Positions 1 through 64,000 of a stretch of 64,000 nt of DNA are shown here, piece by piece. Position numbers and translations under genes: made by a program. The DNA is from Dactylosporangium aurantiacum (lineage in GTDB: Bacteria > Actinomycetota > Actinomycetes > Mycobacteriales > Micromonosporaceae): contig NZ_JNYJ01000065.1 of the NCBI RefSeq assembly GCF_000716715.1, positions 1 to 64,000 on the forward strand. Direction: 5' to 3'. The notes below the pieces were generated by a model, which was given only the letters and a program-made list of their open reading frames with translations, did no database searches and had not been told where the DNA came from. Every line of letters starts with the position of its first letter. Within the stretch, counting starts at the first letter, position 1.

Positions 1-120
1 GAATCCTCGGACACGACAAGCGTGTCACGGGGTCAATCAATTGGCACTGGCTTAACAAGCACCCTGTTGAGTTCTCAAACAACCAACACACACCGCTGAA
101 GCTCGCTAAGCGAAGCTCGC
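1..120 (-). other. rRNA operon leader (boxA-like), 16S lies off the left edge
   Basis: Read on the minus strand, this is the typical actinobacterial sequence just upstream of 16S rRNA: a boxA-like antitermination element TGTTTGAGAACTCA (complement of 68-81), then the conserved AAGCCAGTGCCAATTGATTG-type leader toward position 1. The 16S gene itself is not in the window. The boxA element normally recruits the Nus antitermination complex. The call rests on recognition of the leader and on the strong promoters upstream of it. Confidence 0.75.
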
Positions 121-141
121 CTCATCCGGGGCAACTTCTCT

Positions 142-169
142 ACTTTACCAGGTCGCTCGCCGTTGTCAA
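142..169 (-). promoter_or_regulatory. rRNA promoter, proximal
   Basis: On the minus strand there is a -35 TTGACA (complement of 164-169), a 16-base spacer and a -10 TAAAGT (complement of 142-147). This near-consensus housekeeping-sigma promoter is closest to the boxA leader. Confidence 0.75.
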
Positions 170-257
170 GTCCGTGTTTTCGGGCTGTTCAACTGCAAGC
201 GGCTTTCCCAAAGCATAACAACAGCACCGTTTCCGGTGATCTTGTTTCGGGAGATCC

Positions 258-497
258 GGTAGGACCGGCCGGCACTGGAGCGTCACGCTCGCTTGCCCGC
301 CCGGCTCCCTGCCGGCTTTGTTACTTTACCAGTCCGTTCCGTCCTGTCAAGTTCGCGTTGACCGCTTGTTGACGCTCTGGCCCGGCTCCCGCGCATGCCG
401 ACCGCACCGTCTCCGGTGTGGGGACCTGCTCGGGATTCCGACTGGACCGGCCGGCTCGCACCTCTCGGTGCTCACCCGCCCGGCTCCCTGCCGGCTG
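258..497. repeat. duplicated ~60-bp module between rRNA promoters
   Basis: Two diverged copies, 258-318 and 440-497, share GGACCGGCCGGC at one end and CGCCCGGCTCCCTGCCGGCT at the other. Each lies next to one tandem promoter, which suggests the promoter block grew by duplication. The stretch 1-687 otherwise holds no gene that I can support. Confidence 0.6.
323..350 (-). promoter_or_regulatory. rRNA promoter, middle
   Basis: The minus strand carries TTGACA (complement of 345-350), a 16-base spacer and TAAAGT (complement of 323-328). These are the same hexamers and spacing as the promoter at 142-169, so the two were probably duplicated. Confidence 0.75.
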
Positions 498-501
498 ATC
501 T

Positions 502-530
502 AAGCTACCCGGCCGGCTTCGCGATCGCAA
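502..530 (-). promoter_or_regulatory. possible third, weaker rRNA promoter
   Basis: The minus strand reads TTGCGA (complement of 525-530), 17 bases, then TAGCTT (complement of 502-507). It is a weaker match but sits in the same tandem position, upstream of a second copy of the GC-rich module. Confidence 0.4.
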
Positions 531-687
531 ATCAGGCTTACACCGTCTGAAATCGCACCACCCGGGGACAAACACCGTGAACGGGTCGTTTCCGACCAGC
601 TCTCGGACCTGGAGAACCGTACGGGGAACGACGAACCCGAGTCAAATCGGCCGTGCACCGGCCCTGCCGAACAGGGAGGATGGCGAC

Positions 688-900
688 ATGACGCCGAGCC
701 CCCGCGCTGACGCGCTGCTGGAGCTGCTCTTCCCCGTGTGGCAGTTCGTGATCGGTGTGGTCGTCGCGTTGGTGGTCGTCATCGCCACCTACCGGCTCGC
801 GCTACGGGGACCCTCGCGCATGCGCACCGTGCTGATCGTCACGGGCGCGGCCATCGTGGGGATCACCGTCTTCGGCATCCTGAGCGCCCGCTCCGCATAG
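688..900 (+). CDS. small membrane protein, 70 aa
   Basis: I do not recognise a family. I chose ATG 688 because AGGGAGGA ends 7 bases before it; longer in-frame starts run into the rRNA promoter region. The protein has two hydrophobic segments, about residues 15-33 and 45-62, joined by a short basic loop (YRLALRGPSRMR), so it is probably a two-pass membrane protein. It diverges from the rRNA operon and is convergent with the nitrilase-family gene. Confidence 0.6.
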   Translation: MTPSPRADALLELLFPVWQFVIGVVVALVVVIATYRLALRGPSRMRTVLIVTGAAIVGITVFGILSARSA

Positions 901-955
901 GTCAGGAGGTGCGCGGCATCAGTCAGGGACACGTGACGCCCGCGAGAGCCACCGC

Positions 956-1750
956 TCAGAGCCGCCGGTTCGCCAGACTCGGCAGCGTCGCCCGGATCTC
1001 CGCCAGCCGCGCGAAGTCCAGATCCGCGAACGTGACACCCACGACATCCGGCGCCAGCGCGACCACCGTCCCCCACGGATCGACCACCATGCTCCGCCCG
1101 AAGCACGTCCGGTCCGGGTCGTGGTTGCCGACCTGCCCGGCGGCCAGCACATAGCACTGGTTCTCGATCGCCCGGGCGCGCAGCAGCGGCTCCCAATGGT
1201 CGCGCCCCGTGTGCAGCATGAACGCCGCCGGCACCACGAGCACGGTCGCGCCGTCGATCGCGAGCTGCCGGTACAGCTCCGGGAAGCGCAGGTCGTAGCA
1301 GATCGACAGCCCGACCATGGCCTCGTCGACGGGCAGCAGCGTGGTCCCGGTGCCCGGGGCGACGGTCGCGGACTCGTGATAGGAGACCCGGCCCGGGATC
1401 TCCACGTCGTAGAGGTGGATCTTCCGGTACGTGCCGGCGAGCCCACCCTGCCGGTCGAAGACGAGCGTCGTGTTGTAGGTGTGCTCCGCGTCTGGACCGA
1501 TCTCGTGGAACGAGCCGGCGTGCACCCAGATCCCGAGCTCCCGCGCCGCGTCGGCGAAGAAGGTGGCGAACTCCCCGTCGATCGGCTCCGGCTTCGGCGC
1601 GCCCTCGGCCCGGCCGAGATAGTCCACGTACTCCGGCAGCACCGCCAGATCGGCGCCACCCGCGGCGGCCCGCTCCAGCAGGCCCCTGGCCACCCTCAGG
1701 TTCTCCGCCCGGTCGTCACGGGCGTTGAGCTGACACACCGCTACGCGCAT
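956..1750 (-). CDS. carbon-nitrogen hydrolase (nitrilase superfamily)
   Basis: The protein has 264 aa, a single-domain length typical of omega-amidase/Nit2-like enzymes that hydrolyse the C-N bond of amides such as alpha-ketoglutaramate. The catalytic triad is visible: Glu40 in LPEY, Lys110 in YRKIHLYD and Cys151 in SICYDLRFPELY. The substrate cannot be read from the sequence. A TAGGCT -10 box (complement of 1757-1762) lies 6 bases before the ATG. That spacing suggests a leaderless transcript, although GGAGGT also sits just before the start. It ends close to the convergent gene at 688-900. Confidence 0.9.
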   Translation of the reverse strand: MRVAVCQLNARDDRAENLRVARGLLERAAAGGADLAVLPEYVDYLGRAEGAPKPEPIDGEFATFFADAARELGIWVHAGSFHEIGPDAEHTYNTTLVFDRQGGLAGTYRKIHLYDVEIPGRVSYHESATVAPGTGTTLLPVDEAMVGLSICYDLRFPELYRQLAIDGATVLVVPAAFMLHTGRDHWEPLLRARAIENQCYVLAAGQVGNHDPDRTCFGRSMVVDPWGTVVALAPDVVGVTFADLDFARLAEIRATLPSLANRRL

Positions 1751-1766
1751 ACCTCCAGCCTATCGA

Positions 1767-2609
1767 TCAGGCGGCGCTCAGCACGAGTGCCGCGGCGGCC
1801 AGACCGAGGCCAGTGATCTGCAGCGGCCGCATCCGCTCCCGGTCGACGGCCATGGCCAGGAACACGGTGCTGACCGGGTAGAGCGACGCGATCGGCGCGG
1901 CGATGCTCAGCATCCCGTCCCGCACCGCCATGAGGTAGAAGGCGTTGGCGGTCACGTCGAACACGCCGGCCGTGCCCGCGAGCACGACCGATGTGCCGTC
2001 CATTCGCGTCGGTACGCGCATCAACCGCATCGCCACGAGCAGACCGACGGCGCCGGCGACCCGCCCCGACAGCAGCGGCCACATCCCGGACTCGTGCGAC
2101 GTCTGGGCGAGCAGCGTGAAGTACCCGCCGAACAGCACCCCGGCGGCGAGCGCGGCGGCAACCAGGCGCTTGGAGACGGTCCCCCCGGCGCTCGGGCCGG
2201 CGCTCACGAGCGTGATGGCGACGACGGCGAGCACGGCACCGGCGAGCGCCAGGGTCGACGGGCGGCGGTCGAGCACCAGGCCGAGCAGGAGCGGCACCGC
2301 GGCGGTCGTGGTCGCGGTCAGCGGCGCGACGACCGACATGGCACCGCCGGACAGCGCGCGGTAGAAGACGACGAGACCGGCGACGCCGAGTACACCCGCC
2401 GCGGCGCCCCAGCCGAGGTCCGCGGCCGCCGGCACGCCGGGCCGGGTGACGAGCAGCCAGCCGATGACGAGCGGAATGCCGGCCAGCTCGGCGACGAGCG
2501 CGATGCCGACCGAGTTGGTGCGCTGACTCGCCTTGCCGCCGGCGAAGTCACCCGCACCCCAGATGAGCGCGGACGTGGCGGCGAAGAGGAGTGACAACAC
2601 GCCGGCCAC
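1767..2609 (-). CDS. EamA/DMT-family transporter
   Basis: The 280-aa protein consists almost entirely of hydrophobic segments (about ten), arranged as two internally similar EamA halves. Typical landmarks are the N-terminal ALIWGAGDFAGGKAS and the second-half FDVTANAFYLMAV. Members export or import small metabolites such as amino acids; the substrate is unknown. The start is a GTG. The gene is co-directional with the nitrilase gene, 16 bp upstream of it, so the two may be cotranscribed despite the candidate -10 box of the downstream gene. Confidence 0.85.
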   Translation of the reverse strand: MAGVLSLLFAATSALIWGAGDFAGGKASQRTNSVGIALVAELAGIPLVIGWLLVTRPGVPAAADLGWGAAAGVLGVAGLVVFYRALSGGAMSVVAPLTATTTAAVPLLLGLVLDRRPSTLALAGAVLAVVAITLVSAGPSAGGTVSKRLVAAALAAGVLFGGYFTLLAQTSHESGMWPLLSGRVAGAVGLLVAMRLMRVPTRMDGTSVVLAGTAGVFDVTANAFYLMAVRDGMLSIAAPIASLYPVSTVFLAMAVDRERMRPLQITGLGLAAAALVLSAA

Positions 2610-2745
2610 GATATGCGTTGGCTAGACGGCCTGCCACCACGTTTTCCGTCGTACCGAACGGTCACACACCATTTTTCCGTGGCGTGAGCTGGGCGTTCGT
2701 CGTACGGACGCCGCCGCGGGAACACCGGAAGGACGTGGCACGAAA

Positions 2746-2777
2746 CACGCCGCCCACCTGGAACGGTGGACGGCGTG
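2746..2777 (-). terminator. terminator hairpin after clpX
   Basis: A 13-bp stem (2746-2758 with 2765-2777, one mismatch) carries a 6-base loop and lies 18 bp beyond the clpX stop on the minus strand. It is followed on that strand by TTTCG. Confidence 0.6.
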
Positions 2778-2794
2778 CCGGTGGTCGGTGCGGA

Positions 2795-4093
<1,299 letters not shown>

Positions 4094-4289
4094 CTACGAT
4101 CTCCCTGCCTTCAGCCGGACTGACTGCCCGGATCGCATCGTGCTGTCGTTGCCGCGCGGCGCCCGCGTGAGGTGCCCGCCGCCGCTCGCGTCGTGCTTCG
4201 TGCGTGTTGCTTGGTGCTGCCTCGACGTTACCTGGTGGTCGGCAGTATTCCGACCCCCTGGGGCGTGGTGTCTTTCCGGAGGGCCACAT

Positions 4290-4321
4290 CGGCCCGCCAG
4301 ACCGTGAGGTGAGGCGGGCCG
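4290..4321 (-). terminator. hairpin between clpP2 and clpX
   Basis: A perfect 9-bp stem CGGCCCGCC/GGCGGGCCG (4290-4298 with 4313-4321) lies 17 bp past the clpP2 stop. No U-tract follows, so it could attenuate transcription into clpX rather than terminate it fully. The rest of 4094-4289 holds no gene. Confidence 0.45.
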
Positions 4322-4338
4322 AGCGTGGACCTGTGGCA

Positions 4339-4998
4339 CTACGCCCCGGAAGCGACCAGCGCCGACTTCTTGCGGCTGACGAGAATGTTGTCGACCAGCC
4401 CGTACTCCTTGGCCTCCTCGGCCGTCAGGATCTTGTCACGGTCGATGTCCTTGCGGACCTTCTCGATCGGCTGCCCGGTGTGGCGGGACACCATCTCCTC
4501 GAGATTCGTGCGCATCCGCATGATCTCGCGCGCCTGGATCTCGATGTCGGATCCCTGTCCGTAACCGCCCTCGGTGGCCGGCTGGTGGATGATGATCCGC
4601 GAGTTCGGCAGGGCGAGCCGCTTGCCGGGCGTGCCGGCCGCGAGGAGCACCGCCGCGGCGCTCGCCGCCTGGCCGAGGCAGACGGTCTGGATGTCCGGCC
4701 GCACGTACAGCATCGTGTCGTAGATCGCCGTCATGGCGGTGAACGAGCCGCCGGGCGAGTTGATGTACATGATGATGTCGCGGTCCGGCTCGTTGCTCTC
4801 CAGCGTCAGCAGCTGCGCCATCACGTCGTTGGCCGACGCGTCGTCGATCTGCACGCCGAGGAAGATGATCCGGTCCTCGAACAGCTTGTTGTACGGGTTG
4901 GTCTCCTTGATCCCGTACGACGTGCGCTCCACGTAGGACGGGAGGATGTAACGGTTGTGCACCTCGCGCAACGCCGGGGGCAGGCTCAGATCGGTCAT
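4339..4998 (-). CDS. clpP2: ClpP2, ATP-dependent Clp protease proteolytic subunit
   Basis: The protein has 219 aa from the ATG at 4998, chosen because GAGGAG precedes it by 7 bases; a TTG at 5013 is the longer alternative. The serine-protease triad is visible as Ser113 (GQAASAAA), His138 (IIIHQP) and Asp188 (DIDRDK). In actinobacteria ClpP1 and ClpP2 form one mixed tetradecamer that ClpX or ClpC1 loads. The gene starts 11 bp after the clpP1 stop, and its ribosome-binding site overlaps that stop, so the two are co-translated. Confidence 0.97.
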
Positions 4999-5009
4999 CG
5001 CTTCGCTCC

Positions 5010-5660
5010 TCAAGCCAGGGTTCCGGCGCCTTCCGGAGCCTGCTGGGCCCCGGTGATCACCTTGTCGATGAAGCCGTAGTCGCGCGCCTCTTCGGCGGTG
5101 AACCAGCGGTCGCGGTCGGAGTCGGCCTCGATCTGCTCCAGGCCCTGGCCCGTGTGGAACGCGACCCGCTCCTGGAACATCCGCTTGGTGTAGAGCATCT
5201 GCTCGGCCTGGATGGCGATGTCCGAGGCCGTGCCGCCGATGCCGCCGGAGGGCTGGTGCATCATGATCCGCGCGTGCGGCAGCGCCATGCGCTTACCCGG
5301 CGCGCCGGCGCACAGCAGCAGCTGGCCCATCGACGCCGCCATGCCCATCGCGACCGTCGCCACGTCGTTGGTGACAAACTGCATGATGTCGTAGATCGCC
5401 ATGCCCGAGTAGACGGAGCCACCGGGCGAGTTGATGTAGAGCCAGATGTCGCGCTCCTCGTCCTCGGCGGCGAGCAGGAGCATCTGGGCACAGATCCGGT
5501 TGGCGACCTGGTCGTTGACCTCGCTACCAAGGAAGATGATGCGCTCCTTGAGCAGCCGGTTGAACACCGAGTCGTCGAGCGTCAGGCTCGAGTCCGCGCC
5601 CCGACCGCGCCCCGAGGGCGCGGGACTGACTGGCGACGCTGGAATATGCAGGTCGGTCAT
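5010..5660 (-). CDS. clpP1: ClpP1, ATP-dependent Clp protease proteolytic subunit
   Basis: The protein has 216 aa from ATG 5660 (AAGGG upstream). The catalytic residues are Ser110 (GMAASMGQ), His135 (IMMHQPSG) and an Asp in the DSDRDRWF segment. The N-terminal ~25 residues are Gly/Ser/Pro-rich and probably a processed propeptide, as is usual for actinobacterial ClpP1. It is the first gene of the clpP1-clpP2 pair, following the trigger-factor gene after a terminator. Confidence 0.97.
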
Positions 5661-5758
5661 GGCAGCCCTTCGCAAGAGTCTTGTACTTGCCGACCCTAAC
5701 CGGTGTTGGGAGCGGGAGCTTCCCATGCTCACCGCATTTCGCTATGAGCGCACCGTGG

Positions 5759-5795
5759 TCGACCGGGCCCGCAGCGTCCGCCCGGGCCCGGTCGA
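5759..5795 (-). terminator. terminator after tig
   Basis: A perfect 13-bp stem TCGACCGGGCCCG/CGGGCCCGGTCGA (5759-5771 with 5783-5795) with an 11-base loop starts 5 bp beyond the trigger-factor stop. It separates tig from clpP1-clpP2. Confidence 0.75.
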
Positions 5796-5800
5796 TCGGG

Positions 5801-7171
5801 TCAGTGGTTGTGACCCTCGTGGTCACCGTGGTCGTGGCCCTCGTGCTCGTCCACCGGGCCGCGCAGGTCGTCCAGCGACAGCGCGGTGCCCTCCGAGTCG
5901 ACGATCTTGACGCGCTCCAGCACCAGGCCCAGCGCCTTGCCCCGCCGGACGTCGCCGAAGACCGCGCCGGCGACACCGGCCTGGACCAGCTGGTCGTAGT
6001 ACTGCTGCGGGCCGACCCCGGCGCGCTGCGCCCGGTGCACGATCTCGTGCCCGAACTCGTCGTCGCTCACCTGGATGTTCTCGGCGTCGGCCAGGGTGTC
6101 GAGCACCAGCTGCACCTTCACGCCCTCGACGGCCGCCTCGTTGAGCTCGGCGTCCATCTCCTCCTCGGTCTTGCCCTCCGTGGACAGGTAGTCCTCGAAC
6201 GACGCGCCGATGCGCTGGAGCTGATCGTTCATCGACTCCTTGCGCGACTCCACCTCGTCCTTCACCACGCCCTCCGGCGCGGGGACGTCGGTGGCCTCGA
6301 TGACGGCCTTCAGCGCCAGGTCACGGGCCGAGTAGAGCTGCTCCATCCGCTTCACCCGGCTCAGCCGCGTGCGCAGGTCGTCCTTCAGCTCCTCGAGCGT
6401 GTCGAACTCGCTCGCCAGCTGCGCGAACTCGTCGTCGACCGGCGGCAGCTGCTTGTCCTTGACCGACTTGACGGTCACCGCCACCTCGGCGTCGCGCCCC
6501 TCGAACTCCCCGCCGACCAGCTGCGTGGTGAACGTGGTCGACTCACCGGCCGACATGCCGACCAGCACGTCGTCCAGGCCCGGCACGAGCTGGCCGCTGC
6601 CGACCTCGTGGGAGATGTTGTTGGCGCTGCCGCCCGGCACCTCCTCGCCGTCGACCTTCGCGACCAGGTCGATCTGGACGAAGTCGCCGACCAGCGCCGA
6701 ACGCTCCACCGTCTTCAGCGTCGCGAACCGGTCCCGCAGCCCCTTGAGCTGCTCCTCGACGTCATCCTCGCTCACCACGAGCGCGTCGACCGTCACCTGG
6801 ATCTCGCTCAGGTCCGGCAGCGTGATCTCCGGCCGCACGTCCACCTCGGCGGTGAACTTCAGCGGCTGCCCGTCGGCGAACTCGGTGATCTCCACCTCGG
6901 GCCGGCCGAGCGTCTTCACCTCGTGCTCACGCACCGCGGCGAGGATCTGTGTCGGGATGACCTCCTGCACCGCCTCGTTGAGCACAGCGCCCCGGCCGAC
7001 CCGCTGGTCGATCACGGCGCTGGGCACCTTGCCGCGGCGGAACCCGGGAATCACGACCTGCGAGCCGATCTCCCGGTAGGCCTTCTTCAAGCTGGGCTCC
7101 AGCTCGGCGAACGGCACCTCGATTTCGAGCCGCACGCGCGTCGGGCTCAGGGTCTCGACGGTGCTCTTCAC
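5801..7171 (-). CDS. tig: Trigger factor, ribosome-associated chaperone
   Basis: The protein has 456 aa from GTG 7171, placed by AGGAGA 6 bases upstream. The N-terminal ribosome-binding domain carries the signature GFRRGKVP. A central FKBP-type prolyl isomerase domain follows (VGDFVQIDLVAKVDG), then the helical C-terminal chaperone domain. Trigger factor meets nascent chains at the ribosomal exit. The last ~16 residues are rich in His, Asp, Glu and Gly (HEGHDHGDHEGHNH), a metal-binding-like tail also seen in some actinobacterial homologues. It sits upstream of clpP1-clpP2-clpX, the classic arrangement. Confidence 0.97.
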   Translation of the reverse strand: MKSTVETLSPTRVRLEIEVPFAELEPSLKKAYREIGSQVVIPGFRRGKVPSAVIDQRVGRGAVLNEAVQEVIPTQILAAVREHEVKTLGRPEVEITEFADGQPLKFTAEVDVRPEITLPDLSEIQVTVDALVVSEDDVEEQLKGLRDRFATLKTVERSALVGDFVQIDLVAKVDGEEVPGGSANNISHEVGSGQLVPGLDDVLVGMSAGESTTFTTQLVGGEFEGRDAEVAVTVKSVKDKQLPPVDDEFAQLASEFDTLEELKDDLRTRLSRVKRMEQLYSARDLALKAVIEATDVPAPEGVVKDEVESRKESMNDQLQRIGASFEDYLSTEGKTEEEMDAELNEAAVEGVKVQLVLDTLADAENIQVSDDEFGHEIVHRAQRAGVGPQQYYDQLVQAGVAGAVFGDVRRGKALGLVLERVKIVDSEGTALSLDDLRGPVDEHEGHDHGDHEGHNH

Positions 7172-7245
7172 AGAACTTCTCCTCATGGGTCGCGGTCAGC
7201 CGCTCCAACGGCTGGGTGGACTGGCGGCTGCCTGGTGTGTCCCGG

Positions 7246-7319
7246 TCGGGGTGGCGGGATTTGAACCCACGGCCCCTCGCTCCCAAAGCGAGTGCGCTAC
7301 CAAACTGCGCTACACCCCG
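7246..7319 (-). tRNA. tRNA-Pro (anticodon TGG)
   Basis: The minus strand folds as a full cloverleaf: acceptor CGGGGTG/CACCCCG, anticodon stem CTCGC/GCGAG, loop TTTGGGA with anticodon TGG, and a standard T-arm (GGTTCAAATCC). CCA is not encoded. Confidence 0.95.
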
Positions 7320-7461
7320 GTGCTGTGCGTCGGCAAGTGTATGCGTTGGGTCCGACAGTCCGCCGCTCGGTATGGCGGTGTCGCACTGCATGGACCCGCC
7401 GTCTGCCTTCCCGGCGAGGATTCGGTACGCTGGGAGACGCACCCGGCACCACCGGGCGCAC

Positions 7462-7532
7462 GCGGGCGTAGCTCAATGGCAGAGCTTCAGTCTTCCAAAC
7501 TGACGGTGTGAGTTCGATTCTCATCGCCCGCT
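7462..7532 (+). tRNA. tRNA-Gly (anticodon TCC)
   Basis: The cloverleaf has acceptor GCGGGCG/CGCCCGC, D-arm GCTCAATGGCAGAGC, anticodon loop CTTCCAA (TCC) and T-arm GTGAGTTCGATTCTCAT, with discriminator T. Its body closely resembles the tRNA-like gene at 43649-43721. Confidence 0.95.
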
Positions 7533-7844
7533 CTTCACTCTTCCGGCAGGTCAGCGCCGGTCGCGCCGCGGTGCGGGCGGCGGGGATGACCGCTTTGACC
7601 GTGTCTTTCCGGTTCACCGCATGGCCGTAAGTTTCCCGCGACGCCGGCGCCGGCGGGGCGCCGCGACGGGCACCCGCGAGCGGGCCGCCCGGGGATACTG
7701 CCCGGACCCTCGCCTTCCACTCGGCCGGCGGCTCGACCTCACCCTCGAGTTGCTCCGCCGCGCAGCCGCGCCGTCAGCGCGGAGCGGAGGCTCCCGACCC
7801 TCCGCCCAAGGGGCACAGGCGGCACCGCCGGCATGGGGGCACGG
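7533..7844. other. gap without a supported gene
   Basis: I see no convincing gene, RNA or repeat in these 312 bp between tRNA-Gly and the convergent membrane-protein gene. Open frames here lack start signals and recognisable composition. Confidence 0.5.
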
Positions 7845-8108
7845 TCAGGGCGCGGACGCTCCGGACCCCGCGGTCCCCATCAGCCCGAAGCCGCCGAAGC
7901 AACCCACGCAGCACAGGACGAGGAGCAGGATCGGCGCGACCGTCATCACGATCCAACCCCACAGCGCGATCTTGCCCGCGCGGAACAGGCCGACCTTCTC
8001 CTGCTCCGCCGCCTGCGTGGACGACGGCGGCGGCTGGTGCTGGGCGTACGGCGGGGACAGGTGGGGCGGCTGCTGGAACCCGTACGGCGGCGGCACGGGC
8101 TGCCGCAT
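7845..8108 (-). CDS. small proline-rich membrane protein
   Basis: About 87 aa from ATG 8108. I do not recognise a specific family. The N-terminal half is Pro/Gln/Tyr-rich and disordered, followed by a charged stretch (EQEKVGLFRAGK) and one hydrophobic segment (residues ~50-75) ending in Cys/Gly-rich residues. Such proline-tailed single-pass proteins are common in actinobacteria. The start is uncertain: no good ribosome-binding site precedes ATG 8108 or the longer alternatives, which reach 8264. Confidence 0.5.
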   Translation of the reverse strand: MRQPVPPPYGFQQPPHLSPPYAQHQPPPSSTQAAEQEKVGLFRAGKIALWGWIVMTVAPILLLVLCCVGCFGGFGLMGTAGSGASAP

Positions 8109-8299
8109 CGGCGCCGGCAGATTCGCGGCCGGCGGGGTACGGTCCGGGCAACGGCACGACCCGGGTGAATCCCCGAAATCAGCCGGTCCGGGTCGTTGCC
8201 CAGAGCGGTCACCGCCCCCGGTCGGCGGGACCGCCGCACCGGATGCCGCCACCGCCGGCACCAACGACCGGCGGCGGTCGACGAACGGCCCGGCGAAGC

Positions 8300-9124
8300 T
8301 CAGGAGACCGTCAGCGGGCGGGCGTTCAGCAGGGCCGTGTGCTGGCGCTGGGCGGCGTCCAGCAGGGCCCGCCAGGCGTCCTCGCCGATCGGGAGCCTCG
8401 TCGGGCGGTCGTCGGAGGCGATCAGCCGCAGCACCTCCGCCGCGAACAGTGACGGCGGGTTGGCGATCGGCAGCTGCTTCATGGCGCGGGAGCCGGCGAG
8501 CATCGGGGCGGTGACGTCACGGTACGTGTCCAGGTGCGCCGACTCGGTCAGCGTGGTGCCCCATTCGGTGGCGAAGCAGCCGGGCTCGACGGCGACGACG
8601 TTGACGCCGGTGCCGGACAGCTCCTGCGACAGGGCGTCGACCATGCCTTCGAGGGCGTACTTGGCGGCGGTGTACGCACCCAGGCCCGGGTACGCGAGGC
8701 GGCCCGCGGTCGAGGAGACCATGACGATGTCGCCGTGGCCCCGGGCGCGCATCTGGGGCAGGACCATGCGGGTCAGTCGCCACGGGGCGAACAGGTTGGT
8801 CGCGAACTGGGCCGCCAGCTCCGCGTCGGTGACCTCCTCGACGGCGCCGAAGTGGCCGTAGCCGGCGTTGTTGACCAGGACGTCGATGCCGCCGAAGCGG
8901 GCCGTGGCGGCGTGCACGGCGTTGTGACAGTCGTCCGGGTCGCACACGTCGAGCGCGCAGGTGGCGAGCGTGCGCGGGTACGCGTCACGCAGGTCCTCGA
9001 GCGTCTCGGGACGGCGGGCGGTGGCGAGGACCTGTTGCCCGGACGCGGCGACCGCCTCAGCGAGCGCCCGGCCGAGTCCGGTGGAGCATCCGGTGATCAA
9101 CCAGCGACGAGTCATGTGGGACAT
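8300..9124 (-). CDS. SDR-family oxidoreductase
   Basis: The protein has 274 aa from ATG 9124; ATG 9115 is a nearby alternative. Classical short-chain dehydrogenase features are the nucleotide-binding TGCSTGLGRA, the NNAGYG motif and the catalytic Ser-Tyr-Lys in VSSTAG...YTAAKYAL. The enzyme uses NAD(P)H to reduce or oxidise a carbonyl or alcohol; the substrate is unknown. It is transcribed divergently from the DUF2625 gene. Confidence 0.92.
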   Translation of the reverse strand: MSHMTRRWLITGCSTGLGRALAEAVAASGQQVLATARRPETLEDLRDAYPRTLATCALDVCDPDDCHNAVHAATARFGGIDVLVNNAGYGHFGAVEEVTDAELAAQFATNLFAPWRLTRMVLPQMRARGHGDIVMVSSTAGRLAYPGLGAYTAAKYALEGMVDALSQELSGTGVNVVAVEPGCFATEWGTTLTESAHLDTYRDVTAPMLAGSRAMKQLPIANPPSLFAAEVLRLIASDDRPTRLPIGEDAWRALLDAAQRQHTALLNARPLTVS

Positions 9125-9234
9125 AGTGACTCTCAGTATCCGTTCAAGGGCAGAGCGAGAAACGTGAGTGACCGTCATTCACCGAAGAATCCGCCGTTCG
9201 TGTCGGCGGCCGGAGCGGGCCGTAGAGTTGCGGC

Positions 9235-9882
9235 ATGCGCTCGCTCGCCGAGCTGATCTCCGAGGACCGGTCGGCGTGGGCCGAGGTCGAGGCGGCGGTC
9301 AGCGCGTCACCGTTCGCGGTGGAGATCCTGCCGACCGACCCGGACCGGGCGGCGGCCTGCCTGCAGCGGCTCCAGGTGACCACGAAGTCGTGGCTGGGGT
9401 CGCTGGTGTACCTGTCCGGCGGGATCGTCGTCGACGACGGCTGGCTGCGGATCCTCGGCTCCGGGCACCCGCAGCGGCGCCTGCCCGACATCCACACGGT
9501 CAACGCGGGGTTCGAGGGCGCCGGGCTGGTCGTCGCGCAGGACGTGATGGGCGGCGAGTTCGTGTGGCGGCAGGGCGACGGCCCGACCCCCACGATCCAC
9601 TACTTCGCGCCCGACACGCTGGGCTGGGAGGACCTCGGCCTCGGGTACACCGACTGGCTGTACGGCATGCTCGGCGGCGCGATCGACCGGTTCTACCTGA
9701 GCTGGCGCTGGCCGGGCTGGCAGGACGAGGTCGCCGCGGTGCCGTTCGACGCCGGGCTGCACACCGCGCCACCGCTGTTCGCCGCCGAGGGCAAGGACGT
9801 CGCCGACGTGAGCCGCCGGCCGATCCCGATGACCCAGCTGGTCAGCGTGCTGCACGACTTCGCCGACCAGTTCGGCGCCTGA
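9235..9882 (+). CDS. DUF2625-family protein
   Basis: The 215-aa protein matches my memory of DUF2625 throughout: N-terminal RSLAELI, the EILP segment, GGIVVDDGWLRILGSG and the C-terminal TIHYFAPDTLGWEDLGLGYTDWL region. Function is unknown. TAGAGT (9223-9228) lies 6 bases before the ATG, suggesting a leaderless transcript. The alpha/beta-hydrolase gene starts one base after its stop, so the two are translationally linked. Confidence 0.85.
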   Translation: MRSLAELISEDRSAWAEVEAAVSASPFAVEILPTDPDRAAACLQRLQVTTKSWLGSLVYLSGGIVVDDGWLRILGSGHPQRRLPDIHTVNAGFEGAGLVVAQDVMGGEFVWRQGDGPTPTIHYFAPDTLGWEDLGLGYTDWLYGMLGGAIDRFYLSWRWPGWQDEVAAVPFDAGLHTAPPLFAAEGKDVADVSRRPIPMTQLVSVLHDFADQFGA

Positions 9883-9883
9883 G

Positions 9884-10639
9884 GTGGACGGACCGGTCCA
9901 GCTGCACCACCGCGTCGAGGGACCGCCGGACGCGCCCGCGGTGGTGCTGCTGCACGGCGGGGGCAGCCGCGGCGCCACCTGGGACCTGTTCACGCCGGCC
10001 CTGGTCGCGGCCGGGCACCGGGTCGTGGTGCCGGACCTGCGCGGGCACGCCGGCAGTCCGCGCTCCCGGTCGTACACCCTGGAACATCACCGCGACGACG
10101 TCCTGGCGCTGCTCGACCGGCTCGGCCTGGACGCCGTGACGCTCGTCGGGCATTCACTCGGCGGCTACGCCGCGTCGCTGGTCGCGCAGGAGCAGCCGGC
10201 CCGGGTCACCCGGCTGGTGCTGGAGGACCCGCCGGCACCGCCGCGACACAGCGAGGGCCGGCTGTCGCTGGGGCGCCTGCTGCTGCTGTCCATCGGGACC
10301 GTCGATCCGCGCCGGCGGTACGACCGGCTCGCCCTCACCTCCGCGATCGCGCAGCTGCGCCAGGGGCACCCCGGGTGGTGGGACGCGCTGCCGCGGATCA
10401 CCGCGCCGACCCTGCTGCTGTCCGGCGGGCCCGCCAGTCACATCGCGCCGGCGCGGCTGGCCGAGGTGGCGGCCGGCATCCCGCACTGCGAGCTGGTCAC
10501 GGTGCCGGTCGGGCACCGCATCCACAGCACCGCCCCGGACGCGTTCCGCGAGACGGTGCTGCGTTTCCTCGGCGATGCTGTCCGGGACGGCACGCCCGCT
10601 CCGACGTCTCCGGCGGAAGGTGCCGTTCGAGAGGAGTGA
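9884..10639 (+). CDS. alpha/beta-fold hydrolase
   Basis: The 251-aa protein starts at GTG 9884, one base after the preceding stop. The oxyanion-hole motif HGGGSRG and nucleophile elbow GHSLGG (catalytic Ser) are clear, and a late His lies in VPVGHRIHS. The substrate is unknown. It is the second gene of a four-gene run that continues with a YCII/DGPF protein and an ECF sigma factor. Confidence 0.9.
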   Translation: MDGPVQLHHRVEGPPDAPAVVLLHGGGSRGATWDLFTPALVAAGHRVVVPDLRGHAGSPRSRSYTLEHHRDDVLALLDRLGLDAVTLVGHSLGGYAASLVAQEQPARVTRLVLEDPPAPPRHSEGRLSLGRLLLLSIGTVDPRRRYDRLALTSAIAQLRQGHPGWWDALPRITAPTLLLSGGPASHIAPARLAEVAAGIPHCELVTVPVGHRIHSTAPDAFRETVLRFLGDAVRDGTPAPTSPAEGAVREE

Positions 10640-10642
10640 CCC

Positions 10643-11053
10643 GTGAAGTACATGATCCTCAGCTACGCGTCGCAGCGCGACTACGACGAGATGGCCGGCA
10701 GGCCGGGCGACGCCCCGGTGTGGACGCCGGAGGACTTCGCCGCCATGGGCGAGTTCATGGCGAAGTTCAACCAGGAGCTGGAGGCGTCGGGCGAGCTGGT
10801 GGAGACCCGGGCGCTGGGCGCGCCGGTGCACACGCGGCGCATCGGTGGCTCGCCGGCGCTGGTCACCGATGGCCCGTACGCCGAGACCCAGGAGGTCCTC
10901 GCCGGGTACTGGATCGTCGAGGTCGACAGCTTCGACCGGGCCACCGAGATCGCCGCCCGGCTCGGCGAGTGCCCGGCGCCGCCGCAGGTCGCGAAGACGG
11001 CGTACGCGGACGTGCGGCCGGTCGTCGAGAGCGCCGGTGAGCTCGGCCTCTGA
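10643..11053 (+). CDS. YCII/DGPF-domain protein
   Basis: The 136-aa protein has the family hallmark DGPYAETQEVLAGYWIVEVDS and an N-terminal KYMILSY strand. DGPF proteins are ferredoxin-like-fold proteins habitually encoded beside ECF42-type sigma factors, and here the sigma gene overlaps its 3' end by 17 bp. The start is GTG 10643 with GAGAGGAG upstream, 3 bp after the hydrolase gene. Confidence 0.92.
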   Translation: MKYMILSYASQRDYDEMAGRPGDAPVWTPEDFAAMGEFMAKFNQELEASGELVETRALGAPVHTRRIGGSPALVTDGPYAETQEVLAGYWIVEVDSFDRATEIAARLGECPAPPQVAKTAYADVRPVVESAGELGL

Positions 11054-12257
11054 CCGGCGACCGCGGCTCGGGGACCTGCTGCGCGAGCTGGCGCCGCAGG
11101 TCCTCGGCGCGCTGGTGCGCCGCTACGGGCACTTCGACCACGCCGAGGACGCCGTCCAGGAGGCCCTCATCGCGGCCGCCGCGCAGTGGCCGGCCGCCGG
11201 CGTCCCGGACTCGCCACGGGCCTGGCTCATCACCGTCGCGTCGCGGCGGCTGACGGACCTGCTGCGCAGCGAGGAGGCGCGGCTGCGCCGCGAGGCGCAG
11301 TGGGTGCCCCCGGCGCCGTCGGCCACCGGCCACGACGACAGCCTGATCCTGCTCTCGATGTGCTGCCACCCGTCGCTGAGCGCCCCCGACCAGATCGCGC
11401 TGACACTGCGGGCCGTCGGCGGCCTGAGCACCGGCGAGGTGGCCCGGGCGTTCCTGGTGCCGGAAGCGACGATGGCCCGCCGGATCAGCCGCGCGAAGCA
11501 GCGGATCAAGCAGAGCGGTGTCCCGTTCGCACTGCCCGACACGTTCTCCACCGCCGTGCCGCACGTGCTCTACCTGATGTTCAACGAGGGGTACGCCGCC
11601 ACCGCCGGCCCCGACCTGCACCGCCCCGACCTCGCGGCCGAGGCGATCCGGCTGGCGCGGCTCGTACACCGGCTGCTGCCAGACGACAGCGAGGTCGCCG
11701 GGCTGCTCGCGCTGATGCTGCTCACCGACGCGCGCCGGCCGGCCCGCACCGCGCCGGACGGCACCCCGGTCCCCATGGACGCCCAGGACCGCTCCCTGTG
11801 GAACGCGTCGTTCATCGCCGAGGGCGTCGCCCTGGTCACGGCGGCGCTGCCCCGCGGGCCGCTCGGCCCGTTCCAGGTGCAGGCGGCGATCGCGGCCCTG
11901 CACGACGAGGCCCCGTCGGCGGCGCAGACCGACTGGCCGCAGATCGTCGCCCTGTACGAGCTGCTGCTGACCCTCACCGACAACCCGATGGTCGCGCTCA
12001 ACCACGCGGTGGCCGTGACCATGGCCGCGGGCCCCGCCGCCGGCCTGGCGCTGCTGGCGCCGCTGTCGTCCGTGCCGCCGCTGCGGGGCGATCACCGGTT
12101 CCACGCCGTCCACGGGCACCTGCTGGAGATGTCCGGCGCCGCGGAGGAGGCATGCGCGGCGTACACGACCGCCGCCGGGCTCACCGGCAGCGTGCCGTTG
12201 CAGCGGTACCTGCACGCCCAGGCCGCCCGCCTCCGATCCGGACGCCCGGGCACGTAG
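11037..12257 (+). CDS. ECF42-like RNA polymerase sigma factor with TPR-like C-terminus
   Basis: The protein has 406 aa from GTG 11037, which overlaps the DGPF gene; GAGAG lies upstream. The N-terminus is a sigma-70 region 2 (YGHFDHAEDAVQEALIAA) followed by region 4 with its helix-turn-helix (LSTGEVARAFLVPEATMARRISRAKQRI). The long C-terminal part is helical and TPR-like and is typical of ECF42 sigmas; no anti-sigma gene is present. In the family it regulates its DGPF neighbour. Confidence 0.93.
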   Translation: MSSASDRRPRLGDLLRELAPQVLGALVRRYGHFDHAEDAVQEALIAAAAQWPAAGVPDSPRAWLITVASRRLTDLLRSEEARLRREAQWVPPAPSATGHDDSLILLSMCCHPSLSAPDQIALTLRAVGGLSTGEVARAFLVPEATMARRISRAKQRIKQSGVPFALPDTFSTAVPHVLYLMFNEGYAATAGPDLHRPDLAAEAIRLARLVHRLLPDDSEVAGLLALMLLTDARRPARTAPDGTPVPMDAQDRSLWNASFIAEGVALVTAALPRGPLGPFQVQAAIAALHDEAPSAAQTDWPQIVALYELLLTLTDNPMVALNHAVAVTMAAGPAAGLALLAPLSSVPPLRGDHRFHAVHGHLLEMSGAAEEACAAYTTAAGLTGSVPLQRYLHAQAARLRSGRPGT

Positions 12258-12327
12258 CGGACGTTTCCCCATGTCAATTCCATGATCGGGCTGATTTCGA
12301 ACGCCTGTACGAGTAGGGTCCCCGATC

Positions 12328-12483
12328 ATGGAGACCACCTGCGCCGCCGTGAAACTGACCCCTACCGCCACCGGCGACATCCCGGTCCGCTGCACGAAAC
12401 GCCCGGACCACGTCACCGCCGGCGACCCCGTCCACGAGGCGCGAGTGGGCGTCTTCCCGGTCAGGTGGACGAACGCCGAATGA
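12328..12483 (+). CDS. small conserved-looking protein, 51 aa
   Basis: I do not recognise a named family. TAGGGT (12314-12319) lies 8 bases before ATG 12328, the spacing of a leaderless actinobacterial promoter. The product has a CAAVKLTPTATGD start, a central RCTKRPDHV and ends VGVFPVRWTNAE, with two Cys. I have the impression of similar short proteins with a GVFPVRW ending in other actinomycetes, but could not check. Confidence 0.55.
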   Translation: METTCAAVKLTPTATGDIPVRCTKRPDHVTAGDPVHEARVGVFPVRWTNAE

Positions 12484-12598
12484 CTGACCGAACGTGGTCC
12501 GTTCCCGACCTTCCGTGACCGTCGCCTCGGCGTTCGACAACCGATTCGCGCCCGAGCGGCCGATCACCGGACGCGGCCGGCGGCGGAGGATCGCGGTC

Positions 12599-12985
12599 AT
12601 GAGCCGTCGCCGTCTCGTTGCCGTCGTGGTGGTGCTGCTGGCACTGACCGGATGCGGATCCGCCGGGAAGCCGACCGGGGAGCCCTTGGTCGGCGTCACG
12701 TCGCCGTCCCTGTCCCCGTCGCCGTCCTTGTCCCCGTCGCCGTCCGCGGCGGCCTCCGCCGTGACGGGCGCTCCGGCGACGCCGACCGGGACGACAGACG
12801 CGCCGAAGCCACCGACCACGAAAGCGGCGCCGCCGAAGACGACCGCCCCGGCCGGCGGCAACAGCAACGTCCACCCGGGGGCGTTCTGCTCCCCGGAGGG
12901 CGCGCTGGGCCGGACCTCGTCTGGGACCCTGATGCGCTGCACCCGCAAGGCGGGCGAGGACCGCGCCCGGTGGCGCGCCGCCTGA
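12599..12985 (+). CDS. putative lipoprotein
   Basis: The protein has 128 aa from ATG 12599, with GGAGGA 8 bases upstream. A signal peptide (SRRRLVAVVVVLLALTGC) ends in a lipobox LTGC, so Cys19 should be lipidated and the protein anchored outside the membrane. A Ser/Pro/Thr-rich linker with SPSPSLSPSPS repeats follows. The C-terminal ~35 residues (HPGAFCSPEGALGRTSSGT) form a two-Cys module that recurs at the end of actinobacterial secreted proteins. Function is unknown. Confidence 0.8.
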   Translation: MSRRRLVAVVVVLLALTGCGSAGKPTGEPLVGVTSPSLSPSPSLSPSPSAAASAVTGAPATPTGTTDAPKPPTTKAAPPKTTAPAGGNSNVHPGAFCSPEGALGRTSSGTLMRCTRKAGEDRARWRAA

Positions 12986-13111
12986 CCGGACGACGCGCGT
13001 ACCTCGTTGCGGCACGCCGCACCGCGGCTCTTGCCGATCAAGTGGGACGAGGCGCTGTGCACGCACCCGCGGCGCGACCGCGGCCGTGCACGCCTGCCTG
13101 CGCCCCGGCTG

Positions 13112-13837
13112 TCAGGCGACCAGCGCCGCCCGCAGGGCTGACACGTCGTCGTCCTTCAGGCCGTACGCGTGGGCCCAGTCCTGCATCGAGCCCCACCGGT
13201 CCTTCGCCAGTTCGAGCGTCTGCAGCATCATCGCCGCCTGGGGGGTCCAGTCCAGGACCGACGGGGGGCGGGGTGGCAGGCCCAGGCGGTCGACGACCAC
13301 CGAGACCCGTTCGTGGATGCGGGGCATCGCCGGGGCGGTGGCCGCGTAGTCCGCGGCGATGACCTCGTCCGGGACGCCGAGGAGGCTGAGGACGACGGCG
13401 GCGAGCACGCCGGTGCGGTCGCAGCCGGCCTCGCAGTGGAAGACGGCGGGCAGGGTGGAGGAGCGGGTGAGCAGGCGGACGGTGCCGGCGAGGACGTCGC
13501 CCTTCTCGGTGAGCATGGCGACGTAGTGGCCGACGAGGTCGGCGGCGCCGCTCACGTCGGCGATCGGGGCGGAGACGTACTCGACGGGGGCGGTGGCGAG
13601 GGGGCCGCGGCCGAGGTGGGTGACCTCGTACTCGCCGCGCAGGTCGATGACGGTGGCCAGGCGCAGGTCGTGCAGGAGGTGCGCGGCGTCGGACTCGGTG
13701 GCGTACGCGAGGGAGTCGCTGCGGAACAGGCGGCCGGGACGGATCGCGCCGCCGGCCGCCGGGAGGCCGCCGAGGTCACGGAAGTTGATCAGGCCTTCCA
13801 GCGTGCGGGGGGCCCGGCGGCGGCGCCAGCGTCTCAC
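13112..13837 (-). CDS. tyrosine-protein phosphatase family protein
   Basis: The protein has 241 aa from GTG 13837, in a 4-base GTGA overlap with the upstream kinase gene. The N-terminus NFRDLGGLP and the P-loop HCEAGCDRTG (Cys135, Arg141, CX5R) are characteristic of Y_phosphatase3/MptpB-like enzymes, which act on phosphotyrosine, phosphoserine/threonine or phosphoinositides. Co-translation with a protein kinase suggests the two act on the same phosphorylation event, by inference. Confidence 0.92.
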   Translation of the reverse strand: MRRWRRRRAPRTLEGLINFRDLGGLPAAGGAIRPGRLFRSDSLAYATESDAAHLLHDLRLATVIDLRGEYEVTHLGRGPLATAPVEYVSAPIADVSGAADLVGHYVAMLTEKGDVLAGTVRLLTRSSTLPAVFHCEAGCDRTGVLAAVVLSLLGVPDEVIAADYAATAPAMPRIHERVSVVVDRLGLPPRPPSVLDWTPQAAMMLQTLELAKDRWGSMQDWAHAYGLKDDDVSALRAALVA

Positions 13838-15522
13838 CCGGACAGGCCCGTCAGCCAGTTCCAGAACTGCACGAACCAGCCGACCTCGCGCAGGTACGCG
13901 ATGCCGGCGGCGGCCAGGAACAGGCCGGTGAGCGCGTGGGCACCCTTCGCGCTGCGGCGGACGCGGCCGAAGCGCTGCTCCAGCACGAGCCGGCCGACGA
14001 GGCGGGTCAGGGCGAACACGCCGACGGCGACGGCGAGCACGACCAGGAACGCGATGAACGGACCGGTGAGGCTGCCGTCGCTGTCCAGGGCCCACAGGCC
14101 CCAGCAGATGAAGGCGATGAACGCGCCGGTGCCGGTCAGCTCCCAGCCGATCCTGAGGGTGCGGGCGCGCTCGCCGGGCTCCGGCCGGTACATGGGACGC
14201 TCGGGCTCGGTGTCGATCGGCATCATGCCGGTCGGGTCGGGCGCCGGGCGGGGGACGACCCGGGCGCGACCGCGCATCTGCGGCACGCCGGCCTCGGAGA
14301 CGGCGACCCCGGACGCGCCCGGCGACACCGGCGCGCCCGACACCGGCGGCGCCGAGACGGGCGGGGCGGACACGGGCGGCGCGGCGTAGAAGGCGGTCGG
14401 CGCGGTGTGGCCGGCGCGGAGGGCGACCAGCTCCCGTTCGAGGCGTTCGATGCGCTGGTACGCGTCGGTCTCGGTGCCCGCGACCGACGGCCGGGCCCGG
14501 CCGATGGCGCGCGAGGTCTCCGAGCCGTCCGGCTCGACCCAGTCGCAGCCGACGTCGGGCAGGCCGGACCGGCGCACCAGCTCCGCCAGGTGGGCCAGCC
14601 AGCCCGGCAGCTCCCGGGTCTCGGGCCGCTCCGACGGGCGGTCGGCCAGCGGTGCGTGCAGGTGGTCACGCAGCGCGGGGAGGCGCTCCAGCAGCGGGTG
14701 GCGGCGCAGCACGTTCCACGGCGGCGGGGACGCCTCCTGCGGGCCGCGCTGGTCGGTGCGGCCGTCGACACGCGGGTACGCGCCGGTGACCATGAAGTAC
14801 GCGACGGCGCCGAAGCCGTGCACGTCGTAGGCGGGGCCGACCTGCTTCACGCCGCCGAACGCCTCCGGGCCGCCGGACTCCGGGGTGTAGGCGATCTGGG
14901 TGATCTCCTCCTCGCGGAAGTACCGGGCGCCGGTGAAGTCGATCAGGCGCACCTCGCCGGTGGCCAGGACCATGACGTTGGACGGCTTCACGTCCATGTG
15001 CAGCACGGCCGTGGCGCCGGACTGCTGCGGGTGGTGCAGCGCCTGCAGCACCGAGCTGAGGGTCTTGAGCGCGGCGACGGCGTTGAGCCGGGTGCCGCCG
15101 GGCGCCATGCCGGAGCGCTGGGCGACGTATTCGCGCAGGTTCACCCCGTGCAGGTAGTCGTAGACCTGGTACGGCACGGCGTCGCCCGGCGCCGGGCGCT
15201 CCCCCGGCCGGTGCGGCGGCGGGCCGTAGAAGCCGTCGGCGCGCCGGCAGATGCCGCCGACGCCCCGGTTGTTGAGGTCCATGAGCGCGGCGTCGCCCTT
15301 GTCCCAGGACCGCAGCTCGTCGGCGATCGGGCGCTGGGGATCGATCCGGAAGACCTTCACGGTCATCGGCGCCGACGTCACCCCGCCGCAGATGCGCACC
15401 GCTCGATAGACGTCGGCCTGCCCGCCCGAGCCCAGGTGGGCGACGAGCCGGTAGCGCTGGAACGTCTCAGGCAAAGGGCTCGCCGGACCACATACGAGGT
15501 CCAGCAACGCACCCTGCGTCAT
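13834..15522 (-). CDS. Ser/Thr protein kinase-like membrane protein
   Basis: The 562-aa protein has an N-terminal kinase domain: Gly-rich loop GSGGQADVY (31-39), Lys56 in TVKVF, catalytic loop HMDVKPSN (Asp177) and a metal-binding motif with DFT in place of DFG (Asp195-Thr197). The HRD arginine is replaced by Met. A coiled-coil-like stretch and three APPVS-type repeats link to three predicted C-terminal membrane segments (residues ~455-560), so the kinase faces the cytoplasm. The canonical Lys and both Asp are kept, so activity is plausible. It is the first gene of the kinase-phosphatase pair. Confidence 0.88.
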   Translation of the reverse strand: MTQGALLDLVCGPASPLPETFQRYRLVAHLGSGGQADVYRAVRICGGVTSAPMTVKVFRIDPQRPIADELRSWDKGDAALMDLNNRGVGGICRRADGFYGPPPHRPGERPAPGDAVPYQVYDYLHGVNLREYVAQRSGMAPGGTRLNAVAALKTLSSVLQALHHPQQSGATAVLHMDVKPSNVMVLATGEVRLIDFTGARYFREEEITQIAYTPESGGPEAFGGVKQVGPAYDVHGFGAVAYFMVTGAYPRVDGRTDQRGPQEASPPPWNVLRRHPLLERLPALRDHLHAPLADRPSERPETRELPGWLAHLAELVRRSGLPDVGCDWVEPDGSETSRAIGRARPSVAGTETDAYQRIERLERELVALRAGHTAPTAFYAAPPVSAPPVSAPPVSGAPVSPGASGVAVSEAGVPQMRGRARVVPRPAPDPTGMMPIDTEPERPMYRPEPGERARTLRIGWELTGTGAFIAFICWGLWALDSDGSLTGPFIAFLVVLAVAVGVFALTRLVGRLVLEQRFGRVRRSAKGAHALTGLFLAAAGIAYLREVGWFVQFWNWLTGLSG

Positions 15523-15629
15523 CGTGCGACTCCCCCCAGATCAAACTTTCCGCCCCCGGATACTTCCGAGAGTAACCACGTCACGAAATCGGTCGCGCTC
15601 AGTGGAGGTCACGAGGTAGACACGACTGC

Positions 15630-16856
15630 GTGACCGGATACACGCTGCGCGCCGCCACGACCGCCGACATCGACGCGTTCAGCCGGGTGATCCGGGGTGC
15701 GTTCTTCGTGACGGCCGAGCCGGACCCGTCCGACTCGATCCGCACCGTGCTGGACCCGGCCCGCTACACCCTCGCCGAGCTCGACGGGCAGATCGTCGGC
15801 ACCGCCGGCATCTTCACCCGCGACCTCGCCGTGCCGGGTGCGGTCATCCCGGCCGCGCACGTCACCGGCGTGTCGGTGGCCGCCACGCACACCCGCAAGG
15901 GGCTGCTGCGCCGGATGATGACCAGCCAGCTGAGCACCGCCCCGGAGGCGATCGCCGTGCTGTGGGCGTCGGAGGGCCGCATCTACCAGCGCTTCGGCTA
16001 CGGTCTGGCCACGCAGAACGTGACCGTCCGGGCCGACCGCCGGGAGCTGACGGTCCGCGGCGACGCCGGGGTCGGCACGGGCACCCTGCGCGCGGCGGTC
16101 CCCGCCGAGGTGCGCAAGGAGTTGTCGCAGGTGTACGACCGGGTCCTGCCGGACCAGCCCGGTTGGTCCAGCCGCGACGACGCCTGGTGGGCCCATCTCA
16201 CCCACGACCCCGAGGACCGGCGCGAGGGGTTCACGGCGACCCGCGCGGTGCTCTACGAGAACGCCGACGGCGTGGTCGACGGCTACACCCGGTACCGCGT
16301 GCGCAACGAGTGGGACGACAACGGCCCGAAGGGCGAGGTCAACGTCGTCGAGCTGGTCGCCGCCACCCCGGACGCGGCGGCGGCGCTGTGGCGCTTCCTG
16401 CTCGGTGTCGACCTGACCCGCACCGTCGTCAAGGGCCTGTCCAGCCCCGACGAGCCGCTCTTCCACCTGGTCGAGGAGCCGCGCCGGCTGGGCGGCAAGA
16501 TCGGCGACGGGCTGTGGGTGCGCATCGTCGACCTGCCCCGCGCGTTGACGGCCCGCCGGTACGCGGCACCCGTCGACGTCGTCCTCGAGGTCACCGACAC
16601 CCTCCTACCGGCCAACGCGGGCCGCTGGCGCCTGCGCGTCGGCGCCGGCGGCGCCCTGGTCAACTGCGCCCCCACCGCCGCGCCGGCGGACCTGACCTGC
16701 GACGTCACCGACCTGGGCGCGGCGTACCTGGGCGGCACGAAGCTCGGCGCGCTCGCCGCGACCGGCCGCGTCCAGGAGCACCGGCCCGGCGCCGTGGCCG
16801 CCGCCAGCACGGCCTTCGGCTGGCACGTCACCCCCACATCGATCGAGATCTTCTGA
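15630..16856 (+). CDS. Eis-family GNAT N-acetyltransferase
   Basis: The 408-aa protein has the three-part Eis layout: a GNAT domain with the acetyl-CoA motif VAATHTRKGLLRRMM, a second GNAT-like region, and an SCP2-like C-terminal domain ending in Phe, whose terminal carboxylate serves as the catalytic base in Eis. Family members acetylate several amines of aminoglycosides or lysines on peptides; the physiological substrate here is unknown. It starts at GTG 15630, divergent from the kinase gene. Confidence 0.9.
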   Translation: MTGYTLRAATTADIDAFSRVIRGAFFVTAEPDPSDSIRTVLDPARYTLAELDGQIVGTAGIFTRDLAVPGAVIPAAHVTGVSVAATHTRKGLLRRMMTSQLSTAPEAIAVLWASEGRIYQRFGYGLATQNVTVRADRRELTVRGDAGVGTGTLRAAVPAEVRKELSQVYDRVLPDQPGWSSRDDAWWAHLTHDPEDRREGFTATRAVLYENADGVVDGYTRYRVRNEWDDNGPKGEVNVVELVAATPDAAAALWRFLLGVDLTRTVVKGLSSPDEPLFHLVEEPRRLGGKIGDGLWVRIVDLPRALTARRYAAPVDVVLEVTDTLLPANAGRWRLRVGAGGALVNCAPTAAPADLTCDVTDLGAAYLGGTKLGALAATGRVQEHRPGAVAAASTAFGWHVTPTSIEIF

Positions 16857-16896
16857 TCCCTCGGCTGGCGGGCGGTGAACGGGTAGGGTCTGGGGT

Positions 16897-17949
16897 GTGG
16901 GTGGTATCCAGCGCCGGCGGCGCCGCATGCGGCATCACCAGCCCGTGACCACCGACGTGCGCCCGCCCGGCCAGGACCCCTCCGCCGAGGACGCCGCACC
17001 GGCGCCGGAGGCCGACGACGCCGTACCGGCCAGGGAGGCCGGGGACGCCGCAGCGGCGCGGGACGCCAAGGACGCCGCGGCGGTGGACGGGTCGCCCGCG
17101 GACCCGGATGGCCCGCCGGCGCCGGGCGACGCGGCGACGGTGACCGAGGACGCCGTGGCGAAGACCGCGCCGACGACCGCACCGACGGTGGCCGACGATG
17201 CGGCGGCGAAAACCGCGGCGGCGCTGGCGGACGATGCCGTGGCGAAGACCGCGGCGACGCCGGTCGGGGTGGCCGCCGTGGTGAAGCCGCACCCGCCGGT
17301 CCCACATCCGCCGGTCCCACATCCGCCGGCCCCGCACCCGCCGGTCCCACGCCCGCCGATGCACCCGCCGGTGAGCACGCAGCCGACGTCCGGCCCTCCA
17401 TCGGGCCCCGCGTCCGGCGCCGCCGTCCCCGGAGCAGCCGTCCCCGGAGCAGCCGTCCCCGGCACCGCCGTCCCCGGAGCCGCGACGGCCCCGCGTGATC
17501 GTGCCGCCGCCGGCGCGGACACCGGCACGCCGAGCGCCGCGCCGACCAGTCCGGCGCCGCCGAGCCCGGCGCAGCTGGCCGAGCTGTCAGGGGCGTTCGC
17601 GATGACCGCGAGCGTGCACGACCCCGAGGCCGACGCCGACGGCCAGGCCGGTGAGCGACCCGCGGCGCACGGCAAGGACGAGCCCGACCATGACCACGAT
17701 CACCACCACCACGACACCCACCACCACCATCACCACCATCACGACGAGGTGGTCTCCGAGCGCGGCCTGCGCGGCCTGGTCGGCGGCGGGGCGTCGCAGG
17801 TGAGCGTCTCGGCGGCGATGCGGGCCCGGGACGCGGCCCGCCCCACCGACGAGGACCTCGCGGCCGCCGACCGCGACCTGCAGATCATCCGCCGCGGCTG
17901 GGTGCCCCGCGAGGAGCTGACCCGCCCCGGCCACCGCCCGCGCTCCTGA
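16897..17949 (+). CDS. disordered Ala/Pro/His-rich protein
   Basis: The 350-aa protein begins at GTG 16897, 7 bases after a TAGGGT box, so it is probably leaderless. The first ~235 residues are low complexity: Ala/Asp-rich, then HPPVPHPPV-type repeats, then PGAAVPGAA repeats. A dense His/Asp stretch follows (about residues 265-283) and could bind metal. The last ~65 residues (SERGLRGLVGGGASQVS...DLQIIRRGWVPREEL) look folded and conserved. No function can be assigned. The stop context is repeated in the DNA just downstream. Confidence 0.7.
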   Translation: MGGIQRRRRRMRHHQPVTTDVRPPGQDPSAEDAAPAPEADDAVPAREAGDAAAARDAKDAAAVDGSPADPDGPPAPGDAATVTEDAVAKTAPTTAPTVADDAAAKTAAALADDAVAKTAATPVGVAAVVKPHPPVPHPPVPHPPAPHPPVPRPPMHPPVSTQPTSGPPSGPASGAAVPGAAVPGAAVPGTAVPGAATAPRDRAAAGADTGTPSAAPTSPAPPSPAQLAELSGAFAMTASVHDPEADADGQAGERPAAHGKDEPDHDHDHHHHDTHHHHHHHHDEVVSERGLRGLVGGGASQVSVSAAMRARDAARPTDEDLAAADRDLQIIRRGWVPREELTRPGHRPRS

Positions 17950-18270
17950 CGGCCGCGACGCCGGCCGGCGCGCTCCTGACGGCCGCGACGGCAACCACCC
18001 GCGTTCCTGACGACCGTGACGACAACCAGCCGCGGGCAGCGGACAGCCGGGCAGCGGACGGCAGGCGGCGGGGGCGGCGGGCGAAGGTCTGGTGCCCGCA
18101 CCCGGCGAGGCGGCGAGGCCCCGATGGCGACACCGACGAGCCCCGACGGCGAAGCGCGCGACGCCCGACGGCGAAGCGCGCGACGCCCCGACGGCGAGGC
18201 GACGAGGCGGCGAGGCCCCGATGGCTACACCGACGAGCCCCGACGGCGAAGCGCGCGACGCCCCGACGGC
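17939..18270. repeat. degenerate tandem repeats between convergent genes
   Basis: The 3' end of the upstream gene, GCGCTCCTGACGGCCGCGACG (17939-17959), recurs about every 30 bp (near 17969 and, degenerate, near 18000). Two copies of a ~95-bp block built on CCCCGACGGCGAAGCGCGCG follow (about 18115-18205 and 18210-18270). No gene is convincing; open frames here are a by-product of repeat composition. Confidence 0.6.
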
Positions 18271-18275
18271 GACCC

Positions 18276-18359
18276 GGCGAGCCCGGACCGCGAAGCGGCG
18301 AGCCCGGACCGCGAAGCGGCGAGCCCGGACCGCGAAGCGGCGAGCCCGGACCGCGAAGC
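18276..18359. repeat. four perfect 21-bp tandem repeats
   Basis: The unit GGCGAGCCCGGACCGCGAAGC is present four times without a mismatch (18276-18296, 18297-18317, 18318-18338, 18339-18359), ending 6 bp before the rpiB stop codon. Confidence 0.9.
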
Positions 18360-18365
18360 GGGGCC

Positions 18366-18836
18366 TCAGTCGGGCAGGGGCGGCAGGACGCGGGTCGTGT
18401 CGTACTCGAGGACCTGCGCGATGCGGCGGGCGTGCCGCTCGTTGCCCGAGAAGGCCGTGGACAGGAACGCCGTCACGAGGGCCGTGGCCTCGTCGAGGGT
18501 GTGCTGGCGGGCGCCGACGGCGACGATGTTCGCGTCGTTGTGCTCGCGGCCGAGGCGGGCGGTGTCCAGGTTCCACGCGAGGGCGGCCCGCACGCCGGGG
18601 ACCTTGTTGGCCGCGATCTGCTCGCCGTTGCCGGAGCCGCCGATGACGACGCCGAGGCTGCCGGGGTCGGCGACCACGCGGGCGCCGGTGTGGAAGCAGA
18701 AGGCCGGGTAGTCGTCGTCGGGGTCGAACTTCGCCGGGCCGACGTCGACGACCTCGTAACCCTGCAGCCCCAGGGCGCCGACCAGGTGCACTTTCAGCTC
18801 ATAGCCGGCGTGGTCCGAACCAAGATAGACGCGCAT
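18366..18836 (-). CDS. rpiB: Ribose-5-phosphate isomerase B
   Basis: The 156-aa protein is of normal length for RpiB/LacAB isomerases, which interconvert ribose-5-phosphate and ribulose-5-phosphate in the pentose phosphate pathway. Landmarks are SDHAGYE near the N-terminus and GGSGNGEQIAANKV. The latter has Ser where the enteric enzyme has Cys, with Glu as the presumed general base, as in the mycobacterial type. The start is ATG 18836. Confidence 0.95.
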   Translation of the reverse strand: MRVYLGSDHAGYELKVHLVGALGLQGYEVVDVGPAKFDPDDDYPAFCFHTGARVVADPGSLGVVIGGSGNGEQIAANKVPGVRAALAWNLDTARLGREHNDANIVAVGARQHTLDEATALVTAFLSTAFSGNERHARRIAQVLEYDTTRVLPPLPD

Positions 18837-18849
18837 ACCGGGAAGTCTG

Positions 18850-19038
18850 TCAGAGCTGGATCAGGCCCAGGCAGGAACCCACCACCAAGGCGAGCCCGAC
18901 GAACAGCAGCCCGGAGACCCATCCGGCGGTGGCGCCGCCGGTGAGGCGCCAGTGCCGCCGCCGGTCCCAGACGAGGGCGGCGGCGGCGAAGGCGCCGATA
19001 CCGATGGCGGCGACCATGGCCGCGATGAAGATCCGCAT
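18850..19038 (-). CDS. small two-pass membrane protein
   Basis: The product is 62 aa from ATG 19038; a GTG two codons earlier is possible. Two hydrophobic helices (residues ~3-24 and ~38-60) are joined by a basic loop (WDRRRHWRLTGG). No family is recognised. It precedes rpiB by 13 bp on the same strand and may be cotranscribed with it. Confidence 0.6.
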   Translation of the reverse strand: MRIFIAAMVAAIGIGAFAAAALVWDRRRHWRLTGGATAGWVSGLLFVGLALVVGSCLGLIQL

Positions 19039-19094
19039 GTGCACACCCCAGGCCGAAGACGAAACGGCCTAGTGTCTACCACGATCGGGTGACG

Positions 19095-20261
19095 CTACGA
19101 CAGTTGGGCGACGACCAGGCCGGCCCGGGCCTTCGGGGTGAACCAGGTGCTCTTGCGGGGCATCTTCTGCCGGGCGAGGTTCACCGCGACGAAGTCGTCC
19201 ACGGTGACCGGGGCGATGAGCACCGCCAGCTCGGCGCGGCCCGCGTCGACCTCGCCGCGCAGCCATGAGGCCGGGTAGTCGCCGCCGACGTAGGTGATGC
19301 GCTTGTCGCCCGGGTCCAGCCCGAGGGTGTCGGCGAAGAGCCGGCGCTCGACGAGGGCGTGGTCGAGGTTGCCGACGACCCCGCCGTCCGGGTCGCGGGG
19401 AAGCTCGACGGCCCAGGCGCCGTCGCGGGTGTACAGGTGGACCCGCCCGCCGGTCGCGGGGATCTCGGCGGTGTCCAGGGCGGTGCCGCCGAAGGTGACG
19501 TCGCCGGGCAGCTCGGCGACGAGCCGGTTGTACGGCTGGATCGCCACCGACTCGGGGGTGGTGACCACGGCCAGGAAGCGCGGGTAGCCGGCGGTCTGCG
19601 CGGCGAGGCTGCGGTGGTTGCCGTCGGCGACGACGAGCTCGCCGCCGCCGGCGAGGGCGAGGAGCCGGTCGCGGGTGGTGCCGGCCGCGACGGGCCAGAT
19701 CTCGTGGCTGCGCCCGGCCGGGTCGACGTCGGTGACGACGGGCGTGCCGGCGTCGGCGCAGGCGTGGGCGAGCGCGGTGTGCAGGGCCTCGCCGTGCGCG
19801 GTCTGCAGCAGCAGCACCGGCGACAGCAGGTGCTGCGTGGCCTCGGCGAGGGCGACCCGCTCGCGGACCTTCTCGATGAAGACGTCCTCGTTGCGGATGA
19901 CCGCGCCGGGCTCCTCGGCGCTGGTGGAGATCTGGTCCGTGGCGACCATGCACCACAGCCCGTAGGCGCGGGCGCCGTCGGGTGCGGTGATCCGGTAGAG
20001 CACGACCACGTCGGCGGCGGCGGTGTAGTGCCCGTCGTCCTTGGCCGCCTGGAGGCGGGCCACGGCGTCGGGAAGGCTGTCGTGGAAGGAGCGGCCGACG
20101 TTGTCCGGCGCCCGGTGGGGCATCTCGATGGCGAGCGCGCTGGACGGGTTGTCCGCGATGATCGCGGTGATCTCCGCGTCGTCGGCGAACTCGTCGTAGT
20201 TCTGCGCGCCGGTGCCTCCGGTGGAGAGCCAGGCGTGGGCGATCGGGTACGCAACCGTCAT
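19095..20261 (-). CDS. DUF1015-family protein
   Basis: The protein has 388 aa from ATG 20261. It carries the DUF1015 hallmark ADGNHR in ELVVADGNHRSLAA and the late PRKSTWFTPKARAGL ending. That ADGNHR resembles the D-G-x-H-R motif of the ParB/SerK/SbnI fold, in which some members are ATP- or ADP-dependent serine kinases; kinase activity here is only an inference. A TATACC box lies 9 bases before the ATG. It follows the small peptide gene at 20279-20491 by 17 bp. Confidence 0.8.
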   Translation of the reverse strand: MTVAYPIAHAWLSTGGTGAQNYDEFADDAEITAIIADNPSSALAIEMPHRAPDNVGRSFHDSLPDAVARLQAAKDDGHYTAAADVVVLYRITAPDGARAYGLWCMVATDQISTSAEEPGAVIRNEDVFIEKVRERVALAEATQHLLSPVLLLQTAHGEALHTALAHACADAGTPVVTDVDPAGRSHEIWPVAAGTTRDRLLALAGGGELVVADGNHRSLAAQTAGYPRFLAVVTTPESVAIQPYNRLVAELPGDVTFGGTALDTAEIPATGGRVHLYTRDGAWAVELPRDPDGGVVGNLDHALVERRLFADTLGLDPGDKRITYVGGDYPASWLRGEVDAGRAELAVLIAPVTVDDFVAVNLARQKMPRKSTWFTPKARAGLVVAQLS

Positions 20262-20278
20262 GAACGAAACGGTATAGC

Positions 20279-20491
20279 TCAGGCGATCAGGGCCATGGCA
20301 CCGGGGACGGCGCGTCCCGCAGTGGTGGACGCGCTGACCACGACCGGCGGCGCGAGCAGGGCGATCACGTCGTCGGGCAGGTCCGGCAGGTCCTGCTTCC
20401 AGGCGCGGTCCTGCACGGTCCAGCGGGTCTCGGGCGAGGTCAGCGCGGTGACGGGGACGGTGTCGGGTGAGGTGGCGGTGGCGGTGGTCAT
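20279..20491 (-). CDS. 70-aa Ser/Thr-rich peptide upstream of DUF1015 gene
   Basis: I do not recognise it. Translation is well supported: GGAGGG (complement of 20500-20505) sits 8 bases before ATG 20491. The N-terminal half is Thr/Pro-rich. A middle segment WTVQDRAWKQDLPDLPDDV looks like a leader or recognition helix, and the tail (LLAPPVVVSASTTAG...) is small, hydrophobic and Ser/Thr-rich. The layout resembles a RiPP precursor or a small modification substrate, but no RiPP enzyme of a known class lies nearby. Confidence 0.6.
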   Translation of the reverse strand: MTTATATSPDTVPVTALTSPETRWTVQDRAWKQDLPDLPDDVIALLAPPVVVSASTTAGRAVPGAMALIA

Positions 20492-20637
20492 CGTGCGGGC
20501 CCTCCGGCTTGCGGGGTGACGTTGCACACTGCGCAACGGCGACCGGGTGCGCCGGTGTCGCACCGGCTGTGCGGATCCATTGCAGACCCGCGGAGGAATC
20601 GACGGCACAGTTCTGTCCGGAAATCACCAGGACGAGC

Positions 20638-21069
20638 TCAGGCGGGCGCCGGCGTCACCCTGGTCAGCATCTTCACGATCCGCAGCGCCACCCCGTGGGG
20701 TTGATGGCGGCGGAACTCGACCATGTCGGCGAGGGCGTGGATGATCCGCAGCCCCCGGCCGCTCTCGGCGTCGGCGGCCGCGTCGTCGCCCTCGGTGGCG
20801 GCCCGGACGGCCTCCATGCCGACGCCCTCGTCGACGACGTCGATCACGCAGCGGTCCTCGTGGATGGTGACCGTGACCTGGTAGTCGGCGCCGAGGTCGG
20901 CGTGCTGGACGGCGTTGGCGCAGGCCTCACCGACGGCGAGGCCGATGTCGTCGCGGCAGTCGCGGGTCACCGAGAACACCCCGAGCGCGGCGTCGAGGAC
21001 CCTGCGGGTGAGCGGGACGGTCGAACGATCGCGCGGCAACGACAAAGTCAGCCGGATTTCCATGCCCAC
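20638..21069 (-). CDS. RsbW-like ATP-binding regulator (anti-sigma/HATPase_c)
   Basis: The 143-aa, single-domain GHKL ATPase has an N box GEACANAVQHA, a G1 box DEGVGM and a G2 box SGRGLRII. Proteins of this size act as anti-sigma factor serine kinases or as stand-alone regulators that phosphorylate anti-anti-sigma partners. No sigma or antagonist gene is adjacent. The start is GTG 21069, with ATG 21063 also possible. Confidence 0.88.
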   Translation of the reverse strand: MGMEIRLTLSLPRDRSTVPLTRRVLDAALGVFSVTRDCRDDIGLAVGEACANAVQHADLGADYQVTVTIHEDRCVIDVVDEGVGMEAVRAATEGDDAAADAESGRGLRIIHALADMVEFRRHQPHGVALRIVKMLTRVTPAPA

Positions 21070-21174
21070 GGGCCCTGCCCCCTTCGTGTGTCACTCCCGC
21101 GACGTCGTACTGCCGTAGTGCCCCGGCATACGGTGGCAGAAACGACTGCCGTCATATAGCGAAGTACGCATAAG

Positions 21175-22116
21175 ATGTCGGACATGGGCCACGACCACGA
21201 CCACGCTCACCACCACGCGCCGTCGGCGGACGCCGACCGGCGGTTGCTGGGCGTCGCGCTGGTGCTGATCACCGGCTTCATGGTGGTCGAGGTCAGCGTC
21301 GGCCTGCTGGTCGACTCGCTGGCCCTGCTCTCCGACGCGGCGCACATGCTGTCGGACGCCGCCGCGATCGCGCTGGCCCTGTTCGCGACCCGGCTCGCGG
21401 CCCGACCACCGTCCGGCGGGTACACCTACGGCCTGAAACGGGCGGAGATCCTCTCGGCCCAGGCCAACGGTCTCACCCTGCTGCTGCTGGCGGTCTGGAT
21501 CGGCTACGAGTCGGTGACGCGGCTGATCCACCCGCCCGCGGTCGGCGGCGGCGCGGTCCTCGTGACCGCCATCGCGGGCATCGCCGTCAACCTGCTCGTG
21601 GTGTGGATCCTCGGCCGGGCGGACCGGTCCAGCCTCAACGTCGAGGGCGCCTTCCAGCACGTGCTGACGGACCTGTTCGCGTTCGTCGCCGCGGCGGTCT
21701 CCGGCCTGGTCGTGCTGCTCACCGGCTTCCACCGGGCGGACGCGATCGCGTCACTGGTGGTGGCGGCGCTCATGGTGCGCTCGGGGCTCGGCCTGGTCCG
21801 CGACTCGGGCCGGATCTTCCTGGAGGCGGCGCCGGCCGGGATGGACCCGGCGGCGCTGGGCCGCGAGCTGTGCGGCGTGCCGGGCGTGGTGGAGCTGCAC
21901 GACCTGCACGTCTGGCAGGTCACCTCGGGCTATCCGGCGCTGTCCGCGCACGTGCTGGTGGCCCCGTCGGGCGACTGCCACGCGGTGCGTGAGGCGATCG
22001 AGGAGCGGCTGCGGGAGCGGTACGCGATCGAGCACACCACCTTGCAGGTCGACCACACGCTCGACGCCGAGCACTGCGTGGACTCACACGGCGCTACCTA
22101 CAAGGGGTCGGGCTGA
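21175..22116 (+). CDS. cation diffusion facilitator (zinc-type exporter)
   Basis: The 313-aa protein has six predicted membrane helices. His/Asp pairs of the transport site are visible in LLSDAAHMLSDAAA and GAFQHVLTDLFAF. The N-terminus GHDHDHAHHHA and the cytoplasmic C-terminal domain (VVELHDLHVWQV) are typical of ZitB/CzcD proteins, which export Zn2+ (or Co2+/Cd2+) by proton antiport. Its last 33 bp overlap the convergent DUF3817 gene. Confidence 0.93.
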   Translation: MSDMGHDHDHAHHHAPSADADRRLLGVALVLITGFMVVEVSVGLLVDSLALLSDAAHMLSDAAAIALALFATRLAARPPSGGYTYGLKRAEILSAQANGLTLLLLAVWIGYESVTRLIHPPAVGGGAVLVTAIAGIAVNLLVVWILGRADRSSLNVEGAFQHVLTDLFAFVAAAVSGLVVLLTGFHRADAIASLVVAALMVRSGLGLVRDSGRIFLEAAPAGMDPAALGRELCGVPGVVELHDLHVWQVTSGYPALSAHVLVAPSGDCHAVREAIEERLRERYAIEHTTLQVDHTLDAEHCVDSHGATYKGSG

Positions 22117-22419
22117 CTGGACCCGCCGGGTCACGACCCGCTCGGCCACGAACGACAGGAACGGCACCGTGCCGGCCAGCAGCACCAGCACCGTGAAGCC
22201 GAGCTTCCACCGGGCGCGGCGGGCGAGGTCGGCGGCCAGGACCAGGTAGGCCATGTAGAGGAAGCCGTGCGCCGGGCCGACCAGGGCCACGATCGTGTCG
22301 TCGTCGGCCGTGTACTTCAGCACGGTGCCGACGGTGAGCACGACCAGCAGCACGCCGACGATCCAGGCGATGATCCGGAAACGGGTGAGAGCGTTCTTCA
22401 GCGGCACGGGGAACCTCAT
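22084..22419 (-). CDS. DUF3817 membrane protein
   Basis: The 111-aa protein has three predicted helices and the family-typical start FRIIAWIVGVLLVVLT and central VGPAHGFLYMAYLVLAADLA. Function is unknown. Its ATG overlaps the stop of the upstream gene (ATGA, 22416-22419), so the pair is translationally coupled. Its 3' end runs 33 bp into the convergent CDF exporter gene. Confidence 0.85.
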   Translation of the reverse strand: MRFPVPLKNALTRFRIIAWIVGVLLVVLTVGTVLKYTADDDTIVALVGPAHGFLYMAYLVLAADLARRARWKLGFTVLVLLAGTVPFLSFVAERVVTRRVQSARPLVGSAV

Positions 22420-22787
22420 CCGGGGAAGTCGCCGGGACGGCGGGAAGGGTCGGCGGCGAGCCAGGCCAGCATGCGGTTGTACTCGGCGAGCTGCGGGTCG
22501 TCGTCAGCGGTGGGCCGGGGCGCGGCCGCGGCGCGGGGTGTCGGGCGCGGGCGCAGCGGCTCCGGCGTCTTGACCGGCCGCGGCCCGAGGACGTCCCGGA
22601 CCGCCCGCACCCACAGGAACACCACGAACAGCGCGAACAGCGGCCACTGGACGGTATACGCCCAGCTGAGCATGTTGCCCGCGGTCGCCCGCTGGTACTG
22701 CCACCGGCCGGCCAGCAGGCAGACCGCCACCCCGGCGAGCGCCAGCAGGTGCCAGAGCACCCACCGGGGAGTCAGAAAGCGCCGCAC
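22416..22787 (-). CDS. two-pass membrane protein of unknown function
   Basis: The protein has 123 aa from GTG 22787. TAGGCT (complement of 22796-22801) lies 8 bases before it, indicating a leaderless transcript. Two helices (WVLWHLLALAGVAVCLLAG and LFALFVVFLWV) flank a short loop with GRWQYQRA. A Pro/Arg/Ala-rich linker and a C-terminal helix (LAEYNRMLAWLAADPSRRPGDF) follow. The layout recurs next to DUF3817 genes in actinobacteria, as far as I recall. Confidence 0.7.
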   Translation of the reverse strand: MRRFLTPRWVLWHLLALAGVAVCLLAGRWQYQRATAGNMLSWAYTVQWPLFALFVVFLWVRAVRDVLGPRPVKTPEPLRPRPTPRAAAAPRPTADDDPQLAEYNRMLAWLAADPSRRPGDFPG

Positions 22788-22812
22788 AGGTAGGCAGCCT
22801 ACCCCTAGGCGG

Positions 22813-23442
22813 TCAGTCGAAGACCGGGCCCACGTCGCGCGTGCGCTTGATCTCGTAGAAGCCGGGGGTGCCCGCGACCAGCAGCGTGCCGTCCCACAGC
22901 CGCCCGGCGGCCTCACCCGTCGGCCGCGGCGTGACGACCGGGCCGAAGAACGCGATGAGGTTGCCGTCCGGGCCGGGCACGTGGATCACGGGCGTGCCGA
23001 CGTCCATGCCGACCGGGTTCATCCCGGCGAAGTGGCTCTCCCGCAGCTGCTCGTCGAACTCGGTGGAGTCCGCGTACTCGGCCAGCTGCGCCGGCAGGCC
23101 GGCGTCGGTGAGGGCACCCTCGTACAGCTCGGGGCCGAGCTCCTGCTGCTCGTGGTGGATCCGGGTGCCGAGCGCCGTGTACAGCGGCCGCAGCACGTCG
23201 TTGCCGAACTTCTGCTCGGCGGCGATCGCGACGCGGACCGGCCCCCAACCCTTGGCCAGACCCTCTTTGTATCGGGCGGGCAGATCGTCGCGACCCTCGT
23301 TGAGGATCGACAGGCTCATGACGTGGAACCGCACGTCAACTGGGCGAACCTGCTCCACCTCGAGCAGCCAGCGGGAGGTGATCCAGGCCCACGGGCACCG
23401 CGGGTCGAACCACATGTCTGCGATGATGCGCTCTGCTGCCAT
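22813..23442 (-). CDS. DsbA-family, Rv2466c-like mycothiol-linked reductase
   Basis: The 209-aa protein aligns by eye along its length with Mycobacterium tuberculosis Rv2466c, a mycothiol-dependent thioredoxin-fold reductase/nitroreductase. Shared features are FHVMSLSILNEGRDDLP, WGPVRVAIAAEQ, GMDVGTPVIHV and the C-terminal FYEIKRTR. The active site here reads CPWA (Cys16-Ala19) instead of CPWC, so only the nucleophilic Cys is kept. A monothiol mechanism with mycothiol as resolving thiol would follow. Confidence 0.88.
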   Translation of the reverse strand: MAAERIIADMWFDPRCPWAWITSRWLLEVEQVRPVDVRFHVMSLSILNEGRDDLPARYKEGLAKGWGPVRVAIAAEQKFGNDVLRPLYTALGTRIHHEQQELGPELYEGALTDAGLPAQLAEYADSTEFDEQLRESHFAGMNPVGMDVGTPVIHVPGPDGNLIAFFGPVVTPRPTGEAAGRLWDGTLLVAGTPGFYEIKRTRDVGPVFD

Positions 23443-23651
23443 AGCGGCGGCACCTCACTTCAGGAAAAGCACACGGGAAACGCTACTGAAAGAGTCGGGA
23501 ATCCAATTCGATCCTTACGCAGCGTTGGCTGCCCGTGCCAGTCGGGCGGCGGGTGACCTGAGCCACTCCTCCGTTGTGCGCCGTGGACATGGAAGACTCA
23601 GGGATGGCGCCGTCGACGGGGACGGCCACAGCGAACGACAGGAGACGACAC

Positions 23652-26195
<2,544 letters not shown>

Positions 26196-26206
26196 GCACG
26201 GCACCG

Positions 26207-26239
26207 CCACCGGGGTCCGCGCGACGCGGGCCCCGGTGG
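26207..26239 (+). terminator. terminator after pepN
   Basis: A 14-bp stem (26207-26220 with 26226-26239, one G-T pair) carries a 5-base loop and lies 12 bp after the pepN stop, between convergent genes. Confidence 0.65.
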
Positions 26240-26342
26240 TCCGGTTCCGGGGTCCACCGCGGACAACGACGACGGCGCGCGGCGGGCTTCCTGGGGTCAG
26301 GAGCCTGCCGCGCGCCGTCGACGCGTCTGGAGCGGGTGTCGC

Positions 26343-26747
26343 CTAGTGCCGGCCGGCGTGGTCGGCGAGCTGCGACAGGCCGGCGACCAGGCCGCCGGCG
26401 AGGTCGCCGCCGCCGAAGGCCGCCGCCATCGACAGGGCGGCCAGCTTCGCCGCGCGGTCCGGGAGCCGGCGGCGGGCCTCGCCGCCGGTGACGATCTCCA
26501 GGACCCGCTGGTTGGGCGAGACCGCGATGAGCACGGAGTGCGGCGGGTCGGCGAGCTGGCCGTGCAGCTGCTCGGCGTAACCGCGCACCGGCTCCTCGAG
26601 GTCGCCGACGTAGATGCTGAAGGTCAGCCCGGTCGAGGAGTCGGCCAGGCGCAGCGCCTCGTCGAGGCGCAGCAGCTGGCGCGTGGTGAACGGGCCGTTG
26701 AGAACGTCGGGCTGGCCCTTCAGGCCAACCGCGCTACCACCGGTCAC
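26343..26747 (-). CDS. DUF5130/TPM-like protein
   Basis: The 134-aa protein has a predicted TPM-type alpha/beta fold: DEALRLADSSTGLTFSIYVGDL, then VLIAVSPNQRVLEIVTGGEARRRLPD and a C-terminal helix. There is no signal peptide. I place it in DUF5130 by pattern; the role is unknown. It starts at GTG 26747, inside the end of the upstream membrane-protein gene (14-bp overlap), so the two are coupled. Confidence 0.75.
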   Translation of the reverse strand: MTGGSAVGLKGQPDVLNGPFTTRQLLRLDEALRLADSSTGLTFSIYVGDLEEPVRGYAEQLHGQLADPPHSVLIAVSPNQRVLEIVTGGEARRRLPDRAAKLAALSMAAAFGGGDLAGGLVAGLSQLADHAGRH

Positions 26748-27042
26748 TTGCGCCTCCCATGACGTGCGGCTGCGTCCGCTCGCCGGACCATTCGGTCACG
26801 GCCGGCGCGCCGGCGGTCAGTTCGGCCCGCCGCGCACCGGTGAGCTCGCGGGCTTTCGCTGCCTGGGTCACCCGCTCGGGCACGGACAGGAACCAGACCG
26901 GCGTGAAGTCGAACGGCCGGCCGGGCCGGTAACGCTTGCTGCGCCGGGCACCCCCGGCGTAGCTGGCGGCCGCGATGAGCACGATGACCGCGGCCGGGAT
27001 GCCGGCGAAGATCAGCGTCGTCTCGATGATGGACAAGCTCAA
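26734..27042 (-). CDS. single-pass membrane protein upstream of DUF5130
   Basis: The 102-aa protein starts at TTG 27042 (GGGGGC upstream). It has one N-terminal membrane helix (FAGIPAAVIVLIAAASYAGG), a basic stretch, then YRPGRPFDFTPVWFLSVPE, a segment I have seen conserved in actinobacteria next to DUF5130. Function is unknown. Confidence 0.7.
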   Translation of the reverse strand: MSLSIIETTLIFAGIPAAVIVLIAAASYAGGARRSKRYRPGRPFDFTPVWFLSVPERVTQAAKARELTGARRAELTAGAPAVTEWSGERTQPHVMGGASDRW

Positions 27043-27154
27043 CGCCCCCAGGCGTCGAAGGGACTAAAAGACCGGCTTCACGTTAGCGGGCCCTGATGAC
27101 CAGCGCGTTGCCGGGGGGTATTGCCGATCTTCGGAGAAGCTACCGTCTTCTTCC

Positions 27155-28405
27155 ATGGACCTCAGCCGCCAGTATGCCGAAGCGCGCGACGCACAGGACC
27201 CGATCGGTCACTTCCGTGCGCGTTTCCACATCCCGGACGGGCACCTCGTCTACTTCGACGGCAACTCCCTCGGCCGGCTGCCGCTCGCGACGCGGGACCG
27301 GCTGCTCGACGCGATCGAGCGGGAGTGGGGCGGTGACCTCATCCGCGGCTGGGACACGTGGATCGACCTGGCCGGACGCGCCGGTGACGTGATCGCCGAG
27401 GGGGTGCTGGACGTCGCGCCGGGCGAGGTGATCCTGTCCGATTCGTCCAGCGTCAACCTGTTCAAGCTGGCGTCCGCCGCACTCGACGCGAACCCGGGCC
27501 GCCGGGTCATCGTCACCGACGACGACAACTTCCCCACCGACCGTTACGTGCTGGAAGGGCTGGCCCAGGCCCGGGGCCTGCAGCTGCGGGTCGTGCCGAC
27601 CGACATCGACGAGGGCGTCGACCCGGCGCGGATCGCCGCCGCCCTCGACGACGACGTCGCGCTCGTGTGCCTGTCGCACGTGGCGTACCGGTCCGGCGCG
27701 CTCGCCGACATGGTGGCGATCACCACTGCCGCGCACCGGGTGGGGGCCCTCACACTGTGGGATCTGTGCCACTCCGCGGGGTCGGTGCCGGTGCCGTTGC
27801 GGCAGTCGGGGGCGGACCTGGCGGTCGGGTGCACGTACAAGTACCTCAACGCCGGCCCCGGCGCCCCGGCGTTCCTGTTCGTCCGGCGCGACCTGCAGGC
27901 GAGGCTGCGCCAGCCGATCTGGGGCTGGTTCGGCCAGCGGGACCAGTTCGCGATGGGTGCCGGCTACGACCCGGTCGAGTCGATCGAGCGGTTCCAGGTC
28001 GGCACGCCGCCGGTGCTCGGCGGTTACGCGGTGCTCGAGGGCGCCCGGATCACCGCGGAGGCGGGCGTGGCGAACCTGGCGGCCAAGAGCGCCGAGCTGC
28101 TGCGGTACACCCTGCGGCTCAACGACGCCTGGCTCGGCGACCGGCTGACTCTGGCGACGCCGAGCGACCCGGCGCGGCGCGGGTCGCACGTGACGTTCCA
28201 CCACCCGCAGGCGTGGCAGATCTGTCAGGCGCTGAAGGCGGCCGGGGTCATCCCGGACTTCCGGACCCCGCAGCGGCTGCGGATCGGCCTGGCGCCGCTC
28301 TACACCCGGTTCGTGGACGTGTGGGAGGGCATGGCGCGGCTGCGGGACATCGTCGACAGCGGCTCCTACGAGGCGTTCGAGCCGGCGCTGGGGCGGGTGA
28401 CCTGA
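27155..28405 (+). CDS. kynU: Kynureninase
   Basis: The 416-aa PLP enzyme cleaves kynurenine to anthranilate and alanine. Recognisable parts are YFDGNSLGRLP, DSSSVNLFKL, the cofactor-binding WDLCHSAGSVPV and the Schiff-base lysine in CTYKYLNAGPGAP. TACCGT (27141-27146) lies 8 bases before the ATG, consistent with a leaderless message. No tryptophan dioxygenase or kynurenine formamidase gene is adjacent, so its pathway partners must lie elsewhere. Confidence 0.95.
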   Translation: MDLSRQYAEARDAQDPIGHFRARFHIPDGHLVYFDGNSLGRLPLATRDRLLDAIEREWGGDLIRGWDTWIDLAGRAGDVIAEGVLDVAPGEVILSDSSSVNLFKLASAALDANPGRRVIVTDDDNFPTDRYVLEGLAQARGLQLRVVPTDIDEGVDPARIAAALDDDVALVCLSHVAYRSGALADMVAITTAAHRVGALTLWDLCHSAGSVPVPLRQSGADLAVGCTYKYLNAGPGAPAFLFVRRDLQARLRQPIWGWFGQRDQFAMGAGYDPVESIERFQVGTPPVLGGYAVLEGARITAEAGVANLAAKSAELLRYTLRLNDAWLGDRLTLATPSDPARRGSHVTFHHPQAWQICQALKAAGVIPDFRTPQRLRIGLAPLYTRFVDVWEGMARLRDIVDSGSYEAFEPALGRVT

Positions 28406-28419
28406 GCCACCCGCCCGGT

Positions 28420-28962
28420 TCAGGCGGCGAGCTGCTGGCCGTCCATCGGCACGTCGAGCCAGTCCGCCCAGCGCGGGTCGGGGGTGCGGTGACCGAGGAC
28501 CCGCCAGGCGACGCCCTTCGGCGCGTGCGGGGTGGCAAGCAGACGCCAGCCGAGCTCGGCTGGCGTCTTGTCACCTTTGGTGTGGTTGCAGCGGGCGCAG
28601 GCGGCGACCACGTTGTCCCATGCGTGCCGCCCGCCGCGGCTGCGCGGCATCACGTGGTCGATGGTCTCGGCCGGGCCGCGGCAGTAGGCGCACCGCCAGC
28701 CGTCCCGGGCGAAGATCCCGCGGCGGGAGAGGCCTATGTGCGTGCGGTACGGCACACGGACGTAGCGTGTGAGCCTGACCACGGAGGGGACCGGCAGTTC
28801 GTTCATCGCACTGTGCAGGATGCCCTCACCGTCGGCGACGGTGACCGCCTTCGCGGTGAGGACCAGGATGGTGGCACGTCTGACAGACACGACACACAGC
28901 GGCTCGTAGGTGGCATTCAGAACCAGCGCACCCGATACTCGTGCGGGTCGTATGTCAGGCAT
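28420..28962 (-). CDS. HNH endonuclease-domain protein
   Basis: The protein has 180 aa from ATG 28962. The C-terminal half has an HNH fold with two zinc CxxC pairs: CAYCRGPAETIDHVMPRSRGG and ACARCNHTKGDK. The N-terminal ~75 residues (LNATYEPLCVVSVRRA) are the partner domain of a widespread actinobacterial HNH family. The activity is presumably Mg2+-dependent DNA cleavage, but the biological role is unknown. It is convergent with kynU, 14 bp apart. Confidence 0.9.
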   Translation of the reverse strand: MPDIRPARVSGALVLNATYEPLCVVSVRRATILVLTAKAVTVADGEGILHSAMNELPVPSVVRLTRYVRVPYRTHIGLSRRGIFARDGWRCAYCRGPAETIDHVMPRSRGGRHAWDNVVAACARCNHTKGDKTPAELGWRLLATPHAPKGVAWRVLGHRTPDPRWADWLDVPMDGQQLAA

Positions 28963-29082
28963 CGCCGTCCCCCTAGTGCGTGAAGGAATCTCCCTGGAAA
29001 TGTCTGTGTAGCGGGCCGCCGAGGTGGCGGTCCGTGCGCTAATCGTCCCTGATAGATCCTCGGATTGCACGTACTATTTGCG

Positions 29083-29110
29083 GCCGGCGGGTGAACCTTC
29101 GCCCGCCGGC
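29083..29110 (+). promoter_or_regulatory. hairpin in the mscS upstream region
   Basis: A perfect 9-bp stem GCCGGCGGG/CCCGCCGGC (29083-29091 with 29102-29110) carries a 10-base loop and lies 53 bp before the MscS start, in the divergent region shared with the HNH gene. It could be an untranslated-region structure or an operator. Confidence 0.35.
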
Positions 29111-29163
29111 AACGTGGTTTGTGCGGACTTCCCCCGGTTCGCGTGGTTTGCAAGGAGTGTTTG

Positions 29164-30198
29164 TTGAGCAGCGTGCTCGCCCTGTCGCCGACGCCGGCGC
29201 CCGACCCGACTCCGAGCTGCTCCAACAACGGCTTCTGCCAGTTCGTGTACGAGCAGACCAAGATCACCTGGCTGGCGGAGAGCAGCTACTGGATCCTGGT
29301 CAAGCCGTTGACCATCGTGATGATCATCGTCCTGGCGTTCCTGATCCGGGCGATCATCCACCGGGCGATCGACCGCCTGATCAAGCACACCATCTCCGAC
29401 AACGAGTCCGGCGGCTCGCTGCTGCGCCCGCTGCGCCGCCGGCTGCCCAACGCGCTGACCGCGCCGTGGGAGCGGCGCAACCAGCGGGCCCGCGCGCTCG
29501 GCTCGGTGCTGCGCAGCATCGCCTCGGCGGTGGTGTTCAGCATCTCCACGATGCTGGTGCTGGGCGAGCTCGGGCTCAACCTCGGCCCGCTGCTGGCCAG
29601 CGCCGGCATCGCCGGCCTGGCGATCGGCTTCGGCGCGCAGAACCTCGTGAAGGACTTCATCGCCGGACTGTTCATGCTGCTGGAGGACCAGTACGGCATC
29701 GGCGACGTGGTGGACATCGGCGAGACCGTCGGCACCGTCGAGGCGGTCGGGCTGCGGATCACCACCATCCGCGACGGCTCCGGCGTCGTCTGGTACGTGC
29801 GCAACGGCGAGATCGTCCGCGTCGGCAACAAGAGCCAGGGCTGGGCCGTGGTCAACATCGACGTGCCGGTCGGGTTCGTGGCGATCGACCAGGCCACCGC
29901 GGTGCTGCGCGACGCCGCCGCGACCGTCGCGGACGACCCCGACTTCGCCGAGGACCTCATCGACCCGCCGACCGTGCTGGGCGTGGAGCAGCTGACCGCC
30001 GAGGGCGCGGTGCTGCGCACGACGGTGAAGACGTCGACGGAGGCGCAGTGGCGGGTCGGCCGCGAGCTGCGCCGGCGGCTGACCGAGGCACTGGAGAAGG
30101 CGGGGATCGCCGCGCAGATCACGGCCTCGCGGATGTTCATCCGGCCGCCGACCGACACCGGCGCCGGCACGGACACCGGTCAGGGCGGCCCGACCTGA
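29164..30198 (+). CDS. MscS-family mechanosensitive channel
   Basis: The protein has 344 aa from TTG 29164, chosen because AAGGAG ends 6 bases upstream. A periplasmic N-terminus precedes three predicted helices. The pore-lining third helix and following beta domain are recognisable in LASAGIAGLAIGFGAQNLVKDFIAG and EDQYGIGDVVDIG. MscS channels open under membrane tension to release solutes. The C-terminal tail is acidic and Thr/Gly-rich. The gene appears monocistronic. Confidence 0.93.
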   Translation: MSSVLALSPTPAPDPTPSCSNNGFCQFVYEQTKITWLAESSYWILVKPLTIVMIIVLAFLIRAIIHRAIDRLIKHTISDNESGGSLLRPLRRRLPNALTAPWERRNQRARALGSVLRSIASAVVFSISTMLVLGELGLNLGPLLASAGIAGLAIGFGAQNLVKDFIAGLFMLLEDQYGIGDVVDIGETVGTVEAVGLRITTIRDGSGVVWYVRNGEIVRVGNKSQGWAVVNIDVPVGFVAIDQATAVLRDAAATVADDPDFAEDLIDPPTVLGVEQLTAEGAVLRTTVKTSTEAQWRVGRELRRRLTEALEKAGIAAQITASRMFIRPPTDTGAGTDTGQGGPT

Positions 30199-30442
30199 GG
30201 TTCCTTCGGCGGACGCCGTCGCGACTCTTTTGTCCGATCTTGCGGTCAGTTGCGCCCAGCCCACCGGGTAGGGTCGCGCATCGGGTGGCTATTCGGTTAT
30301 CGTCCGTTCGTTCAGGTGCATCGCTGCACGATGTCCCGGTCCGGCGCCGTCTGACCCCTCCCGGCGCCGGAGCAGACCGGTCCGGCCGCGCCCGCGAACG
30401 CTCGACGCCGCTGTCGTGACCGATGGAAAGGGGGCTCCGCCG

Positions 30443-31945
30443 GTGTCCGACCCCGACGAGTCCGCCGACCGCCCGGCCAGTGCGCGGGAGGTCCTCGCCG
30501 ACCGCGAGTACCGTGCCGTGTTCACCGCCAGCGCCCTGTCGTGGTTCGGTGACAGCACCGCGCGGGCCGCCATCATCGCGCTGGTCTATCTGCGCACGGA
30601 GTCGCCGATCGCGTCGGCGGCCGCGTTCGCGATCAGCTACCTGCCGTGGCTCGGCATCGGCGCGGTGCTCTCCGCGATCACCGAGCGCCACTCGTACCGC
30701 AAGATCATGATCCTGTCGGACCTGATCCGGCTGGGCATCATGACCGCGCTCGCCGTCTTCGGCGGCCTGCCGGTCGCCGCGCTGATCGGGCTGCTGTTCA
30801 TCAGCGCGCTGCTCAGCCCCCCGTTCGACAGCGCCCGCTCGGCCCTGCTGCCGCGCATCCTGCAGGGCGAGCGGTACGTGACCGCGCTGACCATGCAGCG
30901 CACGGCCGGCCAGTTCGCCCTCATCCTGGGCTACGCGGCCGGCGCCGCCCTCACCGCCGTCGACGCGCGCTACGCGCTGCTGCTCAACGCCGCCAGCTTC
31001 GGGGTCTCCGCCCTGCTGATCGCCGTCCGGGTGAAGGAGCGCACACCGAGCCTGACCGCCGACAAGCGCACCAACCTGATGCGCGAGACCGTCGAGGGCT
31101 ACACGGTGGTGTTCCGCTCCCCCGTGATGCGCTCGATCGCCCTGGTCGTGTTCTGCGGCGTCTGCTACGGCGTGGTCCCCGAGGGCCTCGCCGCCGCATG
31201 GTCCGCCGACCTCGCCGGCGGCCCCAACGCCGTCTACCTCGGCACGATCATGGTCGCCGCGGCGGTCGGCTTCGTCGCCGGCAGCATCGTGATGACCTGG
31301 CTGGTCAAGCCGCAGCGGCGCAACGCCTACATCCGGCCGTTCGCGCTCATCACGCCCCTGGCGCTGGTGCCGGCGCTGTTCGACCTCAACATCTACGGCG
31401 TCGTGGCCATGACGCTGATCTCCGGGGCGGCGCTGTCGGGCACGCTGCCGGTCACCAACAGCCTGTTCGTGCAGGTGCTGCCGCCGGCGTACCGGGCGCG
31501 CGCGTTCGGCGTGATGCAGAGCGGCGTCCATCTCGTGCAGGGCGGCGCGATCCTGTTCACCGGCTGGCTGGCCAGCCACTACCCGCTGCCGCAGGTCGTC
31601 GGCTACTTCGCGATCGCCGGCGTGGTGGTGATGGCGGTGATCGTCGCCACCTGGCCGGCGCAGGCCACGATCGCCGACGCGATCGCCGCCAACAAGGTGC
31701 GCGTCGCCGCCGACGAGCACTCCACCACCCCCGGCTCGAACGAGGACTTCGGCGAGGTCACCATCGACCTGGGCCGCGCGCCGCTGCCGACCCGCCGCCC
31801 GCGCCCGACGCCGGGGCCGGCGCAGCGCCGGGTCCCGGCGACCGAGCCGGCGGAGCACACGGTCGACCTCACCGAGCGCACCACGGAGCTCGGTGCGCTC
31901 CCGCCGCGCTCCTTGAGCCACGGTCGCGGCATAGTTGACGGGTGA
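30443..31945 (+). CDS. MFS transporter (MFS_3/EntS-like exporter)
   Basis: The protein has 500 aa from GTG 30443 (AAGGGGG 8 bases upstream). About 12 membrane helices lie between residues ~30 and 410. The start [30 protein letters not shown] and the signature [25 protein letters not shown] loop fit the EntS/MFS_3 group of exporters. A ~75-residue polar tail follows. The substrate is unknown. Its stop overlaps the start of the globin gene (GTGA), linking the two. Confidence 0.88.
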
Positions 31946-32361
31946 CGTCCACCCCGAACTTCTATGAGCTCGTCGGCGGCGAGCCGACGTTCCGCAAGCT
32001 GGTCGACGAGTTCTACGCCGGTGTGGCCGAGGACCCGATCCTGCGGCCCATGTACCCGGAGGAGGACCTCGGGCCGGCCAACGAGCGGTTCCGCCTGTTC
32101 CTGATCCAGTACTGGGGCGGCCCCGGCACCTACTCGGAGACCCGCGGCCACCCGCGGCTGCGGATGCGGCACGCTCCGTTCGTGGTCGGGCCCGCGCAGC
32201 GTGACGCGTGGCTGCGGCAGATGCGCCGGGCGGTCGACACGATCGCGCTGGAGCCGGAGCTCGAGGCCGTGCTGTGGGAGTACCTCGAGCGCGCCGCCCA
32301 CTTCATGGTCAACGCCCCGGACGACGCGCCGGCCGGTGGAATCGGACACATCGTGTCTTAA
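31942..32361 (+). CDS. glbO: Truncated haemoglobin, group II (GlbO type)
   Basis: The 139-aa protein starts at GTG 31942, overlapping the MFS stop by 4 bases. Group II residues are visible: Tyr25 (B10), the [11 protein letters not shown] segment with a CD1 tyrosine, proximal His77 in LRMRHAPF and the G8 tryptophan in AWLRQM. It binds haem and handles O2, NO or peroxide. Coupling to an exporter is unusual but may only reflect compact genome layout. Confidence 0.95.
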
Positions 32362-32435
32362 GTAACTTTCCTTCGTTAGCGGTGTATGCGCCCCATGTTG
32401 GGCGCTTCCCCGGTACTGACGAAGGAGCCGCACGT

Positions 32436-33689
32436 ATGCGCCGACGATTGCTCGCCGCCGCCGCAACCGCACTGGCCGCGATCGCGGTCGCCATCCCCGC
32501 CTCCGCCGCGCTGAACCACGCCGCGACCGTGTCGACGAACCCCGTCGACTACACCCCGAACGTCCTGGACGGCGAGGTGCGCGCGTTCGCGCTCGTCGGC
32601 GACGTGGTCGTGGTCGGCGGCGACTTCACCACCGTCGTGCCCGCGGGCAAGAAGGCCAAGCTCAAGCGCAAGAACATCTTCGCGTACCGGGCGACCACCG
32701 GCGAGATCCTGCCGTTCGCGCCGGAGGCCGACGACGTGGTCCTGTCGCTCGCCGCCGGGCCGAACAACACGGTGTACGCGGGCGGCGCGTTCCAGAAGAT
32801 CGGCGGCGGCGCGCAGCGCGGCATCGCGCAGCTCAGCCTGGCCGACGGCCGCCGGGTCCCGGCGTTCACCGGCGAGATCAACTGGGGTGACACCCGCAGC
32901 CTCGTGACGTTCGGCCCGTGGCTGTACGCGGCCGGCTCGTTCACCGCGATCGGCGGGCAGAAGCGGGCCGGGCTGGCCCGGCTCAACGCCACCAGCGGCT
33001 GGGCCGACGCGACGTTCGACGCGAAGCTCGCCGCGCCGAACCTGAGCCGGGTCAAGCTGGAGGACCTGGCGATCAGCCCCGACGGCAACCGCCTCGCCGC
33101 CGTCGGCGCGGTCGAGCAGGCGTTCGGCCAGTACCGGGCCCAGGTGGTCGTGATCGAGAACGCGGCCAACGCGGCCCGGCTCGCCGACTGGTACACCGAC
33201 GTCTACACCAAGCCGTGCCGGGCCGGGTTCGAGACATACCTGCGCGGCATCGACTTCGACCCGACCGGCACCTACGCGACGATCGTCTCCACCGGCCGCA
33301 AGTGGGGCGACCACCTCATGTGCGACACGGCGGCCCGCTTCGACCTGCGCGGCACCGGCCTGCACCGGCCCCTCTGGACGAACTGGACCGGCGGGGACTC
33401 GCTGTACTCGGTCGCGGACACCGGCGCCGCCGTCTACGTCGGCGGCCACCAGCGCTGGATGGACAACCCGTTCGGCCGGGAGACGGCGGGCAAGGGCGCG
33501 GTCAGCCGGCCGGGCATCGCCGCGATCAACCCGTCCACCGGCAAGGCCACCGCGTTCAACCCGAAGCGCGAGCCGCGCGGCGTCGGCGCCAGGGCCCTGC
33601 TCGCCACGCCGTACGGCCTGCTCGTCGGCTCCGACACGGAGAAGATCGGCGGCGAGTGGCACGCCCGCCTGGCGATGCTGCCCGTGTAA
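32436..33689 (+). CDS. secreted beta-propeller-like protein
   Basis: The protein has 417 aa from ATG 32436 (AAGGAG 8 bases upstream). An N-terminal signal peptide ends near ASAA (residue ~26). The mature part repeats units of the form VYAGGAFQKIGG / YAAGSFTAIGG / YVGGHQRW, as in delta-60/WD-like propellers found in actinobacterial exoproteins. No catalytic motif is visible. A strong terminator follows. Confidence 0.78.
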   Translation: MRRRLLAAAATALAAIAVAIPASAALNHAATVSTNPVDYTPNVLDGEVRAFALVGDVVVVGGDFTTVVPAGKKAKLKRKNIFAYRATTGEILPFAPEADDVVLSLAAGPNNTVYAGGAFQKIGGGAQRGIAQLSLADGRRVPAFTGEINWGDTRSLVTFGPWLYAAGSFTAIGGQKRAGLARLNATSGWADATFDAKLAAPNLSRVKLEDLAISPDGNRLAAVGAVEQAFGQYRAQVVVIENAANAARLADWYTDVYTKPCRAGFETYLRGIDFDPTGTYATIVSTGRKWGDHLMCDTAARFDLRGTGLHRPLWTNWTGGDSLYSVADTGAAVYVGGHQRWMDNPFGRETAGKGAVSRPGIAAINPSTGKATAFNPKREPRGVGARALLATPYGLLVGSDTEKIGGEWHARLAMLPV

Positions 33690-33705
33690 CACCACTCGCT
33701 GGTCC

Positions 33706-33735
33706 GGCCCCCGTCGCCCGACGGGGGCCGTTTTT
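33706..33735 (+). terminator. intrinsic terminator
   Basis: A perfect 10-bp stem GGCCCCCGTC/GACGGGGGCC (33706-33715 with 33720-33729) with a 4-base loop is followed by GTTTTT, 16 bp after the secreted-protein stop. Confidence 0.92.
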
Positions 33736-33869
33736 CGTCACCCGCCGTTTCTCGTCGGCCTCCCGGACAGCTCGCGGCGACGACCGGCCAATGTGGTCGC
33801 GCATCGATGCGGACCGCGACGCGGGCGAATAGGTTGGACCTACCGACGCCGATGGAGGACGAAGACCAG

Positions 33870-34817
33870 ATGGCATCGCAGGGCTACCGGGACTGGCTCA
33901 ACGCGGGCCGGCCGTACACGCTGATCCGCCCGGCAAAGGCGGTGCAGGCCGCGCTCCGCGGATACGGCCTCACCGTCTACGACTATCCGAACGACGCGCA
34001 CCTGCAGGCCAACACCCCCGAGGACCACACACCGTTCTCGGTCACGGGCTGGCCGGGGCCGAACAAGCGGTGGAAGGCCCGGGCCCTGGACGTCATGCCG
34101 CGCTCCGGCTCCGCCACCCACCGCAAGGAGAACGCCGACATCGCCCGGCAGCTGATCCGCGACCGCGACGCCGGCGTGGACGGCGCCATGTGGATCAAGT
34201 ACATCAACTGGACCGACGAGAACGGGACCTGCCGGCAGGAGCGGTGGATGGACGCCGCCCGCCCGCTCGCCCGCACCACCAGGTCGTCGACGGACAAGGG
34301 CCACATCCACATCTCGGGCCGGTCCGACGTCGACGACGACGACCGAGCCGACGGTTACGACCCGATGGCACGCCTGCAAGGAAGGGACTACAGCGTGGCC
34401 GACTCTCAGCTCATCGCCAACGCGGAGCGTGGCATCACCGCGCTCGTCGCCGGCACCGACCCGGTCCAGTTCGACTTCCCGTGGAACGAGCAGGCCAGTG
34501 AGGGATTCCCGAACCCGTTGCGCCAGATGACGGCGAAGCTGGACACGCTCATCGCCGCCGCGGCGGCCGACGAGACCCGCGACGTGGCGGCGGTCGCCGC
34601 GATCAACAGCCTCGTCGCCACGATCCAGACCGGTGGCGCGTCCATCTCCGCCGAGCCGATCATCGCGGCGATCGAGGCGGTGCGGGCCCAGACCCACGCC
34701 GAGGTCGTCCAGTTGCAGCAGGAGCTGGCCGCGGCCCGCGCCGAGAACCAGGAGCTGCGCGCGGCGCTGCAGGCGGCGAACGCCGGACGGCAGCCCGACA
34801 GCCTGTCGGCGGAGTAG
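33870..34817 (+). CDS. phage-type protein with peptidase-like and coiled-coil parts
   Basis: The protein has 315 aa from ATG 33870 (GGAGG upstream); an ATG at 33852 is possible. The first ~165 residues (GYRDWLNAGRPYTL, TPEDHTPFSVTGWPG, RALDVMP, KGHIHISGRSD) match a type I recall from actinophages and prophages. The spaced His/Asp residues suggest a metal-dependent peptidase-like fold. The C-terminal ~110 residues form a coiled coil (QLQQELAAARAENQELRAAL). It is a lone gene bracketed by strong terminators and next to tRNA-His. Confidence 0.65.
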   Translation: MASQGYRDWLNAGRPYTLIRPAKAVQAALRGYGLTVYDYPNDAHLQANTPEDHTPFSVTGWPGPNKRWKARALDVMPRSGSATHRKENADIARQLIRDRDAGVDGAMWIKYINWTDENGTCRQERWMDAARPLARTTRSSTDKGHIHISGRSDVDDDDRADGYDPMARLQGRDYSVADSQLIANAERGITALVAGTDPVQFDFPWNEQASEGFPNPLRQMTAKLDTLIAAAAADETRDVAAVAAINSLVATIQTGGASISAEPIIAAIEAVRAQTHAEVVQLQQELAAARAENQELRAALQAANAGRQPDSLSAE

Positions 34818-34857
34818 AACAGTTCAGCCCCGGTCCTCGGACCGGGGCTGAACTGTT
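34818..34857. terminator. very strong (bidirectional) terminator hairpin
   Basis: A perfect 19-bp inverted repeat (34818-34836 with 34839-34857), with AACAGTT/AACTGTT ends, starts immediately after the stop codon of the phage-type gene. Runs of A and T at its base make it usable from both sides, including for the convergent tRNA-His. Confidence 0.9.
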
Positions 34858-34867
34858 ACCTGCATGG

Positions 34868-34941
34868 GGTGACTGATGGGATTTGAACCCACGACACCCG
34901 GGACCACAACCCGGTGCTCTGCCAACTGAGCTACAGCCACC
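34868..34941 (-). tRNA. tRNA-His (anticodon GTG)
   Basis: The minus-strand cloverleaf carries the extra G-1 (complement of 34941) opposite C73, which is diagnostic for tRNA-His. It has anticodon loop TTGTGGT and T-arm GTGGGTTCAAATCCCAT. CCA is not encoded. Confidence 0.95.
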
Positions 34942-34957
34942 ATGAACGTGCTCGCCA

Positions 34958-34963
34958 ATAATA
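34958..34963 (-). promoter_or_regulatory. -10 box of tRNA-His promoter
   Basis: TATTAT on the minus strand lies 16 bp before the tRNA-His 5' end, inside an otherwise GC-rich gap. The -35 element is weak. Confidence 0.55.
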
Positions 34964-34993
34964 GGGCATGAGCACGGGGATCCGTCGAGCGGG

Positions 34994-35611
34994 TCAGTGC
35001 GTCTGAGTGTCGGTTTCCCGGCTCAGCTCCGCCGCGATCGCCTTGGCCGTCTCCACGTCCGGCCCCGGCAGCGGGACGAACAGGGTCCGGCGGTAGTACT
35101 CCAGCTCACGGATGCTCTCCCGGATGTCGGCGAGCGCCCGGTGCGCGAGGCCCTTCGGCGGCTGGCCGAAGTAGACCCGCGGGTACCAGCGACGGCACAG
35201 CTCCTTGATCGAGGAGACGTCGATCATCCGGTAGTGCAGGTGGTTGTCCAGCCGCGGCATGTCCCGCGCCAGGAACCCCCGGTCCGTGGCGATCGAGTTG
35301 CCGCACAGCGGCGCCGTGCGCGGGTCGGGCACGTGCGTGGTGATGTACCCCATGACGAGGTCCTCCGCCTCGGCCAGGGTGACCGCGGAGGCCCGCACCG
35401 CGTCGGTGAGCCCCGACTTGGCGTGCATGTCGCGCACCACGTCGAGCATGCCGTCGAGCTGCGCGTCCTCGGCGTGGATCACCACGTCGACGCCCTCGCC
35501 CAGCACGTTGAGATCCGGGTCCGTGACCAGCGCCGCCACTTCGATCAGCGCGTCCTTCCCCAGATCGAGCCCCGTCATCTCACAGTCGATCCAGACCAAA
35601 AGATCACCCAC
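34994..35611 (-). CDS. orn: Oligoribonuclease
   Basis: The protein has 205 aa from GTG 35611, supported by TAGGCT (complement of 35619-35624) exactly 7 bases upstream, a leaderless arrangement; an ATG at 35632 would lie before that -10 box. The DEDDh 3'-5' exonuclease residues are [11 protein letters not shown] (Asp, Glu), ATDRGFL (Asp) and the late [14 protein letters not shown] (His, Asp). Orn degrades RNA dinucleotides such as pGpG in the last step of RNA turnover. Confidence 0.96.
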
Positions 35612-35773
35612 GCCCCACAGCCTAGTGTTCATCTGGCCGACTTCTCACACTCAATGACTCCTCGTTACCGTCATCCTCCGCGCGCGACGCACCTCCGCCG
35701 CTCCGGGCGCTGGTCACCGGCCCGGCCGTGCCACGTCCCGGCGTGGCGTGCCTCACGTTCCAGCCCCGCCCGG

Positions 35774-37570
35774 TCACCGCGGGCTGGCGGCCTCTTCCTG
35801 CTCGTCGACCTGCTCGTCGACCGCGACCGGCGCCCAGGTGAACTGCAGCTCGATCGGCGGCAGCGGCGGCAGCGGCGGCAGCGCGACCGGCCCGGGCCCG
35901 TCGTCGTCGAGGTCGGCGGGCGGGAGCGGCCGGTCGAGCTCGGACTCGGCCAGGGCCGTCTTGTCGGCCTGCTCTGGGGCTGGCTCGGTGGCGTCCGTCC
36001 GCGCGACGGTTGTCGCCGCCTCGTCCGGCTGGGGTTCCGGGGTTGCGGTGTCCGCTTCCGTGCCGGCAGCACTTCCCGCGACCGGGCTCTCGTCGATCAC
36101 CGCGGCCGCCTCTTCGGTCCCTTCTGTCTCTTCAGCCGCTTCGGCCGCTTCGGCCGCTTCCGTCGCTTCGGCCACTTCCGTCGCTTCGGCTGCTTCCGCT
36201 GCTTCGGTTGGCTCGGTTGCCTCGGTTGCCTCGGTTGCCTCGGTTGCCTCGGTTGCCTCGGTCACGACGACGCTGACCGTGGTGGCCCGGCCGTCGCTCC
36301 CGTCGGTCTGGTTGGCCACCGCGACCGTGACCGCCGCGTCGCGGTCCTTCGGCACGACCGGGTTGAGCAGCGCCGCGATCGGGTCCGACAGGGTCGACAG
36401 GTTGCGGCGCAGCCCGGCCCGCGGGCCGCCCTTGGTCGGCTGGGACGGCAGCGTCGGCAGCACCAGCCGCTCCCCGGCCCGCCGCGGCGGCCAGGCGAGG
36501 ACCAGCAGCGCCAGCAGGAACACCGCCGTGCCGAGCATGAGCAGCCCACCGGCCGTCGGCCCGAGCCACGCCGGCGCGAGCCGGGCCGTGACCGCCGCGT
36601 CGATGCCGGCGGAGCCGTCCGCGTTCATCACCACGAGCGCCAGGTGCCGCCCCCGCAGCGCCGACGGCGACCAGGTCAGCCGCGCCGCGCCGGCGACCGT
36701 GACGCTCTTCGCCGACCAGAACGCCTGCGCCGCCGGCCCCGCACCCCCCGCCGCCGGACCCGCGGCATTCGGGCCGGCGGCGGTGTTCGAGCCCGCCGGG
36801 TCCGAACCGGCAGGCTCCGAGCCGCCCGGAGTCGACGCGCCCGGATCGGCGGCGGCCGCGCCAGGGTCGCTCGTGCTCGGGCCGGTCGCGCCGGGATCGG
36901 CGCCGGTCGCGTTCGGGTCGCCGGCGGCCGCGTTCCCGTCCGAGCCGGCCGCGCCGGAGCCGGCCGTGTTCGGGTCACCGGCGGCCGCGTTCGCGCCGGA
37001 GCCGGTCGTGTTCGGGTCACCGGCGGCCGTCCCCTGCCCGCCCGTGGTGGCACCGGACCCGCCGGTCGACGCGTTCGGGTCGGCCGCCGCGCCGGGGTCG
37101 CCCGCGCCCGGGTCGGCGGGGACGACGCCGGGGTTGCCCTGCCGGCCGGCCGCCCCACCGGCGGAGGCCGCCGCGGCGCGGGTCTCGACCTCGGTCAGTT
37201 CGACGGGCAGCGGACCGCGGGCCAGCCGCACCCGCGACACCTGGGCCTGGACCTGCCCGCCGAGGTACCGCCGCACCGCCGCGTCCGGCGCCAGCCCGAC
37301 GAACAGGGGGCCGCCGGAGCCGACCGCCGACAGGCTGAGCGTCGTCTGCCCACCCCGCGCGAACGGCGCGTCGGCTCGCAGCAGCGCGTCGATGTCCGGC
37401 ACCACCACCGCGCGCCCGCTGGAACGCAGCCGCTCCAGCCGCGCCGTGAACGTGTCGTCAGCGGCACGGTGCTCCATGGCCACCCTGAGTCCGCCACCGG
37501 CAAGCGCCAGCGGCACCGCGATGAGCAGCAGCAGCGCGCCGACACCTGCCCGAACCAGACGCACGACCAT
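35774..37570 (-). CDS. membrane-anchored protein with repeat-rich linkers
   Basis: The protein has 598 aa from ATG 37570. An N-terminal membrane helix precedes a ~90-residue extracellular domain (VVVPDIDALLRADAPFARGGQT, GPLFVGLAP, VRRYLGG) of a type widespread in actinobacteria. A ~150-residue Gly/Ala/Pro/Asn linker with AGDPNT-like repeats follows, then a second predicted domain and a second membrane helix (GGLLMLGTAVFLLALLVLAW). The cytoplasmic tail contains TEA/EA tripeptide repeats and a Pro-rich end. Function is unknown. Confidence 0.72.
   Translation of the reverse strand: MVVRLVRAGVGALLLLIAVPLALAGGGLRVAMEHRAADDTFTARLERLRSSGRAVVVPDIDALLRADAPFARGGQTTLSLSAVGSGGPLFVGLAPDAAVRRYLGGQVQAQVSRVRLARGPLPVELTEVETRAAAASAGGAAGRQGNPGVVPADPGAGDPGAAADPNASTGGSGATTGGQGTAAGDPNTTGSGANAAAGDPNTAGSGAAGSDGNAAAGDPNATGADPGATGPSTSDPGAAAADPGASTPGGSEPAGSDPAGSNTAAGPNAAGPAAGGAGPAAQAFWSAKSVTVAGAARLTWSPSALRGRHLALVVMNADGSAGIDAAVTARLAPAWLGPTAGGLLMLGTAVFLLALLVLAWPPRRAGERLVLPTLPSQPTKGGPRAGLRRNLSTLSDPIAALLNPVVPKDRDAAVTVAVANQTDGSDGRATTVSVVVTEATEATEATEATEATEPTEAAEAAEATEVAEATEAAEAAEAAEETEGTEEAAAVIDESPVAGSAAGTEADTATPEPQPDEAATTVARTDATEPAPEQADKTALAESELDRPLPPADLDDDGPGPVALPPLPPLPPIELQFTWAPVAVDEQVDEQEEAASPR
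36215..36259. repeat. five perfect 9-bp repeats coding TEA
   Basis: GGTTGCCTC occurs five times in tandem (36215-36259). It is the most regular part of a degenerate 9-bp repeat tract (about 36130-36259) inside the coding region on the minus strand. The unit is a multiple of three, so copy-number change would keep the frame. Confidence 0.9.
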
Positions 37571-37862
37571 GGCAGCGGCCCCTTCCCCCAGCGATCCGAA
37601 GCCGACAATACCGGCAAAAATCCGGCGAATTACCCTCTTTCCTCCAAACCCACTGATCGACGCTGAAATAGGCGCTCGACGGGCAGCGTCCAGCACAGAT
37701 ACGCCAGAACACCGCCCGCGCACCACCGGCCAAGCCGCGGGCACGGACAGGCCAGGACACCGCGCGCATCACCGGCCGGGCCGCGCACACGCACGGGTCA
37801 GCACACCGCCCGGAAACCCCTGACCGGGCCGCGCGCTCGAACGGGCACCACGCCCGCGACCG
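37571..37862. other. 292-bp gap with imperfect direct repeats
   Basis: Between two minus-strand genes, 37690-37860 contains diverged copies of ACACCGC/GGCCGGGCCGCGC segments spaced ~50 bp apart. I see no gene; the promoter of the 35774-37570 gene should lie near 37580-37650. Confidence 0.4.
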
Positions 37863-39581
37863 TCAGCCCCGGACCGGCACCTGCACGGCGATCGTCGTCT
37901 GGTTGAGCTCGTCGACCCGGACGGTGAACTTCAGCTCCCACGTCCCCGCCGGCGTCAGCGTCACCGAGCCCGACGCGTGGTCGGGCGTGATCCCCAGCAG
38001 CGGCACCACGATCGGCTCGATGCCCTTCGACGGCAGCGCCGCCGTCGCCTTCCACTCGGCGACCGACTGCGGGCCCGAGCCGTCGGGCTTCAGCGCGTAC
38101 AGGTGCACGGTGTTCGGCCCGACCCGCCCCGGCGACACGTCGACCTCCAGCTTCACCAGGTTGGTCGAGACCGTCGTGGTGAACGGCCCCTGGCTCGCGT
38201 TGTCGCCCGCCTGCGCGCTGCGGGCCGGGGTCGTCTGCACGAGCACCGACGTGAAGCCGAGCACGACCACGGCGACCAGCACCTCGATCATGACGGCGCG
38301 GCGCAGCCGCGACCGGTCGGCGGGCTCGGCGGGCTCGGCCGGCGGTTCGTCCTCGGGCTCATCGTCGTCGTCGGACGCGGGCGCGGGCGTGAAGCGCCGG
38401 TTGGTGATGCGCCGCGAGTACGCCGCGACGGCGAGCACGACCGCGAGGAGCCCGACCTTGGTCATGACCAGCTGCCCGTACGTGGTGCCGGTCAGCGCGT
38501 CCAGCGTGCCGATCTCGACGAGGGCCTGCGCGGTGCCGGCGAGGACCAGCACGGTGATCGCCAGCATCGCCCACCCCGACCAGACCGGCACGATGGCCGT
38601 GAGCTCGCGGGTGTCGGCGCGGCGCAGCAGGAACGCGAACAGCATCACCAGGCCGCCGAGCCACACCGACATCGCGGCGAGGTGCGCGGCGTCGGCGACG
38701 ACGGTGAGGGTCGGCACCGGCGAGGCGCTCGGGTGCCCGGAGATCGGCCAGGTGGCGAGGCCGACGACGCCGAGGATGATCAGCAGCGTCTGGTCGGTCT
38801 TGCCGGCGCGGCCGGCGATCAGGGGCCGCAGCAGCACCGCGACGGCGGCCGCGACGGCGAGCCGGACCAGGTGGGCGGCGCCGAAGGGGGTGCTGAGCAC
38901 GTCACGCGCGGCGGACGAGGACACGTCGAAGAGCGTCGTGCCGGACGTGTACGGGATCTGCAGGTACAGCTCGAGCACCGCACCGGCGGCGAGCAACCCG
39001 GCACCGGCCAGCGCGACCCTGCCGGGGTCGCGGGCGCAGAGCCGGCGCGGCCAGAGGGCGAACAGCACGAGGGTCGGGCCGACCAGCAGGATCAGGCCGA
39101 TGAAGCCGATGAAACGGGCGGCGGACATCGCGTTCTTCACCAGGGCGTCGGTCTTGACGTCCTGGCCGCTGTCGCCGGCGCCGGGCACGGCGGACACCTG
39201 GCCGTAGGAGAAGCTGTAGCCGCCGCTCACGGGGTGGCTGTCGGCGGAGATGACCCGGTAGCTGACCAGATAGGTGCCCTTGGGCCCGCCGGCCTTGAGC
39301 GGGATGACGAGCTCGGTGTCGCGCGCGACGGGCTTGCCGGTGTCGGCGCGGCTGCCGTCGGGGGCGGTGACCCGGATCTTGTCCGCGACGATCCGCACCG
39401 GCTCGCTGAACGTGAGCGTGATCTCGCCGGGCAGCTGGTCCACGACGCTGTCGGCGACCGGTGCGGTGCGCTCCAGCAGCGCGTGCGCGCTGGCGGGCGC
39501 GGCAGGCAGTGCCAGGGTCAGCAACGCTCCGAAGAGCGCCGCCAGGGCGATGGACCATGAGCGGCGGGTCATGCCGCCCAT
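37863..39581 (-). CDS. CopC/CopD-type copper resistance protein (YcnJ-like fusion)
   Basis: The 572-aa fusion begins with a signal peptide ending PASAHA, which leaves the copper-ligating His at the mature N-terminus of a CopC domain. A second ligand region lies in SADSHPVSGGYSFSYG. Next is an eight-helix CopD membrane domain (residues ~150-430), and finally a YtkA-like extracellular domain. Such proteins bind periplasmic copper and move it across the membrane. No copper-responsive regulator is adjacent. ATG 39581 or 39572 is the start. Confidence 0.93.
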   Translation of the reverse strand: MGGMTRRSWSIALAALFGALLTLALPAAPASAHALLERTAPVADSVVDQLPGEITLTFSEPVRIVADKIRVTAPDGSRADTGKPVARDTELVIPLKAGGPKGTYLVSYRVISADSHPVSGGYSFSYGQVSAVPGAGDSGQDVKTDALVKNAMSAARFIGFIGLILLVGPTLVLFALWPRRLCARDPGRVALAGAGLLAAGAVLELYLQIPYTSGTTLFDVSSSAARDVLSTPFGAAHLVRLAVAAAVAVLLRPLIAGRAGKTDQTLLIILGVVGLATWPISGHPSASPVPTLTVVADAAHLAAMSVWLGGLVMLFAFLLRRADTRELTAIVPVWSGWAMLAITVLVLAGTAQALVEIGTLDALTGTTYGQLVMTKVGLLAVVLAVAAYSRRITNRRFTPAPASDDDDEPEDEPPAEPAEPADRSRLRRAVMIEVLVAVVVLGFTSVLVQTTPARSAQAGDNASQGPFTTTVSTNLVKLEVDVSPGRVGPNTVHLYALKPDGSGPQSVAEWKATAALPSKGIEPIVVPLLGITPDHASGSVTLTPAGTWELKFTVRVDELNQTTIAVQVPVRG

Positions 39582-39703
39582 GATTTCGCGCTTTTCGCGC
39601 CGATGCCGTCGCGGGGGTCGGGTTTATACGCCGAGTCACACATCATGGACGTACCGCTATCCGCCGCCATCACTGTCACACCCGCGCGATAGAGTTCCGC
39701 ACC

Positions 39704-40177
39704 ATGACGACGACACGCCTGGAGCCGGGTGACACGGCTCCCGAGTTCACGCTGCAGACGGATCGCGACGAGCCCCTGTCGCTCGCCGACCTCCGGGGGC
39801 GCAAGGTCGTCCTCTATGCCTACCCGGCGGCGATGACGCCCGGCTGCACCAAGCAGGCGTGCGACTTCCGTGACAATCTCGCCTCGCTGCAGGCCGCGGG
39901 CTATGAGGTGATCGGCATCTCGCCGGACTCCCCGGCGAAGCTGGCGCAGTTCCGCGAGCGCGACGCGATCACGTTCCCGCTCGTGTCCGACCCCGACCGG
40001 TCGGTGCTGAAGGCCTACGGCGCGTTCGGCGAGAAGCAGAACTACGGGCGCACCGTGCTGGGCGTGATCCGCTCGACGTTCGTCATCGACGAGAAGGGAC
40101 ACATCGAGCGCGCTCTGTACAACGTGAAGGCGACGGGGCACGTCGCGAAGCTCCGGCGGGACCTCGGCCTGGACTGA
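39704..40177 (+). CDS. bcp: Bcp-type peroxiredoxin (PrxQ)
   Basis: The 157-aa thiol peroxidase has peroxidatic Cys48 in MTPGCTKQACDF and candidate resolving Cys53 five residues later, as usual for PrxQ/BCP. It reduces hydroperoxides with thioredoxin. TAGAGT (39690-39695) lies 8 bases before ATG 39704, indicating a leaderless message. The gene appears monocistronic. Confidence 0.96.
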   Translation: MTTTRLEPGDTAPEFTLQTDRDEPLSLADLRGRKVVLYAYPAAMTPGCTKQACDFRDNLASLQAAGYEVIGISPDSPAKLAQFRERDAITFPLVSDPDRSVLKAYGAFGEKQNYGRTVLGVIRSTFVIDEKGHIERALYNVKATGHVAKLRRDLGLD

Positions 40178-40243
40178 CGGCAAGATCGGCGGCCAAAACA
40201 CACCGGTAATGCGGCTGAAACGGTTCGTACCTACGCTCTCGTC

Positions 40244-41818
40244 ATGGCGGACATCTTCGACGACTACTCGATGTCCGGGGCAGTCTCCGGAGCGATGTTC
40301 GAAGCGTGGGACGAGATGTTCGAGCGCCCCGGTCAGCCGCGCTCGCCGTATCGTTCGCTGTTCGCCGCGCTGCAGCCGCTCGCCCCGGCCGATCTGCGGT
40401 TCCGTGCCGACCAGCTGGCCCGGGTCTTCACCGACCGGGGGGTCACGTTCGCATATGCGGGCGAGGAGCGGCCGTTCCCGCTGGACCTGATCCCCCGCAT
40501 CCTCGACGCCGGGGAGTGGGATCTGCTGACGGCCGCCGTGCAGCAGCGGGTCAAGGCGTTGGAGGCGTTCCTCGCCGACATCTACGGCGCCGGCCGGGTG
40601 TTCGCCGACGGCGTCGTGCCGCGCAAGCTCATCACGACCAGCGCGCACTTCCACCGGCAGGCGTATGGCATCGAGCCGGCCAACGGGGTGCGGGTGCACA
40701 TCAGCGGCGTCGACCTGATCCGGGACGAGCAGGGCAGGTTCCGCGTCCTGGAGGACAACCTGCGCATCCCGTCCGGGGTGTCCTACGTGATCGAGAACCG
40801 GCGCGCCCTGACCCACACCATGCCGGCGCTGTTCGCCGAGGCGCGGGTCAGGCCGGTCGACGACTACCCGGCCCGGCTGCTGGCGGCGCTGCGGGCCGCG
40901 GCGCCGGAGGGTGTCGAGGACCCGACGGTGGTCGTGCTGACGCCGGGCGTCTACAACGCGGCCTACTTCGAGCACGCGCTGCTCGCCCGGCTCATGGGCG
41001 TGGAGCTGGTCGAGGGCCGCGACCTGGTCTGCAGCGGCAACCGGGTGCGCATGCGCACCACGCAGGGCGAGCGCCCGGTGCATGTGGTGTACCGGCGGGT
41101 CGACGACGAGTTCATCGACCCGCTGCACTTCCGGCCCGACTCCGTCATCGGCTGCCCGGGCATCGTCAACGCGGCCCGCTCCGGCCACGTCACGCTGGCC
41201 AACGCGGTGGGCAACGGGGTCGCCGACGACAAGCTCGTCTACACGTACGTGCCGGACCTGATCCGGTACTACCTGTCGGAGGAGCCGCTCATCGACAACG
41301 TCGAGACGTACCGGCTGGACGACCGCGACCCGGACGTCCTGCACGACGTGCTCGGCCGGCTCGACGAGCTGGTCCTCAAGCCGGTCGACGGCGCGGGCGG
41401 CAAGGGCATCGTGATCGGGCCGCAGGCGTCCGAGGAGACGCTTGTCGCGCTCAGGAGACAGGTCGAGAAGGACCCGCGGGGCTGGATCGCGCAGCGGCCC
41501 GTGGCGCTGTCGACGTCGCCGACGCTGCTCGGCGACCGGGTCGCGCCGCGCCACATCGACCTGCGGCCGTTCGCGGTCAACGACGGCAACGAGATCTGGC
41601 TGGTGCCCGGCGGCCTCACCCGCGTGGCGCTGCCGGAGGGCGCGCTCGTCGTCAACTCCAGCCAGGGCGGCGGGTCGAAGGACACCTGGGTGCTCGCGCA
41701 CCACACCGACCCGGCGCCGTCCGCGCCGCGGGCGAGGCTCGTGCCGGAGCCGCGGGACTCCGGCGGCAGCCCCCGCGACAGCGGACCGGCCGCCGCGCAG
41801 CTCGCCGGACAGCAGTAG
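40244..41818 (+). CDS. circularly permuted ATP-grasp protein
   Basis: The 524-aa protein is of the permuted ATP-grasp type 2 family: VLEDNLRIPSGVSYVIENR, VYRRVDDEFIDPL, VLKPVDGAGGKGIVIGP and a late HIDLRPFAV. It is predicted to form peptide-like amide bonds using ATP. TACGCT (40232-40237) lies 6 bases upstream of the ATG. It heads a three-gene operon with an alpha-E protein and a transglutaminase-like protein, a conserved trio predicted to make or modify a peptide; the product is unknown. Confidence 0.92.
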   Translation: MADIFDDYSMSGAVSGAMFEAWDEMFERPGQPRSPYRSLFAALQPLAPADLRFRADQLARVFTDRGVTFAYAGEERPFPLDLIPRILDAGEWDLLTAAVQQRVKALEAFLADIYGAGRVFADGVVPRKLITTSAHFHRQAYGIEPANGVRVHISGVDLIRDEQGRFRVLEDNLRIPSGVSYVIENRRALTHTMPALFAEARVRPVDDYPARLLAALRAAAPEGVEDPTVVVLTPGVYNAAYFEHALLARLMGVELVEGRDLVCSGNRVRMRTTQGERPVHVVYRRVDDEFIDPLHFRPDSVIGCPGIVNAARSGHVTLANAVGNGVADDKLVYTYVPDLIRYYLSEEPLIDNVETYRLDDRDPDVLHDVLGRLDELVLKPVDGAGGKGIVIGPQASEETLVALRRQVEKDPRGWIAQRPVALSTSPTLLGDRVAPRHIDLRPFAVNDGNEIWLVPGGLTRVALPEGALVVNSSQGGGSKDTWVLAHHTDPAPSAPRARLVPEPRDSGGSPRDSGPAAAQLAGQQ

Positions 41819-41826
41819 GAGGGGCC

Positions 41827-42774
41827 GTGCTCAGCCGTATCGCGGAGTCCCTGTTCTGGATCGGCCGCTACATCGAGCGCGCCGACGACACCGCCCGCAT
41901 CCTCGACGCGTTCCTCGGCCGGCTCCTGGAGGACCCATGGGCCGACGAGGACGCCGCGTGCCGGACGCTGATGTCGGTGCTCGGCGCGCCGGCCCCGCAG
42001 GACCGCCGGATCACCACCGGTGACGTGCTGGAGCTGCTGGCGTTCGACGCCGAGGACCCGAGCGCGATCTCCGGCGCGATCGTGGCGGCCCGCGACAACG
42101 CGCGGGGCGTCCGCGAGACGATCTCCAGCGAGATGTGGGAGTGTCTCAACGTCACCTGGCACACCCTCGCGTCGCGGCGCGTCGCCGCGGAGCGGCTCGG
42201 TCCGACCGTCTTCCTCAGCTACGTCCGGGAGCGCGCCGCGCTGCTGGCCGGGCTCGCGGAGTCGACGATGAGCCGGGACGACGGGTGGCGCTTCCTGGTC
42301 CTGGGCCGCAGCCTGGAGCGCGTCGACATGACCGCCCGGCTGCTGTCGATCCAGACCAACACCACCGACGAGATCACCGGCTGGCGGACGGTGCTGCGCT
42401 CGTGCGGCGCCGACGAGGCGTTCCTGCGCACGCACGGCGGCACGTTCGACCCGCAGCGGGTGACCGAGTTCCTGCTGCTGGACCGGCTGTTCCCGCGCTC
42501 GGCGCTGCACGCGCTGGGCACCGCCGAGCAGTGCCTGCGCGACCTGGCGCCGACGACGGAGCGGGCGGGTGTGACCGACGCCGCGCGCCGGCCGATCGGG
42601 CAGATCAGGACGCGTCTGGAGTACGCCGACACCACCACCCTGCTCGCCGAGCTGCCGCAGCACCTGCGGGCGCTGCAGCAGACGTGCGCCACGGCCAGCG
42701 CGGCGATCACGGCCCGCTACTTCCCGCAGTCCACGCCCGTCACCTGGGGCACCGTCGCATGGGGTGGATCATGA
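41827..42774 (+). CDS. alpha-E domain protein
   Basis: The 315-aa protein starts at GTG 41827 (GGAGGGG just upstream), 8 bp after the ATP-grasp gene. The hallmark N-terminus LSRIAESLFWIGRYIERADDTARI and repeated ER/EY-containing helices define the all-alpha alpha-E family, which accompanies permuted ATP-grasp enzymes. Function is unproven. The stop overlaps the next start (ATGA). Confidence 0.92.
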   Translation: MLSRIAESLFWIGRYIERADDTARILDAFLGRLLEDPWADEDAACRTLMSVLGAPAPQDRRITTGDVLELLAFDAEDPSAISGAIVAARDNARGVRETISSEMWECLNVTWHTLASRRVAAERLGPTVFLSYVRERAALLAGLAESTMSRDDGWRFLVLGRSLERVDMTARLLSIQTNTTDEITGWRTVLRSCGADEAFLRTHGGTFDPQRVTEFLLLDRLFPRSALHALGTAEQCLRDLAPTTERAGVTDAARRPIGQIRTRLEYADTTTLLAELPQHLRALQQTCATASAAITARYFPQSTPVTWGTVAWGGS

Positions 42775-43613
42775 GCTGGCGTCTCAAGATCAGGCACGTC
42801 ACGGGGTACAAGTACGCGGGCAACGTCTCGGCGTCCTACAACGAGGCCCGGCTGACCCCGATGACGCTGCCGTGGCAGACGACGCTGTTCAGCCAGGTCG
42901 AGGTGACGCCCGGCGCGACCACGTACCGGTACTACGACTACTGGGCGACCCAGGTCACCGCGTTCGACCTGCACCGGCCGCACCAGCAGCTGCGGGTCGT
43001 GTCCAGCAGCCTGGTCGAGGTGACGCCGCCGCCGCTGCCCGTGGTCAACCTGAGCTGGTCGGAGCTGGCCGCCGACGTGGTCCTCGACGCGCACGCGGAG
43101 CTGCTCACCGAGAGCCCGCTCACGGCCGTCGACACGGCCCTCGTCGAGGAGGCGTGGGACGCCGTCGCCGGCAGGTCGCCGCAGCGGTCCGCGGAGGCGT
43201 TGTCGCACTGGGTACGGGACAACGTCGCCTACGTGCCGGGGTCCACGGGCGTGCAGACCAGCGCGCGGGAGGCGTGGAAGCTGCGCAAGGGTGTCTGCCA
43301 GGACATCGCGCACCTGACCGTCGGCCTGCTGCGGGCCAGGGGCATCCCGGCCCGGTACGTGTCCGGCTACCTGCACCCGAAGGTCGAGGCCGAGGTCGGC
43401 GAGACAGTCGCCGGGCAGAGCCACGCCTGGATCGAGTGGTGGGCCGGTGAATGGACCGGGTTCGATCCCACCAACGGCGTCCCGGTCGGCCCGCGGCACG
43501 TGGTGGTGGCCCGCGGCCGCGACTACGACGACGTGCCGCCGCTGCGCGGGGTGTATCACGGCGCGCCGAGCAAGCACCTCGGGGTCACCGTGGAGATCAC
43601 GCGCCTGGCGTGA
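42771..43613 (+). CDS. transglutaminase-like protein
   Basis: The 280-aa protein starts at ATG 42771, overlapping the alpha-E stop by 4 bases. The papain-like triad is visible: Cys176 (KGVCQDIAHL), His218 (QSHAWIEWW) and Asp232 (GFDPTNG). The N-terminal beta domain is of the type seen in operons with ATP-grasp/alpha-E proteins. It may cleave or transfer the peptide bond made by the ATP-grasp partner. It is the last gene of the trio. Confidence 0.94.
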   Translation: MSWRLKIRHVTGYKYAGNVSASYNEARLTPMTLPWQTTLFSQVEVTPGATTYRYYDYWATQVTAFDLHRPHQQLRVVSSSLVEVTPPPLPVVNLSWSELAADVVLDAHAELLTESPLTAVDTALVEEAWDAVAGRSPQRSAEALSHWVRDNVAYVPGSTGVQTSAREAWKLRKGVCQDIAHLTVGLLRARGIPARYVSGYLHPKVEAEVGETVAGQSHAWIEWWAGEWTGFDPTNGVPVGPRHVVVARGRDYDDVPPLRGVYHGAPSKHLGVTVEITRLA

Positions 43614-43614
43614 G

Positions 43615-43620
43615 TAAAGT
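43615..43620 (+). promoter_or_regulatory. candidate -10 of tRNA-like gene
   Basis: TAAAGT, the same hexamer as in the rRNA promoters at the left edge of the window, lies right after the transglutaminase stop and 28 bp before the tRNA-like gene. The -35 is not convincing. Confidence 0.4.
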
Positions 43621-43648
43621 GATGGCCGGTCATGGCATGGGTCGGCGT

Positions 43649-43721
43649 GGGGCCGTAGCCCAATGGCAGAGGCACACGGTTTAGGTCCGTGCCAGTGTGA
43701 GTTCGACTCTCACCGGCCCCA
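43649..43721 (+). tRNA. tRNA-like gene, anticodon TAG, short variable loop
   Basis: The 73-nt cloverleaf has perfect stems: acceptor GGGGCCG/CGGCCCC, anticodon CACGG/CCGTG and T GTGAG/CTCAC. The loop TTTAGGT has anticodon TAG (leucine CUA codon), and discriminator A follows. The variable loop has only 5 bases, whereas genuine bacterial tRNA-Leu is class II with a long variable arm. The body resembles tRNA-Gly (7462-7532), with the anticodon loop of tRNA-Leu(TAG). It is either an atypical tRNA or a tRNA mimic, 53 bp upstream of the gene at 43774. Confidence 0.8.
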
Positions 43722-43773
43722 CTGTTTTCTCGGATGATTTCCGGCGCATCCGGCTCGTACACTCGGGCACATC

Positions 43774-44505
43774 ATGACGAAGCTGAATCAGATCATCGCG
43801 GTGGAGAAGGGCGTCAAGTCGCGCTCCTTCCAGGAGCTCACCGACGCGCACCACGTGCTGCAGAAGCCCGCCCTGCTGGCCGGCATCGCGCGCACCTACC
43901 GTCCGAAGGACGAGGAAGGCGAGCAGCTGCCGCCCGAGTCGACCCGCGTACAGGTGAAGGCCGACGAGGTCCTGCGGCAGACCGCCACCATCCTGACCCG
44001 GCTCTTCGACGTCACGGCGACGAAGGACTGGACCAACTGCGTCGCGCGCGCCGACGTCCTCGTCGACGGCACGCCGCTGCTGCGTGACGTGCCGGTGTCC
44101 TATCTGCTGTTCCTGGAGAAGCAGCTGGTCGACCTGCTGACGTTCGTGCGGAAGCTGCCGGTGCTGGACGCGGCCGAGTCGTGGGTGTACGACGCCTCCG
44201 CCGACTGCTACGCGACCGAGCCGACGCAGACCACCCGCACCAAGCGGATCCCGCGCAACCACGTGAAGGCCGAGGCGACCGAGAAGCACCCGGCGCAGGT
44301 CGAGGTGTATTACGAGGACGTCGTCATCGGCTACTGGAAGACGGTGAAGTTCTCCGGCGCGCTGCCCGCGCAGCGGATCAACGAGCTGGTGGAGCGGGTC
44401 GAGAAGCTGCAGGCCGCGGTGAAGTTCGCCCGCGAGGAGGCCAACTCGGCGGAGGTCGTGCAGCAGGAGGCCGGCGAGAAAGTGTTTCGCTTCCTCTTCG
44501 GCTGA
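43774..44505 (+). CDS. conserved protein of unknown function flanked by tRNA-like RNAs
   Basis: The 243-aa protein is soluble, with no signal peptide or membrane segment. I recall it as a conserved actinobacterial family (possibly DUF7873, not verified). Conserved-looking parts are QIIAVEKGVKSRSFQELTDAHH, ADVLVDGTPLLRDVPVSYLLFLEKQL, KLPVLDAAESWVYD and the C-terminal helix RVEKLQAAVKFAREEANSAEV. It is rich in basic and acidic residues, compatible with RNA binding. A tRNA-like gene lies just upstream and two permuted tRNA-like RNAs directly downstream. TACACT lies 10 bases before ATG 43774. Confidence 0.85.
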   Translation: MTKLNQIIAVEKGVKSRSFQELTDAHHVLQKPALLAGIARTYRPKDEEGEQLPPESTRVQVKADEVLRQTATILTRLFDVTATKDWTNCVARADVLVDGTPLLRDVPVSYLLFLEKQLVDLLTFVRKLPVLDAAESWVYDASADCYATEPTQTTRTKRIPRNHVKAEATEKHPAQVEVYYEDVVIGYWKTVKFSGALPAQRINELVERVEKLQAAVKFAREEANSAEVVQQEAGEKVFRFLFG

Positions 44506-44509
44506 CGGC

Positions 44510-44515
44510 TAGGAT
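44510..44515 (+). promoter_or_regulatory. -10 box for the permuted tRNA-like transcript
   Basis: TAGGAT starts 5 bp after the stop codon of the upstream gene, which puts the transcription start near 44522, just before the outer helix of the first permuted RNA (from 44535). Confidence 0.5.
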
Positions 44516-44521
44516 CGGCGG

Positions 44522-44690
44522 TGCGCAAGGAGCGCAGACTGAACCTGAGGCTCAGTTTGACAGGTGCGCGCGGTGTCAATGTGGAGGTTCGATTCCTTCC
44601 GCCGTCACTCGTGACGGCGTAGCCCAATGGCAGAGGCGGCCGCGGGAGCCGAAACACAAACTCAACTTCTCGCTCCAGTCTGAGCATTCG
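44522..44690 (+). ncRNA. permuted tRNA-like RNA 1
   Basis: The tRNA halves are in swapped order. The 3' half comes first: anticodon-stem strand GCGGT 44570-44574, T-arm GGAGG-TTCGATT-CCTTC 44583-44599, acceptor CGCCGTC 44600-44606. A 6-base loop follows. Then the 5' half: acceptor GACGGCG 44613-44619, TA, D-arm GCCCAATGGCAGAGGC 44622-44637, stem strand GCCGC 44639-44643. Acceptor strands pair 7/7; GCCGC pairs with GCGGT. Flanks pair further: 44554-44559 with 44657-44662 and 44535-44541 with 44676-44682 (7 bp). The variable segment is long (8 bases) and no CCA is encoded. Confidence 0.75.
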
Positions 44691-44697
44691 CCGTTCA

Positions 44698-44835
44698 ACA
44701 CCGGATCGACCGCTCACAGACCTTGTCGTCGAGGTTACGGGTTCAACTCCCGTTCGGGCCTCCAACGCGGCCCGATAGCTCAATCGCAGAGCGCGACGCC
44801 TTCAACCTGATCTGTGACCTTAAACGTGCCGGTGT
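44698..44835 (+). ncRNA. permuted tRNA-like RNA 2
   Basis: The order is again 3' half then 5' half. CGTCG 44727-44731, variable AGGTT, T-arm ACGGG-TTCAACT-CCCGT 44737-44753, acceptor TCGGGCC 44754-44760 and an encoded TCCA come first, then ACGC. Acceptor GGCCCGA 44769-44775, TA, D-arm GCTC-AATCGCA-GAGC 44778-44792 and CGACG 44794-44798 follow. The acceptor pairs 7/7, CGACG with CGTCG 5/5. Outside lie TCACAGA 44714-44720 with TCTGTGA 44811-44817, and ACACCGG 44698-44704 with CCGGTGT 44829-44835, both perfect. The D-loop lacks the usual GG. Confidence 0.8.
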
Positions 44836-44858
44836 GTGCAAATGGGCGGCACACCGAG

Positions 44859-44883
44859 GCCCGGGGATGGGCATTCCCCGGGC
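44859..44883 (+). terminator. terminator hairpin after the permuted RNAs
   Basis: A perfect 9-bp stem GCCCGGGGA/TCCCCGGGC (44859-44867 with 44875-44883) with a 7-base loop is followed by TTC. It closes the transcript that begins near 44522. Confidence 0.65.
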
Positions 44884-44901
44884 TTCACCAATTGCGCCGC
44901 A

Positions 44902-45393
44902 TCAGCGGACCGCGCTGCGCATCCGGTTCAGGGCGGCCTCGGCCTCGTCGGGGTCGTCGACGCTGACCGTGAACCGGCGACCGGCGAAGTCGAACAGCAG
45001 GGCCGGCCCGGACCGTACGATGACCGCCCGCCCGCGACCGGGGACCCAGGTCCATCCCCAGCGCTGGGCGAGACTGGACTGGACGTCGACGGCGCGCATG
45101 CCGCTGACCATCCGCAGCGGCACCGTGATCGGCGGCATCGGCAGCAGCCCGTGGCGGATCCGCACGTTGTACATGCTGATCTGCACCCCGACGTGTGCCA
45201 TCGCGGCGGCCCAGACCAGGGCGGCGAGCCCGGCCGCGCCCAGCAGCACCGCGGCGGCCAGGGCGTTGGGCCGCTCGAGCGGGTGCTCGGGGAAGACGGT
45301 CACCGCGGCGGCGGCGCAGGCCACGCCGACGACGAGGCCGACACCGGCGCGGCGGTGCCCGATCGCCTGTCCCGACCAGAGCAGAAATGACAC
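44902..45393 (-). CDS. membrane protein with PH-like domain (DUF3093-like)
   Basis: The 163-aa protein starts at GTG 45393. Two N-terminal helices precede a short beta domain with ISMYNVRIRHGLLPMPP and ITVPLRMVSGMRAVDV, as in bacterial PH-like membrane proteins, ending in a helix (DEAEAALNRMRSAV). Function is unknown. It faces away from the HAD-like gene by only 13 bp on the same strand, so the two may be cotranscribed. Confidence 0.7.
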   Translation of the reverse strand: MSFLLWSGQAIGHRRAGVGLVVGVACAAAAVTVFPEHPLERPNALAAAVLLGAAGLAALVWAAAMAHVGVQISMYNVRIRHGLLPMPPITVPLRMVSGMRAVDVQSSLAQRWGWTWVPGRGRAVIVRSGPALLFDFAGRRFTVSVDDPDEAEAALNRMRSAVR

Positions 45394-45406
45394 GCGCGTT
45401 GTTCTA

Positions 45407-46141
45407 TCAGAGCGACGCGCCGCGCTGCTGTGACGGCGCGCACGCGCGGACCGCTCCGGCGAGGTGTGTCAGGGATTGGACGACGGCGTTGCTGCCCTCG
45501 CCGCCGTGCAGCATCTTGCGCGGTTCGCGGATGCGTTCGACGCCGATGGCGTGGGCGCCGGCGCGCTGGGTCGCGGACATGGCGGAGAACGTCGCGCAGA
45601 CCACCGCGGTCTCGCCCGGCAGCGCGCCGATCGACTCCAGTACCGGCGCCATCGTGCGCACCGCGGGGTGACGCATCGCGAAGCCACGGCCGAGCGCCGG
45701 GCCCACGAGCGGGCGCAGGCCGTGCTGGTGCAGGTAGCGCCCGACGGCCGACTCGCTGTGCGGCGCGTACACCGTGACGGTCCGGCCGGTGGCCCGGCAC
45801 GCCTCGAGCAGGGCGCGGGTGCCCGGTGTCACCGGCGCCCGGGCGGCGGCGTCGACCTCCGCGTCGTGGATCAGCTGCTCGGCCCGGCGGCCCAGGTCCT
45901 CGCCGGCCGTGTACGCCTCGGCCAGCATGTCGAACGGGTTGTCGCCCGCCCCGATCAGGATGGACAGCCGGTGGCCGGTGTCCAGCAGCATGTCGCGGAC
46001 CCGGCCGGCGACCGCCTCGGGCTCTGGCAGGAGGTTGCCGAGCACGCTGAACGTCAGCACCACGTGCGCGGTCCGGTCGAGGATCCCGGCGAGGTGGGGC
46101 CTGACCCGCAGGGGTGTCACCCCTTGATCATGGCGGGTCAC
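45407..46141 (-). CDS. HAD-like protein lacking catalytic aspartates
   Basis: The protein has 244 aa from GTG 46141; GTG 46120 is an alternative. The overall pattern is a haloacid-dehalogenase phosphatase: a motif I position (VVLTFSVLGNLL), a helical cap, motif II (TVTVYAPHS) and motif IV (VVCATFSAMSATQRAGAHAIGV). The nucleophilic and metal-binding Asp residues expected at motifs I and IV are replaced. It is therefore probably a non-catalytic or divergent member that binds a ligand. It follows the MOSC gene by 17 bp. Confidence 0.65.
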   Translation of the reverse strand: MTRHDQGVTPLRVRPHLAGILDRTAHVVLTFSVLGNLLPEPEAVAGRVRDMLLDTGHRLSILIGAGDNPFDMLAEAYTAGEDLGRRAEQLIHDAEVDAAARAPVTPGTRALLEACRATGRTVTVYAPHSESAVGRYLHQHGLRPLVGPALGRGFAMRHPAVRTMAPVLESIGALPGETAVVCATFSAMSATQRAGAHAIGVERIREPRKMLHGGEGSNAVVQSLTHLAGAVRACAPSQQRGASL

Positions 46142-46158
46142 CAGCCCCGGCGGGTGCG

Positions 46159-46974
46159 TTATGCCACGATCACCTCGTCGCCCACGGCGATCTTGCCCCG
46201 TCCGTCCTGCCCCTCCAGGTCGGGGATCAGGTTGACGCCGAACAGCAGCCCCTGCGGGAACCGGCGGCGCTGGCCCAGGACGCGCAGCGGCTGCCGGCCC
46301 TTCTCGCCGGTCTCCGGGTCGACGGTGGTGAGCACGCAACGGCTGCACGCCTTCGGCACCCGGAAGGACACGTCGCCGATGACGACGCGGCCGCCGATCC
46401 AACCGTCCTCCGCCCAGGCGGGAGCGCCGCTGACGACCACGTTGGGCCGGAACCGGGTCATCGGGACCGGCTCCTCCCCCGCCTCGACCAGCCAGTCGTT
46501 GACCGCGTCCAGCGAGGCGGCGTTGGCCAGCAGCAGCGGGAACCCGTCGGCGAAGCTGACCCGGTCGCCGGGCTCGCCGTAGGCCGGGTCGACCGGGCGG
46601 CGGGTCGGGTCGTCGAGGTGGACCAGCGTCGCGGGGCGGCCGATCACGCCGGAGATCCACCGGTCGGCGTCCCGTCCGGCCGGTGTCGCGGCGATCGACA
46701 GGAAGAAGTGCCGCACGTCGGTCGTGGGGCCGGACGGGAACGGCACCCACAGGTCCTCCGCGCCGGCCGCCCGCAGCAGCAGGCCGCCGTCGCGCGGCTG
46801 CGGGCGGATGCGCCCGAGCTCCGGCGTCTCCCGCTGGGTGATCAGTTTGGCGTCGTCGTCGACGATCAGCCAGCGGCGGTCGCCGGCCAGCCCCCAGGGC
46901 TCCACCTCGGCCGCGTCGGCCTCCACCCGGTGGCAGCTCTTGACGGGATACGTAGCCAGATAGGTCAACCGCAC
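46159..46974 (-). CDS. MOSC-domain protein (mARC/YcbX-like)
   Basis: The protein has 271 aa from GTG 46974. The N-terminal MOSC beta-barrel (LTYLATYPVKSCHRVEADAAEVEPWGL) and the C-terminal MOSC core with RFRPNVVVSG and the molybdenum-ligating Cys in PKACSRCVLTTVDPETG are typical of enzymes that reduce N-hydroxylated compounds with a molybdenum cofactor. It is divergent from the hut regulator. Confidence 0.93.
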   Translation of the reverse strand: MRLTYLATYPVKSCHRVEADAAEVEPWGLAGDRRWLIVDDDAKLITQRETPELGRIRPQPRDGGLLLRAAGAEDLWVPFPSGPTTDVRHFFLSIAATPAGRDADRWISGVIGRPATLVHLDDPTRRPVDPAYGEPGDRVSFADGFPLLLANAASLDAVNDWLVEAGEEPVPMTRFRPNVVVSGAPAWAEDGWIGGRVVIGDVSFRVPKACSRCVLTTVDPETGEKGRQPLRVLGQRRRFPQGLLFGVNLIPDLEGQDGRGKIAVGDEVIVA

Positions 46975-47023
46975 GCCGCGAGGGTCGCACGGGTACCCCC
47001 TGGTTAGGCAACACTCCTGAATG

Positions 47024-47063
47024 ACTTCATGCGCTTGACTGAAGTTTGAATGGAGGCATACAT
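47024..47063 (+). promoter_or_regulatory. promoter and inverted repeat of the hut regulator
   Basis: A -35 TTGACT (47035-47040), 17-base spacer and ATACAT -10 (47058-47063) place transcription start at or next to ATG 47071. An inverted repeat ACTTCA-N10-TGAAGT (47024-47029 and 47040-47045) overlaps the -35 and is a candidate operator for the regulator itself. Confidence 0.55.
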
Positions 47064-47070
47064 TTTTGGC

Positions 47071-47931
47071 ATGACCTCGGAGATGGAGCGGCGACTGCTG
47101 GAGCTGTTCGACGGGCAGCGGCTCACGCCCGCCCAGCGGCGCATCGCCCGCTGCCTGGTCGACAACGCCGGCCAGGCCGGCTACCTGTCCAGCGGCGACC
47201 TGGCGACGCTCGCCGGGGTGAGCCAGCCGTCGGTCACCCGCTTCGCGACCGCGCTCGGCTTCGACGGCTATCACGCGCTGCGTGACACGATCCGGGTCAC
47301 GTTCGACGGCTATGCCCACCGCCCGCTCCGCGACGACGAGCCGGCCGGGTCCGAGACCAACCAGTTCCAGCAGGCGCTGAGCGCCGAGATCGGCAACCTG
47401 CAGCGCCTCGCCGACGCGCTCGCCGACCCAAAGCCGCTCGCCGAGGCGGGCGCGCTGCTGATCGGCAGCCGGCCCCTGCCCGTGTTCGGCATGCGGGCGG
47501 CCCGCGCGCTCGCCGACGCGTTCACCTACTTCGCCGCGAAGATCCACCCCGACGTGCGGCTGCTGCACGAGCACGGCAGCCTGCTCGCGGATCGGCTGGA
47601 TCAGGCGCGCGGGGCGGGCGCAGTTGCCATGCTGGCGTTTGTGCTGCCGCGGTATCCGCGTGAGGCGGTCGACGCGCTGCGGGAGGCCCGCGCCGCCGGT
47701 CTCACCGTCGTGACCGTCACCGACTCGCCGGTCAGCCCGGCCGCCGCCGAGTCCGACATCGTGCTGCCCGCGCCGGTGGGCTCGCGGCTGGTCTTCGACT
47801 CCCACAGCGCCCCGACGGCGATGGTGACCATGCTGCTGCAGGCCATGTGCGACGCCGACCCGACCGAGACCCAGGCCCGCCTCGAGTCCTTCGAGCGGTC
47901 CGCCACCACCCGCCAGGTCTTCCTGCCCTAA
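47071..47931 (+). CDS. MurR/RpiR-family regulator, probable hut regulator
   Basis: The protein has 286 aa from ATG 47071, preferred over ATG 47050 because the -10 box overlaps the latter's region. An N-terminal HTH_6 domain ([34 protein letters not shown]) precedes a SIS sugar-isomerase-like domain (residues ~120-250: [36 protein letters not shown]). Such regulators sense phosphosugars or other acidic ligands. It sits 13 bp before hutU on the same strand, so it probably controls histidine degradation and is itself autoregulated. Confidence 0.88.
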
Positions 47932-47944
47932 CCCGAGGAGTTCC

Positions 47945-49590
<1,646 letters not shown>

Positions 49591-49594
<4 letters not shown>

Positions 49595-50802
49595 CGATGA
49601 CCGCTGAGCGGTTCGCCGCGCTGTGGGGTTCGCTGAGCCCGATCGGCAGGGCCGGCGGCGACGGGGGCTACCTGCGGCACTCGTGGACCGACACCGACAT
49701 GGTCTGCCGCGAGTGGTTCGTCGAGGAGGCCCTCGACCGCGACCTGGAGGTCGAGGTCGACCGCAACGGCAACTTGTGGGCGTGGTGGGGCTCCCCCGAC
49801 GGTGAGGGGGCGGTCGTCACCGGCAGCCACCTCGACTCGGTGCCGCACGGCGGCGGCTACGACGGGCCGCTCGGCGTCGTGTCCGGGCTGCTCGCCGTCG
49901 ACCGGCTCCGCGAGCGCGGCGTGACACCGTCCCGGCCGGTCGCGGTCGTGGTGTTCACCGAGGAGGAGGGCGCCCGCTTCGGCGTGCCGTGCCTCGGCTC
50001 GCGGCTGCTCACCGGCGCGTTCGACCCGGCGCGGGCGCTGCGGCTGCGCGACCGCGACGGGATCTACCTGGCCGAGGCGATGGGCAAGGCCGGTCTCGAC
50101 GTCGACGCGCTCGGCCCCGACCCGCAGCGGCTGGCCCGCATCGGCGCCTTCGTCGAGCTGCACGTGGAGCAGGGCCGCGCCCTCGACGTGCTCGACGCGC
50201 CGGTCGGGGTGGCGAGCGGGATCTGGCCGCACGGGCGCTACCGGCTGGACTTCTCCGGCGAGGGCAACCACGCCGGCACGACCAGGATGCACGACCGCCA
50301 CGACCCGATGCTGACCCTCGCGCACACCGTCCTCGCCGCCGACGAGGCCGCGCGGACGCACGGCGCGCACGCCACCGTCGGCCGGGTCGACGTCGCGCCC
50401 AACGCCACCAACGCGATCGCCGCCCGCGCCTCGGCGTGGCTGGACGCGAGGGCGGCCGACAGCGACACCCTCGACCGGCTCGTCACCGCGATCCAGCAGC
50501 GCGCGGAGGAGCGGGCCCGCTACGACGGCACCCGGGTGACCCTCGAGGCGGAGTCGGTGACCGCGGAGGTGGCGTTCGCCGGCGACGTGAGCCGGCTGGC
50601 CGCGCTGGAGCTCGGCGCCCCCGTGCTGCCGACCGGCGCCGGCCACGACGCCGGCGTGCTGTCCAAGCACGTCGACACGGGCATGCTGTTCGTGCGCAAC
50701 CCGACCGGTATCTCGCACGCGCCGCAGGAGTCGGCCTCCGACGCCGACTGCGCCGTGGGCGTCGAGAAGCTCACCGACCTGCTGGCCAGGCTGTGCCGAT
50801 GA
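49591..50802 (+). CDS. M20-family amidohydrolase in the hut operon
   Basis: The 403-aa protein belongs to the allantoate/N-carbamoyl-amino-acid amidohydrolase group: metal-site [40 protein letters not shown], the dimerisation [12 protein letters not shown] and late [11 protein letters not shown]. It starts at ATG 49591 overlapping hutU (ATGA) and ends overlapping hutF (ATGA). No HutG is present, so this enzyme most likely hydrolyses N-formylglutamate to formate and glutamate. That assignment is inferred from context. Confidence 0.88.
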
Positions 50803-52205
50803 GCGCCGTCCCGGCTCCTGCGGCAGCGCGGTTCCACTGCGAGTGGGCGTGGCTGCCGGGTGGTGTCGCGGCCGACGTGCTGATCGAGGTCGTCGACGGC
50901 AGGTTCGCCACGGTCACGCCCGGCACGCCCGCCGGGCCCGGTGCGGTCCGGCTGGCCGGGGTGACGCTGCCAGGGCTGGCCAACGCGCACTCGCACGCGT
51001 TCCACCGGGCGTTGCGCGGGCGGACCCAGGGCGGGCGGGGCACGTTCTGGACCTGGCGCGAGCAGATGTACGCGGTGGCCGGCGCCCTCGACCCCGACAC
51101 CTACCACCGGCTCGCCACGGCCGTGTACGCCGAGATGGCGCTCGCCGGCATCACCTGCGTCGGCGAGTTCCACTACCTGCACCACGGGCCCGGCGGCACG
51201 CCGTACGCGGACCCCAACGCGATGGGCGAGGCGCTGGTCGCCGCGGCCGCCGACGCCGGCATCCGCATCACGCTGCTCGACACGCTGTACCTGACCGCGA
51301 CCGTCGACGGCCGGCCCCTCGACGGCGTCCAGCGCCGCTTCGGCGACACCGGCGTCGACGGCTGGGCAGACCGGGTCGCCCTCCTGCGCCCGCGGCCGCA
51401 CGCGAGGATCGGCGCCGCCGCGCACAGCGTCCGGGCCGTGCCGGCGGCCGCGCTCACCGAGCTCGCCCGGTACGCGTCGGCCCCGGGTGCGTTCGGTGCC
51501 GGCGCCGACGGCGTGCCGGTCCACGTCCACCTGTCGGAGCAGCGCGCGGAGAACGACGCCTGCCTCGCGGCGCACGGCCGCACCCCGACGCAGCTGCTCG
51601 CCGACCGGGGCCTGACCGGCCCGTCGGTGACCGCCGTGCACGCCACCCACCTCACCGACACCGACCGCACCGAGCTCGGCGACTCCGCCACCGGCGTCTG
51701 CTTCTGCCCCACCACCGAGCGCGACCTCGCCGACGGCATCGGCCACGCGCGCGCCCTGGTCGACGCGGGCAGCCCGCTGTCCCTCGGCAGCGACAGCCAC
51801 GCCGTGATCGACCTGTTCGAGGAGGCCCGCGGCGTCGAGATGCACGAGCGGCTGCACACCGAGCACCGCGGCCACTTCACCGCCGCCGAGCTGCTCGCCG
51901 CCGCGACCGCCACCGGCCACGCGTCCCTCGGCTGGGCCGACGCGGGCGGCATCGCCCCCGGCGCCCGCGCCGACCTGGTCACGGTCGCCCTGAGCTCGCC
52001 CCGCACCGCCGGCTGCGCGCCGGAGGCGGTGCTGTTCGCCGCGACCGCCGCCGACGTCCGCCACGTCGTCGTCGACGGCCGCACCGTCGTCCGCGACGGC
52101 GTCCACGGCGCGGTCCCCGACACCGGCGCCGCCCTCACGGCCGCGCTGCGCGCGCTCGACGTGCCTACGCCGGCGGCGGCCGCGACGACCGGAGGGCCGC
52201 GATGA
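50799..52205 (+). CDS. hutF: Formimidoylglutamate deiminase
   Basis: The 468-aa amidohydrolase-superfamily enzyme deaminates N-formimidoylglutamate to N-formylglutamate and ammonia. The metal-site motifs are [21 protein letters not shown] and [20 protein letters not shown]. Starts and stops overlap its neighbours by 4 bases on both sides. Its presence points to the five-step histidine route through N-formylglutamate. Confidence 0.95.
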
Positions 52206-53371
52206 GGTCGATGCTGATCACCAACATCGGTGAGCTGGTCACCTGCGTGCCGGGCTATGGCGAGGGGCCGCTGGGCATCCGCCGGCAGGCGGCGCTCGTG
52301 GTCGACGAGCGCGCGGTGGCGTGGATCGGCCGGGCCGCGGACGCGCCGCCGGCCGACGCGCGGGTCGACGCCGCCGGCGGCGCGGTCCTGCCCGGGTTCG
52401 TCGACAGCCACGCGCACCTGGTGTTCGCCGGGGACCGGGCCGCGGAGTTCGCCGCGCGGATGGCAGGCGAGCCGTACACGGGCGGCGGCATCCGCACGAC
52501 GGTCGGGGCGACCCGGGCGGCGGACGACGAGCAGCTGCGCACGAACGTCGCCCGGCTGCGGCGGGAGGCGCTGCGGCAGGGCACCACCACCATGGAGATC
52601 AAGTCCGGCTACGGGCTGACCGTCGCGGACGAGGCCCGCTCGCTGCGGGTGGCGCGGGAGTTCAGCACCGAGACGACATTCCTCGGGGCGCACGTGGTCC
52701 CCGTCGAGTACGCGGGACGCACCGCCGACTACGTCAGCCTCGTCTGCGGCCCGATGCTGACCGCGGCGCAGGCGGCCGGGGCGCGGTGGATCGACGTGTT
52801 CTGCGAGCGGGGCGCGTTCGACGCCGACCACTCCCGGGCGATCCTGACCGTCGGCGCGGCCGCCGGGCTGGGCGTGCGGGTGCACGCCAACCAGCTCACG
52901 GCCGGGCCGGGGGTGCGGCTCGCGGTCGAGCTCGGGGCGGCCTCCGCCGATCACTGCACGCACCTGGCCCCGGCCGACATCGACGCCCTGGCCGGGTCCT
53001 CGACCGTGGCGACGCTGCTGCCGGGCGCCGAGTTCTCGACCCGTTCGCCGTACCCGCCGGCGCGGGCGCTGCTGGACGCCGGGGCGACCGTCGCGCTCGC
53101 CACGGACTGCAACCCGGGCTCGTCCTACACGACGTCGATGCCGTTCTGCGTGGCCCTCGCGGTGCGCGAGATGGCGATGACGCCGGCCGAGGCCGTGCTC
53201 GCCGCCACCACCGGCGGGGCCGCCGCGCTGCGCCGCGACGACGTCGGCCGGCTGCGGGTCGGGGCACGGGCCGACCTCATGATCCTCGACGCACCGTCGC
53301 ACCTGCACCTGGCGTACCGGCCGGGCGTACCCCTGATATCCACCGTCATGCTCAATGGGGAGCTGGTTTGA
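52202..53371 (+). CDS. hutI: Imidazolonepropionase
   Basis: The 389-aa enzyme opens the imidazolone ring to give formimidoylglutamate. Typical motifs are [24 protein letters not shown], the substrate-binding [26 protein letters not shown] and [12 protein letters not shown] 52202 overlaps the hutF stop, although ATG 52211 is also possible. hutH starts within its stop codon region. Confidence 0.97.
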
Positions 53372-54888
53372 TCACCGTCACCGCCTCAGGCATCACCCCC
53401 GACGACCTCATCGCGGTCGCGCGGGGCAACGCGCGGGTGACCCTCGCGCAGGACGCGCTGGACGCGATGCGCACCAGCCGGTCGATCGTCGACGCCATCG
53501 AGCGTGACGGCCGCCCGGTCTACGGCGTGTCGACGGGCTTCGGCGCGCTGGCCAACACGTTCATCGCCCCGGAGCGCCGCGTCGAGCTGCAGCACGCGCT
53601 GATCCGCTCGCACGCGGCCGGCATCGGCGCCCCCATGCCCCGCGAGGTGGTGCGGGCGATGATGCTGCTGCGCGTCAGATCCCTCGCCATGGGCCGTTCC
53701 GGTGTACGGCCGGAGATCGCCACCGGCCTCGTCGACCTGCTCAACGCGGACATCACCCCCTGGGTGCCGGAGCACGGCTCGCTCGGGGCGTCGGGCGACC
53801 TCGCGCCGCTCGCGCACTGCGCGCTCGTGCTCACCGGCGAGGGCTGGGTCCTCGCCAAGGACGGCAGCCGCATCACCGCCGCCGACGCCGGGGTCAGCCC
53901 GCTGGAGCTGTCGTCGAAGGAAGGGCTCGCGCTGATCAACGGCACCGACGGCATGCTGGGCATGCTGCTGCTGGCGATCTCCGACGCGGCGCACCTGTTC
54001 ACCATGGCCGACGTCACCGCGGCCCTGTCGATCGAGGCGATGCTCGGCTCCGACCGGCCGTTCATGCCGGAGCTGCACACGATCCGGCCCCACCCGGGCC
54101 AGGCCGCCTCCGCCGCCAACCTGCACCGCCTGCTGCAGGGCTCACCGATCATGGACTCGCACCGCGACGACCTCGAGCACGCCGTGCAGGACGCGTATTC
54201 GATGCGCTGCGCCCCACAGGTCGCCGGCGCCGCCCGGGACACGCTGGAGTTCGCGACCACCGTCGCCGCCCGGGAGCTGCTGTCGATCGTCGACAACCCG
54301 GTCGTGCTCCCCGACGGCCGGGTCGAGTCGACCGGCAACTTCCACGGCGCGCCCCTCGGGTTCGCCGCCGACTACCTCGCGATCGCGGCGGCGGAGGTCG
54401 GCGCGATCGCCGAGCGCCGCGTCGACCGCATGCTCGACGTGTGCCGGTCGCGGGACCTGCCACCGTTCCTCACCCCGGACGCCGGGGTCAACTCGGGCCT
54501 GATGATCGCGCAGTACACGGCCGCGGGCATCGTCGCGGAGAACCGGCGCCTCGCCTCTCCCGCCAGCGTCGACTCCCTGCCGACGTCGGGCATGCAGGAG
54601 GACCACGTCTCGATGGGCTGGGCGGCGACCCGCAAGCTGCGCACCGTCCTGGACAACCTGTGCAGCATCCTCGCCGTCGAGCTGCTCTCCGCGGTCCGTG
54701 GCCTGCAGCTGCGCGCCCCGCTGACGCCGTCGGTGGCCGGCCGGCTCGCCATGGCGGCCGTCGAGGAGCACGCCGGCCAGCCCGGCCCGGACGTGTTCCT
54801 CGCCCCCGTCCTGGAGGCGGTCCGTGCCACCATCGCCGGCCGCGACCTACGCACCGCCATCGAACGGGAGGTCGGCCCCCTGGCATGA
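53368..54888 (+). CDS. hutH: Histidine ammonia-lyase
   Basis: The protein has 506 aa from TTG 53368, which overlaps the hutI stop (TTGA) with GGGGAG upstream. The autocatalytic MIO cofactor is formed from Ala141-Ser142-Gly143 in [12 protein letters not shown]; Tyr52 lies in [10 protein letters not shown]. It removes ammonia from histidine to give urocanate, the first step, yet is encoded last in the operon. The run hutU to hutH has only 4-base overlaps. Confidence 0.98.
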
Positions 54889-55067
54889 CACACCGAGCCC
54901 GCTCGGCGCCGCGCCGCTGAGCCCGGCCCTGACGGCGGCGCCGACGGCGGATGGCGGCATTAGCGGGGCCGGCTCGGACCACCGCGGCGGGTCGAAAACC
55001 TGCCTGGATGCACGGACCGACCGACGTCGGCTCAGTCCGTTCTCGACCGGCCGCGAGACACCGGGGC

Positions 55068-55207
55068 GGAGACGCCGGGCGAGACGCCGGGCGGAGACGC
55101 CGGGCGAGACGCCGGGCGAGACGCCGGGCGGAGACGCCGGGCGGAGACGCCGGGCGGAGACGCCGGGCGGAGACGCCGGGCGGAGACGCCGGGCGGAGAC
55201 GCCGGGC
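55068..55207. repeat. array of eleven 12/13-bp repeats
   Basis: GGAGACGCCGGGC (13 bp) occurs eight times and a 12-bp version lacking one G three times, in the order 13,12,13,12,12,13,13,13,13,13,13. The single-base length difference changes the frame, so the array is unlikely to be coding. Confidence 0.9.
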
Positions 55208-55500
55208 GGAGACGCTGCCACCGCGGGATGCCCGTGTGGCGATCCCGGAGGGGCACGGCGTCATGTCACCCCGGGGGGCTGGTGCTGCGTTCGGCCGGCA
55301 CCAGAGCCCACGCGGCCGGCACCCATGGCGGGAAGCCGTCGAACGCCACGCCACGCCACGCCGCGGAGGGGGGGCGGGCCACCGCAACACGATGCCCGGG
55401 GCGCCAAGGCACGCAGGGCATGGGAGCCGCCAACAGATGCCCCGGGGCCGTGTCATGCCGCAGAGGTGCGCAATGCACGGCTGCCGCAGTTGCCGACGCG

Positions 55501-55580
55501 GGCGAGCCGGTCACAGCCCGACGCCGGCGAGCGGTCACGGCCCGGCGGCGGCGAGCGGTCACGGCCGGTGGCGGCGCCCG
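55501..55580. repeat. three copies of a ~24-bp repeat
   Basis: GCGAGCGGTCACGGCC-type units recur near 55503, 55528 and 55552 with few differences, close to the rdgB stop. Confidence 0.65.
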
Positions 55581-55625
55581 GGAGCCGCACGGTTCCTGGG
55601 CGCCGCCGAAGCGGGGCGCGGCCTG

Positions 55626-56218
55626 TCAGAGGGTGGCGGCCAGGGCGCGGAACGCCTTGCCCCGGTGGCTGATGGCGTCCTTCTCCGCCGGGGGCAGCTC
55701 GGCGGTGGTCAGCTCGTGCCCGTCGGCGACGAAGATCGGGTCGTAGCCGAAGCCGCCGTCGCCGCGGGGGGTGCGGATGAGGCGGCCGCGCATCTCGCCG
55801 CGGTGGACGGCCTCGCGGCCGTCGGGCCAGACGATGGCGGCGGCGCAGACGAAGGCGGCGCCGAGGTGCTCGTCGGGGACGTCGCCGACCTGGGCGAGGA
55901 CCAGCCGGAGGTTGGCGCCGTCGCGGTCGGGGGTGCCGCTGGGCAGGCCGGACCAACGGGCGCTGAAGACCCCGGGCATGCCGTTGAGGGCGTCGACGGC
56001 CAGGCCGGAGTCGTCACCGACGCTGGGCAGGCCGGTGATGGCGGCCGCCTCGCGCGCCTTGAGCAGCGCGTTCTCCTCGAAGGTGAGGCCGGTCTCAGGG
56101 GCCTCGGGGTACGTGGGCACGTCGTCGAGGCCGAGGAGCTCGACGTGCGGGGCCGACTCGGCCAGGACGCGGCGCAGCTCGACGAGCTTCTTCGTGTTGC
56201 GGGTGGCGAGCAGCAGTT

Positions 56219-56222
<4 letters not shown>
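55626..56222 (-). CDS. rdgB: RdgB/HAM1 dITP/XTP pyrophosphatase
   Basis: The protein has 198 aa from ATG 56222, overlapping the rph stop by 4 bases. It hydrolyses non-canonical purine NTPs (ITP, dITP, XTP) to monophosphates. Motifs are [14 protein letters not shown] at the N-terminus, [30 protein letters not shown] and [10 protein letters not shown]. The rph-rdgB coupling is conserved across actinobacteria. Confidence 0.97.
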
Positions 56223-56947
<725 letters not shown>

Positions 56948-56961
56948 GCGGTCCAGCCTAG

Positions 56962-57747
56962 TCAAGCGACATGGTCCGGCACCGGCAGGCCCGGGGCGAG
57001 GTCGGAGGGGCGGCGCAGCTCGGTGTAGGCGAGGGCGAGCAGGCCGGGCAGCAGGTCCGTGGACCGGCGGATCATCCAGCGGGTGCCCTGGGTCGCCATC
57101 CACCACGCCTGCGCGGTGCGGGTCGGGGGCGGGCTGCTGGGCGCCGGGTCGGGCCGGGCGCCGATGCCGGGGCCGAGCCGGGCGGCGAGCAGGTCGTAGA
57201 ACGAGCAGGCCAGGAAGCGGTGTCCGCGCTCGCTCGGGTGCAGCCGGTCGACGCTCCACATGCGGCGCTCGTACGACCAGGGATGGCCGGCCGCGTCGAA
57301 GTGCACGGTGCGGTGCCGGGCGGCGACCAGGTCGGCGGCGGCGTTGAGGTCGCGCATCCGGCGGGCCAGGGGACGCGCGAGGGGCCCGGGCAGCCCGAAC
57401 ATGCGGCCGGGGTCGGGCAGCCGGATGGTGAGGACCTCGGCGCCGCGGGCGCGCAGGGCGGCCACGGTGCGGTCCAGGTTCGCCGCGACCCGCGCCGGGT
57501 CGAACGGGCTGCGCAGGGTGTCGTTGGTGCCGGCGATGACGGCGGCGATGTCGGGGCGCAGGTCGAGCGCGCGGGGCAGCTGGCCGGTGACGACGTCGCT
57601 GGTCTGCGCGCCGCTGCCGGCGAGGTTGTGCAGGCGGGCGCCGAGCGCGGCGGCGAGGATGGGTGCCCAGCCGCGCCAGGAGCCGTCGGGCATCCGGTCG
57701 CCGTACCCGGCGGTGGTGGAGTCGCCCAGGGCGACGAAGACGGTCAC
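56962..57747 (-). CDS. SGNH/GDSL-type hydrolase
   Basis: The protein has 261 aa from GTG 57747, overlapping the upstream glycosyltransferase stop (GTGA). The four SGNH blocks are visible: GDSTTAGYG with Ser10, [13 protein letters not shown] and [12 protein letters not shown]. Such enzymes remove acyl groups from lipids or glycans. Coupling to two glycosyltransferases suggests a role on the same glycolipid or glycan. The C-terminal ~70 residues have no recognised domain. Confidence 0.9.
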
Positions 57748-58850
57748 GGCACGCCCGCCGAGACGGGGGCGCCGTGCACGGCCAGGAACCCGGCGACCGC
57801 CGCCGGCCACGAGTAGCGCTCGGCGCGGTCCCGGGCGGCCCGCCGGCGCTCGGCGACCGGTCGGGCGAGCACCCGCCGTACACCTGCCGCGAATTCGGAC
57901 TCGACGGCCGCCCCGGCGTCGCCGACCACCTCCGGCAGCGCCGACGCCGAGGAGACCACCACTGGCGTGCCGCAGGCGAGAGCCTCCAGCGCGGCCAGGC
58001 CGAACGTCTCGATCGGGCCGGGCGCGATGACGACGTCGGCGGTGGCCAGCAGCTCCGCGACGGCGGTGCGGTCGGCGACGAACTCGGTGAAGTGCACCGC
58101 GTGCCCGCGCGCCTGTTCCTGCAGCCGGGGCCGCAGCGGGCCGTCGCCGGCCACGACGAGGACCGCGTCGACGCCCTCGGCGCGCAGGGCGATCAGCGCC
58201 TCGATGGAGCGTGCCGGGTGCTTCTCCGCCGAGAGCCGCCCGCAGTGCACCAGCAGCACCTGGCCGGGCGCGGCGTACCGCTCCCGCAGCGCGGCCGACG
58301 CCCGCGAGGGGTTGAACAGGTCGAGGTCGACGCCGAGCGGCACGCGCACCAGGTTGCCCGCGCCGATCCGGTCGAACTCGGCGGCGGCCCAGGCGGTGGT
58401 GCACAGCACCTGGTCGTAGGCCCGGTGGCTGCGGGCGTTGAGCAGGTCGGCGCAGGCGGCGCCGGCCGGGCCGGCGAAGCGCAGCAGGCCGGCGAGGCTC
58501 TCGTGGGACACCATGACGGCGGGGATGCCCCGCTGCCGCGCCCACCGGCCGGTCCAGCGCAGCGTGAACCGGTCGGAGACCTCGAGCCGGTCGGGGCCCA
58601 GCCGGTCGAGGAGCCGGGCGAGCCGGCGCCGGTGGATGAGGACCCGGTAGCCGCCGGTGCCGGGCACGACCGGGCCGGGCAGCGTGATCACCCGGCCCTG
58701 CGCGTCGGTGACGTCGGAGTGCTCCTCGCCGGGCACGATGAGGATCGGCTCGTGGCCGGCGGCGACGTAGCCCTCGCCGAGGGCGCGCAGGGCGGTCCGG
58801 AGGCCGCCGGAGCGGGGCATGACGAAGTTCGCCAGGCGCACGATCCTCAC
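57744..58850 (-). CDS. GT4-family glycosyltransferase (second of pair)
   Basis: The protein has 368 aa from GTG 58850, overlapping the upstream gene (GTGA). It is a GT-B fold enzyme with N-terminal [37 protein letters not shown] and the sugar-nucleotide EX7E motif in [14 protein letters not shown]. The acceptor and donor are unknown. It is the middle gene of the GT-GT-SGNH operon. Confidence 0.92.
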
Positions 58851-59986
58851 GCGGACACCGCCGGCACGGCCGTCGGCAGCACGTCGCGGTAGTGCCCGAT
58901 CAGCTCGTCGCCGACCGCGGACCAGGTGCGGGACGCGACGGCGACCCGGGCGGCGAGGCCCATCGCGTGCCGGCGCTCGGTGTCGGCGACCAGCCCGGCG
59001 ACCGCGTCGCGCAGCGCCACCGCGTCGCACGGCGGCACGAGGATCCCGGTGCGGCCGTCGTCGACGAGGTCGAGGGGGCCGCCCTGGGCGGGCGCGACCA
59101 CCGGTACACCGGAGGCGAGGGCCTCCTGGACCGTCTGCCCGAACGTCTCGAACGGCCCGGTGTGGGCGAACACGTCGAGGCTGGCGAACACCCGGGCGAG
59201 CTGGTCGCCGCGGCGCTCGCCGAGGAAGACCGCGTCGGGCATGGCGCGTTCCAGGGCGGGGCGGGCCGGGCCGTCACCGACGACCACGACCCGGACACCG
59301 GGGATGCGGCTGACCGGCGCGAGGAGGTCGACCCGCTTCTCCACGGCGAGGCGGCCCACGTACCCGACGAGCACGGACCGGTCGGTGCCGAGCAGGGCTT
59401 GGCGCAGCGCGGCGCTGCGGCGGCCGGGGGCGAAGCGGGCCGCGTCGACGCCGCGGCGCCACAGCCAGACGCGCTCGATGCCGTGGCTGTGCAGGGCGGT
59501 GGCGGCGGCCGTCGACGGTGCGAGGGTCCGGTCGGCGGCGTTGTGGATGCGGCGCAGCCACCGCCACGCGGCCTGCTCGCCGAGGCCGGAGTGGTAGTAC
59601 AGGCGGGCGTAGGCGGGCACGTCCGTCTGGTACACGGCGACGGTCGGCAGTCCGAGCGACGCGGCGACCGTCATGCCGCGCGCGCCGAGCACGAACGGGC
59701 TGGCCAGGTGCACCAGGTCGGTGCGGTGGGCGCGCAGCGCCGCGGCGAGGCGGCGGCTGGGCAGCCCGAGCCGGAAGGTCCCGTAGCCGGGGGTGGCGAC
59801 CGAGGGGACCCGGATGATCTCGTACGGGAAGGCGCCGGTGACCGACCGCGCCCCGGAGGAGGGCTGGGGTGCGATCACGAGCGGCTCGTGGCCGCGCGCG
59901 ACGAGGTGTTCGGCGACCCTGACGACGGAGTGGGCGACGCCGTTCACATCGGGCGGGAACGACTCGGTGACGATCGCGATCCGCAT
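58847..59986 (-). CDS. GT4-family glycosyltransferase (MgtA-like)
   Basis: The 379-aa protein's N-terminus IAIVTESFPPDVNGVAHSVVRVAEHL and the EX7E motif in GPFETFGQTVQEAL resemble MgtA/PimB-type, GDP-mannose-dependent alpha-mannosyltransferases that act on glycolipids, with VGYVGRLAVEKRVDLL and VVVVGDGP in the second domain. It is the first gene of the three-gene operon, starting at ATG 59986. Donor specificity is inferred from family resemblance only. Confidence 0.92.
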   Translation of the reverse strand: MRIAIVTESFPPDVNGVAHSVVRVAEHLVARGHEPLVIAPQPSSGARSVTGAFPYEIIRVPSVATPGYGTFRLGLPSRRLAAALRAHRTDLVHLASPFVLGARGMTVAASLGLPTVAVYQTDVPAYARLYYHSGLGEQAAWRWLRRIHNAADRTLAPSTAAATALHSHGIERVWLWRRGVDAARFAPGRRSAALRQALLGTDRSVLVGYVGRLAVEKRVDLLAPVSRIPGVRVVVVGDGPARPALERAMPDAVFLGERRGDQLARVFASLDVFAHTGPFETFGQTVQEALASGVPVVAPAQGGPLDLVDDGRTGILVPPCDAVALRDAVAGLVADTERRHAMGLAARVAVASRTWSAVGDELIGHYRDVLPTAVPAVSA

Positions 59987-60052
59987 GCCGTCACCATGGG
60001 GGCGTCGTCCATGCGGGCGGCCACCATCGACTGACGAATCGGCGAACGCTGC

Positions 60053-60805
60053 TTAAATGTCGTACCTCGCGCCGGGCCGCACGATGTCGATCGGGCCCTC
60101 GAACGCGGCCTTCGCGGCTTCGAGGGTGAGTGCCTCGCTGCCCCACGCGGGCACCAGGTGGGTCAGCAGCAGCCGCCCGACCTCGGCCTTGGTGGCGTGC
60201 TCCGCCGCCTCACGCCCGGTGAGGTGCAGGTCGGGCGGGTTGTCGACGCCGTCGAGGTAGCTGGCCTCGCACAGGAACAGGTCGGCGCCCTGGGCGAGGC
60301 GGATCAGCTGGTCGCAGGGGGCGGTGTCGGCGGAGTACGTGATGACCCGTCCCTCGTGCTCGACGCGCACCCCGTAGGTCTCGATCGGGTGGTTGACCCG
60401 GTCGACGGTGACGTGGAACGGCCCGATCGGGAAGCTGCCCGGCTGCAGCGAGTAGAACGTGTACACGTCGCTGATCGCCATCGGCTCGTTCTCCCCGCCG
60501 TACGCGGCGGAGATGCGGTCCGGCGCGGCGACCGGCGCGTAGACCGGCAGCGGCGGCAGCGGGCCGGACGGCGCGTAGCGCCGGGCCACGATGTAGGAGC
60601 ACGCGTCGAGCATGTGATCGCAGTGCAGGTGCGTCAGCAGGATGGCGTCGACGTTGTAGAGGCCTGAGAACCGCTGCAGCGTCGACATCGAACCGGGACC
60701 GAAGTCCACCAGCAGCCGGAACCCGTCGGCCTCGATGAGATACGCCGAGCAGGGGGCCTCGGGACCCGGGAAGCTGCCGGCGCAGCCGAGAACGGTGAGC
60801 CTCAT
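60053..60805 (-). CDS. MBL-fold metallo-hydrolase (Rv1339-like)
   Basis: The 250-aa protein has the HxHxDH zinc motif THLHCDHMLD (59-64) and RNase Z/phosphodiesterase-like strands (TVLGCAGSFPGP, ITYSADTAPC). By sequence pattern and by synteny (next to rph-rdgB and cysM-cysO-mec) it corresponds to mycobacterial Rv1339, reported as an atypical cAMP phosphodiesterase. RNase activity cannot be excluded. ATG 60805 is divergent from the gene at 61153. Confidence 0.85.
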   Translation of the reverse strand: MRLTVLGCAGSFPGPEAPCSAYLIEADGFRLLVDFGPGSMSTLQRFSGLYNVDAILLTHLHCDHMLDACSYIVARRYAPSGPLPPLPVYAPVAAPDRISAAYGGENEPMAISDVYTFYSLQPGSFPIGPFHVTVDRVNHPIETYGVRVEHEGRVITYSADTAPCDQLIRLAQGADLFLCEASYLDGVDNPPDLHLTGREAAEHATKAEVGRLLLTHLVPAWGSEALTLEAAKAAFEGPIDIVRPGARYDI

Positions 60806-61152
60806 GCTTGCCCTAACAACAACGCCAAGACGTCGTCTCCCATCGCTCTGGTCACGCCTGGGCGCCAGTGTGGATCACGCCGGTCAGGTGAGGATAGTTC
60901 GTGGTCCCGGGATGCCGGATGACGGCACCTGTACCGCTACCGGGCGCTGACGGACGGCACCGGCGGGGGTTGCCCGGCCGGTTGCTGCCGATGGGCAAGT
61001 CCGTCACGAGGCGCAGCCTACGCCGGACTGGCAGGCAAGGCTGAACGATCGGACGGCAGATGTCGCCAACGTGACAGGGTCGCGTGACGCGGCACGCCCG
61101 GGCTCGTTGAGATTCGTAAGCCACCAAACGACCCCCAGCAACAGGAGCGGAC
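60806..61152. other. 347-bp divergent intergenic region
   Basis: I see no gene or strong repeat here. It must hold the promoters of the metallo-hydrolase (minus) and the small membrane protein (plus), but no clear hexamer pair stands out. Confidence 0.5.
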
Positions 61153-61500
61153 GTGCCCGTCGAGGTGTCCATGCGCAAACGCCTGCGCCAGCAGCTTCCC
61201 GACGCCTTCCGGCTGCCCACCGACCGGGACCCCGCGCCGCAGCCGCGGCACCTGGCCGCGGTGTGCGGCTGGGCGGCGGCGCTCGGCCTCGGGGGCATGG
61301 CGGTGGCGCTGCGGGCGTTCGTCGGGCTCATCGGCGCCTACCGGGCCTGGTACGCGCCGACGGTCATCGTCATCGGGCTGATCGGGCTGACGTGCACGAT
61401 CGCCGCGTTCGCCAGCGTGCACCAGCGGCGGCTGCCGTTCGCGCTGCTGGGAGCGGCGTCGGTGAGCCTGGTGATCGGCTGGATCGTGACGGGTCTCTGA
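61153..61500 (+). CDS. small membrane protein, 115 aa
   Basis: It starts at GTG 61153 (AGGAG 5 bases upstream). A basic N-terminal region precedes three hydrophobic segments (residues ~37-57, ~64-84, ~94-114). No family is recognised. It converges with cysM. Confidence 0.65.
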   Translation: MPVEVSMRKRLRQQLPDAFRLPTDRDPAPQPRHLAAVCGWAAALGLGGMAVALRAFVGLIGAYRAWYAPTVIVIGLIGLTCTIAAFASVHQRRLPFALLGAASVSLVIGWIVTGL

Positions 61501-61579
61501 GGGGTCGCCGGCGGGCGTCCGAGGCCGCGGGTGCGACCTCGGACGCGTGCCTGCCTCAGGCCCGACGCGCGTGTCTGTC

Positions 61580-62914
<1,335 letters not shown>

Positions 62915-63406
62915 TCAGCTGCTCGCGCGACACTCGTAGTCGACGGTCGTCGGGCTCTGCCCGAAGAGATATGACTGGACGGCGTGTGAGTCCACGACTG
63001 CATTAACTACCTGAACCGGCTCCTCGGTGACGGCACCGTCCACGATGCGGAACGACCTGATCTCGGTCTGCTCCGGGTCGCGGGTCGAAACCAGCAGATA
63101 GTGCGCATTGGGCTCACCGGCGAAGGACACGTCGGTCCGCGACGGATAGGCCTCGGTGGCGGTGTGCGAGTGGTAGACGACCACCGGCTCCTCGTCCGCG
63201 TCGTCCATCTCGCGCCACAGCCGCAGCTGCTCGACGGAGTCGAACTCGTAGAACGTCATCGAGCGGGCCGCATTGGCCATCGGCACGTGCCGCACCGGGG
63301 TGTCCGAACCGGCCGGCCCCGCCACGATGCCGCACGCCTCGTCGGGGTGGTCCCGGCGGGCGTGCGCAACGATCGCGTCGAGGATCGCGGCGTCGATGGT
63401 CAGCAC
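62915..63406 (-). CDS. mec: Mec, JAMM/MPN+ metalloprotease
   Basis: The protein has 163 aa from GTG 63406, placed by TAAGCT (complement of 63414-63419) 7 bases upstream, a leaderless layout. The JAMM zinc site is Glu23 (DEACGIV), His79-Ser-His81, Ser89 and Asp92 (HSHTATEAYPSRTD). In mycobacteria Mec releases cysteine from the CysO-Cys adduct; here it could also trim the CysO tail. It precedes cysO by 67 bp. Confidence 0.94.
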   Translation of the reverse strand: MLTIDAAILDAIVAHARRDHPDEACGIVAGPAGSDTPVRHVPMANAARSMTFYEFDSVEQLRLWREMDDADEEPVVVYHSHTATEAYPSRTDVSFAGEPNAHYLLVSTRDPEQTEIRSFRIVDGAVTEEPVQVVNAVVDSHAVQSYLFGQSPTTVDYECRASS

Positions 63407-63470
63407 GACTGACAGCTTACCGAAACCCGAAGGCAACTCGCTCGTGACCGACCTCACGCCCCCCGGGCCC

Positions 63471-63974
63471 TCAGTGTCCCATAAGCGCGCCGACCAGGCT
63501 TTCCTGCAGGTAGGTCAGGTACTGGTACACCGACAGCTGCCCGACCCGGGCCGACGTCGGGTCCTTGAGGATCGCCTCGTCGAGCTCCGCCTCGATGTCG
63601 ACGTCGTCGTCGTCGATGCCGAGCCGCAGCCCGAGGGTGAGCCGCACGTCGGTGAGCGCCCGCAGCCACGCCTCGGCCTGCTCCTCGTCGAGGGCCACCT
63701 CGCCGCCCTCCAGGGGCAGCACGTCCAGCAGCAGCGCGGCCTGCTCGAGCTTCGCCGAGCGCAGGTCGTCCTCCATGTACCGGCGCAGCTCCGCGGAGGC
63801 GCCGGCGTCGTTGCGGTACACGTCGGGGAACAGCCGCTCGATCACCGGGTCGCTGCGGTCGAACCCCTCCGACAGCAGCGTGATGACCTCGAGCATGACC
63901 TCGTTGAGCACGGCCGCCTCGGCGGGACCGAACCGCGCGATACAGACTGTGCCATTACGGACAAACATCGTCAC
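63471..63974 (-). CDS. DUF2017-family protein (Rv1332-like)
   Basis: The 167-aa, mostly helical acidic protein has ending VGQLSVYQYLTYLQESLVGALMG and core PVIERLFPDVYRNDAGASAELRRYMEDDLR, matching the DUF2017 family. The gene lies beside mec in the same order as mycobacterial Rv1332-Rv1334, next to where clpS would be expected beyond the right edge. Function is unknown. GTG 63974 or ATG 63968 is the start. Confidence 0.85.
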   Translation of the reverse strand: MTMFVRNGTVCIARFGPAEAAVLNEVMLEVITLLSEGFDRSDPVIERLFPDVYRNDAGASAELRRYMEDDLRSAKLEQAALLLDVLPLEGGEVALDEEQAEAWLRALTDVRLTLGLRLGIDDDDVDIEAELDEAILKDPTSARVGQLSVYQYLTYLQESLVGALMGH

Positions 63975-64000
63975 GCCGTCACCTCCGCCGCGCTCCGACG

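Follow-up and report, generated by a model that had tools for sequence, protein, structure and literature searches.

In the permuted tRNA genes of algae and archaea, the 3' part of the tRNA comes first and the 5' part second, and a short linker joins the two at the acceptor end. Permuted (two-piece) tmRNA has a tRNA-like domain in which the 3' part comes first. Judged from sequence, the closest known kind of RNA to the one described here is the YrlA-type bacterial Y RNA. In a review, YrlA is described as having a tRNA-like domain that contains dihydrouridine and pseudouridine and is a substrate of tRNA-modifying enzymes, as binding Rsr on its basal stem, and as being part of a PNPase particle (PMC8394870). 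Competition of YrlA with an anticodon nuclease has also been suggested, though YrlA is not the substrate of that nuclease (PMC7790460). As for phages, a survey of jumbo phages links the provision of tRNAs, RNA repair and TROVE proteins with the conflict between phage and host (PMC7824862), and Ro60-type proteins or Y RNAs in phages are discussed in two further papers (PMC7765460, PMC12282133).

In this study, we analyzed a stretch of 64,000 nucleotides from Dactylosporangium aurantiacum (contig NZ_JNYJ01000065.1; hereafter the window), whose genome is 11.4 Mb in 227 contigs. A sequence-only reading of this DNA had proposed that two tRNA-like RNAs, both circularly permuted, stand here in tandem and have a topology comparable to that of YrlA, of which its author knew no description. 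We found none either: a full-text search returned no paper that combines permuted tRNA with bacteria and actinobacteria, the core bacterial Y RNA papers being outside its reach, and among the Y RNA and tRNA-mimic papers listed no title or abstract opening describes a two-headed RNA linked to DUF7873. The name DUF7873 itself was not found in any paper in the full-text search.

Organization of the locus

All features of the locus lie on the plus strand and are given in window coordinates. The DUF7873 gene, whose product is proposed as the partner of the RNA, occupies 43774..44505 and encodes 243 amino acids (Pfam PF25283, E 1.1e-118). The RNA element, 44522-44890, begins 16 nt past its stop codon. 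A -10-like TAGGAT at 44510..44515, picked by eye from the sequence, is a possible promoter of the RNA; elements resembling TATACT, TACACT or TAAACT were seen by eye at the matching place in three other loci (L057, L054 and L062). The element starts with a small hairpin, TGCGC-AAGGA-GCGCA (44522..44536, sequence reading), which could not be seen in some of the relatives.

Unit 1 (44536..44688) is composed of stalk 1 and a permuted tRNA-like head 1, as defined by pair counts in an alignment of 34 loci (A4). Head 1 (44583..44638), found by our parser, comprises a T-stem (44583-44587/44595-44599) with its T-loop (44588-44594), the acceptor 3' strand CGCCGTC (44600-44606), a 6-nt linker ACTCGT (44607-44612), the acceptor 5' strand GACGGCG (44613-44619), which makes 7/7 pairs, and a D-arm (44622-44638). 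Unit 2 (44689..44850), composed of stalk 2 and head 2, was defined by a second 34-locus alignment (A3), by R1, a covariance model of unit 2 built from 34 training rows with the window among them, and by a match to YrlA. Head 2 (44737..44794; parser and acceptor covariation) has the corresponding parts: T-stem 44737-44741/44749-44753, T-loop 44742-44748, acceptor 3' strand TCGGGCC (44754-44760), an 8-nt linker TCCAACGC that opens with TCCA (44761-44768), acceptor 5' strand GGCCCGA (44769-44775), again with 7/7 pairs, and D-arm 44778-44794. The order in both heads is thus T-arm, acceptor 3' strand, short linker, acceptor 5' strand and D-arm. The linkers of 6 and 8 nt agree with the 6-8 bases first noted, and the re-formed tRNA stems, the fully paired acceptors and the helices drawn outside the anticodon-like stems were all found again. 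R1 gave unit 2 of the window, one of its training rows, 147.5 bits over its full length, and head 1 31.6 bits at model positions 48-104.

The element closes with a hairpin, GAGGCCCGGGGA-TGGGCAT-TCCCCGGGCTTC, of 12 bp (44856-44886) followed by ACCA, together 44856..44890, as delimited by a hairpin scan of 120 loci. Position 44890, where the second RNA had been thought to end, is therefore the end of the whole element and not of unit 2, since it closes this third part.

Two tRNA calls in the window deserve mention. Just upstream of DUF7873, at 43649-43722, is a tRNA of 74 nt with the anticodon TAG, which was called as tRNA-Leu in spite of its class I length. In other Dactylosporangium loci, in L020 and in the Gordonia phages Phendrix and Keelan, a short tRNA-Leu(TAG) is likewise found no more than 1.5 kb from DUF7873. 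A general tie between DUF7873 and this tRNA was considered and dropped; the two are adjacent in Dactylosporangium and near each other in a few other loci. A 102-nt tRNA-Ala(GGC) called by ARAGORN on the minus strand (36799-36900) has no Rfam support and is probably a false positive.

Recurrence downstream of DUF7873

We collected 135 DUF7873 loci from the genomes of relatives, IMG/VR, seven phages, a genome contig collection and a phylum sample; the window's locus is present three times in this set, which also has a few near-duplicates. In 130 of the loci the parser found one or more permuted units in the 700 nt that follow DUF7873, and in 99 of the 130 it found two. As controls, the parser was run on 2700 dinucleotide-shuffled sequences, where it found 12 units, and on the 135 upstream regions, where it found 2. 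The permuted tRNA-like pair in the window, seen by direct reading and by the parser, is hence confirmed as real. No parser unit was found within 700 nt downstream in five loci (L021, L051, L055, L059 and L061); the DUF7873 gene of L021 aligns over residues 39-176 only.

Two properties of the parser bear on these counts. It requires acceptor complementarity, which makes the acceptor helix in part a product of the selection, and it also selects for T and D pairing. It can also mistake two adjacent ordinary tRNAs for one permuted unit, as was seen in L137, and the first unit of L045 is probably such a pair. In several loci, including L082, L086 and L100, ARAGORN called tRNAs of 86-91 nt (Phe, Leu or Ser) on the head-1 region, about 20-35 nt past DUF7873. 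These calls are probably false, and spurious tRNAs may stand at this place in genome annotation.

Fold, covariation and conserved residues

The rows of A3 and A4, 34 each, were drawn from 38 loci hand-picked for diversity out of the 135, and loci with linkers of at most 16 nt were kept. On A3, 97.4% of the cells of unit 2 (head 2 and stalk 2) were paired, compared with 36-46% when the structure was slid along the alignment. Two-sided changes occurred in 30 of its 35 consensus pairs and in 239 cells, against 66 cells in shuffles, and 0/500 shuffles matched any of five measures. All 7 pairs of the head 2 acceptor helix had two-sided changes across the 34 loci. Because the parser chose for acceptor, T and D pairing, the stalk helices are the fairer test; the four helices of stalk 2, which it did not select, had two-sided changes in 17 of 19 consensus pairs. 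On A4, 94.6% of the cells of unit 1 were paired and 14 of 27 tested pairs had two-sided changes, again with 0/500 shuffles as good; the D-stem was invariant. The helices of stalk 1 were 85.7% and 89.7% paired, with two-sided changes in 4 of 11 pairs. Covariation thus gives strong support to the fold of head 1, head 2 and stalk 2 and moderate support to that of stalk 1. The conservation and covariation of stems that the sequence-only reading had asked for in homologous loci are both present.

Most residues of the tRNA elbow are conserved in both heads, named here by tRNA numbering. U54, C56 and G19 occur in 34/34 rows of both alignments and U8 is invariant in both heads. U55 is found in 31 of 34 rows of one alignment and 34 of 34 of the other, A58 in 32 and 34 of 34, respectively, and G18 is invariant in head 1 and present in 22/34 rows in head 2.

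For the following counts, as for those of the 3' hairpin, open reading frames and motifs, six duplicate loci were omitted (L001, L134, L049, L102, L025 and L039). The anticodon-like stems are weaker than the remaining stems: at least 5 bp could be formed in 72% of head 1 (n=94) and 78% of head 2 (n=123), and in 34% and 30% when partners were swapped. Both stems run into the conserved stalks at the place where a tRNA has its anticodon loop, and consequently no decoding tRNA can form. It is therefore extremely improbable that the units are functional permuted tRNA genes or decayed tRNAs. Four stems can indeed be drawn and the D-arm and T-arm are tRNA-like; however, the anticodon loop is absent, and conservation and covariation extend over several phyla. 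ARAGORN and the Rfam tRNA model made no tRNA call at the window's RNA locus. Decay confined to a single strain does not apply either, since relatives, IMG/VR records, genome contigs and a second genus carry the RNA.

The linkers between the acceptor strands range from 4 to 48 nt across loci. They open with N-C in 74/94 of head 1 and 120/123 of head 2, and with NCCA in 33/94 and 41/123, and the acceptor 5' strand that follows opens with G in 89/94 and 76/123. These features would suit a processing model, in which RNase P and RNase Z cut both linkers to leave an assembly of three pieces with two free CCA-type ends, which may even be charged. However, about two thirds of the linkers have no CCA, and linkers reach 48 nt, with some seeming to hold internal hairpins, so that we consider such processing quite improbable. 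The earlier proposal was right about the permuted units and probably not about their being two separate RNAs. We infer that a single transcript spans 44522-44890; units 1 and 2 probably belong to one two-headed RNA in which either head has a conserved signature that is its own.

The strands of stalk 1 (44536-44562 and 44658-44685) have a six-base period, ARNYUN, in which the third triplet position is on average the most variable. An open reading frame there, suggested by the resemblance of AARYUNARNYUN to codons for a K/R-L repeat, was rejected. With five further loci of the window's genus omitted from the count, an in-frame start within 12 codons was present in 63/114 loci only; the frame ends after 5 to 171 codons across loci and is broken by insertions of 1-2 nt in several A4 rows.

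The 3' hairpin

In a scan that left out loci whose last unit was head 1, a hairpin of at least 8 bp stood at the 3' end in 107/120 loci, mostly with 12-13 bp and a 7-nt loop. The loop, 44868-44874 in the window, contains GGNYA in 100/120 loci, both bacterial and viral, whereas shuffled loops do so in 10%. A T-run follows the hairpin in 11 loci, for example L024 and L033, and NCCA occurs among the first few bases past it in 39/107. Since the hairpin is present in most loci and T-runs in some, it is probably a terminator with a conserved loop. Neither this hairpin nor the linkage to DUF7873 described below had been part of the first description of the locus.

The DUF7873 protein and its distribution

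The AlphaFold2 model of DUF7873 is a confident one, with a pLDDT of 92.8 and a pTM of 0.78. Neither this model, nor Pfam, nor comparisons with known folds and families gave a clear known fold or function. A basic, highly conserved stretch at about residues 153-176 of the window's protein, in the beta region, seen in alignment A1, is a candidate RNA-binding site.

The family is large and patchy. In the protein search 7369 of 7999 scored proteins matched DUF7873, and at least 493 confirmed relatives were present in the genome contig collection. It was found in 4 plasmid records and in 73 phage records, including phages of Vibrio, Gordonia, Rhizobium, Klebsiella, Serratia and Arthrobacter and cyanophages; ten of the 73 were examined. 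That it occurs in 7 of the 396 genomes of the phylum sample, the window's genome counted, marks it as patchy.

Among the neighbour clusters listed, one was recognized as common to distant loci: an ADP-ribosylglycohydrolase lies near DUF7873 in six loci and was confirmed by Pfam in the three that were scanned, L055 and L059 (Herpetosiphon) and L052 (Actinosynnema). In GC-rich DNA, shadow ORFs dominated the clustering of neighbouring ORFs, and further true common neighbours may be missed. In both Herpetosiphon loci a Macro-domain gene also precedes DUF7873 by about 4 kb.

Co-occurrence of the RNA with DUF7873

The RNA and the DUF7873 gene occur together in genomes. Among 61 relatives, the window's genome counted, a full-length R1 match of at least 42 bits was present in 20 of 21 genomes with DUF7873 and in 0 of 40 without it, where the best matches were 33.0 bits full length and 46.6 bits partial. 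The DUF7873-carrying relative with no such match (G005) has a DUF7873 that aligns over residues 39-176 only. In a second genus of 121 genomes, R1 gave at least 60 bits in 57 of 58 genomes with DUF7873 and in 0 of 63 without it; the 58th had a partial match of 45.9 bits beside the gene, and the best full-length score in genomes without DUF7873 was 40.1 bits among the matches listed. This genus is probably Streptomyces because its locus L133 has two heads identical to those of L116 (S. fructofermentans). The cut-offs of 42 and 60 bits were set after the lists had been seen. Five A3 rows come from the 61 relatives (L009, L011-L013 and L019; four besides the window) and several Streptomyces rows were also among the training rows, so the tests are not blind, and the genomes without DUF7873 serve as the control. 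Weak copies can be missed, because the genome searches were run with strict filters and the top 24 or 48 candidates of each genome were scored.

A weaker R1 match, with an E-value of 1e-5 or better, is kept in 54 of the 63 second-genus genomes without DUF7873. These matches reach at most 48.8 bits partial and 40.1 bits full length, and perhaps represent a further conserved YrlA-like RNA.

The pair also extends beyond these genera, being kept together in several bacterial phyla and many phages. In two Herpetosiphon genomes and one Chloroflexota MAG the RNA is present in the same genome as DUF7873 and unlinked to it, with full-length scores of 113-124 bits, and in all three another match, covering the head alone, is located 42-48 nt away from the full one. 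Kibdelosporangium (L051) has an intact-looking DUF7873 and only weak RNA copies, of 28 and 43 bits with R1. Phages of hosts outside the Actinobacteria gave low R1 scores together with a parser unit: Pam2 36.0 and 26.4 bits, KpLz-2_45 28.4, RHph_Y1_11 35.4 and RHph_Y65 27.4 bits. Vibrio phage D505 has a parser unit with no R1 match, and in the DUF7873-carrying Microcoleus phage My-WqHQDG the surroundings of the gene gave no parser unit and no R1 match. The pair is surrounded by tRNA genes in three phage loci (L042, L043 and L044).

The position of the RNA, on the same strand and directly downstream of DUF7873 in most loci, and its hairpin end would fit a cis element of this gene, namely a 3' UTR or an attenuator that senses tRNA-related proteins. 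However, the distance varies, from 16 nt in the window to about 400 nt in L008 and about 0.4-0.5 kb in L065, and the unlinked yet present RNA of the Chloroflexota argues for a trans partner. A cis role therefore seems very unlikely. Joint presence with no need of linkage is what is expected of a protein and its RNA partner, though it is not proof of binding.

Relation to Y RNAs and Ro60

The Rfam YrlA model (RF02553) aligns with head 2 over its full length (44713-44821) with 36.1 bits (E 3e-6; cut-off 69), which is in line with the YrlA-like topology proposed at the outset; head 1 gave 18.1 bits. YrlA matches of 28.9-40.5 bits were obtained in 15 of 18 relative loci. As a control, the Y RNAs adjoining TROVE (Ro60) genes in four relatives scored 34.9-44.5 bits. 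Because these also miss the cut-off, the YrlA score neither includes nor excludes the DUF7873-linked RNA. Beside one of the TROVE genes (L136), positions 2219-2327 matched the nematode sRNA family ceN72-3_ceN74-2 with 37.7 bits (cut-off 38), overlapping the YrlA-like RNA region.

It could be argued from these scores, which are about equal, and from the full-length match of head 2 that the RNA is an ordinary YrlA-type Y RNA pair serving a Ro60 (Rsr) protein encoded elsewhere, with DUF7873 as an accessory. TROVE is in fact commoner in relatives with DUF7873 (14/21) than in those without it (5/40); shared ancestry weighs in this enrichment, since 7 of the 14 belong to the window's own genus. However, TROVE was not found in the other 7 of the 21, and in the 14 it never adjoins the DUF7873-RNA locus. 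Of the 16 virus records that have the pair, 2 have TROVE; in the other 14, among which are all seven named phages, it was not found. The presence of the RNA in the relatives, as scored with R1, follows DUF7873 and not TROVE: a full-length match is present in the seven DUF7873-carrying relatives lacking TROVE, and 0 of 5 relatives with TROVE and no DUF7873 reach 42 bits. The stalk sequences also differ in motifs that were picked by eye after looking and may serve as proxies at most: CCGAYTTG occurs in 4/6 TROVE loci and 0/124 DUF7873-linked RNAs, and CTTAAAYG in 54/124 DUF7873-linked RNAs and 0/6 TROVE loci. CCCGGTGCGYAG, taken by eye as a sequence proxy for the Ro60-binding stem, was found in 0/124 DUF7873-linked RNAs; the ACTTGAT proxy is present in one TROVE-linked RNA only (L138) and so is uninformative. 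On balance, service to a distant Ro60 appears rather unlikely.

Discussion

We consider it probable that the locus produces one RNA of about 370 nt with two tRNA-mimic heads, which forms an RNP with the DUF7873 protein encoded upstream. Such an RNA would have two long stalks, with a permuted tRNA mimic consisting of elbow and acceptor at the tip of each, and a hairpin end. DUF7873 may bind the stalks at their conserved internal loops and thereby hold an RNP in which the two mimics are displayed. By analogy with YrlA, the heads may dock to, or compete for, proteins that grip the elbow and acceptor of tRNA; candidate targets include modification enzymes, RNase P, the CCA-adding enzyme and nucleases. 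Since the heads have no anticodon loop, binders of the elbow or acceptor seem likelier targets than an anticodon nuclease, with a role as nuclease decoy being possible. The particle might then act in tRNA or RNA metabolism in a manner comparable to Ro60-Y RNA particles, with no Ro60. Phages that carry this pair, several of them within tRNA arrays, probably use it to control the integrity of tRNA or RNA in the course of infection.

A bolder proposal is a three-part machine, in which two mimics and perhaps an acceptor-like 3' hairpin, with linkers cut by tRNA-processing enzymes, are used by DUF7873 and shared by bacteria and phages as a two-gene module. We think this distinctly unlikely; if true, a tRNA-shaped machine could capture or shield tRNA enzymes in stress and phage infection.

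That the RNA and the protein have been kept together across phyla points to an uncharacterised RNA-protein machine. The two-headed RNA-DUF7873 RNP that we favor would add an abundant RNA-protein pair, present in several phyla and in phages, to the few tRNA-mimic RNAs such as tmRNA and YrlA. DUF7873, a family of thousands of proteins with no function assigned, gains a specific candidate RNA partner. The results suggest in addition that tRNA mimics of the Y RNA type can do without Ro60, and phages that have the pair and lack Ro60 make a role in infection directly testable.

The comparison with known systems can be drawn as follows. The DUF7873-linked RNA has the same 3'-part-first order and short acceptor linker as permuted tRNA genes but lacks the anticodon loop, hence yields no decoding tRNA. 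It shares with permuted tmRNA a tRNA-like domain in which the 3' part comes first; the Rfam cyano_tmRNA model matches head 1 weakly (19.4 bits, cut-off 70) and aligns in the T-arm and acceptor part only, whereas the DUF7873-linked RNA has a proper D-stem. Like YrlA with Rsr/Ro60, it carries a permuted module of T-arm, acceptor and D-arm on a stalk. It differs from YrlA in having two heads side by side, stalk sequences of its own, with the by-eye TROVE-stalk motif in 0/124, scores below the Rfam cut-off, and linkage to and co-occurrence with DUF7873. The RNA may thus resemble the tRNA-like module of Y RNA in its working, but we would not class it among the Ro60 Y RNAs. The architecture is that of the known bacterial Y RNAs; what sets this RNA apart is its two heads and its link to DUF7873.
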